Positions 1-64,000 of a DNA stretch of 64,000 nt are shown in pieces. The notes under the pieces are model-generated. The model saw only the letters and a program-made list of their open reading frames with translations, searched no databases and was not told where the DNA came from. The translations under genes were made by a program, and so were the position numbers. Source of the stretch: Diplonema papillatum (Eukaryota > Euglenozoa > Diplonemea > Diplonemida > Diplonemidae); NCBI GenBank assembly GCA_030068145.1, contig JAPJBO010001139.1, forward strand, positions 1 to 64,000, written 5' to 3'. Position 1 is the stretch's first letter. Every line of letters starts with the position of its first letter.

Positions 1-602
1 GGTTTGTGTTTTTATTTTTTTCTGTATATTTTTTTTGGGGGTAATTATTTTCGGGGGTTCGCGTAACCCTTCTTTTCCGGAAGATAACGTTATCTTTTCT
101 TTTCTCTCTGGCGCTCTTTTTCTCTCTATCTCTCTCTTTGGCTAGCAAAGCGACTATTGCGACCGACACCACGACCACACCCGTAATGAATGTGATCAAG
201 GGCCCCCCACGTTCTACATGTTGAGCAGTGTGAACTTGAAATGCAGGTACCACAGGGGTAAGCTTGCATGTTGAGCAGGGGTTGCCATGTAGCCCGTACC
301 GGTCTAAGCCTTCATTGCAGCTTCCATAAGCACCCCCGTTGGGACGGGTCCGACGGTCCGTTAGTCATCAGCGACATCGGGCGGGAAAAAGTAAATAAAA
401 AGAAAGGGGAAAAATGGGGGTGTGGGTGGATAAGCTCGTGGTAGGTTGTTCGGAAATAAGTACAACCTCAAACTACGCCTAGCACAGGGCCAGGCGGCAT
501 ATACGTGCCTTCATCCTCTCATGTTAGTGTGCGTTCACTCGTACACGGGTGCGGAGTGAAACATAGACCAGCCAGCACCCGATGAGGCTCAAACGACGTG
601 GA
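1..602 (-). other. 3' flank of RT-USP retroelement copy 1
   Basis: No gene is seen here. From about 120 to 515 the sequence is closely related to about 3710-4050, which lies at the same place downstream of the second RT-USP copy. Shared landmarks include CGACCGACACCACGA, GTTGAGCAGGGGTTGCCATG, CTACGCCTAGCACA and GGCCAGGCGG. Because both coding copies read on the minus strand, this is best taken as the 3' untranslated end of the element. The first 120 bases are T-rich with no assignable feature. Confidence 0.6.
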
Positions 603-3401
603 TCAGAATCTCACACCCGCGAGGTGGCAACGTCTCTCATGCGCGCGGAGTCCCCTCAGACCTTGGAACCTCTGGCCATCCCTCGTGCACTCGATGGAGC
701 AGTGTTGACATCGCAGCACCGGGGAACCCGTAAACTGCTGTTCAAACAACTGACCATGCGGTGTCAGACATTGGGAGTCCGGCAAGGGCGGGCAGGGTGG
801 CGAATTACCAAAGGGGCAGAAGGAGTCAGGTGATCCTTCCGACTGCCGGCTCATCAAATTACCGGCTGAACCTGGGGGTGCAGGCAAGTCGGGTAGCCGA
901 TCCTGAGTGGGAAGCACCATGGAGGGTGACGGGGCACGGACAGTCATGTCGTGGGCATTCCGGGGGATCCGGACAAAGGCCGCGAGGTAAACGTCACCCC
1001 ACGGAATGTCGTCGACAGAGGTGACGTGCAGGTCGTCGAAGAGGATCCACCCCGTGTCTTGCGCAACGTACGTGACGTAGTGCCCGCTAGCCGTATCCTC
1101 CCCCATGTGCACCACGACGGCTGCGAGGCGTAGCAGATGGTCCGGCGGTCCGAAGAAGGGGGGCAGTTTCACGTCATTCTGGCGCCTGGCACCGTTTCTC
1201 GTGTAGATGCCAAACTGCATCAGAACACATTCAGCTGTCAGACGGAGATCCATGCTTTCAACCACCGTACCTACAGCCTTGCAGTCGCATACTCTCTCCG
1301 GATTCACAAACCCGTGCACGTGGAGAGAGTCTTCCAGCTTCCTTCCGCAAGGAATTTGCAAACATTGCATTACCTGACTGCTGGAAGAAGTGCGTCCACA
1401 TGCACTACATCGTACTGAGCTGGTCCAGCCGTTCTCCAAGCATGTTACGAAGAGTTGGTAGCCCGGGCAGGGGGTCCCCGTTTCGTCCGGACCCAGCGTC
1501 GCACTAGTCGCGCTGAGTATCGCTACCAGAGCTTCGTGCGCATCGTGCTGCCGTGCATCGCAGAAGTTTGCGAACATGCTCAGGATGGCTTGGACACCCA
1601 TTCTCCGACAATCCCGGCTACGCTGGTCACCACTGTCGCGAGAGCTTGACAGCATGGCAAAGTAAGCCAGGAAGTCCCCGAGAAATCCACGGCAGTTGGG
1701 GAGGTCCTGCGCAAGGCTCCAGTACATCTCTCTGATCGGCCCAACCCGTAGCAGGAGCTGCAGCACCGCACCAAAGAAGCACGTGTTCCCCAGATTCGGG
1801 AGGCCGGCGGGGCCAAACAGCGTCGGATCATGCCTCACGGAAGGCGGGTGTGTACAAACGACTGATCGGTAGCACGTGGATGGAGGGGCAACTGTTAGAA
1901 CCGGTTTGTGGACATTCGAGCGGCGTCGCTTTGAAGCCCGTTGTTCGTCCTCTTCAGCCTTTCGCTTGTGGCCTTTCCGCGTGGACTCACGGGGGGCGGT
2001 CGTGTCAGCCTGTCGGGTCGGTGCTTCGGTGGGCGGTGATCGGGGGGCGTCATCTTCAGCTTCCGGGACAGGTTGGGGGCGGCCATTGTATTTCACGAAG
2101 GGTCTTTCAGCCAGAAGGCGCTCGATCGCAAGGTCCATCGCGGCCGGCTCTGGCAGTGATAGAGTGCGTTCCACCTCGTGAATGAGCCAGAAGAAGTGCC
2201 CCCGCACCTTCCCGCAATGCTCGCCAAATTTGGCCTCTGGGTATGTGTCCAGGAGCCATTTGCGGAATCCACTCTTCAAAACGCTTTTCCGGTAACCACG
2301 CCGCATGAGTTTCAAGACCGTGTTGTTCATTTCGGTCTTGAAATCATATATGTTGTTGGCGATCCTACCGTTGCGAACGAGGGCCCCAATGAGGATGCTC
2401 GAACCGAAGTTTGACGGGGCCGTAGACAGGACTGACGTGTACGCGAGGGGGCGGTACGGGTAGGCTTTCGCCTTGTCCAAGACCGACAGTCGCATGTATC
2501 GCCTTCCAGACGCGGAGACCTCATGTCGTAACCGTATGCCAAGGAAAGTCGCATCCCCTACGCATGCATTCGTCTGCTTGTACCCCATGCTGTAGATGGA
2601 CTCGGGAGGGGGTTTCGTCCCGAAACAGAGCAGGTCATCTATAAAACGGCGCGTCATGCTGAGGAGTGTAGCCCGCCGGATGTCCCTTTCAGCCAGGAGT
2701 CTCATCATGTACCTCTTCTCCTTTGCGTAGCAGAAGAGATTGGCAATGTCTGGGGAGGCGTTAGCGCCCATCGGGATGCCCAATATTTGCCGCATGAGGA
2801 TGCCGTTCACCAGTACGTACGTGTTCGCCAGGCAGAAAGCGAGGAGGGCCTTGAGGTCGTGTGCAGAATATGCTGCCTGCTGTGAGCTCAGATCCGTCAA
2901 CAGCATGAACGCAAAACAACGTTTCTTCTTCTGCGGCCCATGTTGGCTCTTCGGTCGTACTAGGACCAGTTCATCAACCCGAACGCCGAGCCGTTCGGCC
3001 TCCGCTGCAAAGGCTTCGTCGATGGTACCAGCGATTTCCTCCAGCAGTTCCTCGAGTCCCAGCTGGTCGTACATGGTCGTGAAATCCCATGTACCCGCGA
3101 CCAGGCCCGAGAGCTCGTCAACATGCGTCTTCAGAAAGAAGGCGGTGTCGTCACTGGACTCCGTGATCCAGAAGAATCTAAACCCGGTCGCGTTGAATCG
3201 GTCGTTGTCCTCCCTCCGTAGGATCTCCATGACTGATTTCAACAGACCCGTTAGATCCAGCTGTGCATCCGTCGTCGATGAAAATGTTGCATCGGGGCGG
3301 CGTGTTTCGCGTTCAGGAAAAGTCTCCCCCGGGCCCACAGTGTTTTTGCGGGAGACCCCGGCGATGTACCGCATGGTTATCACCTCCTTGTGTAGTTTCA
3401 A
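603..3401 (-). CDS. Retroelement polyprotein: reverse transcriptase + ubiquitin-specific protease + C2H2 finger (copy 1)
   Basis: About 932 residues are open. The start of the reading (LKLHK...MRYIAGVS, residues 1-17) resembles the fingers motif of non-LTR-type RTs. Motif A is TWDFTTMYDQL with Asp106, motif B is GIPMGANASPDIANLF (208-223), motif C is RRFIDDLLCF with the Asp pair at 255-256, and FLGIRLR (286-292) fits motif D. A basic linker (about 450-500, KRKAEED..KRRR) looks like a nuclear signal. Residues about 530-815 form a USP (peptidase C19) domain: Cys541 in NLGNTCFF, QHDAHE at 618-623, CxxC zinc ligands at 665/668, His774 in SGHYVTYV and the Asp of WILFDD near 789. The last ~35 residues hold a C2H2-like finger (CQHC...HERRCH). 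No GIY-YIG or AP endonuclease is visible. The motif style is closer to Penelope-like or telomerase-like RTs than to LTR elements, but the clade is not settled. Sequence upstream of the reading also looks coding, so this copy is probably incomplete and old. Confidence 0.85.
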   Translation of the reverse strand: MKLHKEVITMRYIAGVSRKNTVGPGETFPERETRRPDATFSSTTDAQLDLTGLLKSVMEILRREDNDRFNATGFRFFWITESSDDTAFFLKTHVDELSGLVAGTWDFTTMYDQLGLEELLEEIAGTIDEAFAAEAERLGVRVDELVLVRPKSQHGPQKKKRCFAFMLLTDLSSQQAAYSAHDLKALLAFCLANTYVLVNGILMRQILGIPMGANASPDIANLFCYAKEKRYMMRLLAERDIRRATLLSMTRRFIDDLLCFGTKPPPESIYSMGYKQTNACVGDATFLGIRLRHEVSASGRRYMRLSVLDKAKAYPYRPLAYTSVLSTAPSNFGSSILIGALVRNGRIANNIYDFKTEMNNTVLKLMRRGYRKSVLKSGFRKWLLDTYPEAKFGEHCGKVRGHFFWLIHEVERTLSLPEPAAMDLAIERLLAERPFVKYNGRPQPVPEAEDDAPRSPPTEAPTRQADTTAPRESTRKGHKRKAEEDEQRASKRRRSNVHKPVLTVAPPSTCYRSVVCTHPPSVRHDPTLFGPAGLPNLGNTCFFGAVLQLLLRVGPIREMYWSLAQDLPNCRGFLGDFLAYFAMLSSSRDSGDQRSRDCRRMGVQAILSMFANFCDARQHDAHEALVAILSATSATLGPDETGTPCPGYQLFVTCLENGWTSSVRCSACGRTSSSSQVMQCLQIPCGRKLEDSLHVHGFVNPERVCDCKAVGTVVESMDLRLTAECVLMQFGIYTRNGARRQNDVKLPPFFGPPDHLLRLAAVVVHMGEDTASGHYVTYVAQDTGWILFDDLHVTSVDDIPWGDVYLAAFVRIPRNAHDMTVRAPSPSMVLPTQDRLPDLPAPPGSAGNLMSRQSEGSPDSFCPFGNSPPCPPLPDSQCLTPHGQLFEQQFTGSPVLRCQHCSIECTRDGQRFQGLRGLRAHERRCHLAGVRF

Positions 3402-3699
3402 GGTGCCATAAAGGTAGGGGGGAGGGTGTTCGTGGGGCTCAGCCCTTTTTGCTCCAGGTACGTCTTGTGATCTGCTACGACTTCTTCCGGTGTCTTCTCG
3501 CTCGGGGCGTAGTTCACGCTGTGGTTAACCTTCGTGTACAGATCCTGGGGGGGGGGGGGGGGGGGGGGGGGGGGTCGTTGTTGTTGGTGCTGGTTTTGTG
3601 GGATGTAGTAGGGGAAAGAAAAATTCTTTTTGCGGTGGTCTCCGCTGGCCTGGTAGTCCGTGCTACCTCCTTTCTTTTACACTCGTTCTCTTCTCTACT
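3402..3699 (-). other. Junction between the two RT-USP copies
   Basis: This stretch separates the 5' side of copy 1 from the 3' end of copy 2. It includes coding-like sequence related to the element and then the G run at 3547-3574. No separate gene is supported. Confidence 0.45.
3547..3574. repeat. Poly-G run
   Basis: A run of about 28 G lies at the junction of the two RT-USP copies. Several other G or C runs in this window also sit on mobile-element boundaries. Confidence 0.9.
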
Positions 3700-4220
3700 C
3701 ACTACTGTACGTACTCTTTCGCTCTTTTTACTCTCTTTGGCTAGCCAAAACAAAAGACTTCTGCGACCGACACCACGAACACATTCGCAATGAATGTGGC
3801 CCTGGCCCCCCACGTGCATACATGTTGAGCAGGGGTTGCCATGTAGCCCGTATCGGTCTAAGTCAACACTGTTACTTTCATGGGATGTTCACCGGGGAAG
3901 GGTCTGACCTAACCGTTAGTCAACAGCAACGTCGAAAAGGGGAGGGGGAAAGAAGATAGAAAATCGGTGGGGTTGACAAGCTCGTAAGTGGTTGTTTGTA
4001 GATCAGTACAACCTTAAACTACGCCTAGCACACGGCCAGGCGGTCTTTAACGAACCTCCAGTACATTAAACGCAAGTCGGCAGGTCGTCATCAGACGCGG
4101 CACGAAAAGCAAACTTCGCCGACGCAGCACTTCAGCAATGCGTCCTCTTATTTACAGTGGGCACCGTACCTGAACTCAGCCCCGCTAGGCCGAGATTCCG
4201 GCTGTTCCGCAGGGCATACA
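3700..4220 (-). other. 3' flank of RT-USP copy 2, repeat of 120-515
   Basis: This holds the same landmarks as 120-515 (GGCTAGC, CGACCGACACCACGA, TTGAGCAGGGGTTGCCATG, CTACGCCTAGCACA), so it is the downstream end of the second copy. It lies just upstream of copy 1 on the minus strand, giving a head-to-tail arrangement. Confidence 0.65.
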
Positions 4221-6255
4221 TCACTCCCCGAAGTTGACGTACGTGCAGAGACGTTCGTGCACATGCAGGCCTCTGAGGCCCCGGAACAATCGACCGTCCT
4301 TGGTGCGGTCGGTGAAGCAGCGCTTGCAGCGCAGTTCCGGGGGGTCCTTGGGCTGTTCAGGTGGCTGGTCGTGTGCTGCCAAAGCGGCGTCGGGGGGCAT
4401 GGGTTGGCAAGATTCCAGATTCGCGTCGGTACAGGGCGGACTAGAAGGTATCAGCGGGACCTGCGGTGGGACTGTTGTTGCCATCATAGTAGGTGATGGC
4501 AAGCGTTCGACCACCTCGTGGGACGCATTGGGGATTCGTACGTATGCGGCGAGGTATATGTCAGTCCAAGGAACGTTGTCGACGTGCAAGACTCGTTCGT
4601 CATCGAAAAGCGTCCATTGCATCCCTTGCAAGACGTATGTGACAAAATGGCCGCTTGTCGTATTTTGTCCCGTGTGTACAACCACCGCGGAAAGGCGTAG
4701 TGTGCCGTCCGGCAGTCGCAGGAGGAGCGGTAGGGAAGCGTCATTCCGTAGTCTCGCACCATCGCTTGCGTAAATGCCGAACTGCAACAGCAGGCACTCG
4801 GACGCCACATGCACGTTCATGGTCTCCACAACGGATCCAGCAGCTCCGCAGTCACACCTCCTCTCCGGATTCATAATTCCACGAACACAGAATGCGTCCT
4901 CCACCGGCCTTCCACGAGGGACTTGAAGACACCGTACCAGTTGATGACGGGTGGATGTGGCGCCACAGGTGATACATCGTGTTGTTGTCGTCATCGTGTT
5001 CTCCAGGCACGTCTGGAAAAGCCGCCAATCCGGACAAGCCTCCGTCGTCTCGTCCGGCCCTAGGGAGCTGTCTGTCCTATCCAGAATTGCAACCAAAGCC
5101 TCGTGCGCGTCGTGCTGTCGCGCATCGCAGAACATTGGGAGCATGGCGAGGATTGTTTCAGCCCCTATCCTTCGGCTGTCTTGGCTGAGCTGGCTCCTCC
5201 CCGAGCGCGAGCTTACCAGTAGGACGAAGTACGTCAAGAACTCCTTCAGGAACCCCCGGAAATTCAGAGGATTCTGCGCAAGACTGTAATACATGTTCTC
5301 GATCGGTTCCACACGCAACAAGAGCTGCAGTACCGCATTGAGAAAACAAGTATTCCCAAGGTTCGGGAGGCCGGCAGGCTCAAACGGTGACGGGTCGAAC
5401 ATGCGGGAGGGCCGTTGGATACAAATGACAGCTTGGCGGCCGACAGCGGGTGATGATTCCAGCATGTCAGGCACTGCATGGGACACGTCGCAGCGCCGTT
5501 TCGGTCCAGGCTGAGCAGCCTCATCGTCTCTGCGCTTGCGCTTTCCTTTAGTAGTCCCATCCTGGGGCACAAGATCACGACGCTGCTTCAAAGTTCGATG
5601 GAGCCGTAGAGAGCACGGATGTGTACGCCAAGGGCTGGTATCGGTATGCCTTCGCTTTGTCGAGGACTGACAGGCGCATGTATCTCCTCCCGGACATCTC
5701 GGAGACTTCATGTCGAATCCGAATACCGAGGAAAGTGGCGTCCCCAACCTCGGCGTTTGTCTGTTTGTACCTCATGTTGTACACAGATTCCGGTGGGGGT
5801 TTTGTGCCGAAACACAACAGATCGTCAATGAAGCGGCGTGTCAGGCTAAGCAATGCTGCACGTTGCGTGTCCCTGTCTTCCAAGAGTCGCATCATGTATT
5901 TCCGCTCTTTCGCATAGCAAAAGAGGTTGGCGATGTCCGGGGAAGCGTTCGCACCCATTGGGATGCCTAGCGTCTGCCTCATGAGAACCCTATTGACCAG
6001 AACATAGGTATTCACCAGGCAGAAAGACAAGAGGGTCTTGAGCTCCTGCGCCGAATACGCTGCTTCATGTGACCGTACCTCCGCGTTTACCTTAAAGGCG
6101 AAACAGCGCTTCTTACGAGTCGGCCCGTGTTGGCTCTTCGGACGTACTAATACGAGTCTTCCCGCGTCCACGTTCAAACGTGCAGCCTCCGCCGCGAAGG
6201 CCTCATTAATCGTGTCCGCAACCGCATTAAGAAGCTCCTCAAGCTCCAGGGGGGA
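4221..6255 (-). pseudogene. RT-USP retroelement copy 2, broken and shorter
   Basis: This is a second, diverged copy of the element at 603-3401 in the same orientation. The RT part reads GIPMGANASPDIANLF and RRFIDDLLCFGTKPPPESVY. The USP part keeps Cys in NLGNTCFLNA, QHDAHE, His in SGHFVTYV and the FDD motif. The C2H2-like finger (CKRCF...HERLC) is kept at the end. The copy is broken in a few places and lacks its N-terminal RT region, which stops where the inverted-repeat transposon at 6256 begins. The two copies differ at many silent and replacement sites, so they are not a recent duplication, yet the protease residues are kept in both. Confidence 0.8.
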
Positions 6256-7464
6256 GGGGGGGTCAAAAGCTGTCAAAATAGGTCATTTTTTTGGGAACCA
6301 CATAGGGGCTCCTAAAAGGCAATACAATTTGGTAAACCGCCCCAAAACCGTATAGAAATGCCTAAAACATGCTTTTTGGCTGCTGAAGTGCCCCGAAAAG
6401 GCCTTTTTACGAGTGCCCAATTTTTGGACTCAGGGTGGACACCGTTTGGTACCGGTGTTCTTCTTTTTAGGTGACAACCCCAAAAATAGTGACAGCATGA
6501 ACCGAAGAAGGAAAACAACACTGCCCAAACCTATGTATTTTTACTCAAAAGACTTTCCTGAGAGTTGGGGATGGTGGGGCTTCGTAGGAGGCATTGACAA
6601 GCGACTCAATGAGGTACGGCTTCGTAACGTGCCGCCCCCTCGAGTCCTTGACGTCAGCGCCAGCTTTCGTAGTGGCCTGTGTCGTGTAGCGTGCTACCGC
6701 AAGCTGCAGATACCCTGCCCTGAGCTGCTATGTCGTGGCAGTCCTATAAATCCACCGCCGAACCTTTTCGTTCAAGTCCAGTTTTCTATTTTTGTTCAAG
6801 CTCAACGTGCGTTGGGGTTAGGTACCAGAGATACACCCCGGTGACCAGTATTGTCTTCCGTGCGTGTGCAATGCGACCCTTTCGGGGTGGTGTACGAAAG
6901 GCGAACTTGAATAAAAGACACTGTCGCGTGCATCCCTTCAACAAAAACGTTGGGATCTGGAAAATCCCACTACGGATGAGAGCATCTCATTGTTTTTCTC
7001 GGAAAGACATCGAACTTTGTGAATATCGCTCCAGCAGAAGTTCGGGGAAGAGCTGCTGCCTGCGGTGTCAACAACACCTCAGCTTGCGCAAGACTCAGAG
7101 AGCCTTTTGGGACGTTGTTAACCATCCAGACGAGCAACGTTCATAGCTGCCTTCCTCCTGGGTGTCGTTTGCCCTTTTGTTGCTTCCATTTGTGGCTGCC
7201 TGCACGTGATTGTAGCCTCATCTTTGCATGGTATGAACAGTGAAGCACACACACAGGCTGCTAGCCGGTACCAAACGGTGTCCACCCTAAAACCATCAAC
7301 TAATACACCCCCCCCTGGGCCATTTTCCATGAAACTTCCCCCAAAAACACGTTTCCGGGCATTTCTGAGGCGGGTTGCATGTTTTTTTAGCCTTAAACTG
7401 CCGTTAAGTCTACAGGCTGAAAATGTCACCATTTTGACGCAAAAAAAGACCTTTTGACCCCCCC
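6256..7464. mobile_element. Non-autonomous TIR DNA transposon (family T2)
   Basis: The left end GGGGGGGTCAAAAG is mirrored by CTTTTGACCCCCCC at the right end. Further in, GGTGGACACCGTTTGGTACC (from about 6433) is matched by its reverse complement at about 7247-7266. Imperfect terminal inverted repeats therefore span roughly 190 bp. No transposase is recognised between them. The left end abuts the truncated RT-USP copy 2, and the right end abuts element T1 at 7467. Confidence 0.65.
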
Positions 7465-7466
7465 TA

Positions 7467-8702
7467 GGGCTAAGTTGGATGGAAACGCCGTTTCTTTTAG
7501 TTTTTTCGAAATATGGAAACGGAAACGGAAACGGAAACGTTTCCGTTTCTTTTAAAAGAAACGCCGGAAGGCTCCTCATGCTGAGGGGTCCTATAGGATA
7601 CCACTTCGCGGGTCCTTCTGTGTGTCCGTCGGGTGTCCGTTTCCAGCCAAATTTTGGCTTTCCTTTCAGAGGGCGGGATCACCTTCTTCTTTTGGTCTAC
7701 CAGCAGGCACTTTTCTTCCTCCGTCTCGGCCCCTTCTTGTGTGTCGTCGCGGTCTCGTTTGTGCAGAGCAGTCGCTGATGCTCACCGCTTTCTTTCGTCG
7801 GCGATCTGACACGAGCAAATAGGTAACCACAAGCTAATGATGCAGAATGTCGTCACATGCGGATGCTGAGGTTTTCTGACACCAGATTCCACTCTTCAGT
7901 GCCTACCACTTCGTCCTCTGCTGCTTCCAACCCGCGTTCTCATGTTTACTTGTATCGGTGGCCGTGCCGAGTGGGGCTTTTTGAATCTGCCGTCCTCTTC
8001 TGCGAGGTGAGAGGTGAGAAGGGCACACGTATGCCGGGGCAATGTTAAACCCGCCAGAAAAGCGATGGCCACGCAGTAACGTGTGCGGCATCGCTTGCCA
8101 CAGTGCACCTTGCATACGACGACGGGTGGCAACCGTCACGAAGGGGCACCATCGGGCGGTGTTGTCGGAGCATAGACAGCGACGGCAGGAAGAACCCCAC
8201 CGACAATGATTGCACTCCCTCTTTGTCTTACGCCGCCGAAAAACCCCGGTCTTGTAGCCTGTGGCGCGGCGGTGCTCCCGCTGTCCTGAACGATCGTATC
8301 TGTATAGCCTATTATTGGAAGCGGATGTGCTTTCTCGATCGTCTTCAGCGCGTTGGCCAACGGCCTCGCATAACAGAGCATCGTCGCCACAACAGCCATT
8401 GGTATAAAAGCTGCAGACCTCAAAGTCATCACAACCGGATGCGTGTGGTTGCGTCTGCTCCACGCGGTCGCAACTCTTATGCTTCATTCCGCCCTCTTTT
8501 TCGGAGCCTCCTTGTCCATGGTTTCCCACTGGATTGCGGGGTCCGCCGTTCGGAACACATTTCCGGTCGGACCTTCAGCCAGTATACTAGTGGCATACCA
8601 GCCGTTTCTTTTGAAAAGAAACGGCGTTTCCATCCACCGCCAAAAAGAAGGAAACGGAAACGGAAACGGAAACGTTTCCAACGTTTCCATCCTACATAGC
8701 CC
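7467..8702. mobile_element. TIR DNA transposon T1, copy 1 (TA target duplication)
   Basis: The ends are GGGCTAAGTTGGATGGAAAC on the left and, reversed, GGGCTATGTAGGATGGAAAC on the right, each flanked by TA (7465-7466 and 8703-8704). Just inside lie GGAAAC arrays and a second inverted pair around AAGAAACGGCGTTTCC. No transposase is recognised, so it is non-autonomous. TA duplication suggests a Tc1/mariner-type mobilising enzyme, which is an inference. A second copy at 49326-50561 has the same total length but an inverted internal segment. Confidence 0.85.
8004..8207. other. Segment inverted relative to T1 copy 2
   Basis: This block starts GAGGTGAGAGGTGAGAAGG and ends CACCGACAAT. In the other T1 copy (49924-50097) the same sequence is present as its reverse complement between matching flanks, with a few small insertions and deletions. 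Confidence 0.85.
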
Positions 8703-8719
8703 TAGGGGGGGGTGCGCAC

Positions 8720-10576
8720 CTGGTCGCCGCCCGGGTTGCGCGCGTCGACTTCGGCCCGCCGCTGGGCGGCCCACGCCCGCGCGCCTTCGACCAAGAACGG
8801 GTGGCTGCAGACGGCGCGCAGCTGCGGGATGACCCTCGCGACGCTGGTCGTGGGGTGCGCCGCCCCGGCCCCGCCGCTCGGCTCCGCGCGCAGGAGCAGC
8901 TCCCGGTTCTTCCGGAGCACAGCGCCGTACACCATCTTCTGGAACCCCGTCAGCTCCACGTTGATGTGCGTGTCCGTCCGATCAGGCAAAATGTCACCCA
9001 GCGCCTCGTCCTTCGTCCTTCTGAGGAGGTAAGGACGGATTCGGTCTTTCAAAGTTCCAAAGCCCCCGGCTGCGCCCCCATCTTCCGAGAGCGCGACGGA
9101 GTCCCGCAGAGCGGCGAAAGACTGCCGTTCCGACAACGCGAACGTTGCGGGCGACGCGATGTGGAGCAGAGCCCAGAGCTCCTCGAGGTTGTTCTGGACG
9201 GGCGTGCCTGTGAGCAGGAACTTGTGCCGGGCGAGGGCCCGCTTCGCCAGCCCCCAAAGCTGCCCTGCCGAGTTTTTGAGCCGGTGGGCCTCGTCGAACA
9301 CGACGACGGCCCAGTGCCGGGCCGAGAGCCCCGCCTCCCTCTCCCGGGCGAACGTCTCGTACGTGGTGACGACCACGTGCGGCGTGACCGGCAGCCCCTT
9401 TTTGGCCGGCAGGATCTCGCACGCCGCGATGGCTCGGCTCTCCGGCTTCCCGTGGTAGCACACGTGCGTGAGGACGCCCCACGTGTCGAGCTCCTTTTCC
9501 CAGTGACTCAGCAGGGAGAGGGGCACCACGATCAAATGCGGGCCCAGCGACCGACCGGACTGCGCGAGGCCATTCAGGAAAGAGATGGTCTGCAGCGTCT
9601 TCCCGAGCCCCATATCATCGCCGAGGATGCCTCCGTCACCCACCGCGTAGCGCTGCTCGTACCACGCAACGCCCTGCCGCTGGAAGCCGTGCAGATGCGC
9701 GCCCGCAGACTTCAGCGGGACCGTGAGTTTTCGCTTCACGAAGCCGTCGTGCTTCTTCAGCAGCGACGCCGGCACGTCGTCGTAGCTCTCCCAGGTGCAC
9801 GACGCGTGTGGGAGTCCCGACCAAAGGACGAGTGCTTTTCGCGTGTCCGGAGACAGTTCGACCACCCGCTTCATGGTGGTGTACTCCTTGGGGAAGGGTT
9901 CTGGGTCTGGGGGGATGTCCGGGGCGGCGAGGTCGATTTTGCGGTCGGTGAGGTACTTGTTGACTTTGGCCTGCAGCTTCGCGGGGTCGAAGGTGGCGTG
10001 GGCCTCGTCGACGGTCCACCAGCGCGCCTTCGTGTAGCTCCGGCCCTTGAGCTTGAGGAGGTACTCCTCGTGCTCGTGCTGGACGCGGCGCATGGTCAGC
10101 ACGGCTTGCAGGGTGGGGCCGCCGCCGGGGATGAGGATGTCCGAAAATCCGCTTGATGCGACGGTGCTGCCGTCTCGCGCGCGTGCCACCGGCCGCCTTC
10201 TTCTGTTCTTCCTCTTGTCCCCCGAGCTACTACTCGAAGACGAAGAAGAAGAAGAAGAAGAAGAAGAGGGGGGAGGAGACAGCGTGTTCGACGCGGAACC
10301 AGCGTCCGAGCGTCCTTTCGACGGCGAAATCACTATTGATCCCTCGCCGCCGCCGGGCCGCGCCGCCTGCTGCCCTGAGACCAGTCTTGCTGCCGCTGCT
10401 GCTGCTGCTGCCGCTGCTGCTGCGGGGATCCCGCGCACCTCGCGGTTCGTCCTGCCGTCGACGAACGCGCCGCTGTGCTCGCCGCTGCCGATCTGCGTCG
10501 ACACCGTCCCCGTCGGCGCGTACACCAGCACCTCCTCCGGCTTCTTCTGCCACTGGAAGTTCGGGATGCTCACCAT
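8720..10576 (-). CDS. CHD-type SNF2 chromatin remodeller, N-terminal part (exon)
   Basis: 619 codons are open from ATG at 10576, with an in-frame stop shortly upstream. The protein has low-complexity Ala (52-63) and Ser (about 104-118, from GAA/TCT-type repeats) tracts, chromodomain-like segments near 165-190 (EEYLLKLKGRSYTKARWW) and 235-265 (KALVLWSGLPHASCTWES), then the SNF2 ATPase lobe 1. That lobe shows the Walker A motif GDDMGLGKT (319-327), DEAH (428-431) and LTGTPVQNN (455-463). These are the hallmarks of CHD1-like ATP-dependent nucleosome remodellers acting in the nucleus. The second helicase lobe is missing. Coding stops at a possible donor CAG|GTGCGC (8720/8719), and transposon T1 begins 15 bases further on. 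The gene may continue in exons left of the window behind inserted transposons, or may be cut off by them. It has no closely spaced host neighbour. Confidence 0.85.
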
Positions 10577-10970
10577 CTTCTTCTTCTTCTTTTTTAGCTG
10601 CTGCTACTATTTCACATGGTTTGGACGTTCCTCTCTTTTATCGGACCCTGGAGGACAAGTGGAAAGCTTTCAAAAGCGTTGGGAAAGTATCGATTTTGCT
10701 GTGATGAGGTACTTGTTTACTTTGGCCTGCAGCGGGGTCAAAGGCAAGTGGAAAGCTTCAAAATTCTTGGGAAAGAATCAATTTTTGCTACGGTCACTCT
10801 TTTGTGTCGGAACGCCATGAAAAGGTTTTCCGGTTTTTGGGAAACTTGAATTCGCGTTATGGTGCTGTGGCGGAGAAGTCAGTTCATGACTTGTGGTTCG
10901 GATCCCGCCAAGGGTGTTTTCCCCACGTCGAGCTTTGGAGCTCGGTCCGGGGGAACGGGTAAGTTTGTTG
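10577..10970 (-). other. Upstream region of the CHD gene with a relic of the gene
   Basis: No gene is seen. GTGGAAAGCTTTCAAAAGCG and a similar GTGGAAAGCTTCAAAATTC recur 80 bases apart. A 63-bp relic of the CHD coding region is listed separately. Confidence 0.4.
10688..10750 (-). pseudogene. Degenerate fragment of the CHD coding region
   Basis: The stretch matches 9928-9993 inside the CHD exon in the same orientation. Shared pieces are TCGATTTTGC, TGAGGTACTTGTT and GACTTTGGCCTGCAGC (one base differs), then GGGGTC(A/G)AAGG. It lies upstream of the gene start and cannot code. Confidence 0.75.
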
Positions 10971-11212
10971 CATTGGTGTGTGGGCCTTTGAAGTGTGAAT
11001 GATGCCTCTCGCGCTGCTCCCCTTGAGGTTCCTGGCTCATGCCAAAGCGCCGCCGCCCGGATTCAGGGGTTGCGGCATCAGGCGTAAACTGGTGTGGTTG
11101 GTGTGTGGGCCTTTGAAGCTTGGATGATGCCTCTCGCGCTGCTCCCCTTGAGGTTCCTGGCTCATGCCAAAGCGCCGCCGCCCGGATTAAGGGGTAGCGG
11201 CATCAGACGTGG
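10971..11212. repeat. Two-copy tandem repeat, ~127-bp unit
   Basis: TTGGTGTGTGGGCCTTTGAA followed by GATGCCTCTCGCGCTGCTCC and CATGCCAAAGCGCCGCCGCC occurs twice in direct order, with few differences. Confidence 0.85.
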
Positions 11213-11262
11213 GCCGGGCCAGGGAGGCTGTTCGGAGGGGTCACCACCCAATTTGTTGCATT

Positions 11263-11299
11263 AATGTATTGTCAGGCCTTCGACTACCCTGAGCAACGC
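11263..11299 (+). repeat. Dispersed 36-bp repeat shared with 27092-27128
   Basis: ATTGTCAGGCCTTCGACTAC continuing into CCTGAGCAACGCACT is identical at both places. The rest of 11213-11698 shows no gene. Confidence 0.8.
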
Positions 11300-11699
11300 A
11301 CTATATCCGGGGGAACGGAGTCGATGTCGAGGGTACGGACCCCGAACCTGCCATCACACGCCGAATTCGCGCAAACGCAGCCTGAGCAACACGTTTCTCC
11401 TCTAGACTGGCAAGGGGCGCCCCATTTGATTCACTTCGGCCTGTTGATCGTCTTCTCACTTGCGTGTACCCTACTTCACTTACGTCTTCGGGTTAGAACC
11501 TTCACCATACGTTGTAGGACACGACCCGCAAGATACATAGTACTCAAAAGAAAAGCGGTGAAGAAAAAGGAGCATTGATTTCTCCATCTTCTTTTTCCAA
11601 CGAGAAACAACAAGCGGTACAGCATTCAATTCCCCCCTCCCCCCGTCTCTTCTTTCTACGTTTTTTATTCCTTTTGCCGCGCTTGACGACGGGCATCTA

Positions 11700-11727
11700 C
11701 TTTTTTTTTTTTTTTTTTTTTTTTTTT
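11700..11727. repeat. Poly-T run
   Basis: About 28 T lie immediately before the hAT-like MITE. Confidence 0.9.
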
Positions 11728-11738
11728 GCTCATGCCAT

Positions 11739-12160
11739 GCAGGGGTTAAGTTAGGATTTTCTTTTTAGCTCTATTCCCGGTTTTCCCGGTTTTTGCCTGT
11801 CAGCGCTGCACTGCGGTTCGGACGCGTTCCCGGCCCTCATTCGCATCCCCGCATACTCAACGTTGTAGTCAACGCCCAGCTCCTCTGAGGCGGTCCCCCT
11901 GATCTTCCTTCGTGAGAAACCGAAGCTGCCCAGATGCGCCTGGATCGCTGTTCGCTTTGCCATGACTTTGTGAATCCCCCACCCTGGTATGTAGTGCAGT
12001 GCAGTGCAGAATAGTAGTGCACTGCAGCAGTGCAGTGTAGTAGTGAACAAGCCGGTTCCGGGCTGGGGCGAATTCCACTTTTTTTTTTTTTTTTCCAAAA
12101 CCGGGTTTAGCCGAAAGCCGGTTTTGGAAACCGGAAAACCGGCCCTAACTTAAACCCTGC
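11739..12160. mobile_element. hAT-like MITE
   Basis: The left end CAGGGGTTAAGTTAGGA is mirrored by CCTAACTTAAACCCTG on the right. CAGGG termini are typical of hAT elements. There is no coding capacity. Inside are palindromic GTAGTGCAGTGCAG repeats (about 11990-12050) and a poly-T stretch. A related end, CAGGGGTTTAGCTAGGACTT, is at 63907 near the end of the window. Confidence 0.6.
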
Positions 12161-13130
12161 TCATGGTCTCAGGGGCTTTGTACACATACAAGATATATTG
12201 CAGCACGCGAGGCGCACATTCTTTCCATTTCATGTTTTCGGTAAACAGAGTGGAAGCAGCATTTGGGGGGCGATGGGGGAGAGAGGATACACAAGGAAAA
12301 GTACAATACGCCGAAACAAGTTGTTTTGATTTGCTGCCAAGAGGGGGGTTTCTAGCATTCTTCGGTGTTCGGGAAACCCGGAGCAAGTGAAAGGCGCCCT
12401 CGAAGCTACTGCTCGCCGGTTCTGTCGAGCCCATGGTGGTGCATTGCATACACTGCAAAACACGTACTCTGAGCCAATGCACCCCCTGCCCAATCGAACG
12501 TGTATGTGATTTCGCGGGTAGCGTCACCTCCCCGATGCGAGCTGATTGCCGGGCAACTGCATCTTCGTAGCATCTTCGTAGCACCGACACCCTCTGGGTG
12601 CTTTCAGGTAACGCGCAATCGGGGGTTTGAAACATGATGATTAATATTGAAAGCACGCACCAACGCGGCGTTGACTGCGGCTGGCTTTTGAAAGGGCTGC
12701 CTTGATGTTACTTTCGCCGAACTCACACTAACCTAAGCTATCAAACTCGAATACGTTCCACAAGGCTCGGCAGTGTTCGATCGGGCAGGGGGTGAGATGG
12801 CTCAAAGACGCAGCCAAGGAGAGCTAACCGCGAGTGATCCGTTTGGTTGGGCATTTTAAAATTTTTTTTTTCTCTTTCGCATTTGCTCAGCGATTCGCCC
12901 GTCGGCAGATCGCTGAGCTAAAGCACACGAGGCGCAGAGCAAGTTTCCAGCGGGTTGTTCTTCTGCCTCCTGAGTCCCTCCCCAGTGGACTGTGAGCATC
13001 AGTCGCCATAAAGACCCCATAAAGGACCCATAAAGACCCACTTTGGCCGAAGAAAGGGGGGGTGGTCAGAGGCCCAAAACGGGGAAACCTACCACTCAGG
13101 TGGCCCTAAAACGCTCCGAAAATCCAGCAG
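12161..13130. other. No feature recognised
   Basis: Only short, unconvincing open frames are present. A short A/T run lies near 12860. No domain, RNA or repeat could be supported. Confidence 0.4.
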
Positions 13131-13132
13131 TG

Positions 13133-13185
13133 GTCGGATGCTCGTTTAGGCTGGAACAACGGCTGCAGAATGTGAAAACAAGGCG
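13133..13185 (+). repeat. Dispersed repeat (family H), copy 1
   Basis: GGTCGGATGCTCGTTTAGGC followed by a GAATGTGAAAACAAGGCGAA tail. Related copies are at 51118-51176 (+) and, reversed, at 63951-64000. Confidence 0.75.
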
Positions 13186-13394
13186 AAACTGCATGTCTGC
13201 ACTCCGGTGTTCACTCCGCCGTTCTCGGTTCGTCCCTGGGTGCATCCAAACGCAGACGCTATGTTTTTTTTTCTTCTCGATTTTCTGGCAAAGGGTCGCA
13301 GCAAAGGGTCGCTGCAGATATTTCGCATCTAACTTCAACCTATCCGGGTTTTGCCGCAGACTACCGCCACAGATTCTTTGCATTCTTCTGCCCA

Positions 13395-13545
13395 CCCCTC
13401 GGTACCAGGGAAAGCCTGCTGCACGGGAGCCAAGCTTCACGTGTTCGGCGGCAGAGCCACGGGCCTACGGGTCAAGTGGCACCGATTTCCCAAAAAAGCA
13501 TCAAGGCGTGGCGCACCTTGCTGCCCTTTCGCAACAACTACCGGA
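13395..13545 (+). repeat. Dispersed repeat family B, partial copy
   Basis: GGTACCAGGGAAAGCCTGCT, then AGCCAAGCTTCACGTGTTCG and GGGCCTACGGGTCAAGTGGC. It matches 16577-16745 on the same strand and, reversed, 58590-58705 and 61830-61930. Confidence 0.8.
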
Positions 13546-13810
13546 AGGTAAACAGACGGAATCTTCCGCCAAGCTGGGGGAGATCTCGGAAGTGATGCGA
13601 GTTCAAGGAGCCACCTGAAGTGAAGCGTTCTTCCCGCGGCCTCTCAAAGGCTGGTCTCGTCGATGGTGTATGAATTCTCCCGAAACAACCGCACCTGTTG
13701 TCCCTTTAGCCCCCCAGACAGGGTTGCTTGACTCCAGTAGAGCATTTGGCCTGCTTTCGGGGGTTTCAGGGCTGATCGAACGCATACAACGGGCCAGACA
13801 CGAGTGTTCG

Positions 13811-13865
13811 CTTTTTGGTCCGACAGGTGCAGGGGAAGTCGGGCGACTTCGACATGTGATGGGCT
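13811..13865 (-). pseudogene. Relic of the 3' coding end of the SAM-domain gene
   Basis: TTGGTCCGACAGGTGCAG, then G/T-substituted GGAAGTCGGGCGACTTCGA, matches 14478-14527 inside the neighbouring gene in the same orientation. It lies downstream of that gene's stop. Confidence 0.7.
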
Positions 13866-14190
13866 GACTTCACATCCCCTCAGGTGGGAATTTGGTGAGC
13901 ACGGCGGGCCGAATCGAACGGCAGGGCAGTAAAGATACCCGTCAGCGTGTCAGCGTGGCCCCACTACCGGCACGCATCCAGCGGCGTCGCGTCGCCGAGA
14001 CGAAAGCAGAAGAAATGTGAAAACGGGCTTGCCTATAGAGGCTTTTCGTGTTATTTTGCAAATGCTTTGAGCTATCTTTGTGCCTGTGCTTTCAGTCGTC
14101 TTCTTCCATGGTTACCATGGTTAAGTGCGCAAATGATGTCAGCCGAAGCTGGTAGAGCTTCGGCGCCGCCCACATTATGTTTGTTTAGCA
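13866..14190. other. No feature recognised
   Basis: The sequence separates the SAM-gene relic from the dispersed repeat at 14191. No gene is visible. Confidence 0.35.
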
Positions 14191-14275
14191 TTGAGTTCTT
14201 TTAAGTACATGAACCACCTGGATTAGCATGCACTTGCGGCTGCCAAACATCCCGTGACACCGCGCAAGGTGGTAA
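14191..14275 (+). repeat. Dispersed repeat family D, copy 1
   Basis: TTGAGTTCTTTTAAGTACAT, then GAACCACCTGGATTAGCATG, and later GCGGCTGCCAAA and CGTGACACC. Related copies are at 35757-35848 and 36764-36845. Confidence 0.75.
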
Positions 14276-14392
14276 AACGCTCTTTTGTTTTGAACAACGC
14301 CTTCTTGTTTTGACCGTGTGTGTGTTCAACTGCGGGAAGATCGGGACGTCGTGTTTTCTTGAGGTATTATGCCTGGTGTTTTAAGCGTGTCT

Positions 14393-15811
14393 TCAACTGT
14401 GGGAAGATAACGCCTTGTTGAGTGCCATGAGATACCTCGACACGTCGTCTCTGTGTTGCAGCAGCTCCCGCCTTTCTTGGTCCGACAGGTGCAGTGGGAG
14501 TCGGGTGACGTCGATGATGTGGATGACTTCGCCTTCGGTCAAGCCGAAGTCGACAGGCCCCGGAAGCGCGTCCTGCGCGCCGTGCAGCCTCAGCACCTCG
14601 GCCAGCCGGGGTGAAGGGCGCAGGAGGTACGAGTCGCTCTGCTTCATCTCCTCCTCGCGCCGGTTGGACAGCCACTCGGCCCCGTCGGCGTTGAACGGCG
14701 GCGAGGCCCTGCCCCGCAGCCTCTTCGCGTCGTCGTCTTGGTCGACCGGCATCACGTCCAGCTGACCCCCCCTCTGCGCGCCTTCAGCGTCCCACTGCTG
14801 CTGCTGCTCCCACAGGTCGCGGCCCCCTGTTCCGGGGGGCCGGACGCCGGCGGGCCCGCGGCTGTCGGTCTGCTGCGGCAGGAGGGACGCGAGGAACCCG
14901 CGGCCGGGCGGGAACTTTTTGTAGAGCGCGTCTCCGCCGCCGCCCGGGGCTTGGTTCGCCGCCGCCCGCTTGTCGGCGACCATCGACCCGTTCGAAATGT
15001 CGCGCGCCTTCTGCGCGAGCGCCGCGAAGTAGCTCGCGTCGAGGGTGCCCTTCGGCGGCGCCGGCCGCTGCACGCGCGGCGGCGAGATCTCCTTCACGCC
15101 GTGCCGCTTACCAGACACCCCCGGCGACCCCCCTGCACCTCCACCGCCCAACCCCTGCCGCCTTGGCGACGCGTTTCGGTGGTGGTGGTTCATGTGCTGC
15201 GCGAGGTCTGCGGCGCCTACCTGCGGGGACAGGGCCGCCAGCGCCTGCAAATCACTCTGCGGCGTCGGGCTTCTGCCGGTGGTCGCGGCGGGCTGTGGGT
15301 TCGCGAAGTGCATCGGGGATCCCATGAGGTGGCTCGCTTGGTACGGGTATCCTGTGGCAACAGGGTACTTCGACGCGTACTGCTGGGTGGCGGGCAGTGC
15401 GTCGAGCGCCGAAGGGTACACGGGCTCGAGGTAATTGGGCAAGGGATGTGCGCTGGATCGGTCGATGACCGGGGACAGCTGCCTGTTGTCGTTCGGTTCC
15501 GTGAAAAACTCGTCGAAGCTGCCGGAGCGGCGGGGGACCGCGCCGGGGAGGCCTGCGGTGCTGAAGTCGTACGCTGGGCCCGGCCGCGACTTGGCCGGGA
15601 GGAACTGCTGGGTGGTCTGCTTGAGGGACCGTATGCGGTTCATGAACATCGCCCGGTGGCCCTCCTTCGTGACGCCGCACGTGTCGAGCATGAACGCCAG
15701 CTGCGCGTCACCCATCGCGACGAAGATGTCGAGGGCATCGTACCCGTTGTCCACCAAAGGGCGGTAGTACACCGACAGCGGCCCGAGCCACTCCTCAAGA
15801 TCGCTGGGCAT
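14393..15811 (-). CDS. SAM-domain protein with long disordered linker
   Basis: A single open frame of 472 residues runs from ATG at 15811 to TGA at 14393-14395, with no sign of an intron. Residues about 1-65 fit a SAM domain (DLEEWLGPLSVYYRPLVDNG, GYDALDIF, GHRAMFMNRIRSLK), a small helical module for protein-protein or RNA contacts and oligomers. The middle (about 70-400) is rich in Pro, Gly, Ala, Gln and Arg and looks disordered. The last ~75 residues (SPRLAEVLRLHG...DFGLTEGEVIHIIDVTRLPL...RELLQHRDDVSRYLMAL) form a compact charged helical segment. A distant resemblance to Rpb4/RPC9-type helices crossed my mind but is too weak to claim. Function is unknown beyond likely scaffolding. Degenerate copies of both ends of this gene lie on each side (13811, 16122 and 16905). 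Confidence 0.75.
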   Translation of the reverse strand: MPSDLEEWLGPLSVYYRPLVDNGYDALDIFVAMGDAQLAFMLDTCGVTKEGHRAMFMNRIRSLKQTTQQFLPAKSRPGPAYDFSTAGLPGAVPRRSGSFDEFFTEPNDNRQLSPVIDRSSAHPLPNYLEPVYPSALDALPATQQYASKYPVATGYPYQASHLMGSPMHFANPQPAATTGRSPTPQSDLQALAALSPQVGAADLAQHMNHHHRNASPRRQGLGGGGAGGSPGVSGKRHGVKEISPPRVQRPAPPKGTLDASYFAALAQKARDISNGSMVADKRAAANQAPGGGGDALYKKFPPGRGFLASLLPQQTDSRGPAGVRPPGTGGRDLWEQQQQWDAEGAQRGGQLDVMPVDQDDDAKRLRGRASPPFNADGAEWLSNRREEEMKQSDSYLLRPSPRLAEVLRLHGAQDALPGPVDFGLTEGEVIHIIDVTRLPLHLSDQERRELLQHRDDVSRYLMALNKALSSHS

Positions 15812-16121
15812 GGCACACCACCCTCCTCCTCACCCCCGCCAGTGTCTTTCTCTTTTCCACCTTTTCCAACCTATTCGTGTTGTGGTGATGTTAATGGTAA
15901 GTTGATTGTACATTCTGGCTGATGCAATTCGTTCTGTGGCGAGGTTATTGTACAGTTTTGCTCATCCAAAATTCGAGCAGCAGTAGTTTTTAGTGCGATG
16001 TGGCTATGTGCTATTCGGCAAGTGACCATGTGCTGTCACGGGGATGTGCCAACGACTATCTACATCAAGTGGCTATACCTATCCTTTTCTGCGGTACTGA
16101 AATCGTCTGCACGATTTCAGA
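15812..16121 (-). other. Upstream region of the SAM gene
   Basis: The first ~80 bases (CCTCCTCCTCACCCCCGCCA, then TCTCTTTTCCACCTTTTCCA) recur at 16925-16990 beside a second copy of the start region. No other element is seen. Confidence 0.4.
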
Positions 16122-16330
16122 CACGAGGCTTGGCCTGGCCGCGACTTTGTCGGAAGGAATTGTTGAGTGGTCTGCTTGAGGGGCCGTATGCGGTTCATGA
16201 ACATCGCCCGGTGGCCCTCCTTCGTGACGCCAGCTGCGCGGCGCCCATCGCGACGAAGATGTCGAGGGCATCATACCCGTTATCCCCCAAAGGGCGGCAG
16301 TACACCGGCAGCGGCCCAAGCCACTCTCAC
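16122..16330 (-). pseudogene. Degenerate copy of the SAM-gene 5' coding region
   Basis: It matches 15583-15795 in order and orientation (GTATGCGGTTCATGAACATC, GCCCGGTGGCCCTCCTTCGT, GCGACGAAGATGTCGAGGGC), with a deleted segment and scattered changes. It cannot code for the SAM domain. Confidence 0.85.
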
Positions 16331-16332
16331 AG

Positions 16333-16470
16333 TTCCACTGAGGGAGTTGATGCACCACGAAAGTCGATTAGAGAACTTCACACAGCCTTCAGGGTGTGGT
16401 TGGTTCAAAGAAAACTTCAAGGTGACCTCGCCCAAGCTCGTTTCCCTTGCGCTAGTGCTATCAGTTACAA
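16333..16470 (+). repeat. Dispersed repeat shared with 59478-59620
   Basis: ACTGAGGGAGTTGATGCACC, then CGAAAGTCGAT, GAGAACTTC and ACACAGCCTTCAGGG. The second copy reads in the same direction. Confidence 0.75.
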
Positions 16471-16558
16471 AAGACGTGTTCTTACTTTTCCCTTTCTTCT
16501 AGGCAGTTCTGTGAGAACAGAACTGCCTAGAAGAAAGGGAAAAGTAAGAACACGTCTT
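16471..16558. repeat. Perfect 2 x ~42-bp hairpin
   Basis: The left arm begins AAAGACGTGTTCTTACTTTT and ends CTAGGCAGTTCTGT. The right arm is its exact reverse complement after a loop of about 4 bases. The inner piece CTAGGCAGTTCT also occurs alone at 16872. Confidence 0.9.
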
Positions 16559-16576
16559 TGAGACAGAAATGCAGGT

Positions 16577-16853
16577 AGGTACCAGGGAAAGCCTGCTACA
16601 CGGAAGCCAAGCTTCATGTGTTCGGCGGTACTGCAGAGCCACGGGCCTACGGGTCAAGTGGCTACCGATTTCCCAACTAAAGCATCAAGGCTTGGCGCAC
16701 CTTGGGGCTTGGCGCTCGCGCTGAACACAAGCTTGTCGAGGCGATCAGCCGAAAGGCAGAGCGGACGGGGTTGCGGCACTGTGCTGCCTCTGACTCAAGC
16801 TTTGCAAGCTGTGGTGGACCGTCACGTTCCTGGACCCGGAGCGGCCTTTTTCT
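16577..16853 (-). repeat. Dispersed repeat family B with conserved open peptide, copy 2
   Basis: It runs from GGTACCAGGGAAAGCCTGCT to CGGAGCGGCC. On the minus strand it reads VQERDGPPQLAKLESEAA..NPVRSA, nearly the same peptide as in the copies at 58450 and 61670. Confidence 0.8.
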
Positions 16854-16904
16854 TCTCTTCTCTTCTTCTTCTAGGCAGTTCTCGTCAGACAATACGAAGA
16901 GCAG

Positions 16905-16990
16905 AAACTCCTCAACATCGCTGGGCATGGCACACCACCCTCCTCCTCACCCCCGCCAGCGTCCTTCTCTTTTCCACCTTTTCCAAGTCT
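16905..16990 (-). pseudogene. Second relic of the SAM-gene start and leader
   Basis: CTCCTCAACATCGCTGGGCA, then TGGCACACCACCCTCCTCCT, matches 15791-15878 including the start codon context. The reading then diverges after a handful of codons. Confidence 0.85.
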
Positions 16991-17690
16991 GAGGAAGTCG
17001 AGGCCCTTTCGGGTGTGGCTCACCCTATCTTCTGTTGTGGTCACACCGGCAATCAACGCCGGACTTTAGCTGCGAGCTAAAAATGCTGAAGTTCGCGACG
17101 TACCACCAAAGCTGTCAGTGGCTTCCAGCTTTTCATCAATAGCTACCAATCATCATCATGTCTATCAGTGACCGGGTGGAGCTTTGCCATGGAGCAAGAC
17201 CTTTCCGCCAACGAAAAGGTGCCTTCTGGCGAGGACAGAAAAGGTCAAGGGAAGAAGCTCGTCCGTCCACAAATATGAGAACAAGAGGACATCCCAATTA
17301 GACTTCGGGCGCACATGACGGGTCTGGCAAATAACAAGAGAGGTGAGGTCCCACTGCACCTAACAGATGAAGCACCGAAGCCTGTGCATCAGCCCGATGT
17401 GGCAGCTGTTAAGCCCAACAACTACCCCACTACATGCCGGACTATCAATGCCCGCCAAAGTCTAACTGGCGATTCCGCAAAACAGCAAGGAAAACGTTTG
17501 TAAAGGGCGCAGGCCGGCTTGATGCGGCTTCAAACCGTGAGTTTGCTGCCCCCTTGTGTGTTCGTATTACAAATCACTGCTGCAGAACTCCAGCAGCAAG
17601 TGCGTAAGACGGGGAAAGGAGTGAAACAATGCGTAAGCCGGAGGGTCTTAACGTACTTATTGCGAGAATACCAGGAGTAGGGGTAAGCGG
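16991..17690. other. No feature recognised
   Basis: Mixed sequence without a convincing reading frame or repeat. Confidence 0.35.
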
Positions 17691-17692
17691 CG

Positions 17693-17855
17693 AACTGCCG
17701 AGCAGCCAGAGACAGCAGGCGCAGGGGGCAGGTCTCTTGCTTTGCTTTCTTCAAAAACTCTCTCATGTATGGACCGCCCCCTGCAATCCCGACTGTCCAA
17801 TCACGGTCGCGAAAGGTTTGTGCCCTGTAGTGATGAGGCGGCACGAGTGATGGAT
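17693..17855 (+). repeat. Dispersed repeat family A, partial copy
   Basis: GCAGCCAGAGACAGCAGGCG, then CTGTCCAATCACGGTCGCGA and AAGGTTTGTGCCCT. It matches 33672-33800 and 57074-57125. Confidence 0.8.
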
Positions 17856-17869
17856 TGCAGAGAGCTGTC

Positions 17870-18089
17870 ATTGCGTTGCCGACAATCAACTGTGTATAGT
17901 CTGGTGTCTTTCGACGTTTCTTGTTGTTGTTGTTGTCGCGTTTGTCTTCCTCTTTCTTTCAACAGACACCTGCCAAGCCCTCGTCGCGATTTGCGGGTTT
18001 GCCATACAATGCATTGCGGACGCGAAAAAGGAGGTTGGCCGCAGCGTGTTTTGGTGGGTGCTGGGATACCACCAGCATACCACGAAGAC
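17870..18089. other. Low-complexity spacer
   Basis: It contains a short TTGTTG run and nothing further that could be supported. Confidence 0.3.
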
Positions 18090-18600
18090 GGCATCAAAGC
18101 TCCTTCGCGAAGTCTTCGACAACCACAGTCCACTCACTACTCTGGCCACGGCCAGCAGGAAGCAATGACCAAAAACGAAGCGCGGTGTGCGTGATTTCTC
18201 TCCATCGCGCCGAAAGACGTTGTCAGAGCCTTCAACGACCACGGCCACAGCCAGGAGCAGGAAGCAAATGACCAAAAGATCGAGCGCGACGGCGTTAATT
18301 CTCTTTACTGCAGCTCAACGAAAGACGAGATATGATGAGCCCCTCCTTGAAGTCTTTTCGACATCCACAGTCCACTCACTACTGGCCACGGCCAGCAGGA
18401 AGCAATGACCAGAAATGTAGCGCGGCGCGTGATTGCTCTGCATCGCAGCTCACCGAAAGACGGCATCAAGGCTCCTTCGCGAAGTCTTCGACAGCCACAG
18501 TCCACTCACTACTGTAGCAAGAGCCAGCAAGAAGCAATGACCAAAGAACGTAGCACGACGACGGCGTGATTTCTGTTCATCGCGGCGCACCGAAGCAGGG
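18090..18600 (-). repeat. Four degenerate tandem copies of the glycosidase gene's 3' end
   Basis: Units of about 110-135 bp start near 18090, 18214, 18325 and 18460. Each carries variants of GCATCAAGGCTCCTTCGCGA, AGTCTTCGACAGCCACAGTC and AGCAGGAAGCAATGACCA. The first part of the unit resembles 18601-18650, which codes for the last residues of the adjacent glycosidase. Confidence 0.8.
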
Positions 18601-18603
18601 GCA

Positions 18604-20742
18604 TCAGAGCCCTTTCTCGAAGCCCTCAGCGACGACCGTCCACCCGGCGGGCCAGCGAGACTCCAGGGTGGTTCCTTCAGCCGGTCCGTGCCAGCCAGCA
18701 GCCATCATGGCCACAGCCATCAGCAGACCGCCGCTGGAGGGGAAGTAGGGAGCCGGCACCCGAGTGCCGCCCGTCGGCATGCCGACGTCGTCGAACGAAA
18801 ACGCCGGGTGCAGCAGCATCTCGACCGCGGTCTCGCCATCGCCGAGCCGGGCCGACGTCATGGCAAGCATCGGGAAGTCCCACCCGTAGCTCTCCGTCAG
18901 GTTCCACGTCGCGTACACCCTGCCCAAGGTCGCACGCAGAACCGACACGTCGAACGCCAGCGGCGGCACCGGGGGGGGGATGAGCCCGTACACGCCGATC
19001 AGGGCTGGGTGGTTCGACGTGTACTGCGTGTCGTTCCACATGTCGTCGAGGCCCTCGCAGATGATGTACGTCCCGTTGTGCACCGGCAGCGGCGCAAGCT
19101 GCGCGGCCACGGACCCCCATGAAGCCGGGGCTGTTTTGTTCTGCCGCGCCTTCCAGTCCTGGGCGACGCGCAACGCGAACTGCCAGTAGGCGAGCTCGAA
19201 GACGGGGTTCATCGTGGTGTTCGGGTTTGTGTTTTCGCTGGCGGGGTACATGGGCGGGCCGAGGTCGTAGACGTCGGTGGTGGTGTTCCACCACGCGTAG
19301 CTGACCATGAAGTCCGCGGCCGCGGTGATGACGGCGTCCCACTTCTCGAGCGTCGCAGCGTCGCCCTTCGCCTGGTACTCCGTTTCCGCGAAGAACATGG
19401 GGTGCGGCTGCTGCCAGATCAGCAGGCTGTTGATCTCGCCCGGCGCGCTGCCGCCCGTCGGGTCGCTCATCTTCCCGAACCGCGCTCCCGCGTACCCTTG
19501 CTTCCCGGCGCGGGCGAACGAGCTGTTCAAAAACCGCAGGTACACCCCTGTGCTTCGGTCCTGGATGTCGAACCTCCCCCACAACCCCCAGTGGCCCAAG
19601 TGCCACACGACCATTTCGAGGTGGAACTTGCCGTACCACCCGTTGTTCGTGAGCCCCGACTCCTGAGGCGGGTCGTGGCCCGCCTCGTTGACTGCGAGCA
19701 GGTACTGGGAGAGGATCACCCTCCGCTGCACCTCGATTGCGCTCGCGTTCCCACCCTGCGTGAGGTCGATGAACGCGCCAGACCCCCAGTACCCGGCCCA
19801 CCACGCCGCCGACGCGTTGCGCGCCGCCTCGAAGGGCGCCGGCGGCGGCTGCTGGCCCGGGGGTTTGGCGGTGAAAAACGCCGACAGCTCGAAGACGGTG
19901 GCTCCCGCACCGGGTTCGACGAGGTACCGGTGGGCGTATCCGGGTGCGCTGGTGACGGCGGCCGCGCCGGCCCAGGCGAGCACGGTGGAATACACGGCTT
20001 GCCCCAGCGTGTGTTCGACGGTCGCTGCGTCGGGGGACGCCGGGCTGCGCCGCAGAGACGTGCTGTGGCTGGAAGGCGACGACCAGTCGCCGACAAACGG
20101 GGCTTCGAACTTCTCGACGTCCGTGTACGGGAAGTCCACGAATACAGCGAGCTTTCCGGTTTGGATCAACTCCGACTGGATCGAAAACGAGACGGTATCT
20201 TGCTGCGGGTGGCACGTTGTGACGACGCGGACTCGGGAGCCGTTGAGGGTGAAGGTCGACGTGATCACGCCCGAAAAAAGGTCGAGGGTCTGGTTCTTCT
20301 CGGAGAGGGCATCTTCGGTTATGTTGCGGCCCTCGTAGACCAGGCCGATGCGGCCGAGGTTGACCCGCTGCGGGTTTTGCACCAGCCAGTTCGAAATTTC
20401 CGGCTCCTGAGGGTTGGCTTGGTCGTACCACACCAACCTGCCGTGCGTCCACCATTCAACCCCCGTGAAGTCCGTCGTCGAATTCTGGCCGGGAGTCGTC
20501 GGGAGCGAGTTGTTGTGCCAGCCCCACGACGAGAGCGTGTTGAACGGCAGGACCGTCTGCATCCCCGTCACGTCTGCTCCGAAGGCGAAGTTGCCGTTGC
20601 CGACCATCATCGGAGTCACCGGCGAGCTCGCGGTGCGCACGGGGTTGAACCGGCGCACGACGGCTGCCCGGTTGATAGCACCTTCCGACTGCGGGAGCCC
20701 AGCAAGCACCAGGGCTGCCGCCAGCAGCGGGACAACCTTCAT
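18604..20742 (-). CDS. Secreted six-hairpin glycosidase-like enzyme
   Basis: A complete intronless frame of about 712 residues runs from ATG at 20742. That start gives a clean signal peptide (MKVVPLLAAALVLAGLPQSEG); the frame stays open a little further upstream without an ATG. More than ten N-x-S/T sequons fit secretion through the ER. The N-terminal half is a beta-rich domain (GNGNFAFGADVTGMQT, TFTLNGSRVRVVTTCHP). The C-terminal half has the aromatic, helical look of an (alpha/alpha)6 barrel, with GWYGKFHLEMVVWHLGHWGL, SLLIWQQPHPMFFAE and YGWDFPMLAMTSARLGDGE. These fit the six-hairpin glycosidase fold shared by GH65, GH95 and relatives. The exact GH family and substrate cannot be set from sequence reading alone, but a trehalose- or oligosaccharide-acting enzyme is plausible. 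Degenerate tandem copies of its 3' end (18090-18600) and fragments of its 5' end (21890-22080 and 52908-53468) lie outside the gene. Confidence 0.8.
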   Translation of the reverse strand: MKVVPLLAAALVLAGLPQSEGAINRAAVVRRFNPVRTASSPVTPMMVGNGNFAFGADVTGMQTVLPFNTLSSWGWHNNSLPTTPGQNSTTDFTGVEWWTHGRLVWYDQANPQEPEISNWLVQNPQRVNLGRIGLVYEGRNITEDALSEKNQTLDLFSGVITSTFTLNGSRVRVVTTCHPQQDTVSFSIQSELIQTGKLAVFVDFPYTDVEKFEAPFVGDWSSPSSHSTSLRRSPASPDAATVEHTLGQAVYSTVLAWAGAAAVTSAPGYAHRYLVEPGAGATVFELSAFFTAKPPGQQPPPAPFEAARNASAAWWAGYWGSGAFIDLTQGGNASAIEVQRRVILSQYLLAVNEAGHDPPQESGLTNNGWYGKFHLEMVVWHLGHWGLWGRFDIQDRSTGVYLRFLNSSFARAGKQGYAGARFGKMSDPTGGSAPGEINSLLIWQQPHPMFFAETEYQAKGDAATLEKWDAVITAAADFMVSYAWWNTTTDVYDLGPPMYPASENTNPNTTMNPVFELAYWQFALRVAQDWKARQNKTAPASWGSVAAQLAPLPVHNGTYIICEGLDDMWNDTQYTSNHPALIGVYGLIPPPVPPLAFDVSVLRATLGRVYATWNLTESYGWDFPMLAMTSARLGDGETAVEMLLHPAFSFDDVGMPTGGTRVPAPYFPSSGGLLMAVAMMAAGWHGPAEGTTLESRWPAGWTVVAEGFEKGL

Positions 20743-21232
20743 TTTTGGTGTAGTGTGCTTGGAAGTCCTCAGGGGGGTGCGATGCGTTTGCAAAGTACAG
20801 AATCTCGGAACTTCAAAAAGCTAGCATCTATATAGCACCCATTCCACGAAAAAGTGTCACAGATTTCGGCTTTTTTCGGATTTCTGCCGAAAATTTCCAT
20901 CTGCAGGTCCGAAAATGGTCGGTTTCGAGATTTTGAGGACACGTTTGAATCCGTTGAGGACAGGGCTTTCCGAATATTTGGTCGGATAAAAATTTTGACC
21001 GACCCCCCCCCCGGAAATGGAGGTCGGCACCCGAAAAAATGGGGTCCTGGAGATCGGCTTTTTTTCTCTCTGCATCCAGGAGGGGGTCAGATTTTGATCG
21101 CTGGGCTAGCTGGCAGCTTGCCCATAATCGCGCATCCCAGAACTACTCGAAAACCAAAAGATTTCCCAAAAAGACCTCGTAAATAATTTCCAGACGGCTG
21201 CTTTTCACACCGAAAAATCGCAAAAAAAAAAA

Positions 21233-21303
21233 TCGGACCGGGGGAATCGAACCATGGCCTACAGGGGCCCAGGAGGGTGCGGTAACCGTTAGGCTATGTT
21301 GCC
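21233..21303 (-). ncRNA. tRNA-like sequence (SINE head or tRNA relic)
   Basis: On the minus strand it has an A-box-like TAGCCTAACGGTTA and, about 35 bases later, an exact B box GGTTCGATTCC, then CCCGGTCC and a T run that could end polymerase III transcription. Acceptor pairing is poor, so a working tRNA is unlikely. Confidence 0.5.
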
Positions 21304-21490
21304 AAACCTCGGGCCAAAATTCGCTTTTAGCGCCTGCTCAGTTGGAATTCTTATCGGAAAGTGCGAGATCGTCATTTACTCGTTTCCAGTGTCCCAGGAC
21401 GGTATTTCTGCTCTCTCAGAGCTTATTTCGCCCGGTTTGCGAAGAACTCAAAATGAGTCCAAAAATTCTCACTCGGTAGTGAACAAAAAA

Positions 21491-21580
21491 AATTTCCGCC
21501 GTTTTTTTAGCCCATGGTCCAGAGGTTACCACACCCACACAGGGGTTTGAGGGTCGGTGGTTCGATTCCCGCCGGAAATC
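21491..21580 (+). ncRNA. Second tRNA-like sequence, opposite strand
   Basis: It has CCAGAGGTTACC as an A-box-like motif, the B box GGTTCGATTCC at 21559-21569, and a GCCGGAAAT end that can pair with ATTTCCG about 80 bases upstream. It lies inverted to the module at 21233-21303 within the same transposon. Confidence 0.45.
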
Positions 21581-21841
21581 GTTTTTTTGGGTTTTTGAAA
21601 CAGCCCCAAAACCGACCTTTTGTCCATCTGCACGCCAGATTTTGGTCGCCACGCGAGCTGATTGCTTGCCCATAATCGCCAGGGATAGCTCTTACCATCC
21701 CAAAAAAAATTTCCCAAAAATTCCAAAATTTTGACCCAAAACGGGCTGCTTTTCAGACGGAAAATCCGTCACTTTTTCGTGGAATGGGTGATAGAGTGAA
21801 AGTTTGTTTGAACAGCCGGTTCAAAAATTATATAGTGCCTA

Positions 21842-22270
21842 GTCATATCCAGGGGTTTTTGGAAGGACCAGGCCGTTGTGTGTATTGTGCCAGGGGACAA
21901 CGTTTTGCCGATCATCGGAGTCACCGGCGAGCCGTCGCAGTGAGCGCGGCATTGAACCGGCGCACGACGGCTGTCCAGTTGGCAGCTTCCGGCTGCGGGC
22001 CCAGCAAGCACCAGGGCCGCCGCCAGCAGCGGGGCAACCTTCACTCTTGGTGGCAGTGTGCTTGGAAGCCCTGCGGGAAAAAAATGGGGTTTTCGTGGCT
22101 TGTGCCAAGTAGATCTTTGTGGTATGTTTGTAGGTTCGCGCTCTCATTTCCGCTGGGGCTAGTCATGTCCAGGGCTTTTGACTAGACGACGCGGGGATTC
22201 CAGCGTGTGGCAGTGCCAAAGCGTGGCAGTGCCGCTGTGTCGTACCGTGCATTTTCGCGAGCCAAAATTA
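21842..22270 (-). pseudogene. Degenerate copy of the glycosidase 5' end and flank
   Basis: 21903-22075 matches 20605-20775 of the glycosidase gene (GAGTCACCGGCGAG, GAACCGGCGCACGACGGCTG, CCAGCAAGCACCAGGGC, GTGTGCTTGGAAG). The flanks (GTCATATCCAGGG, TTTCGCGAGCCAAAAT) recur in the palindrome at 52.7-53.6 kb. Confidence 0.8.
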
Positions 22271-22620
22271 GGGAAAGCGTCTTGCTGCTCGTTGCCTGGT
22301 CGCATTGCAGGTTCGCCTCGAAGCCAAATTATTTCGAGGGTGGAAAGGAAAATATAGCTTCCTACGGGTAACTGGCCCGTGCGACCGGGAGAACAGTAAT
22401 GGTTACTAGTCCCACACCTGCCCACGGCAGGGCGAGAGCGAGAGAGCTAGAAAGGGAAGGAGAGAGTGAGAGAGCGCGTGTGTGTAAAGTTGCTTGAAAG
22501 TGCTAACATAACTTCGTTCAAAGTCTCCCGCCCTCCTCAGCACTGAAAAGATGGAAACCGTACACCGCGAGAGTGGGAACGTAGACTGTGTGTACTAGAC
22601 ATACGTGGAAACTAGAGTAT
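22271..22620. other. Purine-rich spacer
   Basis: GAGA-rich sequence near 22430-22480, and at 22557 a short GTACACCGCGAGAG motif that recurs at 36068, 54627 and 63125. No gene. Confidence 0.4.
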
Positions 22621-22624
22621 TCGT

Positions 22625-22745
22625 TGACCGAACCCAAATCGTGGATGGGGTTTCAGGTGGCAAATTGGCGAATGATCATGATCTGAAGGTCCTACTTGTG
22701 CGGTTCAGTTTCCTCACACATTGCATCATTTTTGCATGTGGCTAG
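22625..22745 (+). repeat. Dispersed repeat family A, second part
   Basis: GGTTTCAGGTGGCAAATT, AATGATCATGATC, GAAGGTCC and GCGGTTCAGTTTCCTCACAC match 33960-34045 and in part 63525-63580. Confidence 0.8.
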
Positions 22746-22839
22746 AAATATTTCTTCCTTCCGGCACTCGTTGCACGATCAAGCGATCCGATCCACAGTG
22801 AGAACAGTCTCCGCAACACTCGCAGCCCGGAAAGGATCG

Positions 22840-22915
22840 AAAACACGGCGCAGACGGGACAGTGCGGTGTTGAGCACATATCCATTCCAAGCACGTTCTT
22901 GCAACCCCACCCCCA
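22840..22915 (-). repeat. Dispersed repeat family E, reversed partial copy
   Basis: It is the reverse complement of GCAAGAACGTGCTTGGAATG followed by CTCAACACCGCACTG and CCCGTCTGCGCCGTGTTT, as at 50572 and 60872. Confidence 0.75.
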
Positions 22916-23079
22916 TTCTCTTGGTGTTAGAAGATGGAGGTGACGTAGCTGTTCCCACCCACTCTCATTCCAAACATTGTAATGCTTGAGAACAGTCACT
23001 GCAACATGGCAAAGGAAAGAGGTGGTGTCGCTCGCGTGGGAACAGTCGCTGCAACATGCGGGGACTGTCGTCCACGCAG

Positions 23080-23390
23080 CCGTGTGCACCACTCGTTCAG
23101 AAGATCAAGCATCAAGAAGAGATCCATTTCATGCATCAGGTGGTACGAGACGAGCCCGCCGATGCTTCTGGCAGCCCTCACCGCGCCACCCGACGGCGGC
23201 TGGCCGTACCCACGCCCTGCCGCTGCCGCGCGGGCTTCGCACCCTTGCGAGGGGGCCCTCGCCAACCTGCAGCTGCAGGTCTCGCTGTCTTGCAGCAGCC
23301 GCCGAAACTGATTCCCGGAGAGCAGCTGGACGCTGTCGGGTACAAGGGGCGGCGCGCTGGTGTGCAGCCCTTCGATGAAAACACGTCACT
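23080..23390 (-). CDS. Possible host exon, unrecognised
   Basis: A GC-rich stretch is open on the minus strand and reads ...VPDSVQLLSGNQFRRLLQDS... and ...IGGLVSYHLMHEMDLFLMLD. Its composition is like the host genes nearby rather than the spacers. There is no start, stop or splice site I could defend, and no domain was recognised. Confidence 0.22.
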
Positions 23391-24780
23391 CTTTCGAATG
23401 AAGCGAATCAGGAGAGAACCGTAGGAACCGGCCGTAAGGCTCAAACCCTGTGTGGTTTTGTGCCCGCAAGAAGGGATCACCCCTCGGTGCTTACCTCAGC
23501 TGCCGCCGCGCCGAATCCAGGCAGCGCTCTGTCCCAGGTACCGCGTAATCGAGCTCAGGTCGCTCGCTTGCAGGGGGGGTAGGTGAATTGGCTCACGGAC
23601 AAGCTTGTGCGTGCGCAAGGATTGCCGTGCACGAATACCGAAACGGAATGCGAGCATGCCACAACCCGGATGCAGAGATCTGTCTTGGCGATGCAAGAAA
23701 CAGGGGACAAGCAAGCCGGAAAATGGGTCTACCGACACGCGTCCGAAGTTTCCCTCAGGATAGCTAGAACCAAAACAGGAGTTACGCCAGGTAAAGCGAA
23801 TGATTGGAGGCATTGGGGAAATCGCTTCCTCGACCTATTCTCAAACTTTAAATGGGCGTGAGCTCGGGGTTACGTCATTGAACCCTGACGTAAATCCTGG
23901 CTCTCAGTGGGGCCGCTAGCTACGTGCAGTATTAGCCGGGATGGAGTAGGCGTACTTCGCCAACTTGGCAGAACGCGGACTGCGGAAAAAAGCGTCGACT
24001 TCAGAAGCATTGTACCAAGCCCGCATCTCGATGAGCCACCCTTTCTTAGTCCACAAGTGCCTCCCGCATCCTCCGCTGGCGTGGATGCCGATGAGGCTAC
24101 CATCTTGGGCCTGTGTGTGTGTGTGTGTGTGTTTAAGTTCAGGGCTTTGAGTGGGTTACGTCTGAATCGAAGCATAGCCCACTTGTCACTTTCACCAGTT
24201 GGCTTTGAGTTTCCGACACGCTGCTTTTGGGTCCTGTGACTCCTCTCCGAAGGGTGGGTTTGCCCCTTCTCCGAAGGGTGGGTGGGGCGGGATCCTCGGA
24301 TAGAGCGTGGGAGGCTGTCAGCTTCTCCATCCGGCACTCGGCTCAACACTTCTGTTTTCATCTTGAGGTGTTAGCTGCACGGGGTTTTCGGCCCCGTGCA
24401 ACAGCTGAGTGTCTTTACAGAGGATGTGGCAAGCTCTCTCTGTGCGATGAGCTTGGCCCGACTAGCTGTTCCAAACTCCTGGTGCAAGCACCCGTCATGG
24501 TCGGCAGTCCGTCACCTGGGTCACAGTTTTGAGTCCTGTTCCGTGACTCGCTCGCACGGGGAAGTGGCGCGAATCACTTGTCGCCAAGCATTCTGCAATG
24601 CTGACGACTGCTACCCCTGTGTGTGTGTGTGTGTGTGTGTTAGAATTCATGTATGGGTAACCCCCTGTTGCGGAGTATGGCCCAGGCCGTAGGCTTCCTC
24701 ACGTCACAGCTGACGCTCCTTCTTGCTGCCCGTAGTGACCACGCGCTGCCGGAAGTGTAGCCTCGTTTGACAATACAGAG
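23391..24780. other. Spacer with two short (GT)n tracts
   Basis: GT dinucleotide runs lie at about 24112-24131 and 24619-24640. Tandem TCTCCGAAGGGTGGGT occurs twice near 24245-24285. No gene is seen. Confidence 0.5.
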
Positions 24781-24782
24781 TG

Positions 24783-25035
24783 ACAAGCATGTCCCTTTTC
24801 CAAGAAGCACGCCGAAGCGGCTTACAGTCAATGGGTATGCAGAGAGTGCCAAGCAATGTTCCCTTTCCAAAGCAGTCGCGCCGACGCGGTTTACAGTCAA
24901 TGGGTATGCAGAGAGTGCCAAGCAATGTTCCCTTTCCAAAGCAGTCACGCCGACGCGGTTTACAGTCAATGGGTATGCAGAGAATGCCAAGCAATGTCCC
25001 CCTTCCAAAGCAGTCGCGCCGATGCGGATCCCAGT
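24783..25035. repeat. Minisatellite, 69-bp unit
   Basis: TTACAGTCAATGGGTATGCA starts at 24822, 24891 and 24960. Each is followed by GTGCCAAGCAATGTTCCCTT and an AAAGCAGTC..GCCGACGCGG block, with a partial unit before and after. Confidence 0.9.
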
Positions 25036-26700
25036 CAAATTCAGTCAGAGTTAGATGGGGTCAGAAGCCACGTTAGAGATGCAGCCGAGAACCCCGCTGC
25101 ATCTCTGACGTGGTTTCTGCTTCCTGTCTGAGTCCTCCCGGTCTAAGTCAGTTTCGGGAAGCGGCAATCGCGAGAAACCAAAACACAATCGAGGGATGCT
25201 GTTTTGGTAGGTTTCGTTCCTGCCGCCGCTTGCACGAAAATAGCTGACATTAAACCTCCAATAATTACTATCGCATGCGAATCGTTTGACCACAAAGGGG
25301 GGGAACCTGGAAATCTTTGTGCACACCTTTTTTCTCCATACGTCGAGATGCTTCTTGTTGTTCGCGCGACACGGGTACACTTCGGGCTGCCAGTTTAAGG
25401 CTTTGGCGACGTAAGTGCCTCGGTACGGCGTCGCGTTAACGAAGAGCGGGAAAGTGGGGTACTGCAGTTGGAGGTACATGTTGGTAAGCCTTCTTTTAAG
25501 GGCAAGCCGCCAGCACACGGTGACGCCTCGCAAGGTGGTAAATGTAACCTTTTAAGAAAAGGCCGCGGAAGTCGGCTGAACCGGGAGCTACCGGAGAAGG
25601 TGTGTAAGTGCAAGGGTGTTACAACACCTGGTTCGATTGCGGGATAATAAACGGTTGGGATAAAAGACTGCGTGTTGTTCCCGTTCAAGGATCTTCGATC
25701 GTCGTAGTAGTAGTAGTTTGAACTTGTTATGCAGCAACAATCTGTGTCGATAGACTGCACAAGCCGCAACTGACTAGTAGTAGTAGTTTCAGCTTTTTTG
25801 TGAGTTTGATCAACATGGATTTACAAAGATCTTTGCATTTTTCCACATGGTTTTCAATATTAACTACTTCTTTTTTACATCTTTGTGTAAAAAAGAAAAA
25901 AGAAAGATCTTGAAATTTTGTAAAAAATAGTGACGGTGCGTTGTCCTTGTGAGTGGGGGTGTGTGGTCCTTTTTGAGGTGAATTGCGCCTGTCGTTGCCT
26001 CTCCCATAAGGTTGCAGCCCAAGGAAACCAGCTGTGAGACAAAACTCGGCACCAGTCTCGTCAGATTGCACCAGAAAAGAACTTTACGGGTTACAAAACA
26101 CCCGCCCAACCGGTGCCCGAGTCACGGATCGAGAAAACCCCGGAGTGGGAGTGGGGGAATTGACTACTAGAAAAACGCGTACGACGGTAGGCTAAACAAG
26201 TGCCCCCGGGCTTCGCCCCCGACCCCTAAAAAGTGGGGTTGGCTCGACAGAGCTATTAGCATATCTCTCGTCTCGGACCAAGTAAACAATGTCCGATTCC
26301 ACTGATTCCGACTCACTGATCCGTGTCAACAACAGATTTCGTCGCGGACCCGGAGTCCGATCACGAGCCTGAGGCTCGTGAAGGCCCGATGAATCTTGAG
26401 GACCGTAACCTCGATGAGATGCCGGAGGCCGCAAAGCTCTTCCATGACAAAACCCATCGCATGTAAATGCGAAGGGGTAAGAAGCAGTGTCTGCAGGATG
26501 CTCTGACACGTGCTTTAGTCACAAAGAAGTGGAGTCGGAGGTAGCAGACAAACTTGCCCGTTTCGAAATGAAGCGGAACCGCGAGCAGGGTGGAGAGAGC
26601 AGCGTGTGTGTTGAACCAACCCAAGCTGAGAAGCGTTGTCGGCTTGTTCAGTCTGTTGCCTTACCTACATGTGAAACTGGCATAGGTTAAAGTCTACCAG
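25036..26700. other. No gene recognised; one short dispersed repeat
   Basis: GAACTTGTTATGCAGCAACA at about 25719, followed by ATAGACTGCACAAGCC, recurs at 35527-35576. AGTAGTAGTAGTTT occurs on both sides of it. The rest holds no supported feature. Confidence 0.4.
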
Positions 26701-26710
26701 AAGCGAAAAG

Positions 26711-27004
26711 GATTCCGGGTGCTACGATGGCCGTGCACGTTCTTGGGCGCACACTTCAGGCCTGAAGGCCCGGGTTCGAACCCGGCCAAGGACACTTTTC
26801 CGGTCGAAAGATAATTTTCGGGGGTTGTTGGTTTTCGTGCCCGAAATGTTGCAGAGTTTCTCATTAACTCGCGGTATTTGGGTCCCCTTGGGTACAGTCT
26901 ACCAGAACTGAGCATCGCCCGAAGTTTGCTTCGCCCGAACTTTGCTTTTGCATCACCACAACCTAGCAACTTAGTTTCGCCCGAACTTTGCTGTTTTCCG
27001 AACT
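26711..27004 (+). mobile_element. tRNA-derived SINE with short-repeat tail, copy A
   Basis: The tRNA-like head has the B box GGGTTCGAACCC (26770-26782). The body includes ACACTTTTCCGGTCGAAAGA, TTTTCGGGG and GTTGCAGAGTTTCTCA, shared in order with the reversed copy near 41330-41505. The tail (about 26905-27000) is a run of variants of GCTTCGCCCGAACTTT. Confidence 0.7.
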
Positions 27005-27050
27005 TTACAAACCCCGAAAATCATTGTCGACTGGAAAAGTGCCTCGCAGG
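27005..27050 (-). mobile_element. Fragment of the same SINE, opposite strand
   Basis: AACCCCGAAAATCATTGTCG, then ACTGGAAAAGTGCC, is the reverse of the SINE body (compare 41408-41441). The two SINE pieces therefore meet tail to tail. Confidence 0.6.
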
Positions 27051-27279
27051 CTCATCTGATTGTCACGGTGAGCGTGTGTTGCAGTAAGGTGATTGTCAGG
27101 CCTTCGACTACCCTGAGCAACGCACTGTGCACACAGTCGGTGTCTACGTAACAGCAGATGGGTCGCGCTGCGGGCGCGGCTCATGGGTGAACGTCGTTGT
27201 GGCCGCAGAAGGGGGTCGTGCCGTGTCGGCGGGTGTTCGCCGCTTCTTCTCACGTCTTTTGCGGTGCCCTCATCATCAA

Positions 27280-27397
27280 TTTTGTTTGTGCGATTTAACC
27301 TACATGTGTTCTGGTTAAACCGCTGCCAACGTTCTTTTTAGCTGTAACAAATACTGTCTCCAGGGAAGCAGAAATTGGTTGTCGCAAAAAAGAACAG
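27280..27397 (-). repeat. 3' end repeat of the retrotransposon
   Basis: It starts TTTTGTTTGTGCGATTTAAC and ends TTGTCGCAAAAAAGAACAG, in direct orientation with 33537-33654. Confidence 0.9.
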
Positions 27398-27451
27398 GCA
27401 CCGGAGCACGAGCGGCCCCTATTCGAACCCCCCCCCCCCCCCCCTACCGTG

Positions 27452-29905
27452 CACGGTGCAGTAGTAAACTTGTAAAATGACCCTTTTACTAGTAAATTTA
27501 CTAGTAAAAATTTTTACTAGTAAAATTTACACTTTTACTAGTAAAATTTACAAGTGCACTAGTAAATTTTACTAGTGCACTAGTAAAAATTACAAGTGAA
27601 TTCAGGTGTTTTTCAGTCCAAAACAGTGATTTGTAGGGGGGTTTGCGTGAAAAATTGCGATATCGAAAACTGGGGAGGTTTGGTCGATGAAGAGAGACGC
27701 ACTGTGAGTGGTGTCGTGCCAAATGCACAACAGTGAAACACACTCTACAATGGCGACGTGAGCGGGGAGCCGGGAACCCTGGACAGAAGCGGCCACCTGA
27801 CTGTTGCGAATACTTCCAGTCGGTCCGAGCATGCCTGCCACTTCCCGACACGCTTCGGCACGGAGGCTTTGCCCAAGCAGGGATCTTGACATTGTTGTTG
27901 CCGCAGTAAGGAGTTCCACACAGCCCATCAATGTAACACTCGGGCTCGACCATAACAGTCAGAAATTTGTGAGGTTTCGTAAACATGAAAAAGCGGACGA
28001 GGCAGCAGGAAGAGTGCTGAACGGACGAAGCGTCTTTGATGTGGATCGGTCTACCATGATGCAGGCCTTCAATATGTATGCGCCCAAGATGCCGCCGGCC
28101 TCGTGCAGATGGATCGGCAGGTTTGCACGGGGGACCCTCGAGCATCAGAGGAACCGCAGACTCCGAGAGCGCCTAAACGCGCCACAGAGCAGCATCAACG
28201 GCAAGACGCTGCACCAACTCCGGAGGTCCAGCGGAGCAGTGCGCTAGTGAGGCAATCGATTCTACAAAACGGAGATACGTGGTTTTGGGTGCAACGAAAA
28301 GGCCACCTCTCAACACATTCTGACACAGCGCACCTTCGATGGTTTCAGCCGGAGGCGGGCCAAAGGCCGGTGTTTGGGCACCCACCCGAATGCAGGCCCT
28401 GGACGCCTATGCGAAGGGAACCACGCGGTAATCCGGAGTGTGGCTCTACGCGTGCCAGCTGCCCGGGAGACAAGTGCGCTGAATGGGCAACATGGGCCCT
28501 ACAAGCATAGGAAGAAGGTGAGAACGCAAGCACGGCAGCGGCAGCAACACCCCAAGAATCAACGACAATAAAATGAAGCAGTAGGCACACCGCGTTCGTT
28601 CCCAACACCCCGACCCGACCAAGCAACCCCCAAACCCCAAGAAGGACTAATCTCACGGCAACAGCCCAGACAACTTCCCCTAGCACCCTCGTGTGACAAG
28701 AATTCTCCAGTCCTCGAAACCCCCCGTGGATCTTCCATACCATAAGCAGAAGAAAGTTGGACCAGAAATATGTTGGACCGAAAATATGTTGGACGGGACA
28801 AAAGTTAGACCGCGGACGACCAATACAATTGGACCATTTTGCCCGGTCGTTTCCGCCCAGGCACGTATCCACTTAGGCGGGGTTGGGTCGATGGGCATCA
28901 GGTAAAGAAATGTCCCTTGACAAATGGGTAGTCAGGCGCGAGAGATGCGTGGGTTTCTTCTTGAGCGTACCAAGATCGTCGTTTATTGGCGGCTCATAAA
29001 ACCATGGCGACCAATGGCACGGACCATGGCCAGGGTGCTTCGTTGCAAGTTGCTGGAGGGAACTCAGCGGGTTGCAGTGTTCGGGAACTCCTGGCGGCGG
29101 ACCCATGCGCGACTACGGAGTGGAGCGAGTGCCAGCCGCAAAACTGCACGAAGTACACAGAACCCCCCGAAAAAAGTTGACCGGACAAAAGTTGGACGAC
29201 CAGAGCCCAAAATAGGTGAGTTGGACCATTTTGTCCGGTCCAACTTATTTCCGTTTACGGTACTTGCCTTTCAGAGTTGACCGCATTGTTGCCCACGACT
29301 CAGTCCAAAAAATGGATGCCAAGCCTGTCCGGCATAAGACGCACGCAGGCAGAGATATTCGTAACCTCCTGGGCCAAACGCAAGATACCAGAGCATCTTT
29401 TGCCGTGCAATGGCGCCCATCTATTTCTGGTACCAGGACGTACCTGTGCACGACTCTGCTCTGAGAGGACAAGGACGCCTCCTCCCTCGCGCTCCGTCTC
29501 TTCCGATGTTATTGTCCTGTGTTCCCACCGCATCGAGCCACAGGGGGGTCGTGTTCGAGTGTTCACGTTTGCCTTGGAGTGGGGGAAACCTGGATTGACG
29601 TGGTCTGCCTACGCGCGGGGCTCTCAAGCACTGGGGTGACACTTTGCTCTGCTCTCCCAGCCCCATTTTGACGAGTTAGGTGAAAAAGAAGCCGGTTCTT
29701 CTGAATGTGTGTCACTTGCCACAGTTTCTTCTTGTTTCGCCCCAAAACACCTGCCAAAACACCTGAAATCACTTGGAAATTTTACTAGTGCACTTGAAAA
29801 TTTTACAAGTGCACTTGTAAAATTTACTAGTGGCACTTGTAAACCATTTTCACTTGTAAAACCACTAGTAAATTTACTAGTGAAAGCCTTTACTACTGCA
29901 CCGTG
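27452..29905. mobile_element. Inverted-repeat element T5 inside the retrotransposon
   Basis: CACGGTGCAGTAGTAAA at 27452-27468 is mirrored by TTTACTACTGCACCGTG ending at 29905. Both ends then carry about 110 bp of palindromic TTTACTAGT/ACTTGTAAA repeats (27480-27600 and 29779-29885). A C run lies just outside the left end. No transposase is recognised. The longest frame inside (27804-28247, +, ~147 residues) has no known domain. An inner inverted-repeat piece seems to span about 28755-29265 (AAGTTGGACC/GGTCCAACTT). Confidence 0.7.
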
Positions 29906-30056
29906 TGAGCGACTGATAACGCGGGATGGGACCCGGCGGAAAACTAAGCAAAAAGGCGGTTGCTCGCCTGTTATGATGAACTGCATGCCACACGGAGGAA
30001 GAACCAACCGACCCACTTGACGAGGACTCGACGAAGTGGGCTGTCGATGTTGGGCG

Positions 30057-31640
30057 CTAACATTGCGGGCGATTTAGTCTTGTGTACTGATCCGCGATGT
30101 TCTGGAGCGACGGGACGTAGCTGATATTCAGCCGGCTCCTGGATGAGGCCAAGCTCTTGTTGATCAGAGTTAGCAGCTGCATCGCATCCTGACGAAGCGT
30201 GTAGCCGCGGCGTACGCAGCCTATCACCGCCTTGTTGTCACACAGCAGGTTGATGTCCACGCTCGACTGGCCGTGGACCGCGTGCTGTACGGCCCGAACG
30301 ACGGCGTATAGCTCCTTCATGAAGATGTCCGCGTGGAGTAACTCCGCAGGAAAACCGCCGTAGACATGGGACCCGTCTGCCACGAAGGCCCATGCCGACA
30401 TGCTGGCGTCGGAGACGACATCGATCGAACGAGTGTAAACCGGTTTACACCATTGCCGCCAGGCGTTACCCCGCATGTCGGAGCACTGGGCAACGAGGCA
30501 GCTCTTGACCGCAGCTGGGCAAGGCGCGACGGAGTCCCAGAACGCGCTGTCGGTGGACGAACGGCCGGAAGCCAGGGTTGACATCCACTGCAAGAGGAGA
30601 AGTACCTCGTGGAGAGGGTACCCCATCACGTGGCGACGCCAGAGCAGAGACCCGGTCAGTTTCCACCACACGCGGACGGGAGCCTCACTACACTCCCGGA
30701 TGCGATCCATCACCGGTCCAGCCTTCCCTATCCAGGATGGGTCCACACGCCATCTCTTCGCTGCGAGGTCGACTTCCAATCCCAGCAGCACCGCCCGGGT
30801 AGAAGGCTTGGACCAGCTCCCGATGGTCAAGCCGTACTTCGAAGTCAAAGCCTTGAAGCGAGCTGAGGCCTCTATAACTTCGGCCTCAGTGTCCGCCACA
30901 AATATCACGTTATCGATCCACGCGAGAACCTCAACGTCCACACCCTGAGCGGCGGCAACCGCAAGCTCCAGCGAGACCGCCTGGGCCGCCTGAGGCGCAG
31001 CGCGGTAGCCCATCGGCAGGCGCGTCATCCACAACAGCCTGCCCTCAATACGGAAACAGAAATACTTTCTGACCTCTGGAGGCAGCGCAAACTGGAAAAA
31101 AAAGGAGCGGAAGTCGAACTCAGCCACCCACTTGCGGGACAGCACCGTACTCACGATGGTGGCGTAGCTGGGTAGGTCGCAGGGCGGCAAAGGCACGTGT
31201 GCCGTGGCCCGGTTGATTGACTCGCAGCTGAGGATGAACCGAAGCTGACCGGGGGCCCGTTTATCCACCGTAAACGCGCCGTGAAACCAGCGGGAAGAAG
31301 CCGCCTTGGGGACCGGCGCAGCGATCTTCAACGCGAGCAAGCGCTCAACGTGCGGCCTCATTCGTGAGTTGCGCGGACCAGGGCCGGATACGAACGAACC
31401 CGGTCTTAACATGCTTCCGATGAACTCGGAATCCAGTAACCATCGCATGTTGGTCCGGAGAGCGGGAAAATCGTGCAAGAGCGCTTCGTGACTGAACGGC
31501 GGAGCCGTCGAAGCTATTTCACCTTCATAGGATGCTTTCGTTACGCGCTTTCCACTGCTGGCGTCCAACCAACCGTTGGCGTAGTCGTAACCCTGGAGGA
31601 TCTTGTCCAGGTGGCGCGGCCACAATGGAGGCTTAGCGGG
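30057..31640 (-). CDS. Reverse transcriptase and RNase H region of the retrotransposon
   Basis: RT signatures are PLPPCDLPSYATIVSTVLS, EFDFRSFFFQFALP (motif A), LPMGYRAAPQAAQAV (motif B) and WIDNVIFVAD (motif C region), followed by LLGLEVDL. An RNase H-like part follows, with VVSDASMSAWAF, KELYAVVRAV, LLCDNKAVIG and a terminal YVPSLQNIADQYTR. This order is usual for YR retrotransposons. The start lies close to the end of the recombinase region, so the family's usual coupled expression is likely. Confidence 0.8.
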   Translation of the reverse strand, partial: PAKPPLWPRHLDKILQGYDYANGWLDASSGKRVTKASYEGEIASTAPPFSHEALLHDFPALRTNMRWLLDSEFIGSMLRPGSFVSGPGPRNSRMRPHVERLLALKIAAPVPKAASSRWFHGAFTVDKRAPGQLRFILSCESINRATAHVPLPPCDLPSYATIVSTVLSRKWVAEFDFRSFFFQFALPPEVRKYFCFRIEGRLLWMTRLPMGYRAAPQAAQAVSLELAVAAAQGVDVEVLAWIDNVIFVADTEAEVIEASARFKALTSKYGLTIGSWSKPSTRAVLLGLEVDLAAKRWRVDPSWIGKAGPVMDRIRECSEAPVRVWWKLTGSLLWRRHVMGYPLHEVLLLLQWMSTLASGRSSTDSAFWDSVAPCPAAVKSCLVAQCSDMRGNAWRQWCKPVYTRSIDVVSDASMSAWAFVADGSHVYGGFPAELLHADIFMKELYAVVRAVQHAVHGQSSVDINLLCDNKAVIGCVRRGYTLRQDAMQLLTLINKSLASSRSRLNISYVPSLQNIADQYTRLNRPQC

Positions 31641-31648
31641 GCGGTCGT

Positions 31649-32569
31649 TCAGTCGGTTTTCTGCAGCGCAGCTGTACCCGGGACTGTCCGCTGGACCGGC
31701 TGCCAAAGGTGATGCGGCGTGTACAGCCGCGTCGTCCTGGGGTTGAGGTGACGACCTACGCACATCGCTGCTTGCTCTCCTTCCACAAAAGCCACCCAAG
31801 TCAGCGCGGCATGTCTGATCCTGTGTGAAGGAACCCCCAGCTCCTCTTGAAGGAAACTGTTGTAAGCCTGTCTTGACAGGTTGGGGAACACGAACGCCTT
31901 GGGGCCGCTGGCAGGGCGTTGGATGGTGATCCATTCCCAAAAAGGCGTCAGAAAAGCCCCGCTTCGTGGCAGTAAGAGACCCTGTCCTCGGGACGTCGGG
32001 TCGGTCTTCCCGCCGACAAACAGGATCATGACCTGTTGCTTGTCCACCGACCACATGTGGTCCAACCGGACCCGTTGCAGGTCCACGAACCGGCACGCCG
32101 TCGACCACTGGAACCGGAGGGCCATGGTATGCAAGCCGGGGCCTCGTGAGACCACCTGTAGGACCTCCTCTTTGGATGGGGTCCGCCCGGCATCGCGGGT
32201 ACGTCGGTCCTCGAACTGATCCATGGTCAGCCTGACCGAGCGCCGGTATGCGCTCATCCAGTTCACCCGAGACATCCGGAAGTAGGTCACGTACTGGAGA
32301 GCCGACTCGGCCTTGATCTCGCCAGCCGTCACCTTCCGATTCACCCACATCAGGAAGGCTTCCTCGTCGGATAACGTGGGGCGAAAGCGTCGGGCCTCCT
32401 CCGCGTATCTCTGAGCGCGGCTCACCACTGACAGCATGGCAGGGGTGCTCTTGTAGCACTTCTGCACGGCGAGGAGGAGTGCCTCCTGATCCCTTCGGAA
32501 CCGATCTTGATCGGGACACCCGAAGTCTTGTTTCCGAGGTAGTGACCTCTTTACCACCTCTGCCCACAA
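31649..32569 (-). CDS. Tyrosine recombinase of the retrotransposon
   Basis: About 306 residues are open. The N-terminal half is a SAM-like, core-binding helical part (MLSVVSRAQRYAEEARRF, ALQYVTYFRMSRVNWMSAYR). The catalytic half shows the first Arg in STACRFVDLQRVRLDHM, HRIRHAALTWVAF as the H-x-x-R box, and GRHLNPRTTRLYTPHH with the nucleophile Tyr. Such enzymes integrate a circular DNA copy, which fits the absence of LTRs and of a DDE integrase. Confidence 0.8.
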   Translation of the reverse strand: MWAEVVKRSLPRKQDFGCPDQDRFRRDQEALLLAVQKCYKSTPAMLSVVSRAQRYAEEARRFRPTLSDEEAFLMWVNRKVTAGEIKAESALQYVTYFRMSRVNWMSAYRRSVRLTMDQFEDRRTRDAGRTPSKEEVLQVVSRGPGLHTMALRFQWSTACRFVDLQRVRLDHMWSVDKQQVMILFVGGKTDPTSRGQGLLLPRSGAFLTPFWEWITIQRPASGPKAFVFPNLSRQAYNSFLQEELGVPSHRIRHAALTWVAFVEGEQAAMCVGRHLNPRTTRLYTPHHLWQPVQRTVPGTAALQKTD

Positions 32570-32605
32570 ACCCGCGGTAGGCAGGCCTGCGGGACTCGCC
32601 GACCC

Positions 32606-33523
32606 TCACCTTCGAGGCCTCTTCAGGGAGGGCTCCTTCTTCTCCTCCTTGTTGTCTGCCTTTTTTGCCAGCTCGGCCATGGCCTTCTGGGCTTGGATCA
32701 AGGCCGCCTTCGTGAAGTCGGCATAGTCCATGGACCCGAAGCGAGTCTCCCAGGAAACCTGGAACTCAGTGCCGTTCGAGTGGAGGCATTTAAGGCGAAG
32801 GGCTTCGAGGCGGACCATGATCTGGTGCAAAACCTGGAGGACAGGCGGGGAGCTGTGTGCCAGGGGCATCAGAGCCGTGAGCGTGGAGAAATGCATCCTC
32901 CGCTCATGATCCAGGGAGCTTCCCGCATCGTGGGGGTGCTCTGGCACCAGGTGGTACGTGTACCGTGCCTTAACCTCCGACAGAATCATCTGTCGCCCCT
33001 GTCCGCTCGCCAATCCTTCCAGCCAAGTAGTGACTCGACGAGGATCCACCGCTTCGGTAGTGACCGGTGCGGCTGGCACTGGAGCGAGCTGAGCCCGCAT
33101 GGCAGACTGTGCAAACAATGCAAGAAAGGCAGTCTTGACTGGCCCCTCTTCGAGAGCAGCGAGCAGGGAGCATGGGTCCAAGCTCGGGGGGACGGCCGGA
33201 TCGTGATCACGGGTCCCCCTCGCGTTCTGTTCTTCTTTTAGGCTGCTGCCGGCCTGGTGTAGTGACACCAGGCACTGGGGACAGACCCAGCCGTCCTCGG
33301 ACAAGTGTTCGAGGAACAGGGGCGCGACCTCCTTCGGCAGGGATGCCTTCAGGCATGACGGGAACCCCCGTTTGCCGCACCGGGCGCAGAAGGCACCCGA
33401 GTTGTGGGTCTTGCCACAGTCGACGCAGCAGTCCACGTCCTCGTCGGCGGCCTCCCAACCGTCGGGGGCAAGGACGACCTCGATGGGAGACCAGTCGACA
33501 GCCTTCAGGTCAATCGCCATCTG
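32606..33523 (-). CDS. Gag-like zinc-finger protein of the retrotransposon
   Basis: About 305 residues from ATG near 33523. A cysteine-rich N-terminal region (CCVDCGKTHNSGAFCARCGK, then GWVCPQC) is followed by an acidic/Ala-rich middle and a very basic C-terminus ending LKRPRR. Position and size fit the first protein of a YR retrotransposon. No capsid fold was recognised. Confidence 0.6.
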   Translation of the reverse strand, partial: QMAIDLKAVDWSPIEVVLAPDGWEAADEDVDCCVDCGKTHNSGAFCARCGKRGFPSCLKASLPKEVAPLFLEHLSEDGWVCPQCLVSLHQAGSSLKEEQNARGTRDHDPAVPPSLDPCSLLAALEEGPVKTAFLALFAQSAMRAQLAPVPAAPVTTEAVDPRRVTTWLEGLASGQGRQMILSEVKARYTYHLVPEHPHDAGSSLDHERRMHFSTLTALMPLAHSSPPVLQVLHQIMVRLEALRLKCLHSNGTEFQVSWETRFGSMDYADFTKAALIQAQKAMAELAKKADNKEEKKEPSLKRPRR

Positions 33524-33536
33524 CACGAGCAATATT

Positions 33537-33654
33537 TTTTGTTTGTGCGATTTAACCTACATGTGTTCTGGTTAAACCGCTGCCAACGTTCTTTTTAGCT
33601 GTAACAAATACTGTCTCCAGGGAAGCAGAAATTGGTTGTCGCAAAAAATAACAG
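33537..33654 (-). repeat. 5' end repeat of the retrotransposon
   Basis: It is the same 118 bp as 27280-27397, with about one difference (AAAAAATAACAG in place of AAAAAAGAACAG). Confidence 0.9.
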
Positions 33655-34120
33655 TAGTATGTGTCGTCTGCCGAAGCAGCCGGAGACAGCAGGCGCAGGG
33701 GCAGGTCTTCCTTTACCATTCTCTTCTTCATGGGCCCGCCCGGCAATCCGGACTGTCCAATCACGGTCACGGTCGCGAAAGGTTTGTGCCCTAGTGAGGT
33801 GGTTGACCAGGCCCCCACGAAGCCTTATACACAACACGGCTACAACACGAGGATTCAGCCGTGCTTAGGTGTGAACTCTGCCATCACGGGCATTGGCTGC
33901 TGTCGCGTCAAGTACATGATGCTTTCGTTGACCGCACTACCTTGAGCCCAAATCCTGGACGTGGTTTCAGGTGGCAAATTTGCAAATGATCATGATCAGA
34001 AGGTCCAACTAGGGCGGTTCAGTTTCCTCACACATTGCATGTGGCTAAAAAAAGAGAGAGAGAGAGAGAGAGAGACGAGTTAGAGTGCAGGGACCGTCTC
34101 TCCGAGGAGTATCCGGTCGC
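33655..34120 (+). repeat. Dispersed repeat family A, longest copy
   Basis: In order it carries TAGTATGTGTCGTCTGCCGA, GCAGCCGGAGACAGCAGGCG, TATACACAACACGGCTACAA, GGTTTCAGGTGGCAAATT, GCGGTTCAGTTTCCTCACAC, a (GA)n tract and GACGAGTTAGAGTGCAGGGA. Pieces of it recur at 17693, 22625, 52565, 57049 and 63525. The retrotransposon lies immediately to its left. Confidence 0.75.
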
Positions 34121-35206
34121 CCCACTACTATCCCGTACTACTACGGCGGGCGCAAGTCGTTGCGCCGTGGGCGCGGAGCGAGCCGTGGCCCTGTCAAAGA
34201 TGATTGTTGCACCGATGGTGGCGCAGCCGGGGGCGTTCTGACTGGCGGACGAGACCGCCTGGCAGGCGTGTGTTGACGCGTTGTTTCGCGGGCTCTCCTC
34301 CTTTTGGCAAAAGAAAACGGTGGCGACTCTGCTGCGCTTCAGATGCCCCGTCGTCAAACATACCGATGGTTTCAGGTTATGCAGGTTGAACAGCTGCGCC
34401 ACGAAAGCCTGTTCGAGCAGCCAAGCCCCACCAAAACTAGTACGGGAAAGTTTGGCGTTCTCCAGCTCGTCAGTGTGATGCAAGCTTTCGAGCGCTATCT
34501 GAAATGCAAGAACCGCTTTCTGAGTAGGTCGGATGTGTAGCATGCCTGCGTGGTGTAGGGGCTTGCCTTAATGTTGCCCTCCGCCCTCGTAGCTCAAACA
34601 TTCAAAAGGAAAGTGGACAGGTATGATCAGTTTCAAGTTCTGCCGGGCTCGTGCCGGCTTTATGCGCGGGTGCAGATCAGTCAGCACTGCCCCAGGTATA
34701 CGGAGCATGCGAATCGTATTCTCTAGCGTTATTTGTGGATTAGAAGGTCGGTATTTCAAAGTCTCCGGTTGACCGTAGAGGCTTGGGTATGGAGCGGGGT
34801 TGAGAGGGTGCCGCTCGTTTCGGGTGATGTGTCGTTCGGCTGTGAAACCTTGTGGAGTCCCCTAACGCGTTTAGGGGGTATTTGGGATTGGGTAGGGTGT
34901 GGTCGTTCTGCTACGGCGCGAAAAGCCAAGAAGTTTCGACGCGAATTTTGGCTCCGGTCGTCCGCGTTTAACGGGATGAAAGATAGCATCATGCGCACTG
35001 TTACTCGTCGTTTCTTCCTTCGGGCTGCCATCCACACTGGCAAAGATACATCGCCAAGTTCCATGCAAGACCAAAGAGGTTGCACTCCGCGCTGGCTTGG
35101 TTTGTCGCAATGCTGTGCAGCACTGAGAATCGACCGCAAGAGCAACAGCCAGGCAGCTCAATTTGATGCTGCAGATTTGGTGGTTCACCACGACCCGAGC
35201 CGCAAG
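34121..35206. other. No gene recognised
   Basis: Mixed sequence. The longest frames overlap on both strands and show no domain. Confidence 0.35.
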
Positions 35207-35446
35207 TGCCCCCAAACAGAAGCGGTCCCTACCCGCTGGAACTGCATCAAATTGTCTGTCGCTGTTTGCGCCCCCAAACAGAAGCGGTCCCTACCCGCTG
35301 GAACTGCATCAAATTGCCTGTCGCTGTTTGCGCCCCCAAACAGAAGCGGTCCCTACCCTCTGGAACTGCATCAAATTGCCTGTCGCTGTTTGCGCCCCAA
35401 ACAGAAGCCGATCCCTACCCGCTGGAACTGCACCGAATTCCCTGGA
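35207..35446. repeat. Minisatellite, ~62-bp unit, four copies
   Basis: CCCAAACAGAAGCGGTCCCT, then GCTGGAACTGCATCAAATTG and CTGTCGCTGTTTGCGCC, repeated at intervals of 61-62 bases. Confidence 0.9.
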
Positions 35447-35526
35447 ACTTGACGGGTATTTGGAGCCTTCACAATACATTGTAGGGCGACCCGCAAGACT
35501 GTGAGTAGGAGTAGTTGTGTCGTCTG

Positions 35527-35576
35527 AACTTGATATGCAGCAACAATCTCTGACGCAGAGATAGACTGCACAAGCC
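35527..35576 (+). repeat. Dispersed repeat shared with 25717-25762
   Basis: GAACTTGATATGCAGCAACA, then ATAGACTGCACAAGCCAC. Confidence 0.7.
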
Positions 35577-35756
35577 ACCTTTACAGACTACCTCTTTGCA
35601 CGCGTCGTGTCATGCTTCGGTCGCTTCTTGTACCGCGTACTGTTTGTCTCCGGTGCGCGGGAACCAGTCAGGGAAAAGAACGTTGAAGTATGGCTAAAGA
35701 TAAAGTGGTGTCACCTGAGGGGGTAATCTCAGGGCCGCCCACGTGATAAAGCCGTT

Positions 35757-35848
35757 AAGCACTGGGAACTTTTAAGTACGGACCACACGGATCAGCATGC
35801 AATTATGCCGTGAAGCAGCGGCTGCCGGCTTATCCCGTAACACCTTTT
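35757..35848 (+). repeat. Dispersed repeat family D, copy 2
   Basis: ACTTTTAAGTACGGACCACA, then CGGATCAGCATGC, AAGCAGCGGCTGCCG and CCGTAACACC. Confidence 0.7.
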
Positions 35849-36139
35849 ATATGTAGTTGGTTATCATGAATAGACTACATAGAAAGAGTAGCGCTAGTAC
35901 TCTTACAGGTTCGTTCCCTCGTAGCTCGCCGGGAACGGAGCAATCTTACAAAGAAACGCTATGGTAGCCACTTGAGCGGCGCCAATCCGAGTGAGGGTGC
36001 AGTGGTAGGAGCAAGCTTGCAACGTGGCAGGTCGGCGCTGAACAAGACGTGTGAATAAAAGAAAACCGTACACCGCGAGAGTAGGAGAAAGTAGTAAGGG
36101 AAACTAGAGTTAATAATTTTGTTAGTATTAAAAAACCGG

Positions 36140-36560
36140 AAGTCGTGGCGGCCAAACGGGAAAGGGTGGTGTCTTCGTCGAAGCCGGCCGCCAGGGAGCG
36201 CCGGGAAAGAGTCCGCACCGAAGCCCGCTCAGAGTGGTGCAGAAGAAGGCCGATGAATCCCCAGAACATCAGAGAGAGCTCCGTCACGCGGCGGCGTCTC
36301 GGTTGCGGGACACGGCGCAGCGAAACGCAGGATGCCCGACGATTACGAAGTGCAGAAAGTCAGGGATTCTATCACATTGCGACATCGCGATGGATCAAGG
36401 CAGCTTGCATCGATCGACCTGACTGCCAAAGGGCCATTCGGCGACCCCCGATACTATGCATACGCTTACAGCGGACAAAGCTGGTTCCCCCTTTGTCGTC
36501 CAGCCCCAGAATCTCCTCCATCTCGGCCTCCACGGTGGCCTGACAGGGTGGATGTCAGGA
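36140..36560 (+). CDS. Possible coding remnant, unrecognised
   Basis: A GC-richer patch in which one frame reads VVQKKADESPEHQRELRHAA and another reads MPDDYEVQKVRDSITLRHRD...GPFGDPRYYAYAY from 36332. The switch of frame suggests a decayed gene or transposon ORF. No domain was recognised. Confidence 0.25.
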
Positions 36561-36763
36561 TGTCAAGTATGCTTGGAAACACAACCTGCGCTGGAGTGAT
36601 GCCCTATCTGAGTATCCGCACGGAGTTTTTGCTCCGTCTGGTCTGCCAAGAAATGCGTAGTTTTGTTTTATTCTTTTACTTGTTAGTTGTCGACAACTTG
36701 TTTTGTGTTGAGGTGTCATTCAGACGTAAATCTAAAGCCGCCCACGTCAAATTTTGTTAAGCA

Positions 36764-36845
36764 TTGAGTTCTTTTAAGTACATGAACCACACGGATTAGC
36801 ATGCACTTTGTTAAGCAGCGGCTGCCAAAACTTGCCGTGTCACCT
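36764..36845 (+). repeat. Dispersed repeat family D, copy 3
   Basis: TTGAGTTCTTTTAAGTACAT, then GAACCACACGGATTAGCATG and GCAGCGGCTGCCAAA. Just before it, ATGCGTAGTTTTGTTTTATT..TTAGTTGTCGACAAC (36654-36700) recurs near 61490 and 63460. Confidence 0.75.
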
Positions 36846-36924
36846 ATGTTCAAAGCAAGTAGGAAAGAAGAAAATTTGTTTAAACAAAGAAGGGCAAACT
36901 ACCTTAAATGTCCGGCTATAGTTT

Positions 36925-37090
36925 CAAATCCCCCTTATATGTCCGACATATTTTCATTTTGACATCGTAGTTTCAAAATGCCCAACACATCTTTGACCTT
37001 ACCCTTATATGTCCAACATATTTTCAAAATGCCCCTTATGTCCGACATATTTTCAAAATGTCCCCTATATGTCCGACATAGTTTCAATGA
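36925..37090. repeat. Degenerate tandem repeat, ~31-33-bp unit
   Basis: About five variants of TATGTCCGACATATTTTCAA followed by AATGCCCC. Confidence 0.8.
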
Positions 37091-38266
37091 TGTTTTCTCG
37101 CATGTGGGGGGGTCAGCCGGCTGATGGATGGATGGATGGTTCTTAACAAGATGCCTGGGGGGGTCAGGTCAGATTCTGCCAACGACTCCGCAATCTGTCC
37201 GCTTAGGGCCACCCCTGGGGGGGGGGGGGGGGGGGGGGGTTTTGGGGGCTGTTTTTGGGGTGTTTCCCAGACCCCCCGGTGCCGAGTGGGTACTCCGTTT
37301 CCTCCAGATGAATCCGTTCTCCTCGTTTTCGAAATCGAACCCCACTTTTGCGGAAAAAAAGGTCATTCCCCACCAAAATGTTTTCCCGCACTTTTTTGGC
37401 AGGGAAATGTACTTAGCAACTTTTGGGCAAAGTCAGTTTCCCCGAAAACCAAGATTCCTGCAATGCACTCAAAAATCAGCCAAAATCTGGAAAATTGGCC
37501 CAAAAAGTGAAAATTCGGGCCGATTGGGCCGATTTACCATGTGCTTTCCCCAAAATGCCAATACCCCCCAAAAACTGTTTTTCAGGCAAATCCGCTGGGA
37601 AACGTACTTAGAGAATTTCGAAAAAACGGCACCAAGAAAACCACGAAAGGGCAGATTTTCCCGCTTTCAGCCTGTGTTTTGCACGTCAAATTTCAGGCCT
37701 CACAGACGAACTGAGGACGGAGTGGAAAGATCCATCGCGAAAGAGCGCGTTTAAGGGGGTCCCCGGAAAAAAGGGTGGGGGGGGTGCCCGGCCACCAGGT
37801 GCACCAAACAGGACCCCCCCCCCCCCTTCCAAATTTAGCAGACGTTGACGTTGCCCGTTGCACCCCCCAATCCTTAGTGCGCCCCCTGCCCCCCTCCCCC
37901 CCCTCCTGCAGGGCCTGTGTGCAGCAGGGTGGTGACCGCTCGAAGGTGGTTTCCTCAGCAGCGACCAAGAAAAAAAAACTTTTTTTTTTGGCCCAAATCC
38001 TCCCAAAAAAGCACTCGAAAAAAAAGTTTTTTGACCCACTTTTTCCACTATTTCACCTTAGAGAATATAGCTAAGGTGGGTCCCACAGTAGGTCCACAGT
38101 GGGTTGCACCAGGAGGGGGGAGGGGGTACCCACCCCCACCCAGGGTTAGCAACTTCGTTTTGGGTCTCAGGCTTAGTATCAGCACTGCCCCCCCCTCCCA
38201 CAGGTGTACCAGATTCACCTGTGTTTCGTGCGGGCTATATTGTTCGTGTGGGAGTATTTCCTATAT
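37091..38266. other. Low-complexity G-, C- and A-rich region
   Basis: It contains a G run at 37218-37239, a C run near 37816, A/T runs near 37970-38035 and many CCCAAAA/TTTTGGG motifs. Open frames here reflect composition. CCAGATTCACCTGTGTTTCG at 38210 recurs near 54669 in slightly changed form. Confidence 0.4.
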
Positions 38267-38280
38267 TTACAACTAGAGGA

Positions 38281-38580
38281 CTAAGCTTATCGGAAGCACT
38301 TAAGTCGGGAAAATATATATCGGAACTGCTTCCGTTATATATTTTTCTGCTTCCGTTACATATTTTCTGCTTCCGTTATATATTTTCCAGCTTCCGTTAT
38401 ATATTTTTCCCAGCTTCCGTTATATATTTTCCAGCTTCCGTTATATATTTTCCAGCTTCCGTTATATATTTTTCCAGCTTCCGTTATATATTTTCCAGCT
38501 TCCGTTATATATTTCCAGCTTCCGTTATATATTTTCCAGCTTCCGCTATATATTTTCCAGCTTCCGTTATATATGCTATG
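38281..38580. repeat. Left TIR subrepeat array, ~21-bp unit
   Basis: A dozen or so copies of CAGCTTCCGTTATATATTTT. The right-hand counterpart at 40660-40880 has about nine, reversed. Confidence 0.9.
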
Positions 38581-38696
38581 CTCTGATAAAGATTGGAGTG
38601 TTTCCATAAGTCACCACACAGAAATGCAGGCCCAAAGTCACCGGAGAAAGCCTAACTAGATAACGAAGAAAGCCTAACTAGGAACAGCAGCACAAG

Positions 38697-39794
38697 ATGG
38701 AAAGGCAACGAGACGCATCTGGAAACCCCCGACAGCAAAATCAGCAGCAGCTTCCGCACCAGCTGCAACTTCCGCAGTTTCAGCACCCGCAGCAGTTTCA
38801 GCACCAGCAGCAACTTCCGCATCAGCATCACCAGGCACCGAACCACCCGCAGCAGTTCCAGCACCAGCAGCAACTTCCGCACCAGCTTCACCAGGCACAG
38901 TACCACCCGCAGCAGTTTCAGCACCCGCAGCACCACCAGCCGCACCAGCACCAGCAGCAGCAGCTTCAGCACCAGCAGCATTTTCAGCCCCAGACTGTGC
39001 AGTACCAGCACAGTCCGTACTCCTACCCGGCGGGTTATCCGGGTTACTACAACCCAGTGCCCTCCTACGGTCCGGGTGCCTATATGGACGCACCATACAA
39101 CCCGCATCCAGACGCACCGCGAGGCGCAGCCTCTGGGCACGTGCGAGCAGCACAGCATCAGGCCGCACCACGGGCAGAAAGAGCAGCCCCACCAGCGGCC
39201 AGGGAGGTGCAGGCGCAGCATCGGGACGCACCACGAGCAGAAGAAGCAGCCCCACCAGCTGCCGGGCTGCAAGCACAGCATCGGGACGCACCACGAGCAG
39301 AAGAAGCAGCCCCACCAGCTGCCGGGCTGCAAGCACAGCATCGGGACGCACCACGAGCAGAAGAAGCAGCCCCACCAGCTGCCGGGCTGCAAGCACAGCA
39401 TCGGGACGCACCACGAGCAGAAGAAGCAGCCCCACCAGCTGCCGGGCTGCAAGCACAGCATCGGGACGCACCACGAGCAGAAGAAGCAGCCCCACCAGCT
39501 GCCGGGCTGCAAGCACAGCATCGGGACGCACCACGAGCAGAAGAAGCAGCCCCACCAGCTGCCGGGCTGCAAGCACAGCATCGGGACGCACCGCAAGCAG
39601 AAGGAGCAGCCCCCCCAGATGCAGGGCAGCAGGTCGCAGCAGCGGAAGCAGAAGACGTGACGATGGGCGGGGTGAAAAGTGAGGATTGCTTCGCGAGGGA
39701 AGACTGCAGGGGGCTCTCCTCAGCCACGCGAGCAAAACAGGGAGATTCTTTAAGAAGGTCTTCTCTAGCGAAGTTCGAGGTCAATGGAAGGTGA
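38697..39794 (+). CDS. MULE-encoded Gln-rich protein with 20-residue repeats
   Basis: About 365 residues from ATG at 38697. The N-terminal half is Gln/His/Pro-rich (NQQQLPHQLQLPQFQHPQQF). The C-terminal half has six near-identical 20-residue repeats of the type QHRDAPRAEEAAPPAAGL. It then reads SSLAKFEVNGR and stops. In the next frame the sequence continues KVRCCDAACSWSYGEE, a Cys/Trp pattern like the N-terminal zinc finger of MULE transposases, with an AAG|GTGAGG donor-like site at the switch. This is therefore probably the first part of the transposase gene, joined to 39898-40353 by splicing or separated by a frameshift. Its first ~200 bases are repeated inverted in the right TIR. Confidence 0.6.
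   Translation: MERQRDASGNPRQQNQQQLPHQLQLPQFQHPQQFQHQQQLPHQHHQAPNHPQQFQHQQQLPHQLHQAQYHPQQFQHPQHHQPHQHQQQQLQHQQHFQPQTVQYQHSPYSYPAGYPGYYNPVPSYGPGAYMDAPYNPHPDAPRGAASGHVRAAQHQAAPRAERAAPPAAREVQAQHRDAPRAEEAAPPAAGLQAQHRDAPRAEEAAPPAAGLQAQHRDAPRAEEAAPPAAGLQAQHRDAPRAEEAAPPAAGLQAQHRDAPRAEEAAPPAAGLQAQHRDAPRAEEAAPPAAGLQAQHRDAPQAEGAAPPDAGQQVAAAEAEDVTMGGVKSEDCFAREDCRGLSSATRAKQGDSLRRSSLAKFEVNGR
39241..39600 (+). repeat. Perfect 60-bp tandem repeat, six units
   Basis: AAGAAGCAGCCCCACCAGCT, then GCCGGGCTGCAAGCACAGCA and TCGGGACGCACCACGAGCAG, six times; only the last unit has changes. Diverged units lie on both sides. Confidence 0.95.
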
Positions 39795-39897
39795 GGTGTT
39801 GTGATGCGGCGTGCAGCTGGAGTTATGGCGAAGAAAGAGTCTATTGAGGTTGGGCACCAGGTCAAGGTAGTGAGCGTACGCGGGGTACGCCAAGGTA

Positions 39898-40353
39898 GTG
39901 ACACGCGGGGTAACGGGGGCCGTTTGGAAGCAACACACATCGTTGCTTAGCACCTCACATGGGGTAGCCTCTGCCCGAAAGACGCTGCAGGCAGACCACG
40001 AGACGTCGCTCTCGTATACTGCAGTGCAGCGCCTGCAGCAGAAGGCGCAGCGGGTGGAAATGGAAGAATTCGCCCGCGAATACGGGCTTGTGCGGCCCTA
40101 TTTGCGTGCCATTGCAGACGCAAACCCGGGGAGCGTGTGGAGTGTAACCCCTGGTCCCCCAGACAACGACAGCGAACCGGTGCACTTCAAGTGCGCCTTC
40201 CTGGCCCTCGCCAGCTCAAAGAGGGCTCTTGCCGGGGCTCTACCCCAGATCTTCTTGGATGGAACCGCGCTGCATGGTGGTTTCGGGGGTGTGGCCTTAG
40301 TGGCCTGCTGCAAGGACGCCCACCGGAACATCGTTCCGTTGTGTGCCTGGTAA
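39898..40353 (+). CDS. MULE transposase, N-terminal part
   Basis: About 151 residues. SLSYTAVQRLQQKAQRVEME, then YGLVRPYLRAIADANPGSVW, matches the region before the catalytic core of MULE transposases. IFLDGTALHGGFGGVALVAC carries the first Asp of the DDE triad, followed by NIVPLCAW. The reading stops at once where the right inverted repeat begins, so the second Asp, the zinc knuckle and the Glu are absent. The enzyme that mobilised this element must come from elsewhere. Confidence 0.8.
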   Translation: MTRGVTGAVWKQHTSLLSTSHGVASARKTLQADHETSLSYTAVQRLQQKAQRVEMEEFAREYGLVRPYLRAIADANPGSVWSVTPGPPDNDSEPVHFKCAFLALASSKRALAGALPQIFLDGTALHGGFGGVALVACCKDAHRNIVPLCAW

Positions 40354-40907
40354 AGCTGATGCGGAAGTTGCTGCTGGTGCTGGAACTGCTGCGGGTGGTT
40401 CGGTGCCTGGTGATGCTGATGCGGAAGTTGCTGCTGGTGCTGAAACTGCTGCGGCTGCGGAAGTTGCAGCTGGTGCGGAAGCTGCTGCTGATTTTGCTGT
40501 CGGGGGTTTCCAGATGCGTCTCGTTGCCTTTCCATCTTGTTGCTGTTCCTCTTTTGTTTCTCTAGTTAGGCTTTCTTCGTTATCTAGTTAGGCTTTCTCC
40601 GGTGACTTTGGGCCTGCATTTCTGTGTGGTGACTTATGGAAACACTCCAATCTTTATCAGACCATAGCATATATATCGGAAGCTGGAAAATATATAGCGG
40701 AAGCTGGAAAATATATAACGGAAGCTGGAAAATATATAACGGAAGCTGGAAAATATATAACGGAAGCTGGAAAATATATAACGGAAGCTGGAAAATATAT
40801 AACGGAAGCAGAAGAAATATATAACGGAAGCTGGGAAAAATATATAGCGGAAGCAGCTTCCGTTATATATTTTCCCGACTTAAGTGCTTCCCTTATGGTT
40901 AAGTCCG
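40345..40907 (-). repeat. Right TIR of the MULE, inverted copy including coding sequence
   Basis: On the minus strand it reads the same MERQRDASGNPRQQNQQQLP start as the left arm, continues to about the same inner point (CACCAGGCACA), and lacks one 15-bp block. Confidence 0.9.
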
Positions 40908-40979
40908 TTACAACTACAAAGCAGGTGCATATACAACAATAAGTACGTGCGCTCGGCTAAAGACCGGCGCGGCGCGAGA

Positions 40980-41515
40980 CTGGAGGAAACAGGCGAAGCT
41001 AAGTTCGGGCGTTGCTAAGTTCTGGTGAAGCTCAGTTCGGACGACGCTCAATTCGAGTGATGCTAAGTTCGGTCGATGCTAAGTTCTGGCGAAGCAAAGC
41101 AAAGTTCGGGCGATGCTGAGTTCGAGTGATGCTAAGTTCGGGCGAAGCAAAATTCTGGTGAAGCAAGTTCGGGCGAAGCAAAGTTCGGCGAAGCAAAGTT
41201 TGGGTTCTGCCAGAACTTCTAGAGATTCTGAGTTCGGCGGCGTGTGGTAGCGCAAGTTTGGCCTGTGGCAAGTTCGGCGCCAGTACCCGGGGAGACGCCC
41301 CCCCGACTCCGTTTCCGGGGTCCAAAGCGGGGCCCAAATGCTGCGAGATGCTGAGAAACTCCGCAAAAACGCTAACATCGGGGATATTAGACCCCGAAAC
41401 GCAAACTAACCTCGAAAACAATCTTCGACCGGAAAAGTGTGATGGGCGGGGTTCGAACCCGGGCCTACCGGCCGAAAGGCCGACGCCCGCTCACTCTGCC
41501 ACCCCTATGTATTTT
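40980..41515 (-). mobile_element. tRNA-derived SINE with ~15-bp repeat tail, copy B
   Basis: The minus-strand head (41504-41441) has TGGCAGAGTGAGCGG as an A box and GGTTCGAACCC as a B box. The body (CACACTTTTCCGGTCGAAGA, GCGGAGTTTCTCAGCATC) matches copy A at 26711. The tail, about 41230 down to 40985, consists of roughly 15 variants of GCTTCGCCCGAACTTA. Head folding is imperfect, so this is a SINE rather than a working tRNA gene. Confidence 0.7.
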
Positions 41516-41520
41516 GCCAG

Positions 41521-41553
41521 GTTATCGGTTATCGGTTATCGGTTATCGGTACG
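41521..41553. repeat. (GGTTATC)n short tandem repeat
   Basis: Four consecutive GGTTATC units beside the SINE head. Confidence 0.9.
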
Positions 41554-41877
41554 GTGGATACCTGCCTCGGGTTAGTTCTTGAGAACAGGTGAGGCGGTTC
41601 CTTGTGCCTCCCCGTCGCCATCCTTGGCGCGTTGTTTGTTTTCGTGTTCGGTTTCGTTCTTTGTTTTTACAGTCTCACATTGTGGCGGGGGGGTTCAGTG
41701 AGCTTTTTACTTTGCCCGCCCTCCCCTACTCCCGGAACTGAACAGAGGGGAAATGGAAATAAGAGGTGCCAGGGGCAAAGAAAGTTAGCTCCACGCTATT
41801 ATCTAGTCCAAAAACAATACACTTTTTCACACATTAAAGCCGGGTAGGCTCGAATAGAGGCTATTCACATTGCATGT
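41554..41877. other. No feature recognised
   Basis: It lies downstream of the glycosyltransferase reading. A continuing exon could be here but none was identified. Confidence 0.3.
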
Positions 41878-42804
41878 TCATAGGACCTCCAGTCTCGAAA
41901 AAAGAACCACACCGGTATTGATGTGGAAGGACCGTTCGAAGCACCCAATGAGATCGGCATCCTCAGGAAACGGGGTCGCCAGCGGGTTTCCGCGGAGAGC
42001 TGTGTCGGAATCGACCCAGAACACCGAGTACCCGCGCCGCAGCACCGCGAGGATGAGGGCGAACTTGCACCTCGCGTGCATCGCGCCGCCCGGGCAGTCG
42101 CACGGCGGCGGCAGGGGGTGGCAGCGGACGGTCTTCGGCGGCAGCGGGCCCCCGACTTTGAGGGCGGGTTTGTAGTTCTCTTCCCCGGTCACGTGGTGGA
42201 ACCAAGGACTCACGTCTCCGTCGGCGGGGCAGGCCGGCATCCCGACGAGCATCGACGCGTTCGGCATCGCCTTCGAGAAGAACCAGAGCATGTTGTACCA
42301 CATGTCTGATAAAACAGGGGGCCGGCCATCCGTCGGCCCGTCGCGCGAGGGCCTGTACACGGACAAAAACACGGTCCCGTTCACAGCCAAGGCGCCCAGG
42401 TCATCGGGAACCCACCTCCGCAACGCCTCGCTGCTGCCGACGGAGCACCGGACATCCATCAACGCACTGCACGGCTTCTGTGGGCACAGCTCGGATGCCG
42501 GAGACTTTAGCAGCACTGGTTGGAGCTCTGGTTGGAGCTTTGGTTGGAGCACCGGTTGGACGGGGGGTGCGGCCGCCGGCGTCGTAGCGTTGCCTGCGGG
42601 AGGTGGCTCCGACATGTGGGCGCACGCTGCGGTCTTCGCTTGCACGCGTCCCCCCGGGCTGCCGCGGAACGCAGCCGGGTCGCCGTAAACCAGGTCCACG
42701 ACCGCGAGCATGATGGCGATTGTGGCCACTACTTTCCGCCTCTCCTTGCAGGCGGTCCATGCGACAATGACGCCGAGAACGCTGAGTGAAGCGAGGACAC
42801 CCAT
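41878..42804 (-). CDS. Golgi-type glycosyltransferase, N-terminal part (GT77-like)
   Basis: From ATG at 42804 about 308 residues are open. The start MGVLASLSVLGVIVAW, then VVATIAIMLAVVDLVYG, gives one or two membrane helices as in type II Golgi enzymes. A Pro/Gln stem with repeated QPVLQPKLQPELQPVL follows, then a catalytic region. HARCKFALILAVLRRGYSVFWVDSDTALRGNPLA carries the DxD motif (DSD) of nucleotide-diphosphosugar transferases, and SFHINTGVVLF follows the pattern of PF03407/GT77 members. The family continues well beyond this point, so the protein is incomplete here. Either an intron begins near GAG|GTCCTA (about 41885) or the gene is truncated. Three tandem copies of its 5' end lie upstream. 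Confidence 0.7.
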   Translation of the reverse strand: MGVLASLSVLGVIVAWTACKERRKVVATIAIMLAVVDLVYGDPAAFRGSPGGRVQAKTAACAHMSEPPPAGNATTPAAAPPVQPVLQPKLQPELQPVLLKSPASELCPQKPCSALMDVRCSVGSSEALRRWVPDDLGALAVNGTVFLSVYRPSRDGPTDGRPPVLSDMWYNMLWFFSKAMPNASMLVGMPACPADGDVSPWFHHVTGEENYKPALKVGGPLPPKTVRCHPLPPPCDCPGGAMHARCKFALILAVLRRGYSVFWVDSDTALRGNPLATPFPEDADLIGCFERSFHINTGVVLFSRLEVL

Positions 42805-43005
42805 ACGCTCTCCCCCCCCTCTATCCCCCCCTAACCAGTCGTGCAAATAGAATCCTGGGGGTGGGGTTAGCGGTGAGGCTATTCCCTAGAACCCCTGTTT
42901 CAAGGGTCCCAGGAGAATTCTGTTCGCGTTTGTTTGTTCGAGTTTGAGCGGGCTCCTCCAACTAAGATTTCCCATCCCACACGGGTACATTGAAAGCGAG
43001 GCCGG

Positions 43006-44060
43006 TGCTTTAAGGTGCGTTCGCTTGCACTCTTCCCCCCGAGCTGCCGCGGAACGCCGCTGGATCGCCGTAAACCAGGTCCACGACCGCGAGCATGACG
43101 GCGATTGTGGCCACTACTTTCCGCCTCTCCTTGCAGGCGGTCCATGCGACAATGACGCCGAGAACGCTGAGTGAAGCGAGGACACCCATCCGCTCTCCCC
43201 CCCCTCTATCCCCTCTAATCAGTCGTGCAAATAGAATCCTGGGGGTGGGGTTGGTGGCGAGGCAATTCCCTAGAACCCCTCTGCTTCAAGGGTCCCAGGA
43301 GAATTCTGTTCGCGTTTGTTTGTTCGAGTTTGAGCGGGCTCCTCCAACTAAGATTTCCTATCCCACACGGGTACATTGAAAGCGAGGCCGGTGCTTTAAG
43401 GTGCGTTCGCTTGCACTCTTCCCCCCGAGCTGCCGCGGAACGCCGCTGGATCGCCGTAAACCAGGTCCACGACCGCGAGCATGACGGCGATTGTGGCCAC
43501 TACTTTCCGCCTCTCCTTGCAGGCGGTCCATGCGACAATGACGCCGAGAACGCTGAGGACGCCCATCCGCTCTCCCCCCCAGTCGTGCAAATAGAATCCT
43601 GGGGGTGGGGTTGGCGGTGAGGCTATTCCCTAGAACCCCTCTGCTTTAAGGGTCCCAGGAGAGTTCTGTTCGCGTTTGTTTGTTCGAGTTGGAGCGGGAA
43701 TCCACCCTCCCACAACTAAGATTTCCCATCCCACATGGTACATTGAAGGCGAGGCCGGTGCTTTAAGGTGCGTCCGCTTGCGCTCTTCCCCCCCGAGCTG
43801 CCGCGGAACGCCGCCGGATCACCGTACACCACCGCGAGCATGACGGCGATTGTGGCCACTACTTTCCGCCTCTCCTTGCGGGCGGTCCGTGCGACAATGA
43901 CGCCGAGAACCCTGAGTGACGCAAGGACTCTATCCCCTCTAACCAGTCGTGTAAATAGAATCCTGGGGGTGGGGTCGGCGGTGAGGCTATTCCCTAGAAC
44001 CTCTCTGCTTCAAGAGTCCCAGGAGAATTATTTTCTACTTAGAGGATTTTGAGCGGGAAT
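43006..44060 (-). pseudogene. Three tandem copies of the glycosyltransferase 5' end and leader
   Basis: Landmark GCCGCGGAACGC occurs in the gene at 42661 and again at 43046, 43432 and 43800, a period of 368-386 bp. Each unit has the first ~60 codons (the MGVL..VVATIA.MLAVVDLVYGD region, best kept in the unit ending 43590) plus ~200 bp of leader (AATAGAATCCTGGGGGTGGG, TCGCGTTTGTTTGTTCGAGT). Decay grows towards the outermost unit. None includes the catalytic region. Confidence 0.9.
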
Positions 44061-44837
44061 CCACCCTCCTACGCCCACTTGGGGCGACACATTCGCCTGT
44101 CGGTCGACCGTAGATTGAATGCTAGAGCTGGATCGACTGCTCAAGGAAAGCAAGGAATGGCAAAAAAGGGCAAGCCGTTCTTCAAACGATAGAAGCAGTG
44201 CAAGTACTGAAGGGAAAACGGCCGAGGGTGCGCCCAAGACAAGTACGTTCGGTATCCAATGTTGTTCAGTTATTTAGCGGGGTCGTTCAGACCCCCGGAT
44301 ACTCCGAGTAGCCTTTGGCTTTTGAACCGAGCACGGATGCGGTGGGCGTCCATGTTTCTGTCGAGCTGCTGTACAAACAAAGCAGACAACAACGGGGGTT
44401 TGGCGTCTTGGCGTTGCTAGCCCTCGTCTCCTGTTTTTTGGCATCATTCTTTTTTTTTTTTTTTGTAAAGTTTACAGTTTTCTGTCTTGTCGCACGGTCT
44501 CATGGCTTGAACGATCGAGTCTGCACGCGCCGGGGTTCGTTCTTTTGTTAACAATCATTGTTGGTACTAAAAATGAGTAGTTGGCAGCGTGCTACATGAA
44601 ACTTACCAAAGGCAGGTGAGTTCCGCTAGTGCGCACAAACAAAACACAGCGTAGCATAGATTTATGTAGAGCCAAAATTCACGCTCTGAACAGAAGTCTT
44701 TTGCGTCACTGCATGCAACCCAGCACGTCTATCGACAGGTCTACCTCTTTGACACACAAGGGCCCCGGCGAACGGCACGGTATCAGCTACAGGTGCAGGC
44801 AGGCAGTGTAGGATACGCCCACTACCCCAGCCACTCA
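44061..44837. other. No gene recognised
   Basis: It includes a T run near 44452-44464. No feature could be supported. Confidence 0.35.
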
Positions 44838-45085
44838 CACAAAATACTCGACGTAGCTGCTTTGACTCCGAATGGAAGGGGGGAAATATACAGGTAGAGG
44901 GGAAGAAAATACGATACAAACAAAATCTGATTTGTTCTTCGCTTGCACCACCGTGTGTTGCTTTCTCACTCAGGACTGTTGACCTGTTGTGTTTGGGTGA
45001 TTTGTCGTGTTGGGGTAGACCCGGCCCCTTCGGTTCTTTGTCTGGCAGTTATTGTCGAGCATTTCCTTCCAAGCTGGCGCATGTA
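44838..45085 (+). repeat. Dispersed repeat family C, copy 1
   Basis: AAAATACTCGACGTAGCTGC, then GAATGGAAGG, TTGTTCTTCGCTTGCACCAC, TTGACCTGTTGTGTTTG and GTCGAGCATTTCCTTCCAAG. Other copies are at 56588, 61190 and 63145. Confidence 0.85.
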
Positions 45086-45859
45086 ACACACATACAGCGC
45101 AGCACTACAGGAATTCCCCCACCCAGGAAAATATGTTGTGCTTTTTCAGGGACGCAAAAAGATAAGCCTACATAAACCTGTGACAGCAAGTGTCAGACCA
45201 GCCCACCCGAAGGCAGTTGATTTTCTTTCGGCAGGTTCTTTTTGTTGAATCGTGCAGGCGTACTGAAGGGAACGTTTCCGGAACAACGGTTGCAAAAAAG
45301 GTTAAACGAAGCCAACGGAAAGGTGACGATACATGGACCCCCTCTCGAGAGAGGTTTGTACTCGTGATACCCACGACGAACACATCGAACGTCTGTTACT
45401 TCGTTTGTCAGCGCAAGACCCGAACTCCGGAAACGTTTTGTTGAGGTAGGGCGAGAGAGGGCGGAGGGGGCGTTTTCAAAAAAAAGAATGAGCAGGATGA
45501 AAGAACTTGGGTTGTTGTGGTTTGTTGTTGTTGATTGGGCGCGTGGGGGGGCATTTCAGAGACTCGGCCGAAAGTCTGAGTGGAAGTCTGCATCCGATAA
45601 TGAACTGATGAGTGCACAACAACTCACCTGCAGAACGCACTACTCTGTTTACTAAGCAGTGCCAAGCAATTCACCCAGAGTTGACCGCCTACTGGTATCC
45701 GGGAAGACTTGGGGAGGGGATGGCTTATTACTCTCCTCTGGTGTTGAAAAACAGGGGCAAAGTAGGTGCGCAAGCGAGTGGCTTCGAAAGTCTCGCTTTC
45801 GTGTCAAAGGAGGGACGACGACGACCCACTTGTCATTTGAAAGGGGAAGTTTATAACAT
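45086..45859. other. No gene recognised
   Basis: Only short overlapping frames without domains. Confidence 0.35.
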
Positions 45860-46045
45860 GCGGCATAACATGTAAGAAGACATAACATGCAATCGCATGA
45901 TAATACAGATAACCAACGTGCGATCACATGCTATGTCACATGCTATGTCACATGCAATCAACATAACATGTGCGATCCCATGCTAACATGCTGTCAACAT
46001 AATATGTGCGATCACATGCTATGCCACAAGCTATCAACATAACGT
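45860..46045. repeat. Degenerate CATGCTATG/ATAACATG repeats
   Basis: Variants of GATCACATGCTATGTCACAT and AATCAACATAACATGTGCGA repeat at about 45-50 bp. Confidence 0.75.
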
Positions 46046-46595
46046 GCGCGATCACCCCCGTCGCACGATCGTATCTGCTGATGTTGGCGAGGCTGCTAAT
46101 CTGATTCCCGTGCCCTGTTTCAGCAACCTTTTGCAACCGCCGCTGGTTGGCAGCACGACGAAAGCGTGGCAGCCAAGAAGTGACCAGCGCGTGCACACAG
46201 CGCCCTTTCATGACCGCCGTCCAAGACGAGGGCACCCGGAATTCAGGCATTGAACCCCTGAGTGAATTTGGTAATTCCCACGGTTTGTCACTTATTGTTC
46301 TTACTGGGTTCTTCACAGGTTTTACTGTGGACGTCCTCTGAGCCTGTGACTTGTCTCTCGCAAATTGTATACAACTCCCTGGCACACGGCTCTATTTGTT
46401 GCGGCACCTATTTTCTGCGCAGAGGTTTTACCCTGGACACGCGGAGCACGAGACTAGTTTACCTTGTACCATCGATTAGTTGATGCGATGTCTCGTATCG
46501 GTGCAAGATCACAACTCTGGAACAGTTCATACTCTATTTCTACCGGCGCCGTTCTAAGTAAATGGGAGAAAAGTAGGAAAAGAGGGGTGACACGT
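46046..46595. other. No gene recognised
   Basis: No supported feature. Confidence 0.35.
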
Positions 46596-46700
46596 GCCTG
46601 GAATGGTATGTGTTCAACACCGCACTGGCCCGGACCACCACTAGCGCGGAACCTGAGTGTCTGCAGACCAGTGAGTCTGGTTCGTCAGCAGCTGTCCGTA
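46596..46700 (+). repeat. Dispersed repeat family E, diverged copy
   Basis: GCCTGGAATGGTATGTGTTC, AACACCGCACTGG, GCGGAACCTGAGTGTCTGCA and GAGTCTGGTTCGTCAG match 50572-50727 and 60872-61030, with an internal block missing. Confidence 0.75.
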
Positions 46701-47383
46701 GCTCGGCACAGGCAGGACGATCCATGATACGGGAGCACAGGCACGGGGGAAAATCTTGGCTTGATGTTTAGACAGAACACTGCCTCTCGCGCATGATTTA
46801 GGGGGAAAATCTTAGTCAGTGTTTAGGCAGAAGTTTGACTTTCATGTATGTTTGATGCTAGCATAGCAGGGGCAGTGACCGTACCAACTCCAGCTCAATC
46901 AATCAGACCCACCCACCCCCGACCCTATCTCACGGTACAATTGTCTTCGGGGGTGGCGGACTTCTCAAGATGAAATCGTCAAACCTCCCGGGAAATTGTA
47001 TGTTTGTAGTTCCCAACCTTTTCTGCTGGCTGTGCTGCTTGCAAGCGTTAGCGCACCCGACACAAAGGCACCCAGGAGAATTCCTCTCGCTTTTCTGGTC
47101 GCTTACTAGTTGAAAAGGCCATTCGCTGCCTTCGCGGCATTAGTTCCAGTAAACTTCACTGCGGTTGGGGTTCCCCGTCTTCTCCACTGCGAACCCACTT
47201 GAGGGCGGCTGAGCTGTGGGGTAGCGTCACCTTACCCTGAAAATGCTGGAAGGGGAGTCCTGGGGCTGGTGCAATCAAACCCGGAATTAGTGCGGTCTCT
47301 GATAGGAGCACAACGATTCGTGAGGGGAATGGTATGTGCGCAACACCGTGTCTGCAGCCACGGGGCAGGAAGGGGGGGGGCAA
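46701..47383. other. Spacer
   Basis: GGGGAAAATCTTGGCTTGATGTTTAGACAG-type sequence occurs twice near 46748 and 46802. GGAATGGTATGTGCGCAACA at 47328 is a short family E echo. No gene. Confidence 0.35.
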
Positions 47384-48474
47384 GGGTACCTGTAAATCCA
47401 GGGCCTCCAGGACCGGGCCCCGGGCCCCGGGCCCCGGGTTAGCGCTAGGGTCCAGATAGGGTCCAGGGCCACGGTAATCACGCCATCCAAGGATGGAATC
47501 TTCAATATTGCAGCTTCCACAACAAGCGGAGAGCAAGACGAGAAAAATCAAGAAATAAACTTGATAAAATTTGATAAAAAAAGCTCACAGTCGTGCATTT
47601 ACCATATGGGCTGAGCGGGCGGAGGCTCCAAGGTGAAATGGTCAAAATGCCCTGGGAAAAATGTAGGACAACAACTTTCCGAAATGCGGGTTTTTAGGGA
47701 TTCCGGCCCAAAAAAAACTTTTTTTTTCCACCTGCCCGCCGACTTTTTTAGGCTACTTTTCTTCACTGTGGGCGGACTTTTCTTCACTGGGCGACTTTTC
47801 TTCACTGTGGACACTTTTGGTTTTCCGTCCCAATTCAGGCACTTCCAACACGATCTCAGGGGGGAGGATGCCAAAGACCAAGAAAGATGTTGCGAAACTC
47901 GCCACCGAAGCTCGGGAAAACGAGTTGCTGGGCATGGCGAGCCAGGCAAAGTACGAACAGCGCTACCATGCAGGGTCAAAACCTTGTGTCTTTTTAAAAC
48001 GCTCCCGCGGGGCCGATGGACTCCAAAAAAAAAATCCGCAAAAAAAAATTTTGCTCAACTGCAAAAATCATCCGCAAAAATTACCGCAGAGTTTGTTCCC
48101 CCGGGGGGCCCTCGTGGCAATCCGGAAAACTCTCGTGCAAGAAAACAACTTTTCTCTCGGGCAAAAAATAGCTATTTTTCAACGCCCACCTTGCCACCTG
48201 TGACCTTGGGTGAGCCGTGGTACCCTTTATTCAGCCAGCTAGACCTGCCAGAACCTGAAAACCTCCTTCAGGTTTCGTGGCTGTGTCAAAAAATACATTC
48301 CGAGGACGTTTTTGAACGCTTTTGAATCCGTTGAGCTCAAGGACAGTCTGGGGCCCTGGAATGGAATTGTAAACGAATTGCATCTCGTACCAGAGAGTTT
48401 TTCCTTTGGTAATCGTTCAGGGCCAAAAACCCTGGAAAATGTTCCAGGGCCCGGGCCCCGGATTACAGGTACCC
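47384..48474. mobile_element. TIR transposon family T7, longer copy
   Basis: The end GGGTACCTGTAAATCCAGGG is mirrored by the reverse of GGGTACCTGTAATCCGGGGC. GGGCCCCGGGCCC palindromes follow at both ends, and G runs lie outside. A frame at about 47867-48000 reads MPKTKKDVAKLATEARENEL and could be a transposase remnant. The shorter copy is at 55827-56457. Confidence 0.8.
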
Positions 48475-48502
48475 CTGGGGGGGGGGGCCCGGCAGTGAAG
48501 CT

Positions 48503-49312
48503 GGTAAACGTTGAGTAAACGCGTTTACTCCAAAATGAGTAAACGTAAACGTTTATAACGGTAAACGTTTACGTTTACTCGCGGTAAACGTTTACTCGCC
48601 TACAGAGCACAGTAAGACCATACTTCGCCTCCTGGCGCAACCCATGTCCCATCAGGCTGCCCATCTCTTATGGCGTTGTCAAGCATCACCCCACCGAGTT
48701 CTTCGGGCGTTGGGGGGGTGTACTCATCGTGTGCTGATAGCCCGCACAGGACTGAAACCTCGGTCAGGAACGAACGACCAGTAGCCTTGTTAAACCCGAT
48801 GGCTTCCTCATAGAAGAAGTTCCCTGATGGCTCCGTGTGGGCGTCCACTGCAGTGGTCGCTCGAGTGAGGAATGGCACCATATCCAGCTGCTTCGTCTTG
48901 GCTTTCTCGTTTTTCTTCTGCTGCCTTCAGCCTGACGACGAAGGTGGGTGTGTGCTACCACCATGGGATCTTTTCGGGCGCAGCCGCCAATGCCACTGCC
49001 TTGGCCGAGCAGGTGCTCAGCAGAGGCGGTGGAGAAGGCCTTATCGCAGAACTTGCAGGATACCTTTCTTCGATCCGGGTACTTCCGTGAATGTCACCCC
49101 CTCCCAGGCGTCTCCTTTGCGCTTGTTCGCCATTTGTGGCGAAAGGTGCGTCTGGATATTTTGCTTAGTCGCTCCTCTTTCCTGATAGACTGCATTCATC
49201 CAGTGGATGCCGCCCTTGATACAGTAAACGCTTACACAACGTTTACTCAACGTTTACTCCAAAATGAGTAAACGTAAACGTTTATAAACGGTAAACGTTA
49301 ACCGTTTACCTG
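48503..49312 (-). mobile_element. Element T8 with GTAAACG ends and BED-finger remnant
   Basis: Both ends carry clusters of GTAAACG/CGTTTAC, including TTTACTCCAAAATGAGTAAA on each side. On the minus strand, around 49160-48970, the sequence reads RKGDAWEGVTFTEVPGSKK in one frame and KVSCKFCDKAFSTASAEHLL in another. This is the pattern of the BED zinc finger at the start of hAT transposases. A further frame at 48881-48600 (FFYEEAIGFNKATGRSFLTE) may be the continuation. Frameshifts show that it is a decayed hAT-like element. Confidence 0.55.
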
Positions 49313-49325
49313 GAACACTGCCCTA

Positions 49326-50561
49326 GGGCTAAGTTGGATGGAAACGCCGTTTCTTTTAGTTTTTTCGAAATATGGAAACGGAAACGGAAACGGAAACGGA
49401 AACGTTTCCGTTTCTTTTAAAAGAAACGCCGGAAGGCTCCTCATGCTGAGGGGTCCTATAGGATACCACTTCGCGGGTCCTTCTGTGTGTCCGTCGGGTG
49501 TCCGTTTCCAGCCAAATTTTGGCTTTCCTTTCAGAGGGCGGGTTCACCTTCTTCTTTTGATCTACCAGCGGGCACTTCTCTTCCTCCGTCTTCTGGCGGG
49601 CTCTCTGACTCTTCAGGGCCCTTCCTGGCTGTTCTTCGACTTGGCTCGGACCCTTCTTGTGTGCCGTCGCGGTCTCGTTTGTGCAGAGCAGTCGCTGATG
49701 CTCACCGCTTTCTTTCGTCGGCGATCTGACACGAGCAAATAGGTAACCACAAGCTAATGATGCAGAATGTCGTCACATGCGGATGCTGAGGTTTTCTGAC
49801 ACCAGATTCCACTCTTCTGTGCCTACCACTTCGTCTCTGCTGCTTCCAACCCACGTTCTTCATGTTTACTTGTATCGGCGGCCGTGCCGAGTGGGGCTTT
49901 TTGAATCTGCCGTCCTCTTCTGCATTGTCGGTTCCTGCCGTCGCTGTCTATGCACCGCCCGATGGTGCCCCTTCCGGTGACCCGTCGGCGTATGCAAGGT
50001 GCACTGTGGCAAGCGATGTTTAAAGCACACGTTGCGTGGCCATCGCTTTTCTGGCGGGCTCAACATTGCCCCGGCATACGTGTGCCCTTCTCACCTCCTG
50101 ATGCTGATTGCACTCCCTCTTTGTCTTACGCCGAAAAACCCCGGTCTTGTAGCCTGTGGCGCGGCGGTGCTCCCGCTGTCCTGAACGATCGTATCTGTAT
50201 AGCCTATGCGTTGGCCAACGGCCTCGCATAACAGAGCATCGTCGCCACAACAGCCATTGGTGTAAAGAGCTGCAGACCTCAAAGCCATCACAACCGGATG
50301 CGTGTGCTTGCGTCTGCTCCACGCGGTCGCAACTCTTATGCTTCCTTCCTCCCTCTTTTTCGGAGCCTCCTTGTCCACGGTTTCCCACTCCATTGCGGGG
50401 TCCGCCGTTCGGAACACATTTCCGGTCGGACCTTCAGCCAGTATACTAGTGGCATACCAGCCGTTTCTTTTGAAAAGAAACGGCGTTTCCATCCACCGCC
50501 AAAAAGAAGGAAACGGAAACGGAAACGGAAACGTTTCCAACGTTTCCATCCTACATAGCCC
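49326..50561. mobile_element. TIR DNA transposon T1, copy 2
   Basis: It has the same ends as copy 1 (GGGCTAAGTTGGATGGAAAC) with TA at 49324-49325 and 50562-50563. The length is 1236 bp, equal to copy 1, although the inner block 49924-50097 is inverted and both copies have private insertions, for example CTTCTGGCGGGCTCTCTGAC near 49590. Confidence 0.85.
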
Positions 50562-50571
50562 TAGGGGGTTG

Positions 50572-50726
50572 CAAGAACGCGCTTGGAATGGGTATGTGCT
50601 CAACACCGCACTGGTCCCGTCTGCGCCGTGTTTCGGTCCTTTAAGCCACGGACACATAAGGCGGACCATCATCAGCGTGGAACCTGAGTGTCTGCAGACA
50701 GGACTGCGGTGTGAGTCTGGTTTGTA
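50572..50726 (+). repeat. Dispersed repeat family E
   Basis: GCAAGAACGCGCTTGGAATG, GGTATGTGCTCAACACCGCA, CCACGGACACATAAGGCGGA and CTGCGGTGTGAGTCTGGTTT. It is nearly identical to 60872-61030. A G run follows at 50727-50743. Confidence 0.85.
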
Positions 50727-50743
50727 GGGGGGGGGGGGGGGGG

Positions 50744-51117
50744 CAAATACATGTTAACTGCATGTTTTCATAACGCTTGCCACGGCAGTTGAGAGGCCGT
50801 CAAACACAGGCGCTGCCTTAGGAAGCACGGGTGTATGACCAGCAACGCGGCAAATGCTCAACGCGAGGTTCTATCAACTTGTAGATTCTCTGGGCGATAT
50901 CTGGCGGTAACCCCCGTTCTTTTCAAGAGTTAGAGTTCGCGTAACATTCCGGAATTTCAAAAGTCTCTCGGGTATCTTATGTTTTTTTTTTTTTTTTTCT
51001 TTTTCGTTTGGGGGCGGTGTAGTAATACTGTAGTATCCCTGGAAGGCCTGTCAGACAAGCACTGGTAGAAAAGTCTCAATCCGGTGCCCATAACATGCTC
51101 CGGACATGCGGGAAAGG
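50744..51117. other. Spacer with T run
   Basis: A T run lies near 50980-50998. No gene. Confidence 0.4.
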
Positions 51118-51176
51118 TGGTCGGACGCTCGTTTAGGCTGAAATAATGGCTGCGGAATGCGAAAACAAGGCGAAAT
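51118..51176 (+). repeat. Dispersed repeat family H, copy 2
   Basis: GGTCGGACGCTCGTTTAGGC, TGAAATAATGGCTGCGGAAT, then GCGAAAACAAGGCGAAA. Confidence 0.75.
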
Positions 51177-51807
51177 CACCCCCACAAGGCAATTCCCGGG
51201 CAGTTCCTGCTTGGAAAAACATCAAAACCCCAAACCGCAGCCACAAAAAACAGCGAACTTGAACTCTAAAAAATCGGCTTCAGCGGGCGCAAACTATTTT
51301 TCCCAACTTTCCCAAGAACCGATGGAATTTCTGATTTTGCGACAGGCCTTTTGTTACGCTGGTCCGCATTTTCATTCGTAACATTTTCTAGAGCACAAGT
51401 CCTCCCGCAGGGAAGATTCTGGCCAGTACGCTGAGCGTCTGGGGCATGCGACCTATCCTTCCTCCTTTTGGCATTCCCCCATCTGTACTTTTTTACTGCA
51501 GTGCGTACTACAGAGAACCCATTCGACGAATGGTCACCGGAGACTTTAAACCCCGGATTCTTAACCGATCGCTCCACTCTAAAGACAGGGCTTTTTGACA
51601 GAGCCCCCCTGAGAATCTGGACTGTTATGAAGCCTGCTTTGAGAATTTACATACACTCGAAATTTGAATGGTGGGAAAGGATAAAGAGACAGCAAGGTGG
51701 GAAAGCCGAGAGGGGTTTGTTGCACAACGAGAGAGTGCCCAGGCCCGTGCTGTTTTGCGGGGGGCGATGGGCAAGCCTGAATCAAAGAAGTGCAAAAACC
51801 GCGTCGC
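51177..51807. other. No gene recognised
   Basis: No supported feature. Confidence 0.35.
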
Positions 51808-52564
<757 letters not shown>

Positions 52565-52739
52565 TTAGAGAGAGAGAGAGAGAGAGAGAGAGACGAGTTA
52601 GAGTGCAGGGACCATCTCTCCGGGGAGTTTCCGGTCTCCTCACTTCTATTAGTATTAGCGCTTCTTCGTTGGACGTTGCATATCTCGTCTAGTCTATAGC
52701 ACACTGCATTGCGGCTAGTCATATCCAGGGATTTTGGGA
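52565..52739 (+). repeat. (GA)n plus family A tail
   Basis: An AGAGAG run, then GACGAGTTAGAGTGCAGGGA, CCATCTCTCCGGGGAGT and CTAGTCATATCCAGGG, leading straight into the palindrome. Confidence 0.75.
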
Positions 52740-53635
52740 GGACCAAGTGGGTTTTGGCAACGTGTTGCATATAAGTCAAACTTTGAGTGCGTTGGGCCCC
52801 TCCGAAGATAGACCTATCACACTGCCAGGCGGCTCTGCCAACAACGTGTTGGCATTCTTCGCGAGCCAGAATCAGGGACGGCGTGTTTTTTTGAACGGTG
52901 AAACTGTGGCTGCATCCCCCCCGTCACGTCTATTCCGAAAGCGAAGTTGCGATTGCCGACCATCGGGGTCACCGGCAAGCTCGTAATGCGCACGGGGTTG
53001 AACCGGCTCCCGACGGCTGCCCGGTTGATGGCACTGGATTCCGACTGGAGCCCCATCAGGGAACTGGTGGAATTTAAACCACGTCTCCCAATGACCATCG
53101 TTGTGTGTCGCCCGAGCTGATGCACACTACTCATCGGTTTCAGGGACTTTTAACCCTCTTTTCAAAGTTCTTTGCATATTTCCATCGCTGTACCTGTGCT
53201 CGCTATCGGCCTCCGGGAGATGTTTAGCCTTGGCAGAGAGGGGACGGGTTCGCTTGCTTTGCCCTTATTACACAACGATGGTCATTGGGAGACGTGGTTT
53301 AAATTCCACCAGTTCCCTGATGGGCTCCAGTCGGAATCCAGTGCCATCAACCGGGCAGCCGTCGGGAGCCGGTTCAACCCCGTGCGCATTACGAGCTTGC
53401 CGGTGACCCCGATGGTCGGCAATCGCAACTTCGCTTTCGGAATAGACGTGACGGGGGGGATGCAGCCACAGTTTCACCGTTCAAAAAAACACGCCGTCCC
53501 TGATTCTGGCTCGCGAAGAATGCCAACACGTTGTTGGCAGAGCCGCCTGGCAGTGTGATAGGTCTATCTTCGGAGGGGCCCAACGCACTCAAAGTTTGAC
53601 TTATATGCAACACGTTGCCAAAACCCACTTGGTCC
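52740..53635. repeat. Near-perfect palindrome, ~366-bp arms
   Basis: 52740-53105 and 53271-53635 are reverse complements with one single-base length difference. The spacer is about 165 bp. Each arm contains a fragment of the glycosidase 5' coding region (52908-53052 and its mirror, matching 20555-20700) and sequence shared with 21842-22270. Part of the spacer (53158-53240) recurs in direct order right after the palindrome. Confidence 0.95.
53158..53240 (+). repeat. 83-bp direct repeat D1 in the palindrome spacer
   Basis: CTTTTCAAAGTTCTTTGCAT, then ATTTCCATCGCTGTACCTGT. The second copy is at 53635-53717. Confidence 0.95.
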
Positions 53636-53717
53636 TTTTCAAAGTTCTTTGCATATTTCCATCGCTGTACCTGTGCTCGCTATCGGCCTCCGGGAGATAT
53701 TTAGCCTTAGCAGAGAA
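53635..53717 (+). repeat. 83-bp direct repeat D2
   Basis: It has the same sequence as 53158-53240, with about two substitutions, and begins at the right edge of the palindrome. Confidence 0.95.
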
Positions 53718-53825
53718 ATACCTGCGGATTAGCTCAGCATTCCCAAACTGAGCGACTCGTGCTAGCAAGGAGTTATGGCTGCTGTAGCGGCAGGTGATCC
53801 TGTGTAGTGTGAAGCCATCTTTTGC

Positions 53826-53895
53826 GGCGGAAAGGCTCTCTTCGGCTAGCCAAAATAGACTCCTGCGACCGACACCACGAACACATTCGCAATGA
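53826..53895 (-). pseudogene. Fragment of the RT-USP element 3' region
   Basis: GGCTAGCCAAAATAGACTCC, then TGCGACCGACACCACGAACA and CATTCGCAATGA, matches 3738-3792 and 140-195. Confidence 0.75.
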
Positions 53896-55826
53896 TCTCC
53901 GGGGGATTGAGGGTAGGCGGTTTCTTGTGTTGGCATTTTTTGTATTGGCTTCGTTGATGATGCGGAAGCGCTTTCCGGGAATGCTTCCTTCAATACTACT
54001 CGTACTGTTGAAAAAGAGGAATGGAAACAGAGGGACGAGTTAGATTGCAGGGGACCATCTTTCCAAAAAGGTCATTTTCCGTCTCCTTATTTTATACCTC
54101 CCGTTCGCAGAGCGCCGTGCCCCTCCAAAAAACTGACAAATAAATACTTTTTGAGTAGTTTCAGCGTGCATCGTGCAGTCTGCATCATAATGACATGACA
54201 GGCGAATCGTTCTTTCCTTTTTTTTTTTGCGGTTTTTTTTTGTGTTGCCGTCGATCCCGATTTCTTTTTTCTTTGAGCGGGCTTGCGATGCTGTTGAGCA
54301 CGAGGCGCAGCCGGCACCAAGGCTTTCAGGAGGGGAGGGCCTTTTTCCCTGTGTTGGGTATGACCCCCTTCTCCACGGGTTTTGTTCCCTGCATAACCGC
54401 GAGGTGTGAGGCGCTGGCGAGTTCTCGCGCTTTTTGCGACCTTTTTGCTCACGCCATTGCTTTGCCTGGTGGCATCCGCCTGTAGCCAACAAAGCCGCAT
54501 GTTTGAGGCTTAACCGTGAACGGGGGCCCAAATTTGTCATCCGGGAAGCCTTCTTGTCTGGGTTTACAGAGACACATGCACAACATCGTACATTTAGTGA
54601 AACTGGGAGCTCTGACGTCAAACCCGTACGCCGCGAGAGTAGGAGAAAGGATCAAGGCTTACACCCGCCACTAAACCCAGATTCATCTGTGTTTCGTGTG
54701 GGCTACAGCTCTTTTTTACCTTGCGATATGGAGAGTCATCGACATGCCGATGAGTACCACGCTCTCCTTTGAGATTGAAAAGTTGTTCGGCTTTCTTCCT
54801 TTGAGATTTCACGACTGGCAGTCTCCTCAAGTATTATCTACAAAGCAGGTGCTTGACAAAAAAAGAGAGAGGGGTGATTTTGCATAAAAGAAAGGAAAGG
54901 AGCCTCGCTTTGTTTTGCGCGTGCCAGTTGGCTCGGCTGGGTTTCTGAGTCCCATCCCCTTTCCTAGTAAGTAGTCAAGGGGGTACAAGTTCTTGACCAG
55001 CAAGGCCGAAACACGCTGAGCCGACGTCTTTGTTAGCTTTCACCATTGAGAAGAAGTGTTAAAAAAGGCTTTTTTTGCCGACGACCCCGTAGGGGTCAAG
55101 CCCCCTGATCCTAGAAGAACCCCTGAGTGCTCGACGATGAAATACTTGAAGAGGTGCCGCCGGTATCCACTCGAGGGGGAGGATACAATATACAAATGCA
55201 TAACACATCCTCCTCCTACTGCGTATACTGGCTCCGTCTGCTGCTTCGTCTTCATCGCGTGATGAAAAAGGATAGACGTGAGTTTGTTTGTACCTGCCGG
55301 GGGAGGATTAGCCGGCTAGCGAATGGTAGTGTGTGAATATGATCGGTAGGCTGATCTTCTCCCAAACACGCTGCCAGCGTTCTCTTTCGTGTGTACAATG
55401 CAGTGTTGTGTACTACGAAAAAAGGCGAAGGTAGATTGGCCAGGCAGTGATCCTGGTGAGTTTGTCAGAATCGTCGTGACCAACCTTGCGGTGCACCTGG
55501 CGTGTTTTTCTGGTGTTTGCTGACGTTACACTACTACTTCGTTACACTACCGGGTGCGCCTTTACACAGCGTTTTGGTTGCAGCACACCCGCTTTTCGGG
55601 GTCGGCACACCCTCTTCAACTCCAGCTTCTGAGGCTGGTGAGTCGATACTGAAAACGACCTGAGCTCGATTACGCGATACAGATTCTTTGCGTCCTGTAC
55701 GTAAAAGATCACGCGGCGATTACACTCAATTTTTCGCTCGATTACGCTCGGGTTTACGCTCGATTGCACTTTTCGCTCGCAGATTCTTTTGCATTCTAAC
55801 CCAAACAACAAGGGGGGGGGGGACAA
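53896..55826. other. Spacer with short repeat echoes
   Basis: Short dispersed motifs include GACGAGTTAGATTGCAGGGG (54032), GTACGCCGCGAGAGTAGGAG (54627), CAGATTCATCTGTGTTTCGT (54670, compare 38210), and CAGTCTCCTCAAGTATTATC with ACAAAGCAGGT (54826, compare 63722). No gene is supported. Confidence 0.4.
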
Positions 55827-56457
55827 GGGTACCTGTAAATCCAGGGTCTCCGGGGCCCGGGCCCCGGGCCCCGGGCCCCGGGTTAGCGATAGGGTCCAGG
55901 CCCACGGTAATCACGCCATCCAAGGATGGAATCTTCAATATTGCAGCTTCCACAACAAGCGGAGAGCAAGACGAGAGAAAATCAAGAAATAAACTTGATA
56001 AAATTTGATAAAAAAAGCTCACAGTCGTGCATTTACCATAGGGGCTGAGCGGGCGGAGGCTCTAAGGTGAAATGGTCAAAATGCCCTGGGAAAAATGTGG
56101 GACAAAAACTTTCCGAAATGCGGGTTTTTAGGGATTCCGGCCCAAAAAAAAATTTTTTTTTTCAACGCCCACCTTGCCACCTGTGACCTTGGGTGGCTGA
56201 GCCGTGGTTTTAGGCAGCCAGCTCGACCTGCCAGAACCTGAAAACCTCCTACAGGTTTCGTGGCTGTGTCGAAAAATACATTCCGAGGACGTTTTTGAAC
56301 GCTTTTGAATCCGTTGAGCTCAAGGACAGTCTGGGGCCCTGGAATGGAATTGTAAACGAATTGCATCTCGTACCAGAGAGTTTTTCCTTTGGTAATCGTT
56401 CAGGGCCAAAAACCCTGGATAATTTTCCAGGGCCCGGGCCCCGGATTACAGGTACCC
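55827..56457. mobile_element. TIR transposon family T7, shorter copy
   Basis: It has the same ends as 47384-48474. It matches the first ~340 and last ~310 bases of that copy and lacks the middle ~460 bp that holds the MPKTKKDV frame. A G run lies just outside the left end. Confidence 0.85.
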
Positions 56458-56486
56458 CTGGGGGGGGACCCGGGCTGGGCTGGCTG

Positions 56487-56555
56487 CATACGTGCATACG
56501 TATGCGTATGCAGATTTTAAAAATATGCATACGCATACGTATGCATATGTGGGGC
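56487..56555. repeat. GCATACGTATGC palindromic cluster
   Basis: GCATACGTGCATACGTATGC, then an AATTTT-like core, then ATGCATACGCATACGTATGC form a self-complementary stretch. Confidence 0.8.
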
Positions 56556-56587
56556 TGCAATGCACTTTCGCATTTTGACGCTAAATA

Positions 56588-56800
56588 CAGGCGAATCCGT
56601 TTGTTCTTCGCTTACACCACCGTGTGTTGTTTTCTCACTCCGGACCTGTTGTGTTTGTGTGTCTTGTCGTGAAGGGGTAGACCCGCATGACCTCACGTCC
56701 GTTCAACACGTGGTTCGGTAGTTGCAGCACTTGGGGCCCCTTCGGTTCTTTGTCTGACAGCTTTTGTCGAGCGTTTCCTTCCAAACTGGCGCTTACGTAG
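56588..56800 (+). repeat. Dispersed repeat family C, copy 2
   Basis: CCGTTTGTTCTTCGCTTACA, CCACCGTGTGTTG, GTAGACCCGCATGACCTCAC, CCCCTTCGGTTCTTTGTCTG. Confidence 0.8.
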
Positions 56801-57048
56801 CTTTGCGTAAAACTACTCCCGCACTTTTCACTCCCGCCATCCGGTGGGAGAGTCCTCCGTGTATCTTCCCTCGTCTCCCCTCTCGACAGCAGCAAGTGTC
56901 AGACTAGCCGGCCCTAAGGTGTGGCCAATCCGGTGTCCCTGCTCAAAAAAAAGTGAAAAACATGAAAAAGCATAAAAAAGCACAAATAAGCAAAAAAGAA
57001 AGCATAGAAATCGGTAAAATCATGTTGTGCTTGGCTTCAAGTAGTTGT

Positions 57049-57245
57049 AGTATGTGTCGTCTGCCGAAGCAGCCGGAGACAGCAGGCGCAGGAGACCCGC
57101 CCGGCTGTCCAATCACTGTCGAGAAAGTTAGCGCCTGTTGATGAGGTGGTTGACCAGGCCCCCATGAAGCCTTATACACAACACGGCTACAACACGAGGA
57201 TGCAGCCCTGCTCAGGTGCACTCAGCCATCAGACCATTGGCTGCT
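57049..57245 (+). repeat. Dispersed repeat family A, copy
   Basis: TAGTATGTGTCGTCTGCCGA, GCAGCCGGAGACAGCAGGCG, ACACAACACGGCTACAACAC. CATCAAGTACATAATGCTGG at 57323 continues it. Confidence 0.85.
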
Positions 57246-58449
57246 AAGGACCCCCCGACCGGTCGATTTGCCACTTTGGTGGCCTCTATTCGCCGGACGG
57301 TGGCAGCACTTGTTTCACGTCGCATCAAGTACATAATGCTGGCGATTGGGGGATCGGCGACCCGCGACTCAATTAAGGTGCGGTCAACAGTGTCGCCACG
57401 TGAAGGATATTTTTCGCTGGGCGAGTCAGGTTCGAGACAATTTGTGACCGAAACCAAGTTCTCGCCAGGTTCGGTGAGTGTTCTTGGGCTCCCCACGTCT
57501 TACAAGTTGAGCAGGAGTTGCCCTGTAAACCGTACCGGTCCATTGTTCGCACCATGGCTCTAGAGAAGAGTGTAGAATAGCTCAGAGAGGTTTGCGGGTA
57601 GAAACGAACGTTGCGCTTTTCGAAGAGCGTGGCGTCGTCGCCCTAGCATCCGCTTTTTTTACGGGTCACACCTTAGCCGGCCCTCCCCAGGAAGAAACCG
57701 TTGTTGGCAGGTTCTCCACCATTTTGGGGTCCCCGTTTTCGTTTCAGACTTGTTTCGAGTTTTTATGAAGCCGGTGTTTTTGAGTTTCCGGTTGACCGTT
57801 GAGCGGGGGGGGGGTGGTCATTTTTTAAGAGTGGCAGTTTTTGGTCGGGAGGGGTTTTTTTTTTGATTCTGGAAGCAAAGCAGGGCCTTACATATAAAAA
57901 GTCCTCCCACGTGACAGTCCATAAGTTGCTCGGAGTTACTAAAAATCCCAGTTGCAGCACGTGCAGGTGGGCTTTGCTCATGGTAGAGCCACACTGCAAG
58001 AATTGCCATAGCCGCTTTGTAGTCCCACCGAGACTGCATGTAGGTATGTACGTAGTACTCCTACCTATGCATACGTACTGTGTATACCCATGGTACACTG
58101 CTACGTGGTGTGTGCATCACTACACCATCAGCAGCATGTGGTATGCAGCACGTAGTACTACTAGGTGTACCACCACAATACCACCTCCTAACTAGTACAC
58201 TAGGACGGATGTGCAGAGGACCCGTACGGTGCCCTCAGCAGGACTGTGGCAAATCTGATGCGAGTCAACTGTATTTGTGGAACCGGTACTGCAGTACTGC
58301 TCGTGGGGGGTGCCTTGCTTTTTTTTTTTTTGTGGTTCCGAGGTACTATTCTGAGAGACGAGCAACCTGCTGTCTGGCGACCTTACCGTAAGATTTACAA
58401 TAGCACCGCGTTTTTTTGAGTGGAAGAAGAGAAGAGAAGAAAAAGGCCG
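57246..58449. other. No gene recognised
   Basis: It includes a G run near 57806-57815, a T run near 57857 and self-complementary GTACGTAGTACTCC-type sequence at 58040-58180. No coding support. Confidence 0.35.
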
Positions 58450-58705
58450 CTCCGGGTCCAGGAACGTGACGGACAACCACAGCTTGCAAAGCTTGAGTCG
58501 GAGGCAGCAGAGTGCTACAACCCCGTCCGCTCTGCCCTGGCTGACCGTCTCGACGAGCTGTTGTGTGGGCGCAAGCGCCAAGCCACGCCTTGATGCTTTA
58601 GTTTGGGAAATCGGTAGCCACTTGACCCGTAGGCCCGTGGCTCTGCAGTATCGCCTAACACGTGAAGTTTGGCTCCCGTGTTGCAGGCTTTCCCTGGCAC
58701 CGCGT
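58450..58705 (+). repeat. Dispersed repeat family B with conserved open peptide, copy 3
   Basis: The plus strand reads VQERDGQPQLAKLESEAA..NPVRSALADRLDEL and ends at TGA. The DNA is the reverse complement of 16577-16853. Confidence 0.8.
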
Positions 58706-59477
58706 TTTTTTGAGTGGAGAACAAGCAAAGAACGTGCTTGGAATTTGAGTGTGTTCAACACCGTGTCCTCATACAGGAGGCCATCACCGTCAAAGCGCAA
58801 GGTTTCAGCTGGCCCTGGGAACAGGTGCTCGAAGGAAGGGGGTTCAGTTTTGCGGGGGGATGGGGCTCTTGTTCTGAGTTTTTGTCTGCTGGAGGGTCTG
58901 ACTCCTGTCGCTTGGTTCGCAACTGTTTTGGCTTCCTGCAAAATATACTCCGGCTGACACTGTCGACGTGGGACCGCCGTGGGAAGCGGGTCCTTCTTGT
59001 TGGTACCCCCGAAACCCCCGTATTGCGTAGTTCGTGCGTAGTTCGTGCGTACAAGTCGATCTTTGAGTGCGTGAGCCCCTCCGAAGAAAGGTCCATCACT
59101 AGTTCCAGGGTACTTCATCCGATTTTCCACGACCCTGAACCGGTGAGTTACTTGCGGGCACCGCTGCTAGCCACAGCGTATAAAGCCCTCCAAACGGGCG
59201 CGCTCGCTCGAACTCGGACAGTGCATCAGATTCGCAAGATCCTCTAACTCCACAAGCACTCGACCTTGACGACGGCAATGGCAGGCGACGACGGCACATC
59301 CACATGGTTCACACTCACAAGATCCCAGTGTCAACCATAGCGTATTAAACTCCTGGCTGCCAAGGCTTGCCATGGGGCCCGGAGACCAAAGTCAACGACC
59401 GCCATGGCGCGAAGAGAGGCAAAAACCGATGGAGCGATGCCGGTCACCTAGTCCGGAGAGACGCCCGCCGGCCTAGC
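58706..59477. other. Spacer
   Basis: GAACGTGCTTGGAATTTGAG at 58736 is a family E echo. No gene is supported. Confidence 0.35.
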
Positions 59478-59620
59478 ACTGAGGGAGTTAATGCACCCCG
59501 CGAAAGTCGATACGAGAACTTCGCACAGCCTTCAGGGCGTGGCTTGTTGAAGAAGAAGCAGAGTTTTCCCACCCTCTCAAGCTCGTTTTCCCGAGTCTGG
59601 GCGAGTCCAACACGTCTTTC
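59478..59620 (+). repeat. Dispersed repeat shared with 16333-16470
   Basis: ACTGAGGGAGTTAATGCACC, then CGAAAGTCGAT, GAGAACTTCGCACAGCCTTC and AGCTCGTTTTCCC. Confidence 0.75.
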
Positions 59621-60660
59621 CGCTGGTGATATCATGTACAAAGAAGCGCCCCTTCGTCTCCCTTACTTGGCAGTTCTCGTCAGAAACTCCCGTGGTCGCA
59701 GGACTTGGAAGTACCGATCAATGACGTACATCGATTCGCAACAACCATGGACGTTTGGCAATGGCCACAATCATGTACAAAGGCACAAGCCGGTTCCTGC
59801 AAATCGTTCGTTTCGAAACAAACATTCTCAGAGTTGGGGCTTGCACCGACAAACGAAGCAACTGACAAACAGCATCAACTGGTATGTAGAACACTGCCTT
59901 TCATACATGTATGATGCTAGTGTGTTTTCGTCGTTCGTTTAACTTCTCACGTGCAACCCCGCCGTATTTAAGACTGTTTCTAGGGTAATTTACAAAGATA
60001 TGCGCAATTTTTGTCAAAAGAATCTTACAGAGTTTTTAGTGTTATTTGGGTCCAAGTTTTGGGTCCAAAATTGAAGTGACTGTTTTTATCTACCAGTTTC
60101 TTTGTAAAAAACATATTTTTGTGGAGGAATTTGAGGTTAAGGACCGGTTCCCCGGTTGACCGTAGGGGTTTGAGGGCGTGGAGAGGGAACGAGGAACCGA
60201 AAAAGTTGCTTCAAGCGTCTTTTCGGTGACTTTCCTGACAGGGTATTTCTTTCTCTTGACATGGACTTTTGAACTTTCTTGGGGGCAAGAGACGGGAAAC
60301 ATCACCGGCCCGGGTAAACTGTGCCTGGATGGACATCCCTACAACACAATACAGGAAAGGACAAAACAAAAGGCCAAAGAGAGACTCAAAGCTTTTGGGT
60401 GCCCAGTATCGTCAAGGGAAGAGATAAAATCGCAAGGACCGTTGAAGTCATGTTTTTTTTGAAGGGCCGGGGAATGCCGACGGTATACGCAGGAATAGAT
60501 TGAGTCACAGCTCTGTTGACATAGTCTATTAGATGACAGAGGGTAGTATAAATGTCTCAGCTTTTTCTAACGGGTTGTATTGCTTCAGGTTGCCCGCGCA
60601 ATCGTGAGCAGCTCAAAGCTCAAGAGGTCTACTCAAACTGTTCCTTGCAGTATTTGCATA
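59621..60660. other. No gene recognised
   Basis: A T- and A-rich stretch near 59960-60120; no supported feature. Confidence 0.35.
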
Positions 60661-60665
60661 CCCCC

Positions 60666-60867
60666 CCGTGTTAGTGTCGCCTACCTAAAGGCACCTTTTC
60701 TTAAAAGGCGACACTAACACGGGAAGCCGTTGGTGAGCATGAGATATTCTTCATGCAAATACAGGGAACCCTATTGAGAACCGTCTTCCCGTGTTCGTGT
60801 CGCCTCGCGTTTTCAGGCAAAAAGGCGACACTGACAAGGGTTAAACGGAGGCGACACTAACACGGGG
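60666..60867. mobile_element. Nested small palindromic elements with CCCGTGTTAGTGTCGCC ends
   Basis: CCGTGTTAGTGTCGCC at 60667 is mirrored by GGCGACACTAACACGGG ending near 60724. TTCCCGTGTTCGTGTCGCC at 60787 is mirrored by GGCGACACTGACAAGGG near 60840 and GGCGACACTAACACGGG ending 60867. A further TCGACACTAACACGGGG lies at 61044. They look like MITEs inserted in or beside one another. Confidence 0.7.
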
Positions 60868-60871
60868 GGAA

Positions 60872-61030
60872 TGCAAGAACGTGCTTGGAATGGGTATGTG
60901 CTCAACACCGCACTGGTCCCGTCTGCGCCGTGTTTCGGTCCTTATAGCCACGGACACATAAGGCGGACCATCATGAGCGCGGAACCTGAGTGTCTGGAGA
61001 CAGGACTGCGGTGTGAGTCTGGTTTGTCAG
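60872..61030 (+). repeat. Dispersed repeat family E
   Basis: GCAAGAACGTGCTTGGAATG and the full set of family landmarks, nearly identical to 50572-50727. It is followed by the CGACACTAACACGG end and a G run at 61060-61076. Confidence 0.85.
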
Positions 61031-61189
61031 GCGGCTGTTCGTAGCGTCGACACTAACACGGGGGGGGGGGGGGGGAGGTAGGTACTTAAACATAAATGCA
61101 TCGGGCCATTTAAGATCACTCGCTGAACAAAACCCACACTGAATCGGAACCCGTCGCAACAGGTGCTGGGTTCCTGAAGGGAGGACAAA

Positions 61190-61475
61190 GGGCAAAATAC
61201 TCGACGTAGCTGCTTCGACTCCGAATGGAAGGGAGGAAATATAGAGGTACAGGGGGAATTACAATACAAACACGATCTGATGTGTTCTTCGCTTACACCA
61301 CCGTGTGCTGCTTGCTCACTGAGGACTTTTGACCTGTTGTGTTTGTGATTTGTCGTGTTCGTGTAGACCCGCATGATCTCACGTCCGTGTTCGGTAGCAG
61401 CACTGGGATTCCTTCGGTTCCTTGTCTCGCAGTTGTTGTCGAGCATTTCCTTCCAAGCTGGCGCATATGTAGAAA
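61190..61475 (+). repeat. Dispersed repeat family C, copy 3
   Basis: AAAATACTCGACGTAGCTGC, TTCGACTCCGAATGGAAGGG, TTGACCTGTTGTGTTTG and GTCGAGCATTTCCTTCCAAG, followed by GCGTAGTTTTGGTTTATTCT. Confidence 0.85.
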
Positions 61476-61669
61476 GAAGAAAAGAAGAAATGCGTAGTTT
61501 TGGTTTATTCTTTTGCTTTTAGTTGTCGACAACATTATTTACTTTCAGCGTCTTTTCATGCCTTTAAATGACGGTATTTTTGGTTTTCTTTCTTCACCAT
61601 GGTTTTTCTGGACTTTATGGTGCCATGGAGTTGTCGTACTCTCTCTATGCCGCCCACGTCGAAAAACTG

Positions 61670-61930
61670 GTCCAGGAACGTGACGGTCAACCACAGCTTG
61701 CAAAGCTTGAGTCGGAGGCAGCACAGCGCCACAACCCCGTCCGCTTTGCCCTGTGGCCTGACCGCCTCGATGAGCTTGTGTTCAGCGCAAGCGCCAAGCC
61801 CAAGGTGCGCAACGCCTTGATGCTTTAGTTTGGGAGATCGGTAGCCACTTGACCCATAGGCCCGTGGCTCTGCAGTACCGCCGAACACGTGAAGCTTGGC
61901 TCCCGTGTAGCAGGCTTTCCCTGGTACCAA
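61670..61930 (+). repeat. Dispersed repeat family B with conserved open peptide, copy 4
   Basis: It reads VQERDGQPQLAKLESEAA..NPVRFALWPDRLDEL and continues SASAKPKVRNALML before a stop. It ends at CTTTCCCTGGTACC. Confidence 0.8.
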
Positions 61931-63144
61931 ACTAAGCTGGCGCATATAGAAAAGAGCTCGAATCACAATTCTTGGATGAAGGCGCCACCTGGCAACCAGT
62001 TTCTTTCCAGTACATACACGTTCCCGGTCCAGTAAATATTTCCCAATGCGGTAGCAACCGTTGGCACAGGTGGGTGAAAAGAGTTGGTTATAGCGCGCTA
62101 GCTTCGGGATTTCGCTGGAAGCTGCCGTATCACCCTTGTTTTTGACAGGAGAGGCGGGAGAGGTAGTATGAGTTCGTTACGCGGGATGAGACAGTCACGA
62201 TCGAGGGGAAGCGACGGGAACAAGGAAAAAGAGGGAAGAATTGCTGTTGCTATTTGCCAATTCCGAATCCTTAAGCTTCTGATCGTCCCAGGGCTTGTCG
62301 CCCTGTTTCTCTATAGGTCCTCATCCTCTAGACGCACCGAAGATGCTCAAACGAGGTTGCTAGAGAAAAGAACACGAGAAAAGAGAGAGAGAGAGACGAG
62401 ATGTGGTGCAGAGACCGTTCCTCCGTGGATGAAGAATTTCAGGTCACACCACTCAAGGAGGGGAAGGGGTTGCATAATAGCAGTTATTGACTTGCTGTCA
62501 AAAAACACTACCATTATTTGACCCTGCTACCGTTCGACACATCATGCCTTCTCGAAATGTTTTTAGTCAGTATTCGAACCAGTCCTTTAACTGATGAAAG
62601 AGAGAGACGAGATGTGGTGCGGAAACATTCCCTCCGTTGAGCTCCAGTTCCCCCAGGCCAACGGGTGGCAGCAAAAGTAACCAGAAGTCCAAGATACCTG
62701 CCACACCTACCACCCCAAGACCGACCTCACCAACGGCGACTGTCTGTTGGCTGTTTCTCAAAGTAGCGCACAAAGTTCTGAAGGAGACACTGCCAAAGCA
62801 AGCAGGTCTGCGCATGAAAATTAAGGAAACAAAACGGTACGAAAGAAGAATTAGTCTGATGGAAACATGGTACACACAAGGGAAACCTCTCTCCACGAGG
62901 TTGAACTGGTGGCAGCAGGGGGGGAAGTTTTAGATTAATGTTCTAAGCTGAACACTGCCACGAAAAAGGTCAGACAGACGGCGGCCCTCGGAAGTCTCGT
63001 CTGAAGCAGACCGACTGCGAAGTATGTGATTTACATTGTTGCGCCATTTTACGTGCTGCGGAGAAGTGCATCTCCCCTCATGGAGAGCGACGCCTCCATA
63101 ACGGATTACCACCCGAAAAAGGTACGTACACCGCGAGAGCAGGG
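61931..63144. other. Spacer with GACGAG-type echoes
   Basis: GAGAGAGACGAGATGTGGTG occurs at about 62390 and 62600 (compare 34070 and 52590). GTACACCGCGAGAGCAGGGA is at 63125. No gene is supported. Confidence 0.4.
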
Positions 63145-63440
63145 AGAAAATACTCGTAGCTGCTTCGACTCCGAATCGAAGGGAGGAAATATAGAGGCAG
63201 AGGGGCAAATACAATACAAACACAATCAGATTTGTTCTTCACACCGCCGTGTGTTGTTTTCTCACTCAGGACTTTTGACCTGTTGTGTTTGTGTGATTTG
63301 TCGTGTAGGGGTAGACCCGCATGACCTCAGGTCCGTTCAACACGTGGTTCGGTATTTACAGCACTTGGGATCCCTTCGGTTCTTTGTCTGGCAGCATCGT
63401 CGAGCATTTCTTTCCAAGCTAGCGCATATGTAAAAAGAAA
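63145..63440 (+). repeat. Dispersed repeat family C, copy 4
   Basis: GAAAATACTCGTAGCTGCTT, CGACTCCGAATCGAAGGGAG, CAGATTTGTTCTTCACACCG, TTGACCTGTTGTGTTTG. Confidence 0.85.
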
Positions 63441-63524
63441 TGCGTAGTTGTGTGAAAGGGGAAAAGAAATGCGTAGTTTTGGTTTATTATTTTGCTTGTT
63501 TGTTAGTAGTAGAAAATATTAGGG

Positions 63525-63580
63525 AAGGTCCTACTCGGGCGGTTCGGTTTCCTAACACATCGCATGTGATATGACAAAAT
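63525..63580 (+). repeat. Dispersed repeat family A, short piece
   Basis: GGTCCTACTCGGGCGGTTCG, GTTTCCTAACACATCGCATG. Confidence 0.7.
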
Positions 63581-63906
63581 TGACAAAAAAAAAAGCAAAA
63601 AAAACTCGAGAGCGATTGCCCCGTGCCTATTTCGACGGAGGCTAGCGGGTCTTTCGTTTGTTGAACGCGTACGCCCGCCAAGCACCCTAGATCTCACCTC
63701 TGGCTCAGAATCGTCAACTGGCAGCCTTCTCAAGTATTTCCTACAAAGCAGGTACGACTGGATGTTCTATTAAACGCCGCTTTTCCCAGTCAATTATGTT
63801 GGCGCTGTTTCCGCATGCCAGGCGCATTTTCCCACGGGGACTGGTCCCCTACGGGACACGTCTCATTATGAGTGCACGTTTTTCTTCTTGTCCAGACGAC
63901 TACAAG

Positions 63907-64000
63907 CAGGGGTTTAGCTAGGACTTTCTTGTGTTCTATTTCCGGAGGTAGCTTGTTTTTGCATTCTGGGGCCATTATTTCAGCCTAAACGAGCATCCGA
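63907..64000. mobile_element. Partial element at the window edge (hAT-like end plus family H)
   Basis: CAGGGGTTTAGCTAGGACTT resembles the left end of the MITE at 11739. The last 50 bases are family H reversed (GCCATTATTTCAGCCTAAAC, GAGCATCCGA). The element probably continues beyond the window. Confidence 0.5.

Follow-up and report, generated by a model that had tools for sequence, protein, structure and literature searches.

The minus strand of the window (the whole analyzed stretch of 64,000 nucleotides of Diplonema papillatum contig JAPJBO010001139.1) carries two copies of an element in which a reverse transcriptase (RT) is followed by a ubiquitin-specific protease (USP). They are probably best explained as truncated copies of two Penelope-like families with N-terminal endonuclease, whose single protein ends in a USP that would aid insertion. 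Both copies are non-intact and dead; they are arranged head to tail (an observation on two copies only) and belong to two different, related families of a Penelope-like retroelement.

Copy 1 (window positions 606-3544, minus strand) is 98.9% identical in its main block to the D. papillatum protein P0001 (1499 aa), of which it spans residues 520-1499. The minus-strand frame 603-3524 encodes 973 aa; 938 codons without a stop in 606-3419 would occur by chance with a probability of ~4e-15 given the base composition. The first-pass annotation, made from the letters alone, had placed the element at 603..3401, and the open RT–USP frame is indeed found there, but homology runs on beyond 3401 to 3544 in another frame, with a frameshift at ~3419. 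This homology stops 2 nt short of a G tract of 28 nt; copy 1 is thus 5'-truncated and has one frameshift. Copy 2 (4224-6249, minus strand) is a truncated and internally deleted member of the second family, represented by protein P0002: its two blocks correspond to P0002 residues 682-904 and 1031-1485 at 97-99% identity, and the 126 residues in between (905-1030) are deleted. Earlier described as a diverged copy at 4221-6255, it does keep the same order and the USP boxes, while its limits are narrower, its family is a different one, and the 126 residues are lost. Due to truncation, neither copy retains the N-terminal GIY-YIG endonuclease, which is present in the full D. papillatum proteins. The features of the window are as follows.

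1..602, minus strand: copy 1 3' untranslated region, with conserved blocks common to copy 2 and two predicted stem-loops in 415-505; may extend beyond the window edge
603..905, minus strand: copy 1 C-terminal tail with the C2HC finger and the stop codon
606..3419, minus strand: copy 1 RT core (motifs 1, 2, A, B, C), thumb, basic linker, USP, and C2HC finger; P0001-family residues 561-1499, 98.9%
906..1865, minus strand: copy 1 USP (peptidase C19) domain and flanks, with the UCH match inside; intact Cys, His, and Asp boxes and two intact Cys pairs (CxxC, CxC)
1866..2069, minus strand: copy 1 RT–USP linker, basic and fast-evolving (dN 1.24 vs. copy 2)
2070..3419, minus strand: copy 1 RT part, with motif A at ~3085, B at ~2780, and C at ~2640, as estimated from P0001 residue numbering
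3419..3544, minus strand: 42 more residues of copy 1 in another frame, 100% identical to P0001 520-561; 5' truncation point at 3544
3547..3574, no strand: run of 28 G (read as C on the strand of the element), with the copy 2 3' side on one flank and the 5' truncation point of copy 1 on the other
3575..4223, minus strand: copy 2 3' untranslated region
4224..5588, minus strand: copy 2 linker remnant, USP, and C2HC finger; P0002 residues 1031-1485, 99.1%
5581..6249, minus strand: copy 2 RT fragment; P0002 682-904, 97.3%, with 905-1030 deleted with a frame change; 5' end adjoining the G-rich run GGGGGGAGGGGGGG

The truncated 5' ends adjoin G-rich tracts in both copies (two cases only): the run of 28 G (3547-3574) for copy 1 and, starting from 6249, GGGGGGAGGGGGGG for copy 2. 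The 3' regions have conserved blocks in common, one of them of 42 nt with a single difference; a hairpin pair is predicted in the copy 1 3' UTR (z -2.45), and the copy 2 3' UTR gives a weaker value (z -0.87). No hammerhead ribozyme was found in window positions 1-9000, which hold truncated copies only: of the two matches at E up to 5, neither is to a hammerhead family.

The copy 1 ORF was searched against 5.8 billion proteins, and scoring of the 7996 candidates with the largest number of shared words yielded 13 matches. Ten of them come from D. papillatum (a marine diplonemid protist, Euglenozoa), with P0001 (1499 aa, 99%), P0002 (1485 aa, 62%), and P0003 (1146 aa, 88%) at the top, and with P0004, P0006, and P0008-P0012 being fragments or gene models that join element pieces to other sequence; the remaining three are the ENA proteins P0005, P0007, and P0013. 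The one further protein obtained by profile search was the canonical Penelope protein P0014 (E 1.6e-5). For P0001, P0002, and P0003, the protein clusters contain 10, 11, and 7 members, respectively, each from one contig, and as these may be duplicate records, they yield no copy number. Public annotation names the element proteins "ubiquitin carboxyl-terminal hydrolase 16," and thus element copies may inflate the counts of host deubiquitinases in D. papillatum.

The full D. papillatum proteins consist of an N-terminal GIY-YIG endonuclease, a CxC segment, the RT, a complete USP (peptidase C19), and a C2HC finger. Pfam finds GIY-YIG at residues 86-129 of P0001 (E 1.3e-4) and 88-130 of P0002 (E 9.8e-5), in both cases upstream of the RT (~490-950); in P0013 it is unlisted by Pfam and was read by eye only. 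Residues C388 and C390 of P0001, in the CxC segment, are invariant in six out of six aligned sequences; P0015, described below, is outside this alignment, its record starting after the segment. The finger in the tail, initially called C2H2-like, reads by eye as C-x2-C...H-x3-C, that is, C2HC. The P0003 gene model retains only the Cys box of the USP.

RT motifs A (DFTTMYDQL), B (GIPMGANASP), and C (RFIDDL) are directly readable in frame in copy 1, as had been noted from the sequence alone. The Pfam check proposed at that stage gave a divided result: UCH was found in the copy 1 ORF (residues 574-839, E 5.2e-21), but RVT_1 gave no match there and stayed below the cut-off in copy 2 (E 0.089). It is also below the cut-off or unlisted in P0001, P0002, P0005, P0007, P0013, and P0015, with only the canonical P0014 passing, so that the RT call is based on profile and fold matches. 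The best PDB matches of the RT are telomerases, TERT being the top one by profile, Foldseek, and VIA-align. NCBIfam gave matches only far below its cut-offs, group II and Drt RTs among them, and the single PHROGs match, to a tail terminator, was weak (E 0.16). Motifs A and B are separated by 85-102 positions in all six sequences measured, vs. 68 in the canonical P0014. RT identity to P0001 is 48% for P0005, 45% for P0007, 26% for P0013, and 24% for both P0015 and the canonical P0014; only these pairwise values are drawn from the eight-row RT tree, as it is poorly resolved (none of its five inner branches starred, long branches meeting).

Naiad and Chlamys were reportedly described by Craig et al. 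in 2021 as Penelope-like elements with an N-terminal GIY-YIG endonuclease. The group is characterized by this endonuclease, the CxC segment, an RT of the Penelope/telomerase clade, and a fingers-domain insertion that separates motif A from motif B, as well as by the absence of the hammerhead ribozyme, by pseudo-LTRs and tandem copies, and by insertion next to simple repeats. The Naiad endonuclease has a CCHH motif, and the Chlamys endonuclease lacks paired Cys. In the endonuclease segments of P0001, P0002, and P0013, no Cys pair is seen by eye near GIY...YIG, hence no Naiad CCHH motif, and the C-terminus of P0001, P0002, and P0015 is formed by the USP with or without the finger in place of the canonical C-terminal GIY-YIG. 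The layout of the D. papillatum element is that of the Naiad/Chlamys elements with the USP added, and the element is highly likely to be of the N-terminal-endonuclease Penelope-like type.

The USP boxes described at first are present in copy 1, in the same frame as the RT (GLPNLGNTCF, QHDAHE, SGHY, WILFDD), and Pfam UCH is also found in copy 2 (E 5.6e-24). P0001, P0002, and P0015 all retain intact Cys, Gln, His, and Asp boxes, which align with those of the solved USP36, Ubp8, and USP21; by these boxes, the USP of the D. papillatum element looks active. P0005 lacks the QQDAHE box, and therefore USP activity there is doubtful; this protein gave no PDB match by single-sequence search, its USP was misplaced in the first USP alignment (A3), and it was excluded from the later one (A5). 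The predicted USP structure is of low confidence (mean pLDDT 45, pTM 0.50; Foldseek TM ~0.4, rmsd 12-20), with every match listed being a USP-family chain at TM-scores of ~0.4. USP36 was the top profile match, a result biased by the inclusion of a USP36-like tardigrade protein, P0016, in the profile.

A search with the P0002 USP, which covered proteins of 0.55-1.75 x 1485 aa with shared 5-residue words, gave five proteins from 3955 candidates: P0002, P0001, P0003, P0015 (52 bits), and P0016 (47 bits, 26%). It had been suggested that a USP closely matching a host gene at this locus only would speak against the fusion; in this size-limited search, the only non-element match was the tardigrade USP at 26%. 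The newly found ENA protein P0015 (840 aa, from a 3.4 kb contig) has the RT followed by UCH (Pfam E 2.1e-33), and BLASTP shows it to be collinear with P0001 across the RT and USP (22%, E 4e-39 for that pair). P0005 (1662 aa) has the RT, several C2HC-like fingers, and then UCH (Pfam E 3.4e-15). Hence the RT–USP order is found at other loci, which had been named beforehand as support for the fusion, and the fusion is a feature of the element, as first proposed: it occurs in two D. papillatum families (the window copies and full-length public proteins), in P0005, and in P0015. The RT–USP join thus appears as a maintained part of the element. Two simpler origins were rejected, namely, chance read-through, given 938 open codons, two families, and conserved catalytic boxes, and a host USP gene interrupted by an RT insert, given the same order in P0005 and P0015.

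It is hardly conceivable that the join is an annotation or assembly artefact in which a host USP gene was linked to a piece of RT. Fusions of element pieces with host genes are known among the D. papillatum gene models (RRP12 in P0008, an exchanger in P0009), but in copy 1 the join lies in one uninterrupted genomic frame, so that the window DNA already refutes this explanation; moreover, copy 2, from another family, has the USP and adjoining linker downstream of its RT fragment, and the order recurs in unrelated records.

Selection was computed between the two D. papillatum window families only. For the USP, dN between copies 1 and 2 is 0.326 and pS 0.69 (dS ~1.9, saturated) over 311 codons, and dN is 0.168 for the RT (222 codons) and 0.475 for the C-terminal tail (72 codons). 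In the linker, dN reaches 1.24 over 50 alignable codons that are 20% identical, a value that partial misalignment can raise. With saturated dS, the USP dN/dS is only a bound, and a dN of 0.33 against a dS of ~1.9 indicates protein-level selection on the USP during divergence of the families. Thus, judging by the comparison of these two D. papillatum families, the USP is very probably an integral part of the element under selection.

The faster evolution of the USP relative to the RT (dN 0.33 vs. 0.17), together with the degenerate Q-box of P0005, could also fit a catalytically idle USP, acting only as a ubiquitin- or chromatin-binding module by which the element is guided to repair foci or ubiquitinated histones. 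We consider this unlikely, as both D. papillatum families and P0015 have kept the Cys, His, and Asp boxes intact, and pure binding would not need them.

Still less probable is a passenger role, in which a functionless piece of a host USP is carried along and its recurrences are independent captures. Penelope-like elements can transduce host sequence (PMC6431247), and no USP is found by Pfam in P0007, P0013, and the canonical P0014, so that UCH is seen in four of the eight RT-bearing proteins compared (P0001, P0002, P0005, P0015). Either the USP is non-obligatory in the wider group, or the records of P0007 and P0013 are incomplete. The P0015 RT is as distant from P0001 as P0014 is, and its USP is nearer to the solved USP36 (60 bits) than the P0002 USP is to it (52 bits); by these values, a single ancestral capture is no more than a possibility. 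With an RT no closer to P0001 than the canonical one, P0015 may lie outside the same subgroup and could be a relative that split off very early or the product of a separate fusion. Independent capture is thus quite possible, and of the two parts of this explanation, a lack of function is the less probable: the USP is strongly constrained against a fast linker and keeps its catalytic residues, and it stands C-terminal to the RT each time, so that repeated capture at this place would itself argue for use. The records of P0005, P0007, and P0015 start downstream of the expected position of the N-terminal endonuclease, and hence the endonuclease and the USP are seen together only in D. papillatum.

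USPs cleave after the C-terminal Gly-Gly of ubiquitin-like folds. A USP repurposed like a viral protease to cut the element's own long protein, e.g., at the linker, would agree with the single long product, the long variable RT–USP linker, and the cysteine protease nature of the USP. Such polyprotein processing is nevertheless very improbable, because Pfam finds no ubiquitin-like domain, the fold on which USPs act, in P0001, P0002, P0005, and P0015; besides, the linker is barely conserved between the families, with no fixed cleavage site apparent. The preferred explanation, a USP serving as a deubiquitinase for the element, is reasonably likely on the sequence data, protection of the element's own protein and action at the target site being about equally plausible.

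The general biology of GIY-YIG endonucleases and telomerase-like RTs suggests how such an element could work. The endonuclease would nick the target, perhaps in G tracts or close to them, and the RT would copy the element RNA from the nick, starting at the conserved 3' region; copying would often stop early, giving 5'-truncated inserts. The USP, carried on the same protein, would strip ubiquitin from the element's own protein–RNA complex and/or from histones, PCNA, or further proteins present at the nick, allowing the complex to survive and insertion to be completed. In vitro nicking and target-primed copying are described for a canonical Penelope protein (PMC11167929). More speculatively, and with considerable doubt on our side, RT–USP elements could form an old and widespread protist branch of Penelope-like elements, or repeated inventions, in which stripping the target site of ubiquitin (on histone H2A/H2B, PCNA, or stalled polymerase) is built into insertion. 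If true, this would be a retroelement editing the ubiquitin state of chromatin in order to integrate.

Ubiquitin and SUMO proteases (OTU, Ulp1) occur in several unrelated mobile elements. Here, a different protease family, USP, is joined to a telomerase-like RT; it was selected between two D. papillatum families and is found again in the same position in two divergent relatives, which makes a stronger case for ubiquitin control as a general need of transposition. As D. papillatum is described as genetically tractable (PMC8611851), the role of the USP is open to experimental test in this organism.

By titles and beginnings of abstracts among the matches listed, neither an RT–USP fusion nor a Penelope-like element in diplonemids is reported in the openly licensed literature. 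The initial claim that no RT–USP fusion had been described agrees with this, while a protein joining peptidase C19 to transposase_11 in Trichomonas had already been mentioned (PMC2836005). The retroelement passages of the D. papillatum genome paper (PMC10161547) are of a general kind, and its main text contains no words beginning with "ubiquitin." Scans of viral contigs with alignment A2, P0015, P0013, and P0005 gave 39, 0, 0, and 30 pattern matches, respectively, with no relative confirmed, and a degenerate motif scan of these contigs gave none; a search of phages with P0005 found no match, and the 50 matches listed by the BFVD fold search are viral polymerases, polyproteins, or unnamed. A viral origin has no support from these searches. 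Similarly, none of the 26 pattern matches of alignment A2 in prokaryotic genome contigs was confirmed as a relative.

Among known systems, the Naiad/Chlamys elements resemble the D. papillatum element in the N-terminal GIY-YIG, the CxC segment, the telomerase-like RT, and the absence of a hammerhead match, and possibly also in the longer A–B spacing and in ends adjoining simple repeats; the D. papillatum element adds the C-terminal USP and C2HC finger, resides in a diplonemid host, and, unlike Naiad, has an endonuclease without paired Cys, as in Chlamys. Cellular USPs (USP36, USP12/46, Ubp8, USP21, and others) have the same catalytic fold and residues, but are host genes without an RT, with at most 26% identity for the one aligned as sequence (P0016). 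Canonical Penelope/Poseidon elements also combine a telomerase-like RT and a GIY-YIG endonuclease in one protein; as PMC11167929 and P0014 show, they differ in the C-terminal endonuclease, the lack of a USP, and the shorter A–B spacing (68 in P0014 vs. 85-102). NeSL/Utopia non-LTR retrotransposons similarly have a cysteine protease of the ubiquitin/SUMO-removing class in a retroelement protein, but this protease is Ulp1-like, N-terminal, and accompanied by a restriction-like endonuclease (PMC4640811). According to PMC2836005 and PMC6431247, Ginger (Ginger1) DNA transposons carry OTU or Ulp1 and Helentrons carry OTU, respectively; together with the Trichomonas protein, which has the same C19 family, they combine a mobile-element protein with a deubiquitinase-class protease, but are DNA transposases or rolling-circle proteins without reverse transcriptase. 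Taking all this into account, other proteases in mobile elements and C19 with a DNA transposase are already known, and what appears to be new, within the literature searched, is a Penelope-like element with an added, selected deubiquitinase.

The conserved 3′ untranslated hairpins of both families of the Penelope-like RT-USP element are a candidate recognition signal for its reverse transcriptase (RT); compared with shuffles, hairpin strength was in clear excess for copy 1, of the P0001 family, only, and not for copy 2, of the P0002 family. These hairpins and further features of the window are as follows.

425–500 and 3970–4045, minus strand: 3′ untranslated hairpins, conserved and common to both element families
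6425–6455 and 7265–7295: 31-nt inverted repeat, 90% complementary, arms 809 nt apart
7458–8711: stretch some 1.25 kb long, with 30-bp inverted repeats (93%) at its two ends
8702–10603, minus strand: gene with a chromodomain and an SNF2 ATPase domain (SNF2, E = 4e-61)
10973–11210: two 113-nt direct repeats, 95% identical, start-to-start distance 125 nt
30057–32765, minus strand: RT open reading frame, 902 aa (RVT_1, E = 4e-8)

The 902-aa frame is a separate retroelement, different from the RT-USP element. The SNF2 gene is host-like, of the CHD remodeller type, and the 1.25-kb stretch looks like a non-autonomous DNA element; its inverted repeats begin with CCCCCCCTAGGGCTA, and GGAAAC arrays lie on the inner side at either end.

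In three public D. papillatum gene models matched by the copy 1 frame (P0008, P0009, and P0010), pieces of the RT-USP element are fused to other coding sequence, namely the host genes RRP12 or a Mg/proton exchanger, or a second, LINE-like RT, the last recognized in P0010 by eye. These joins are probably annotation fusions.
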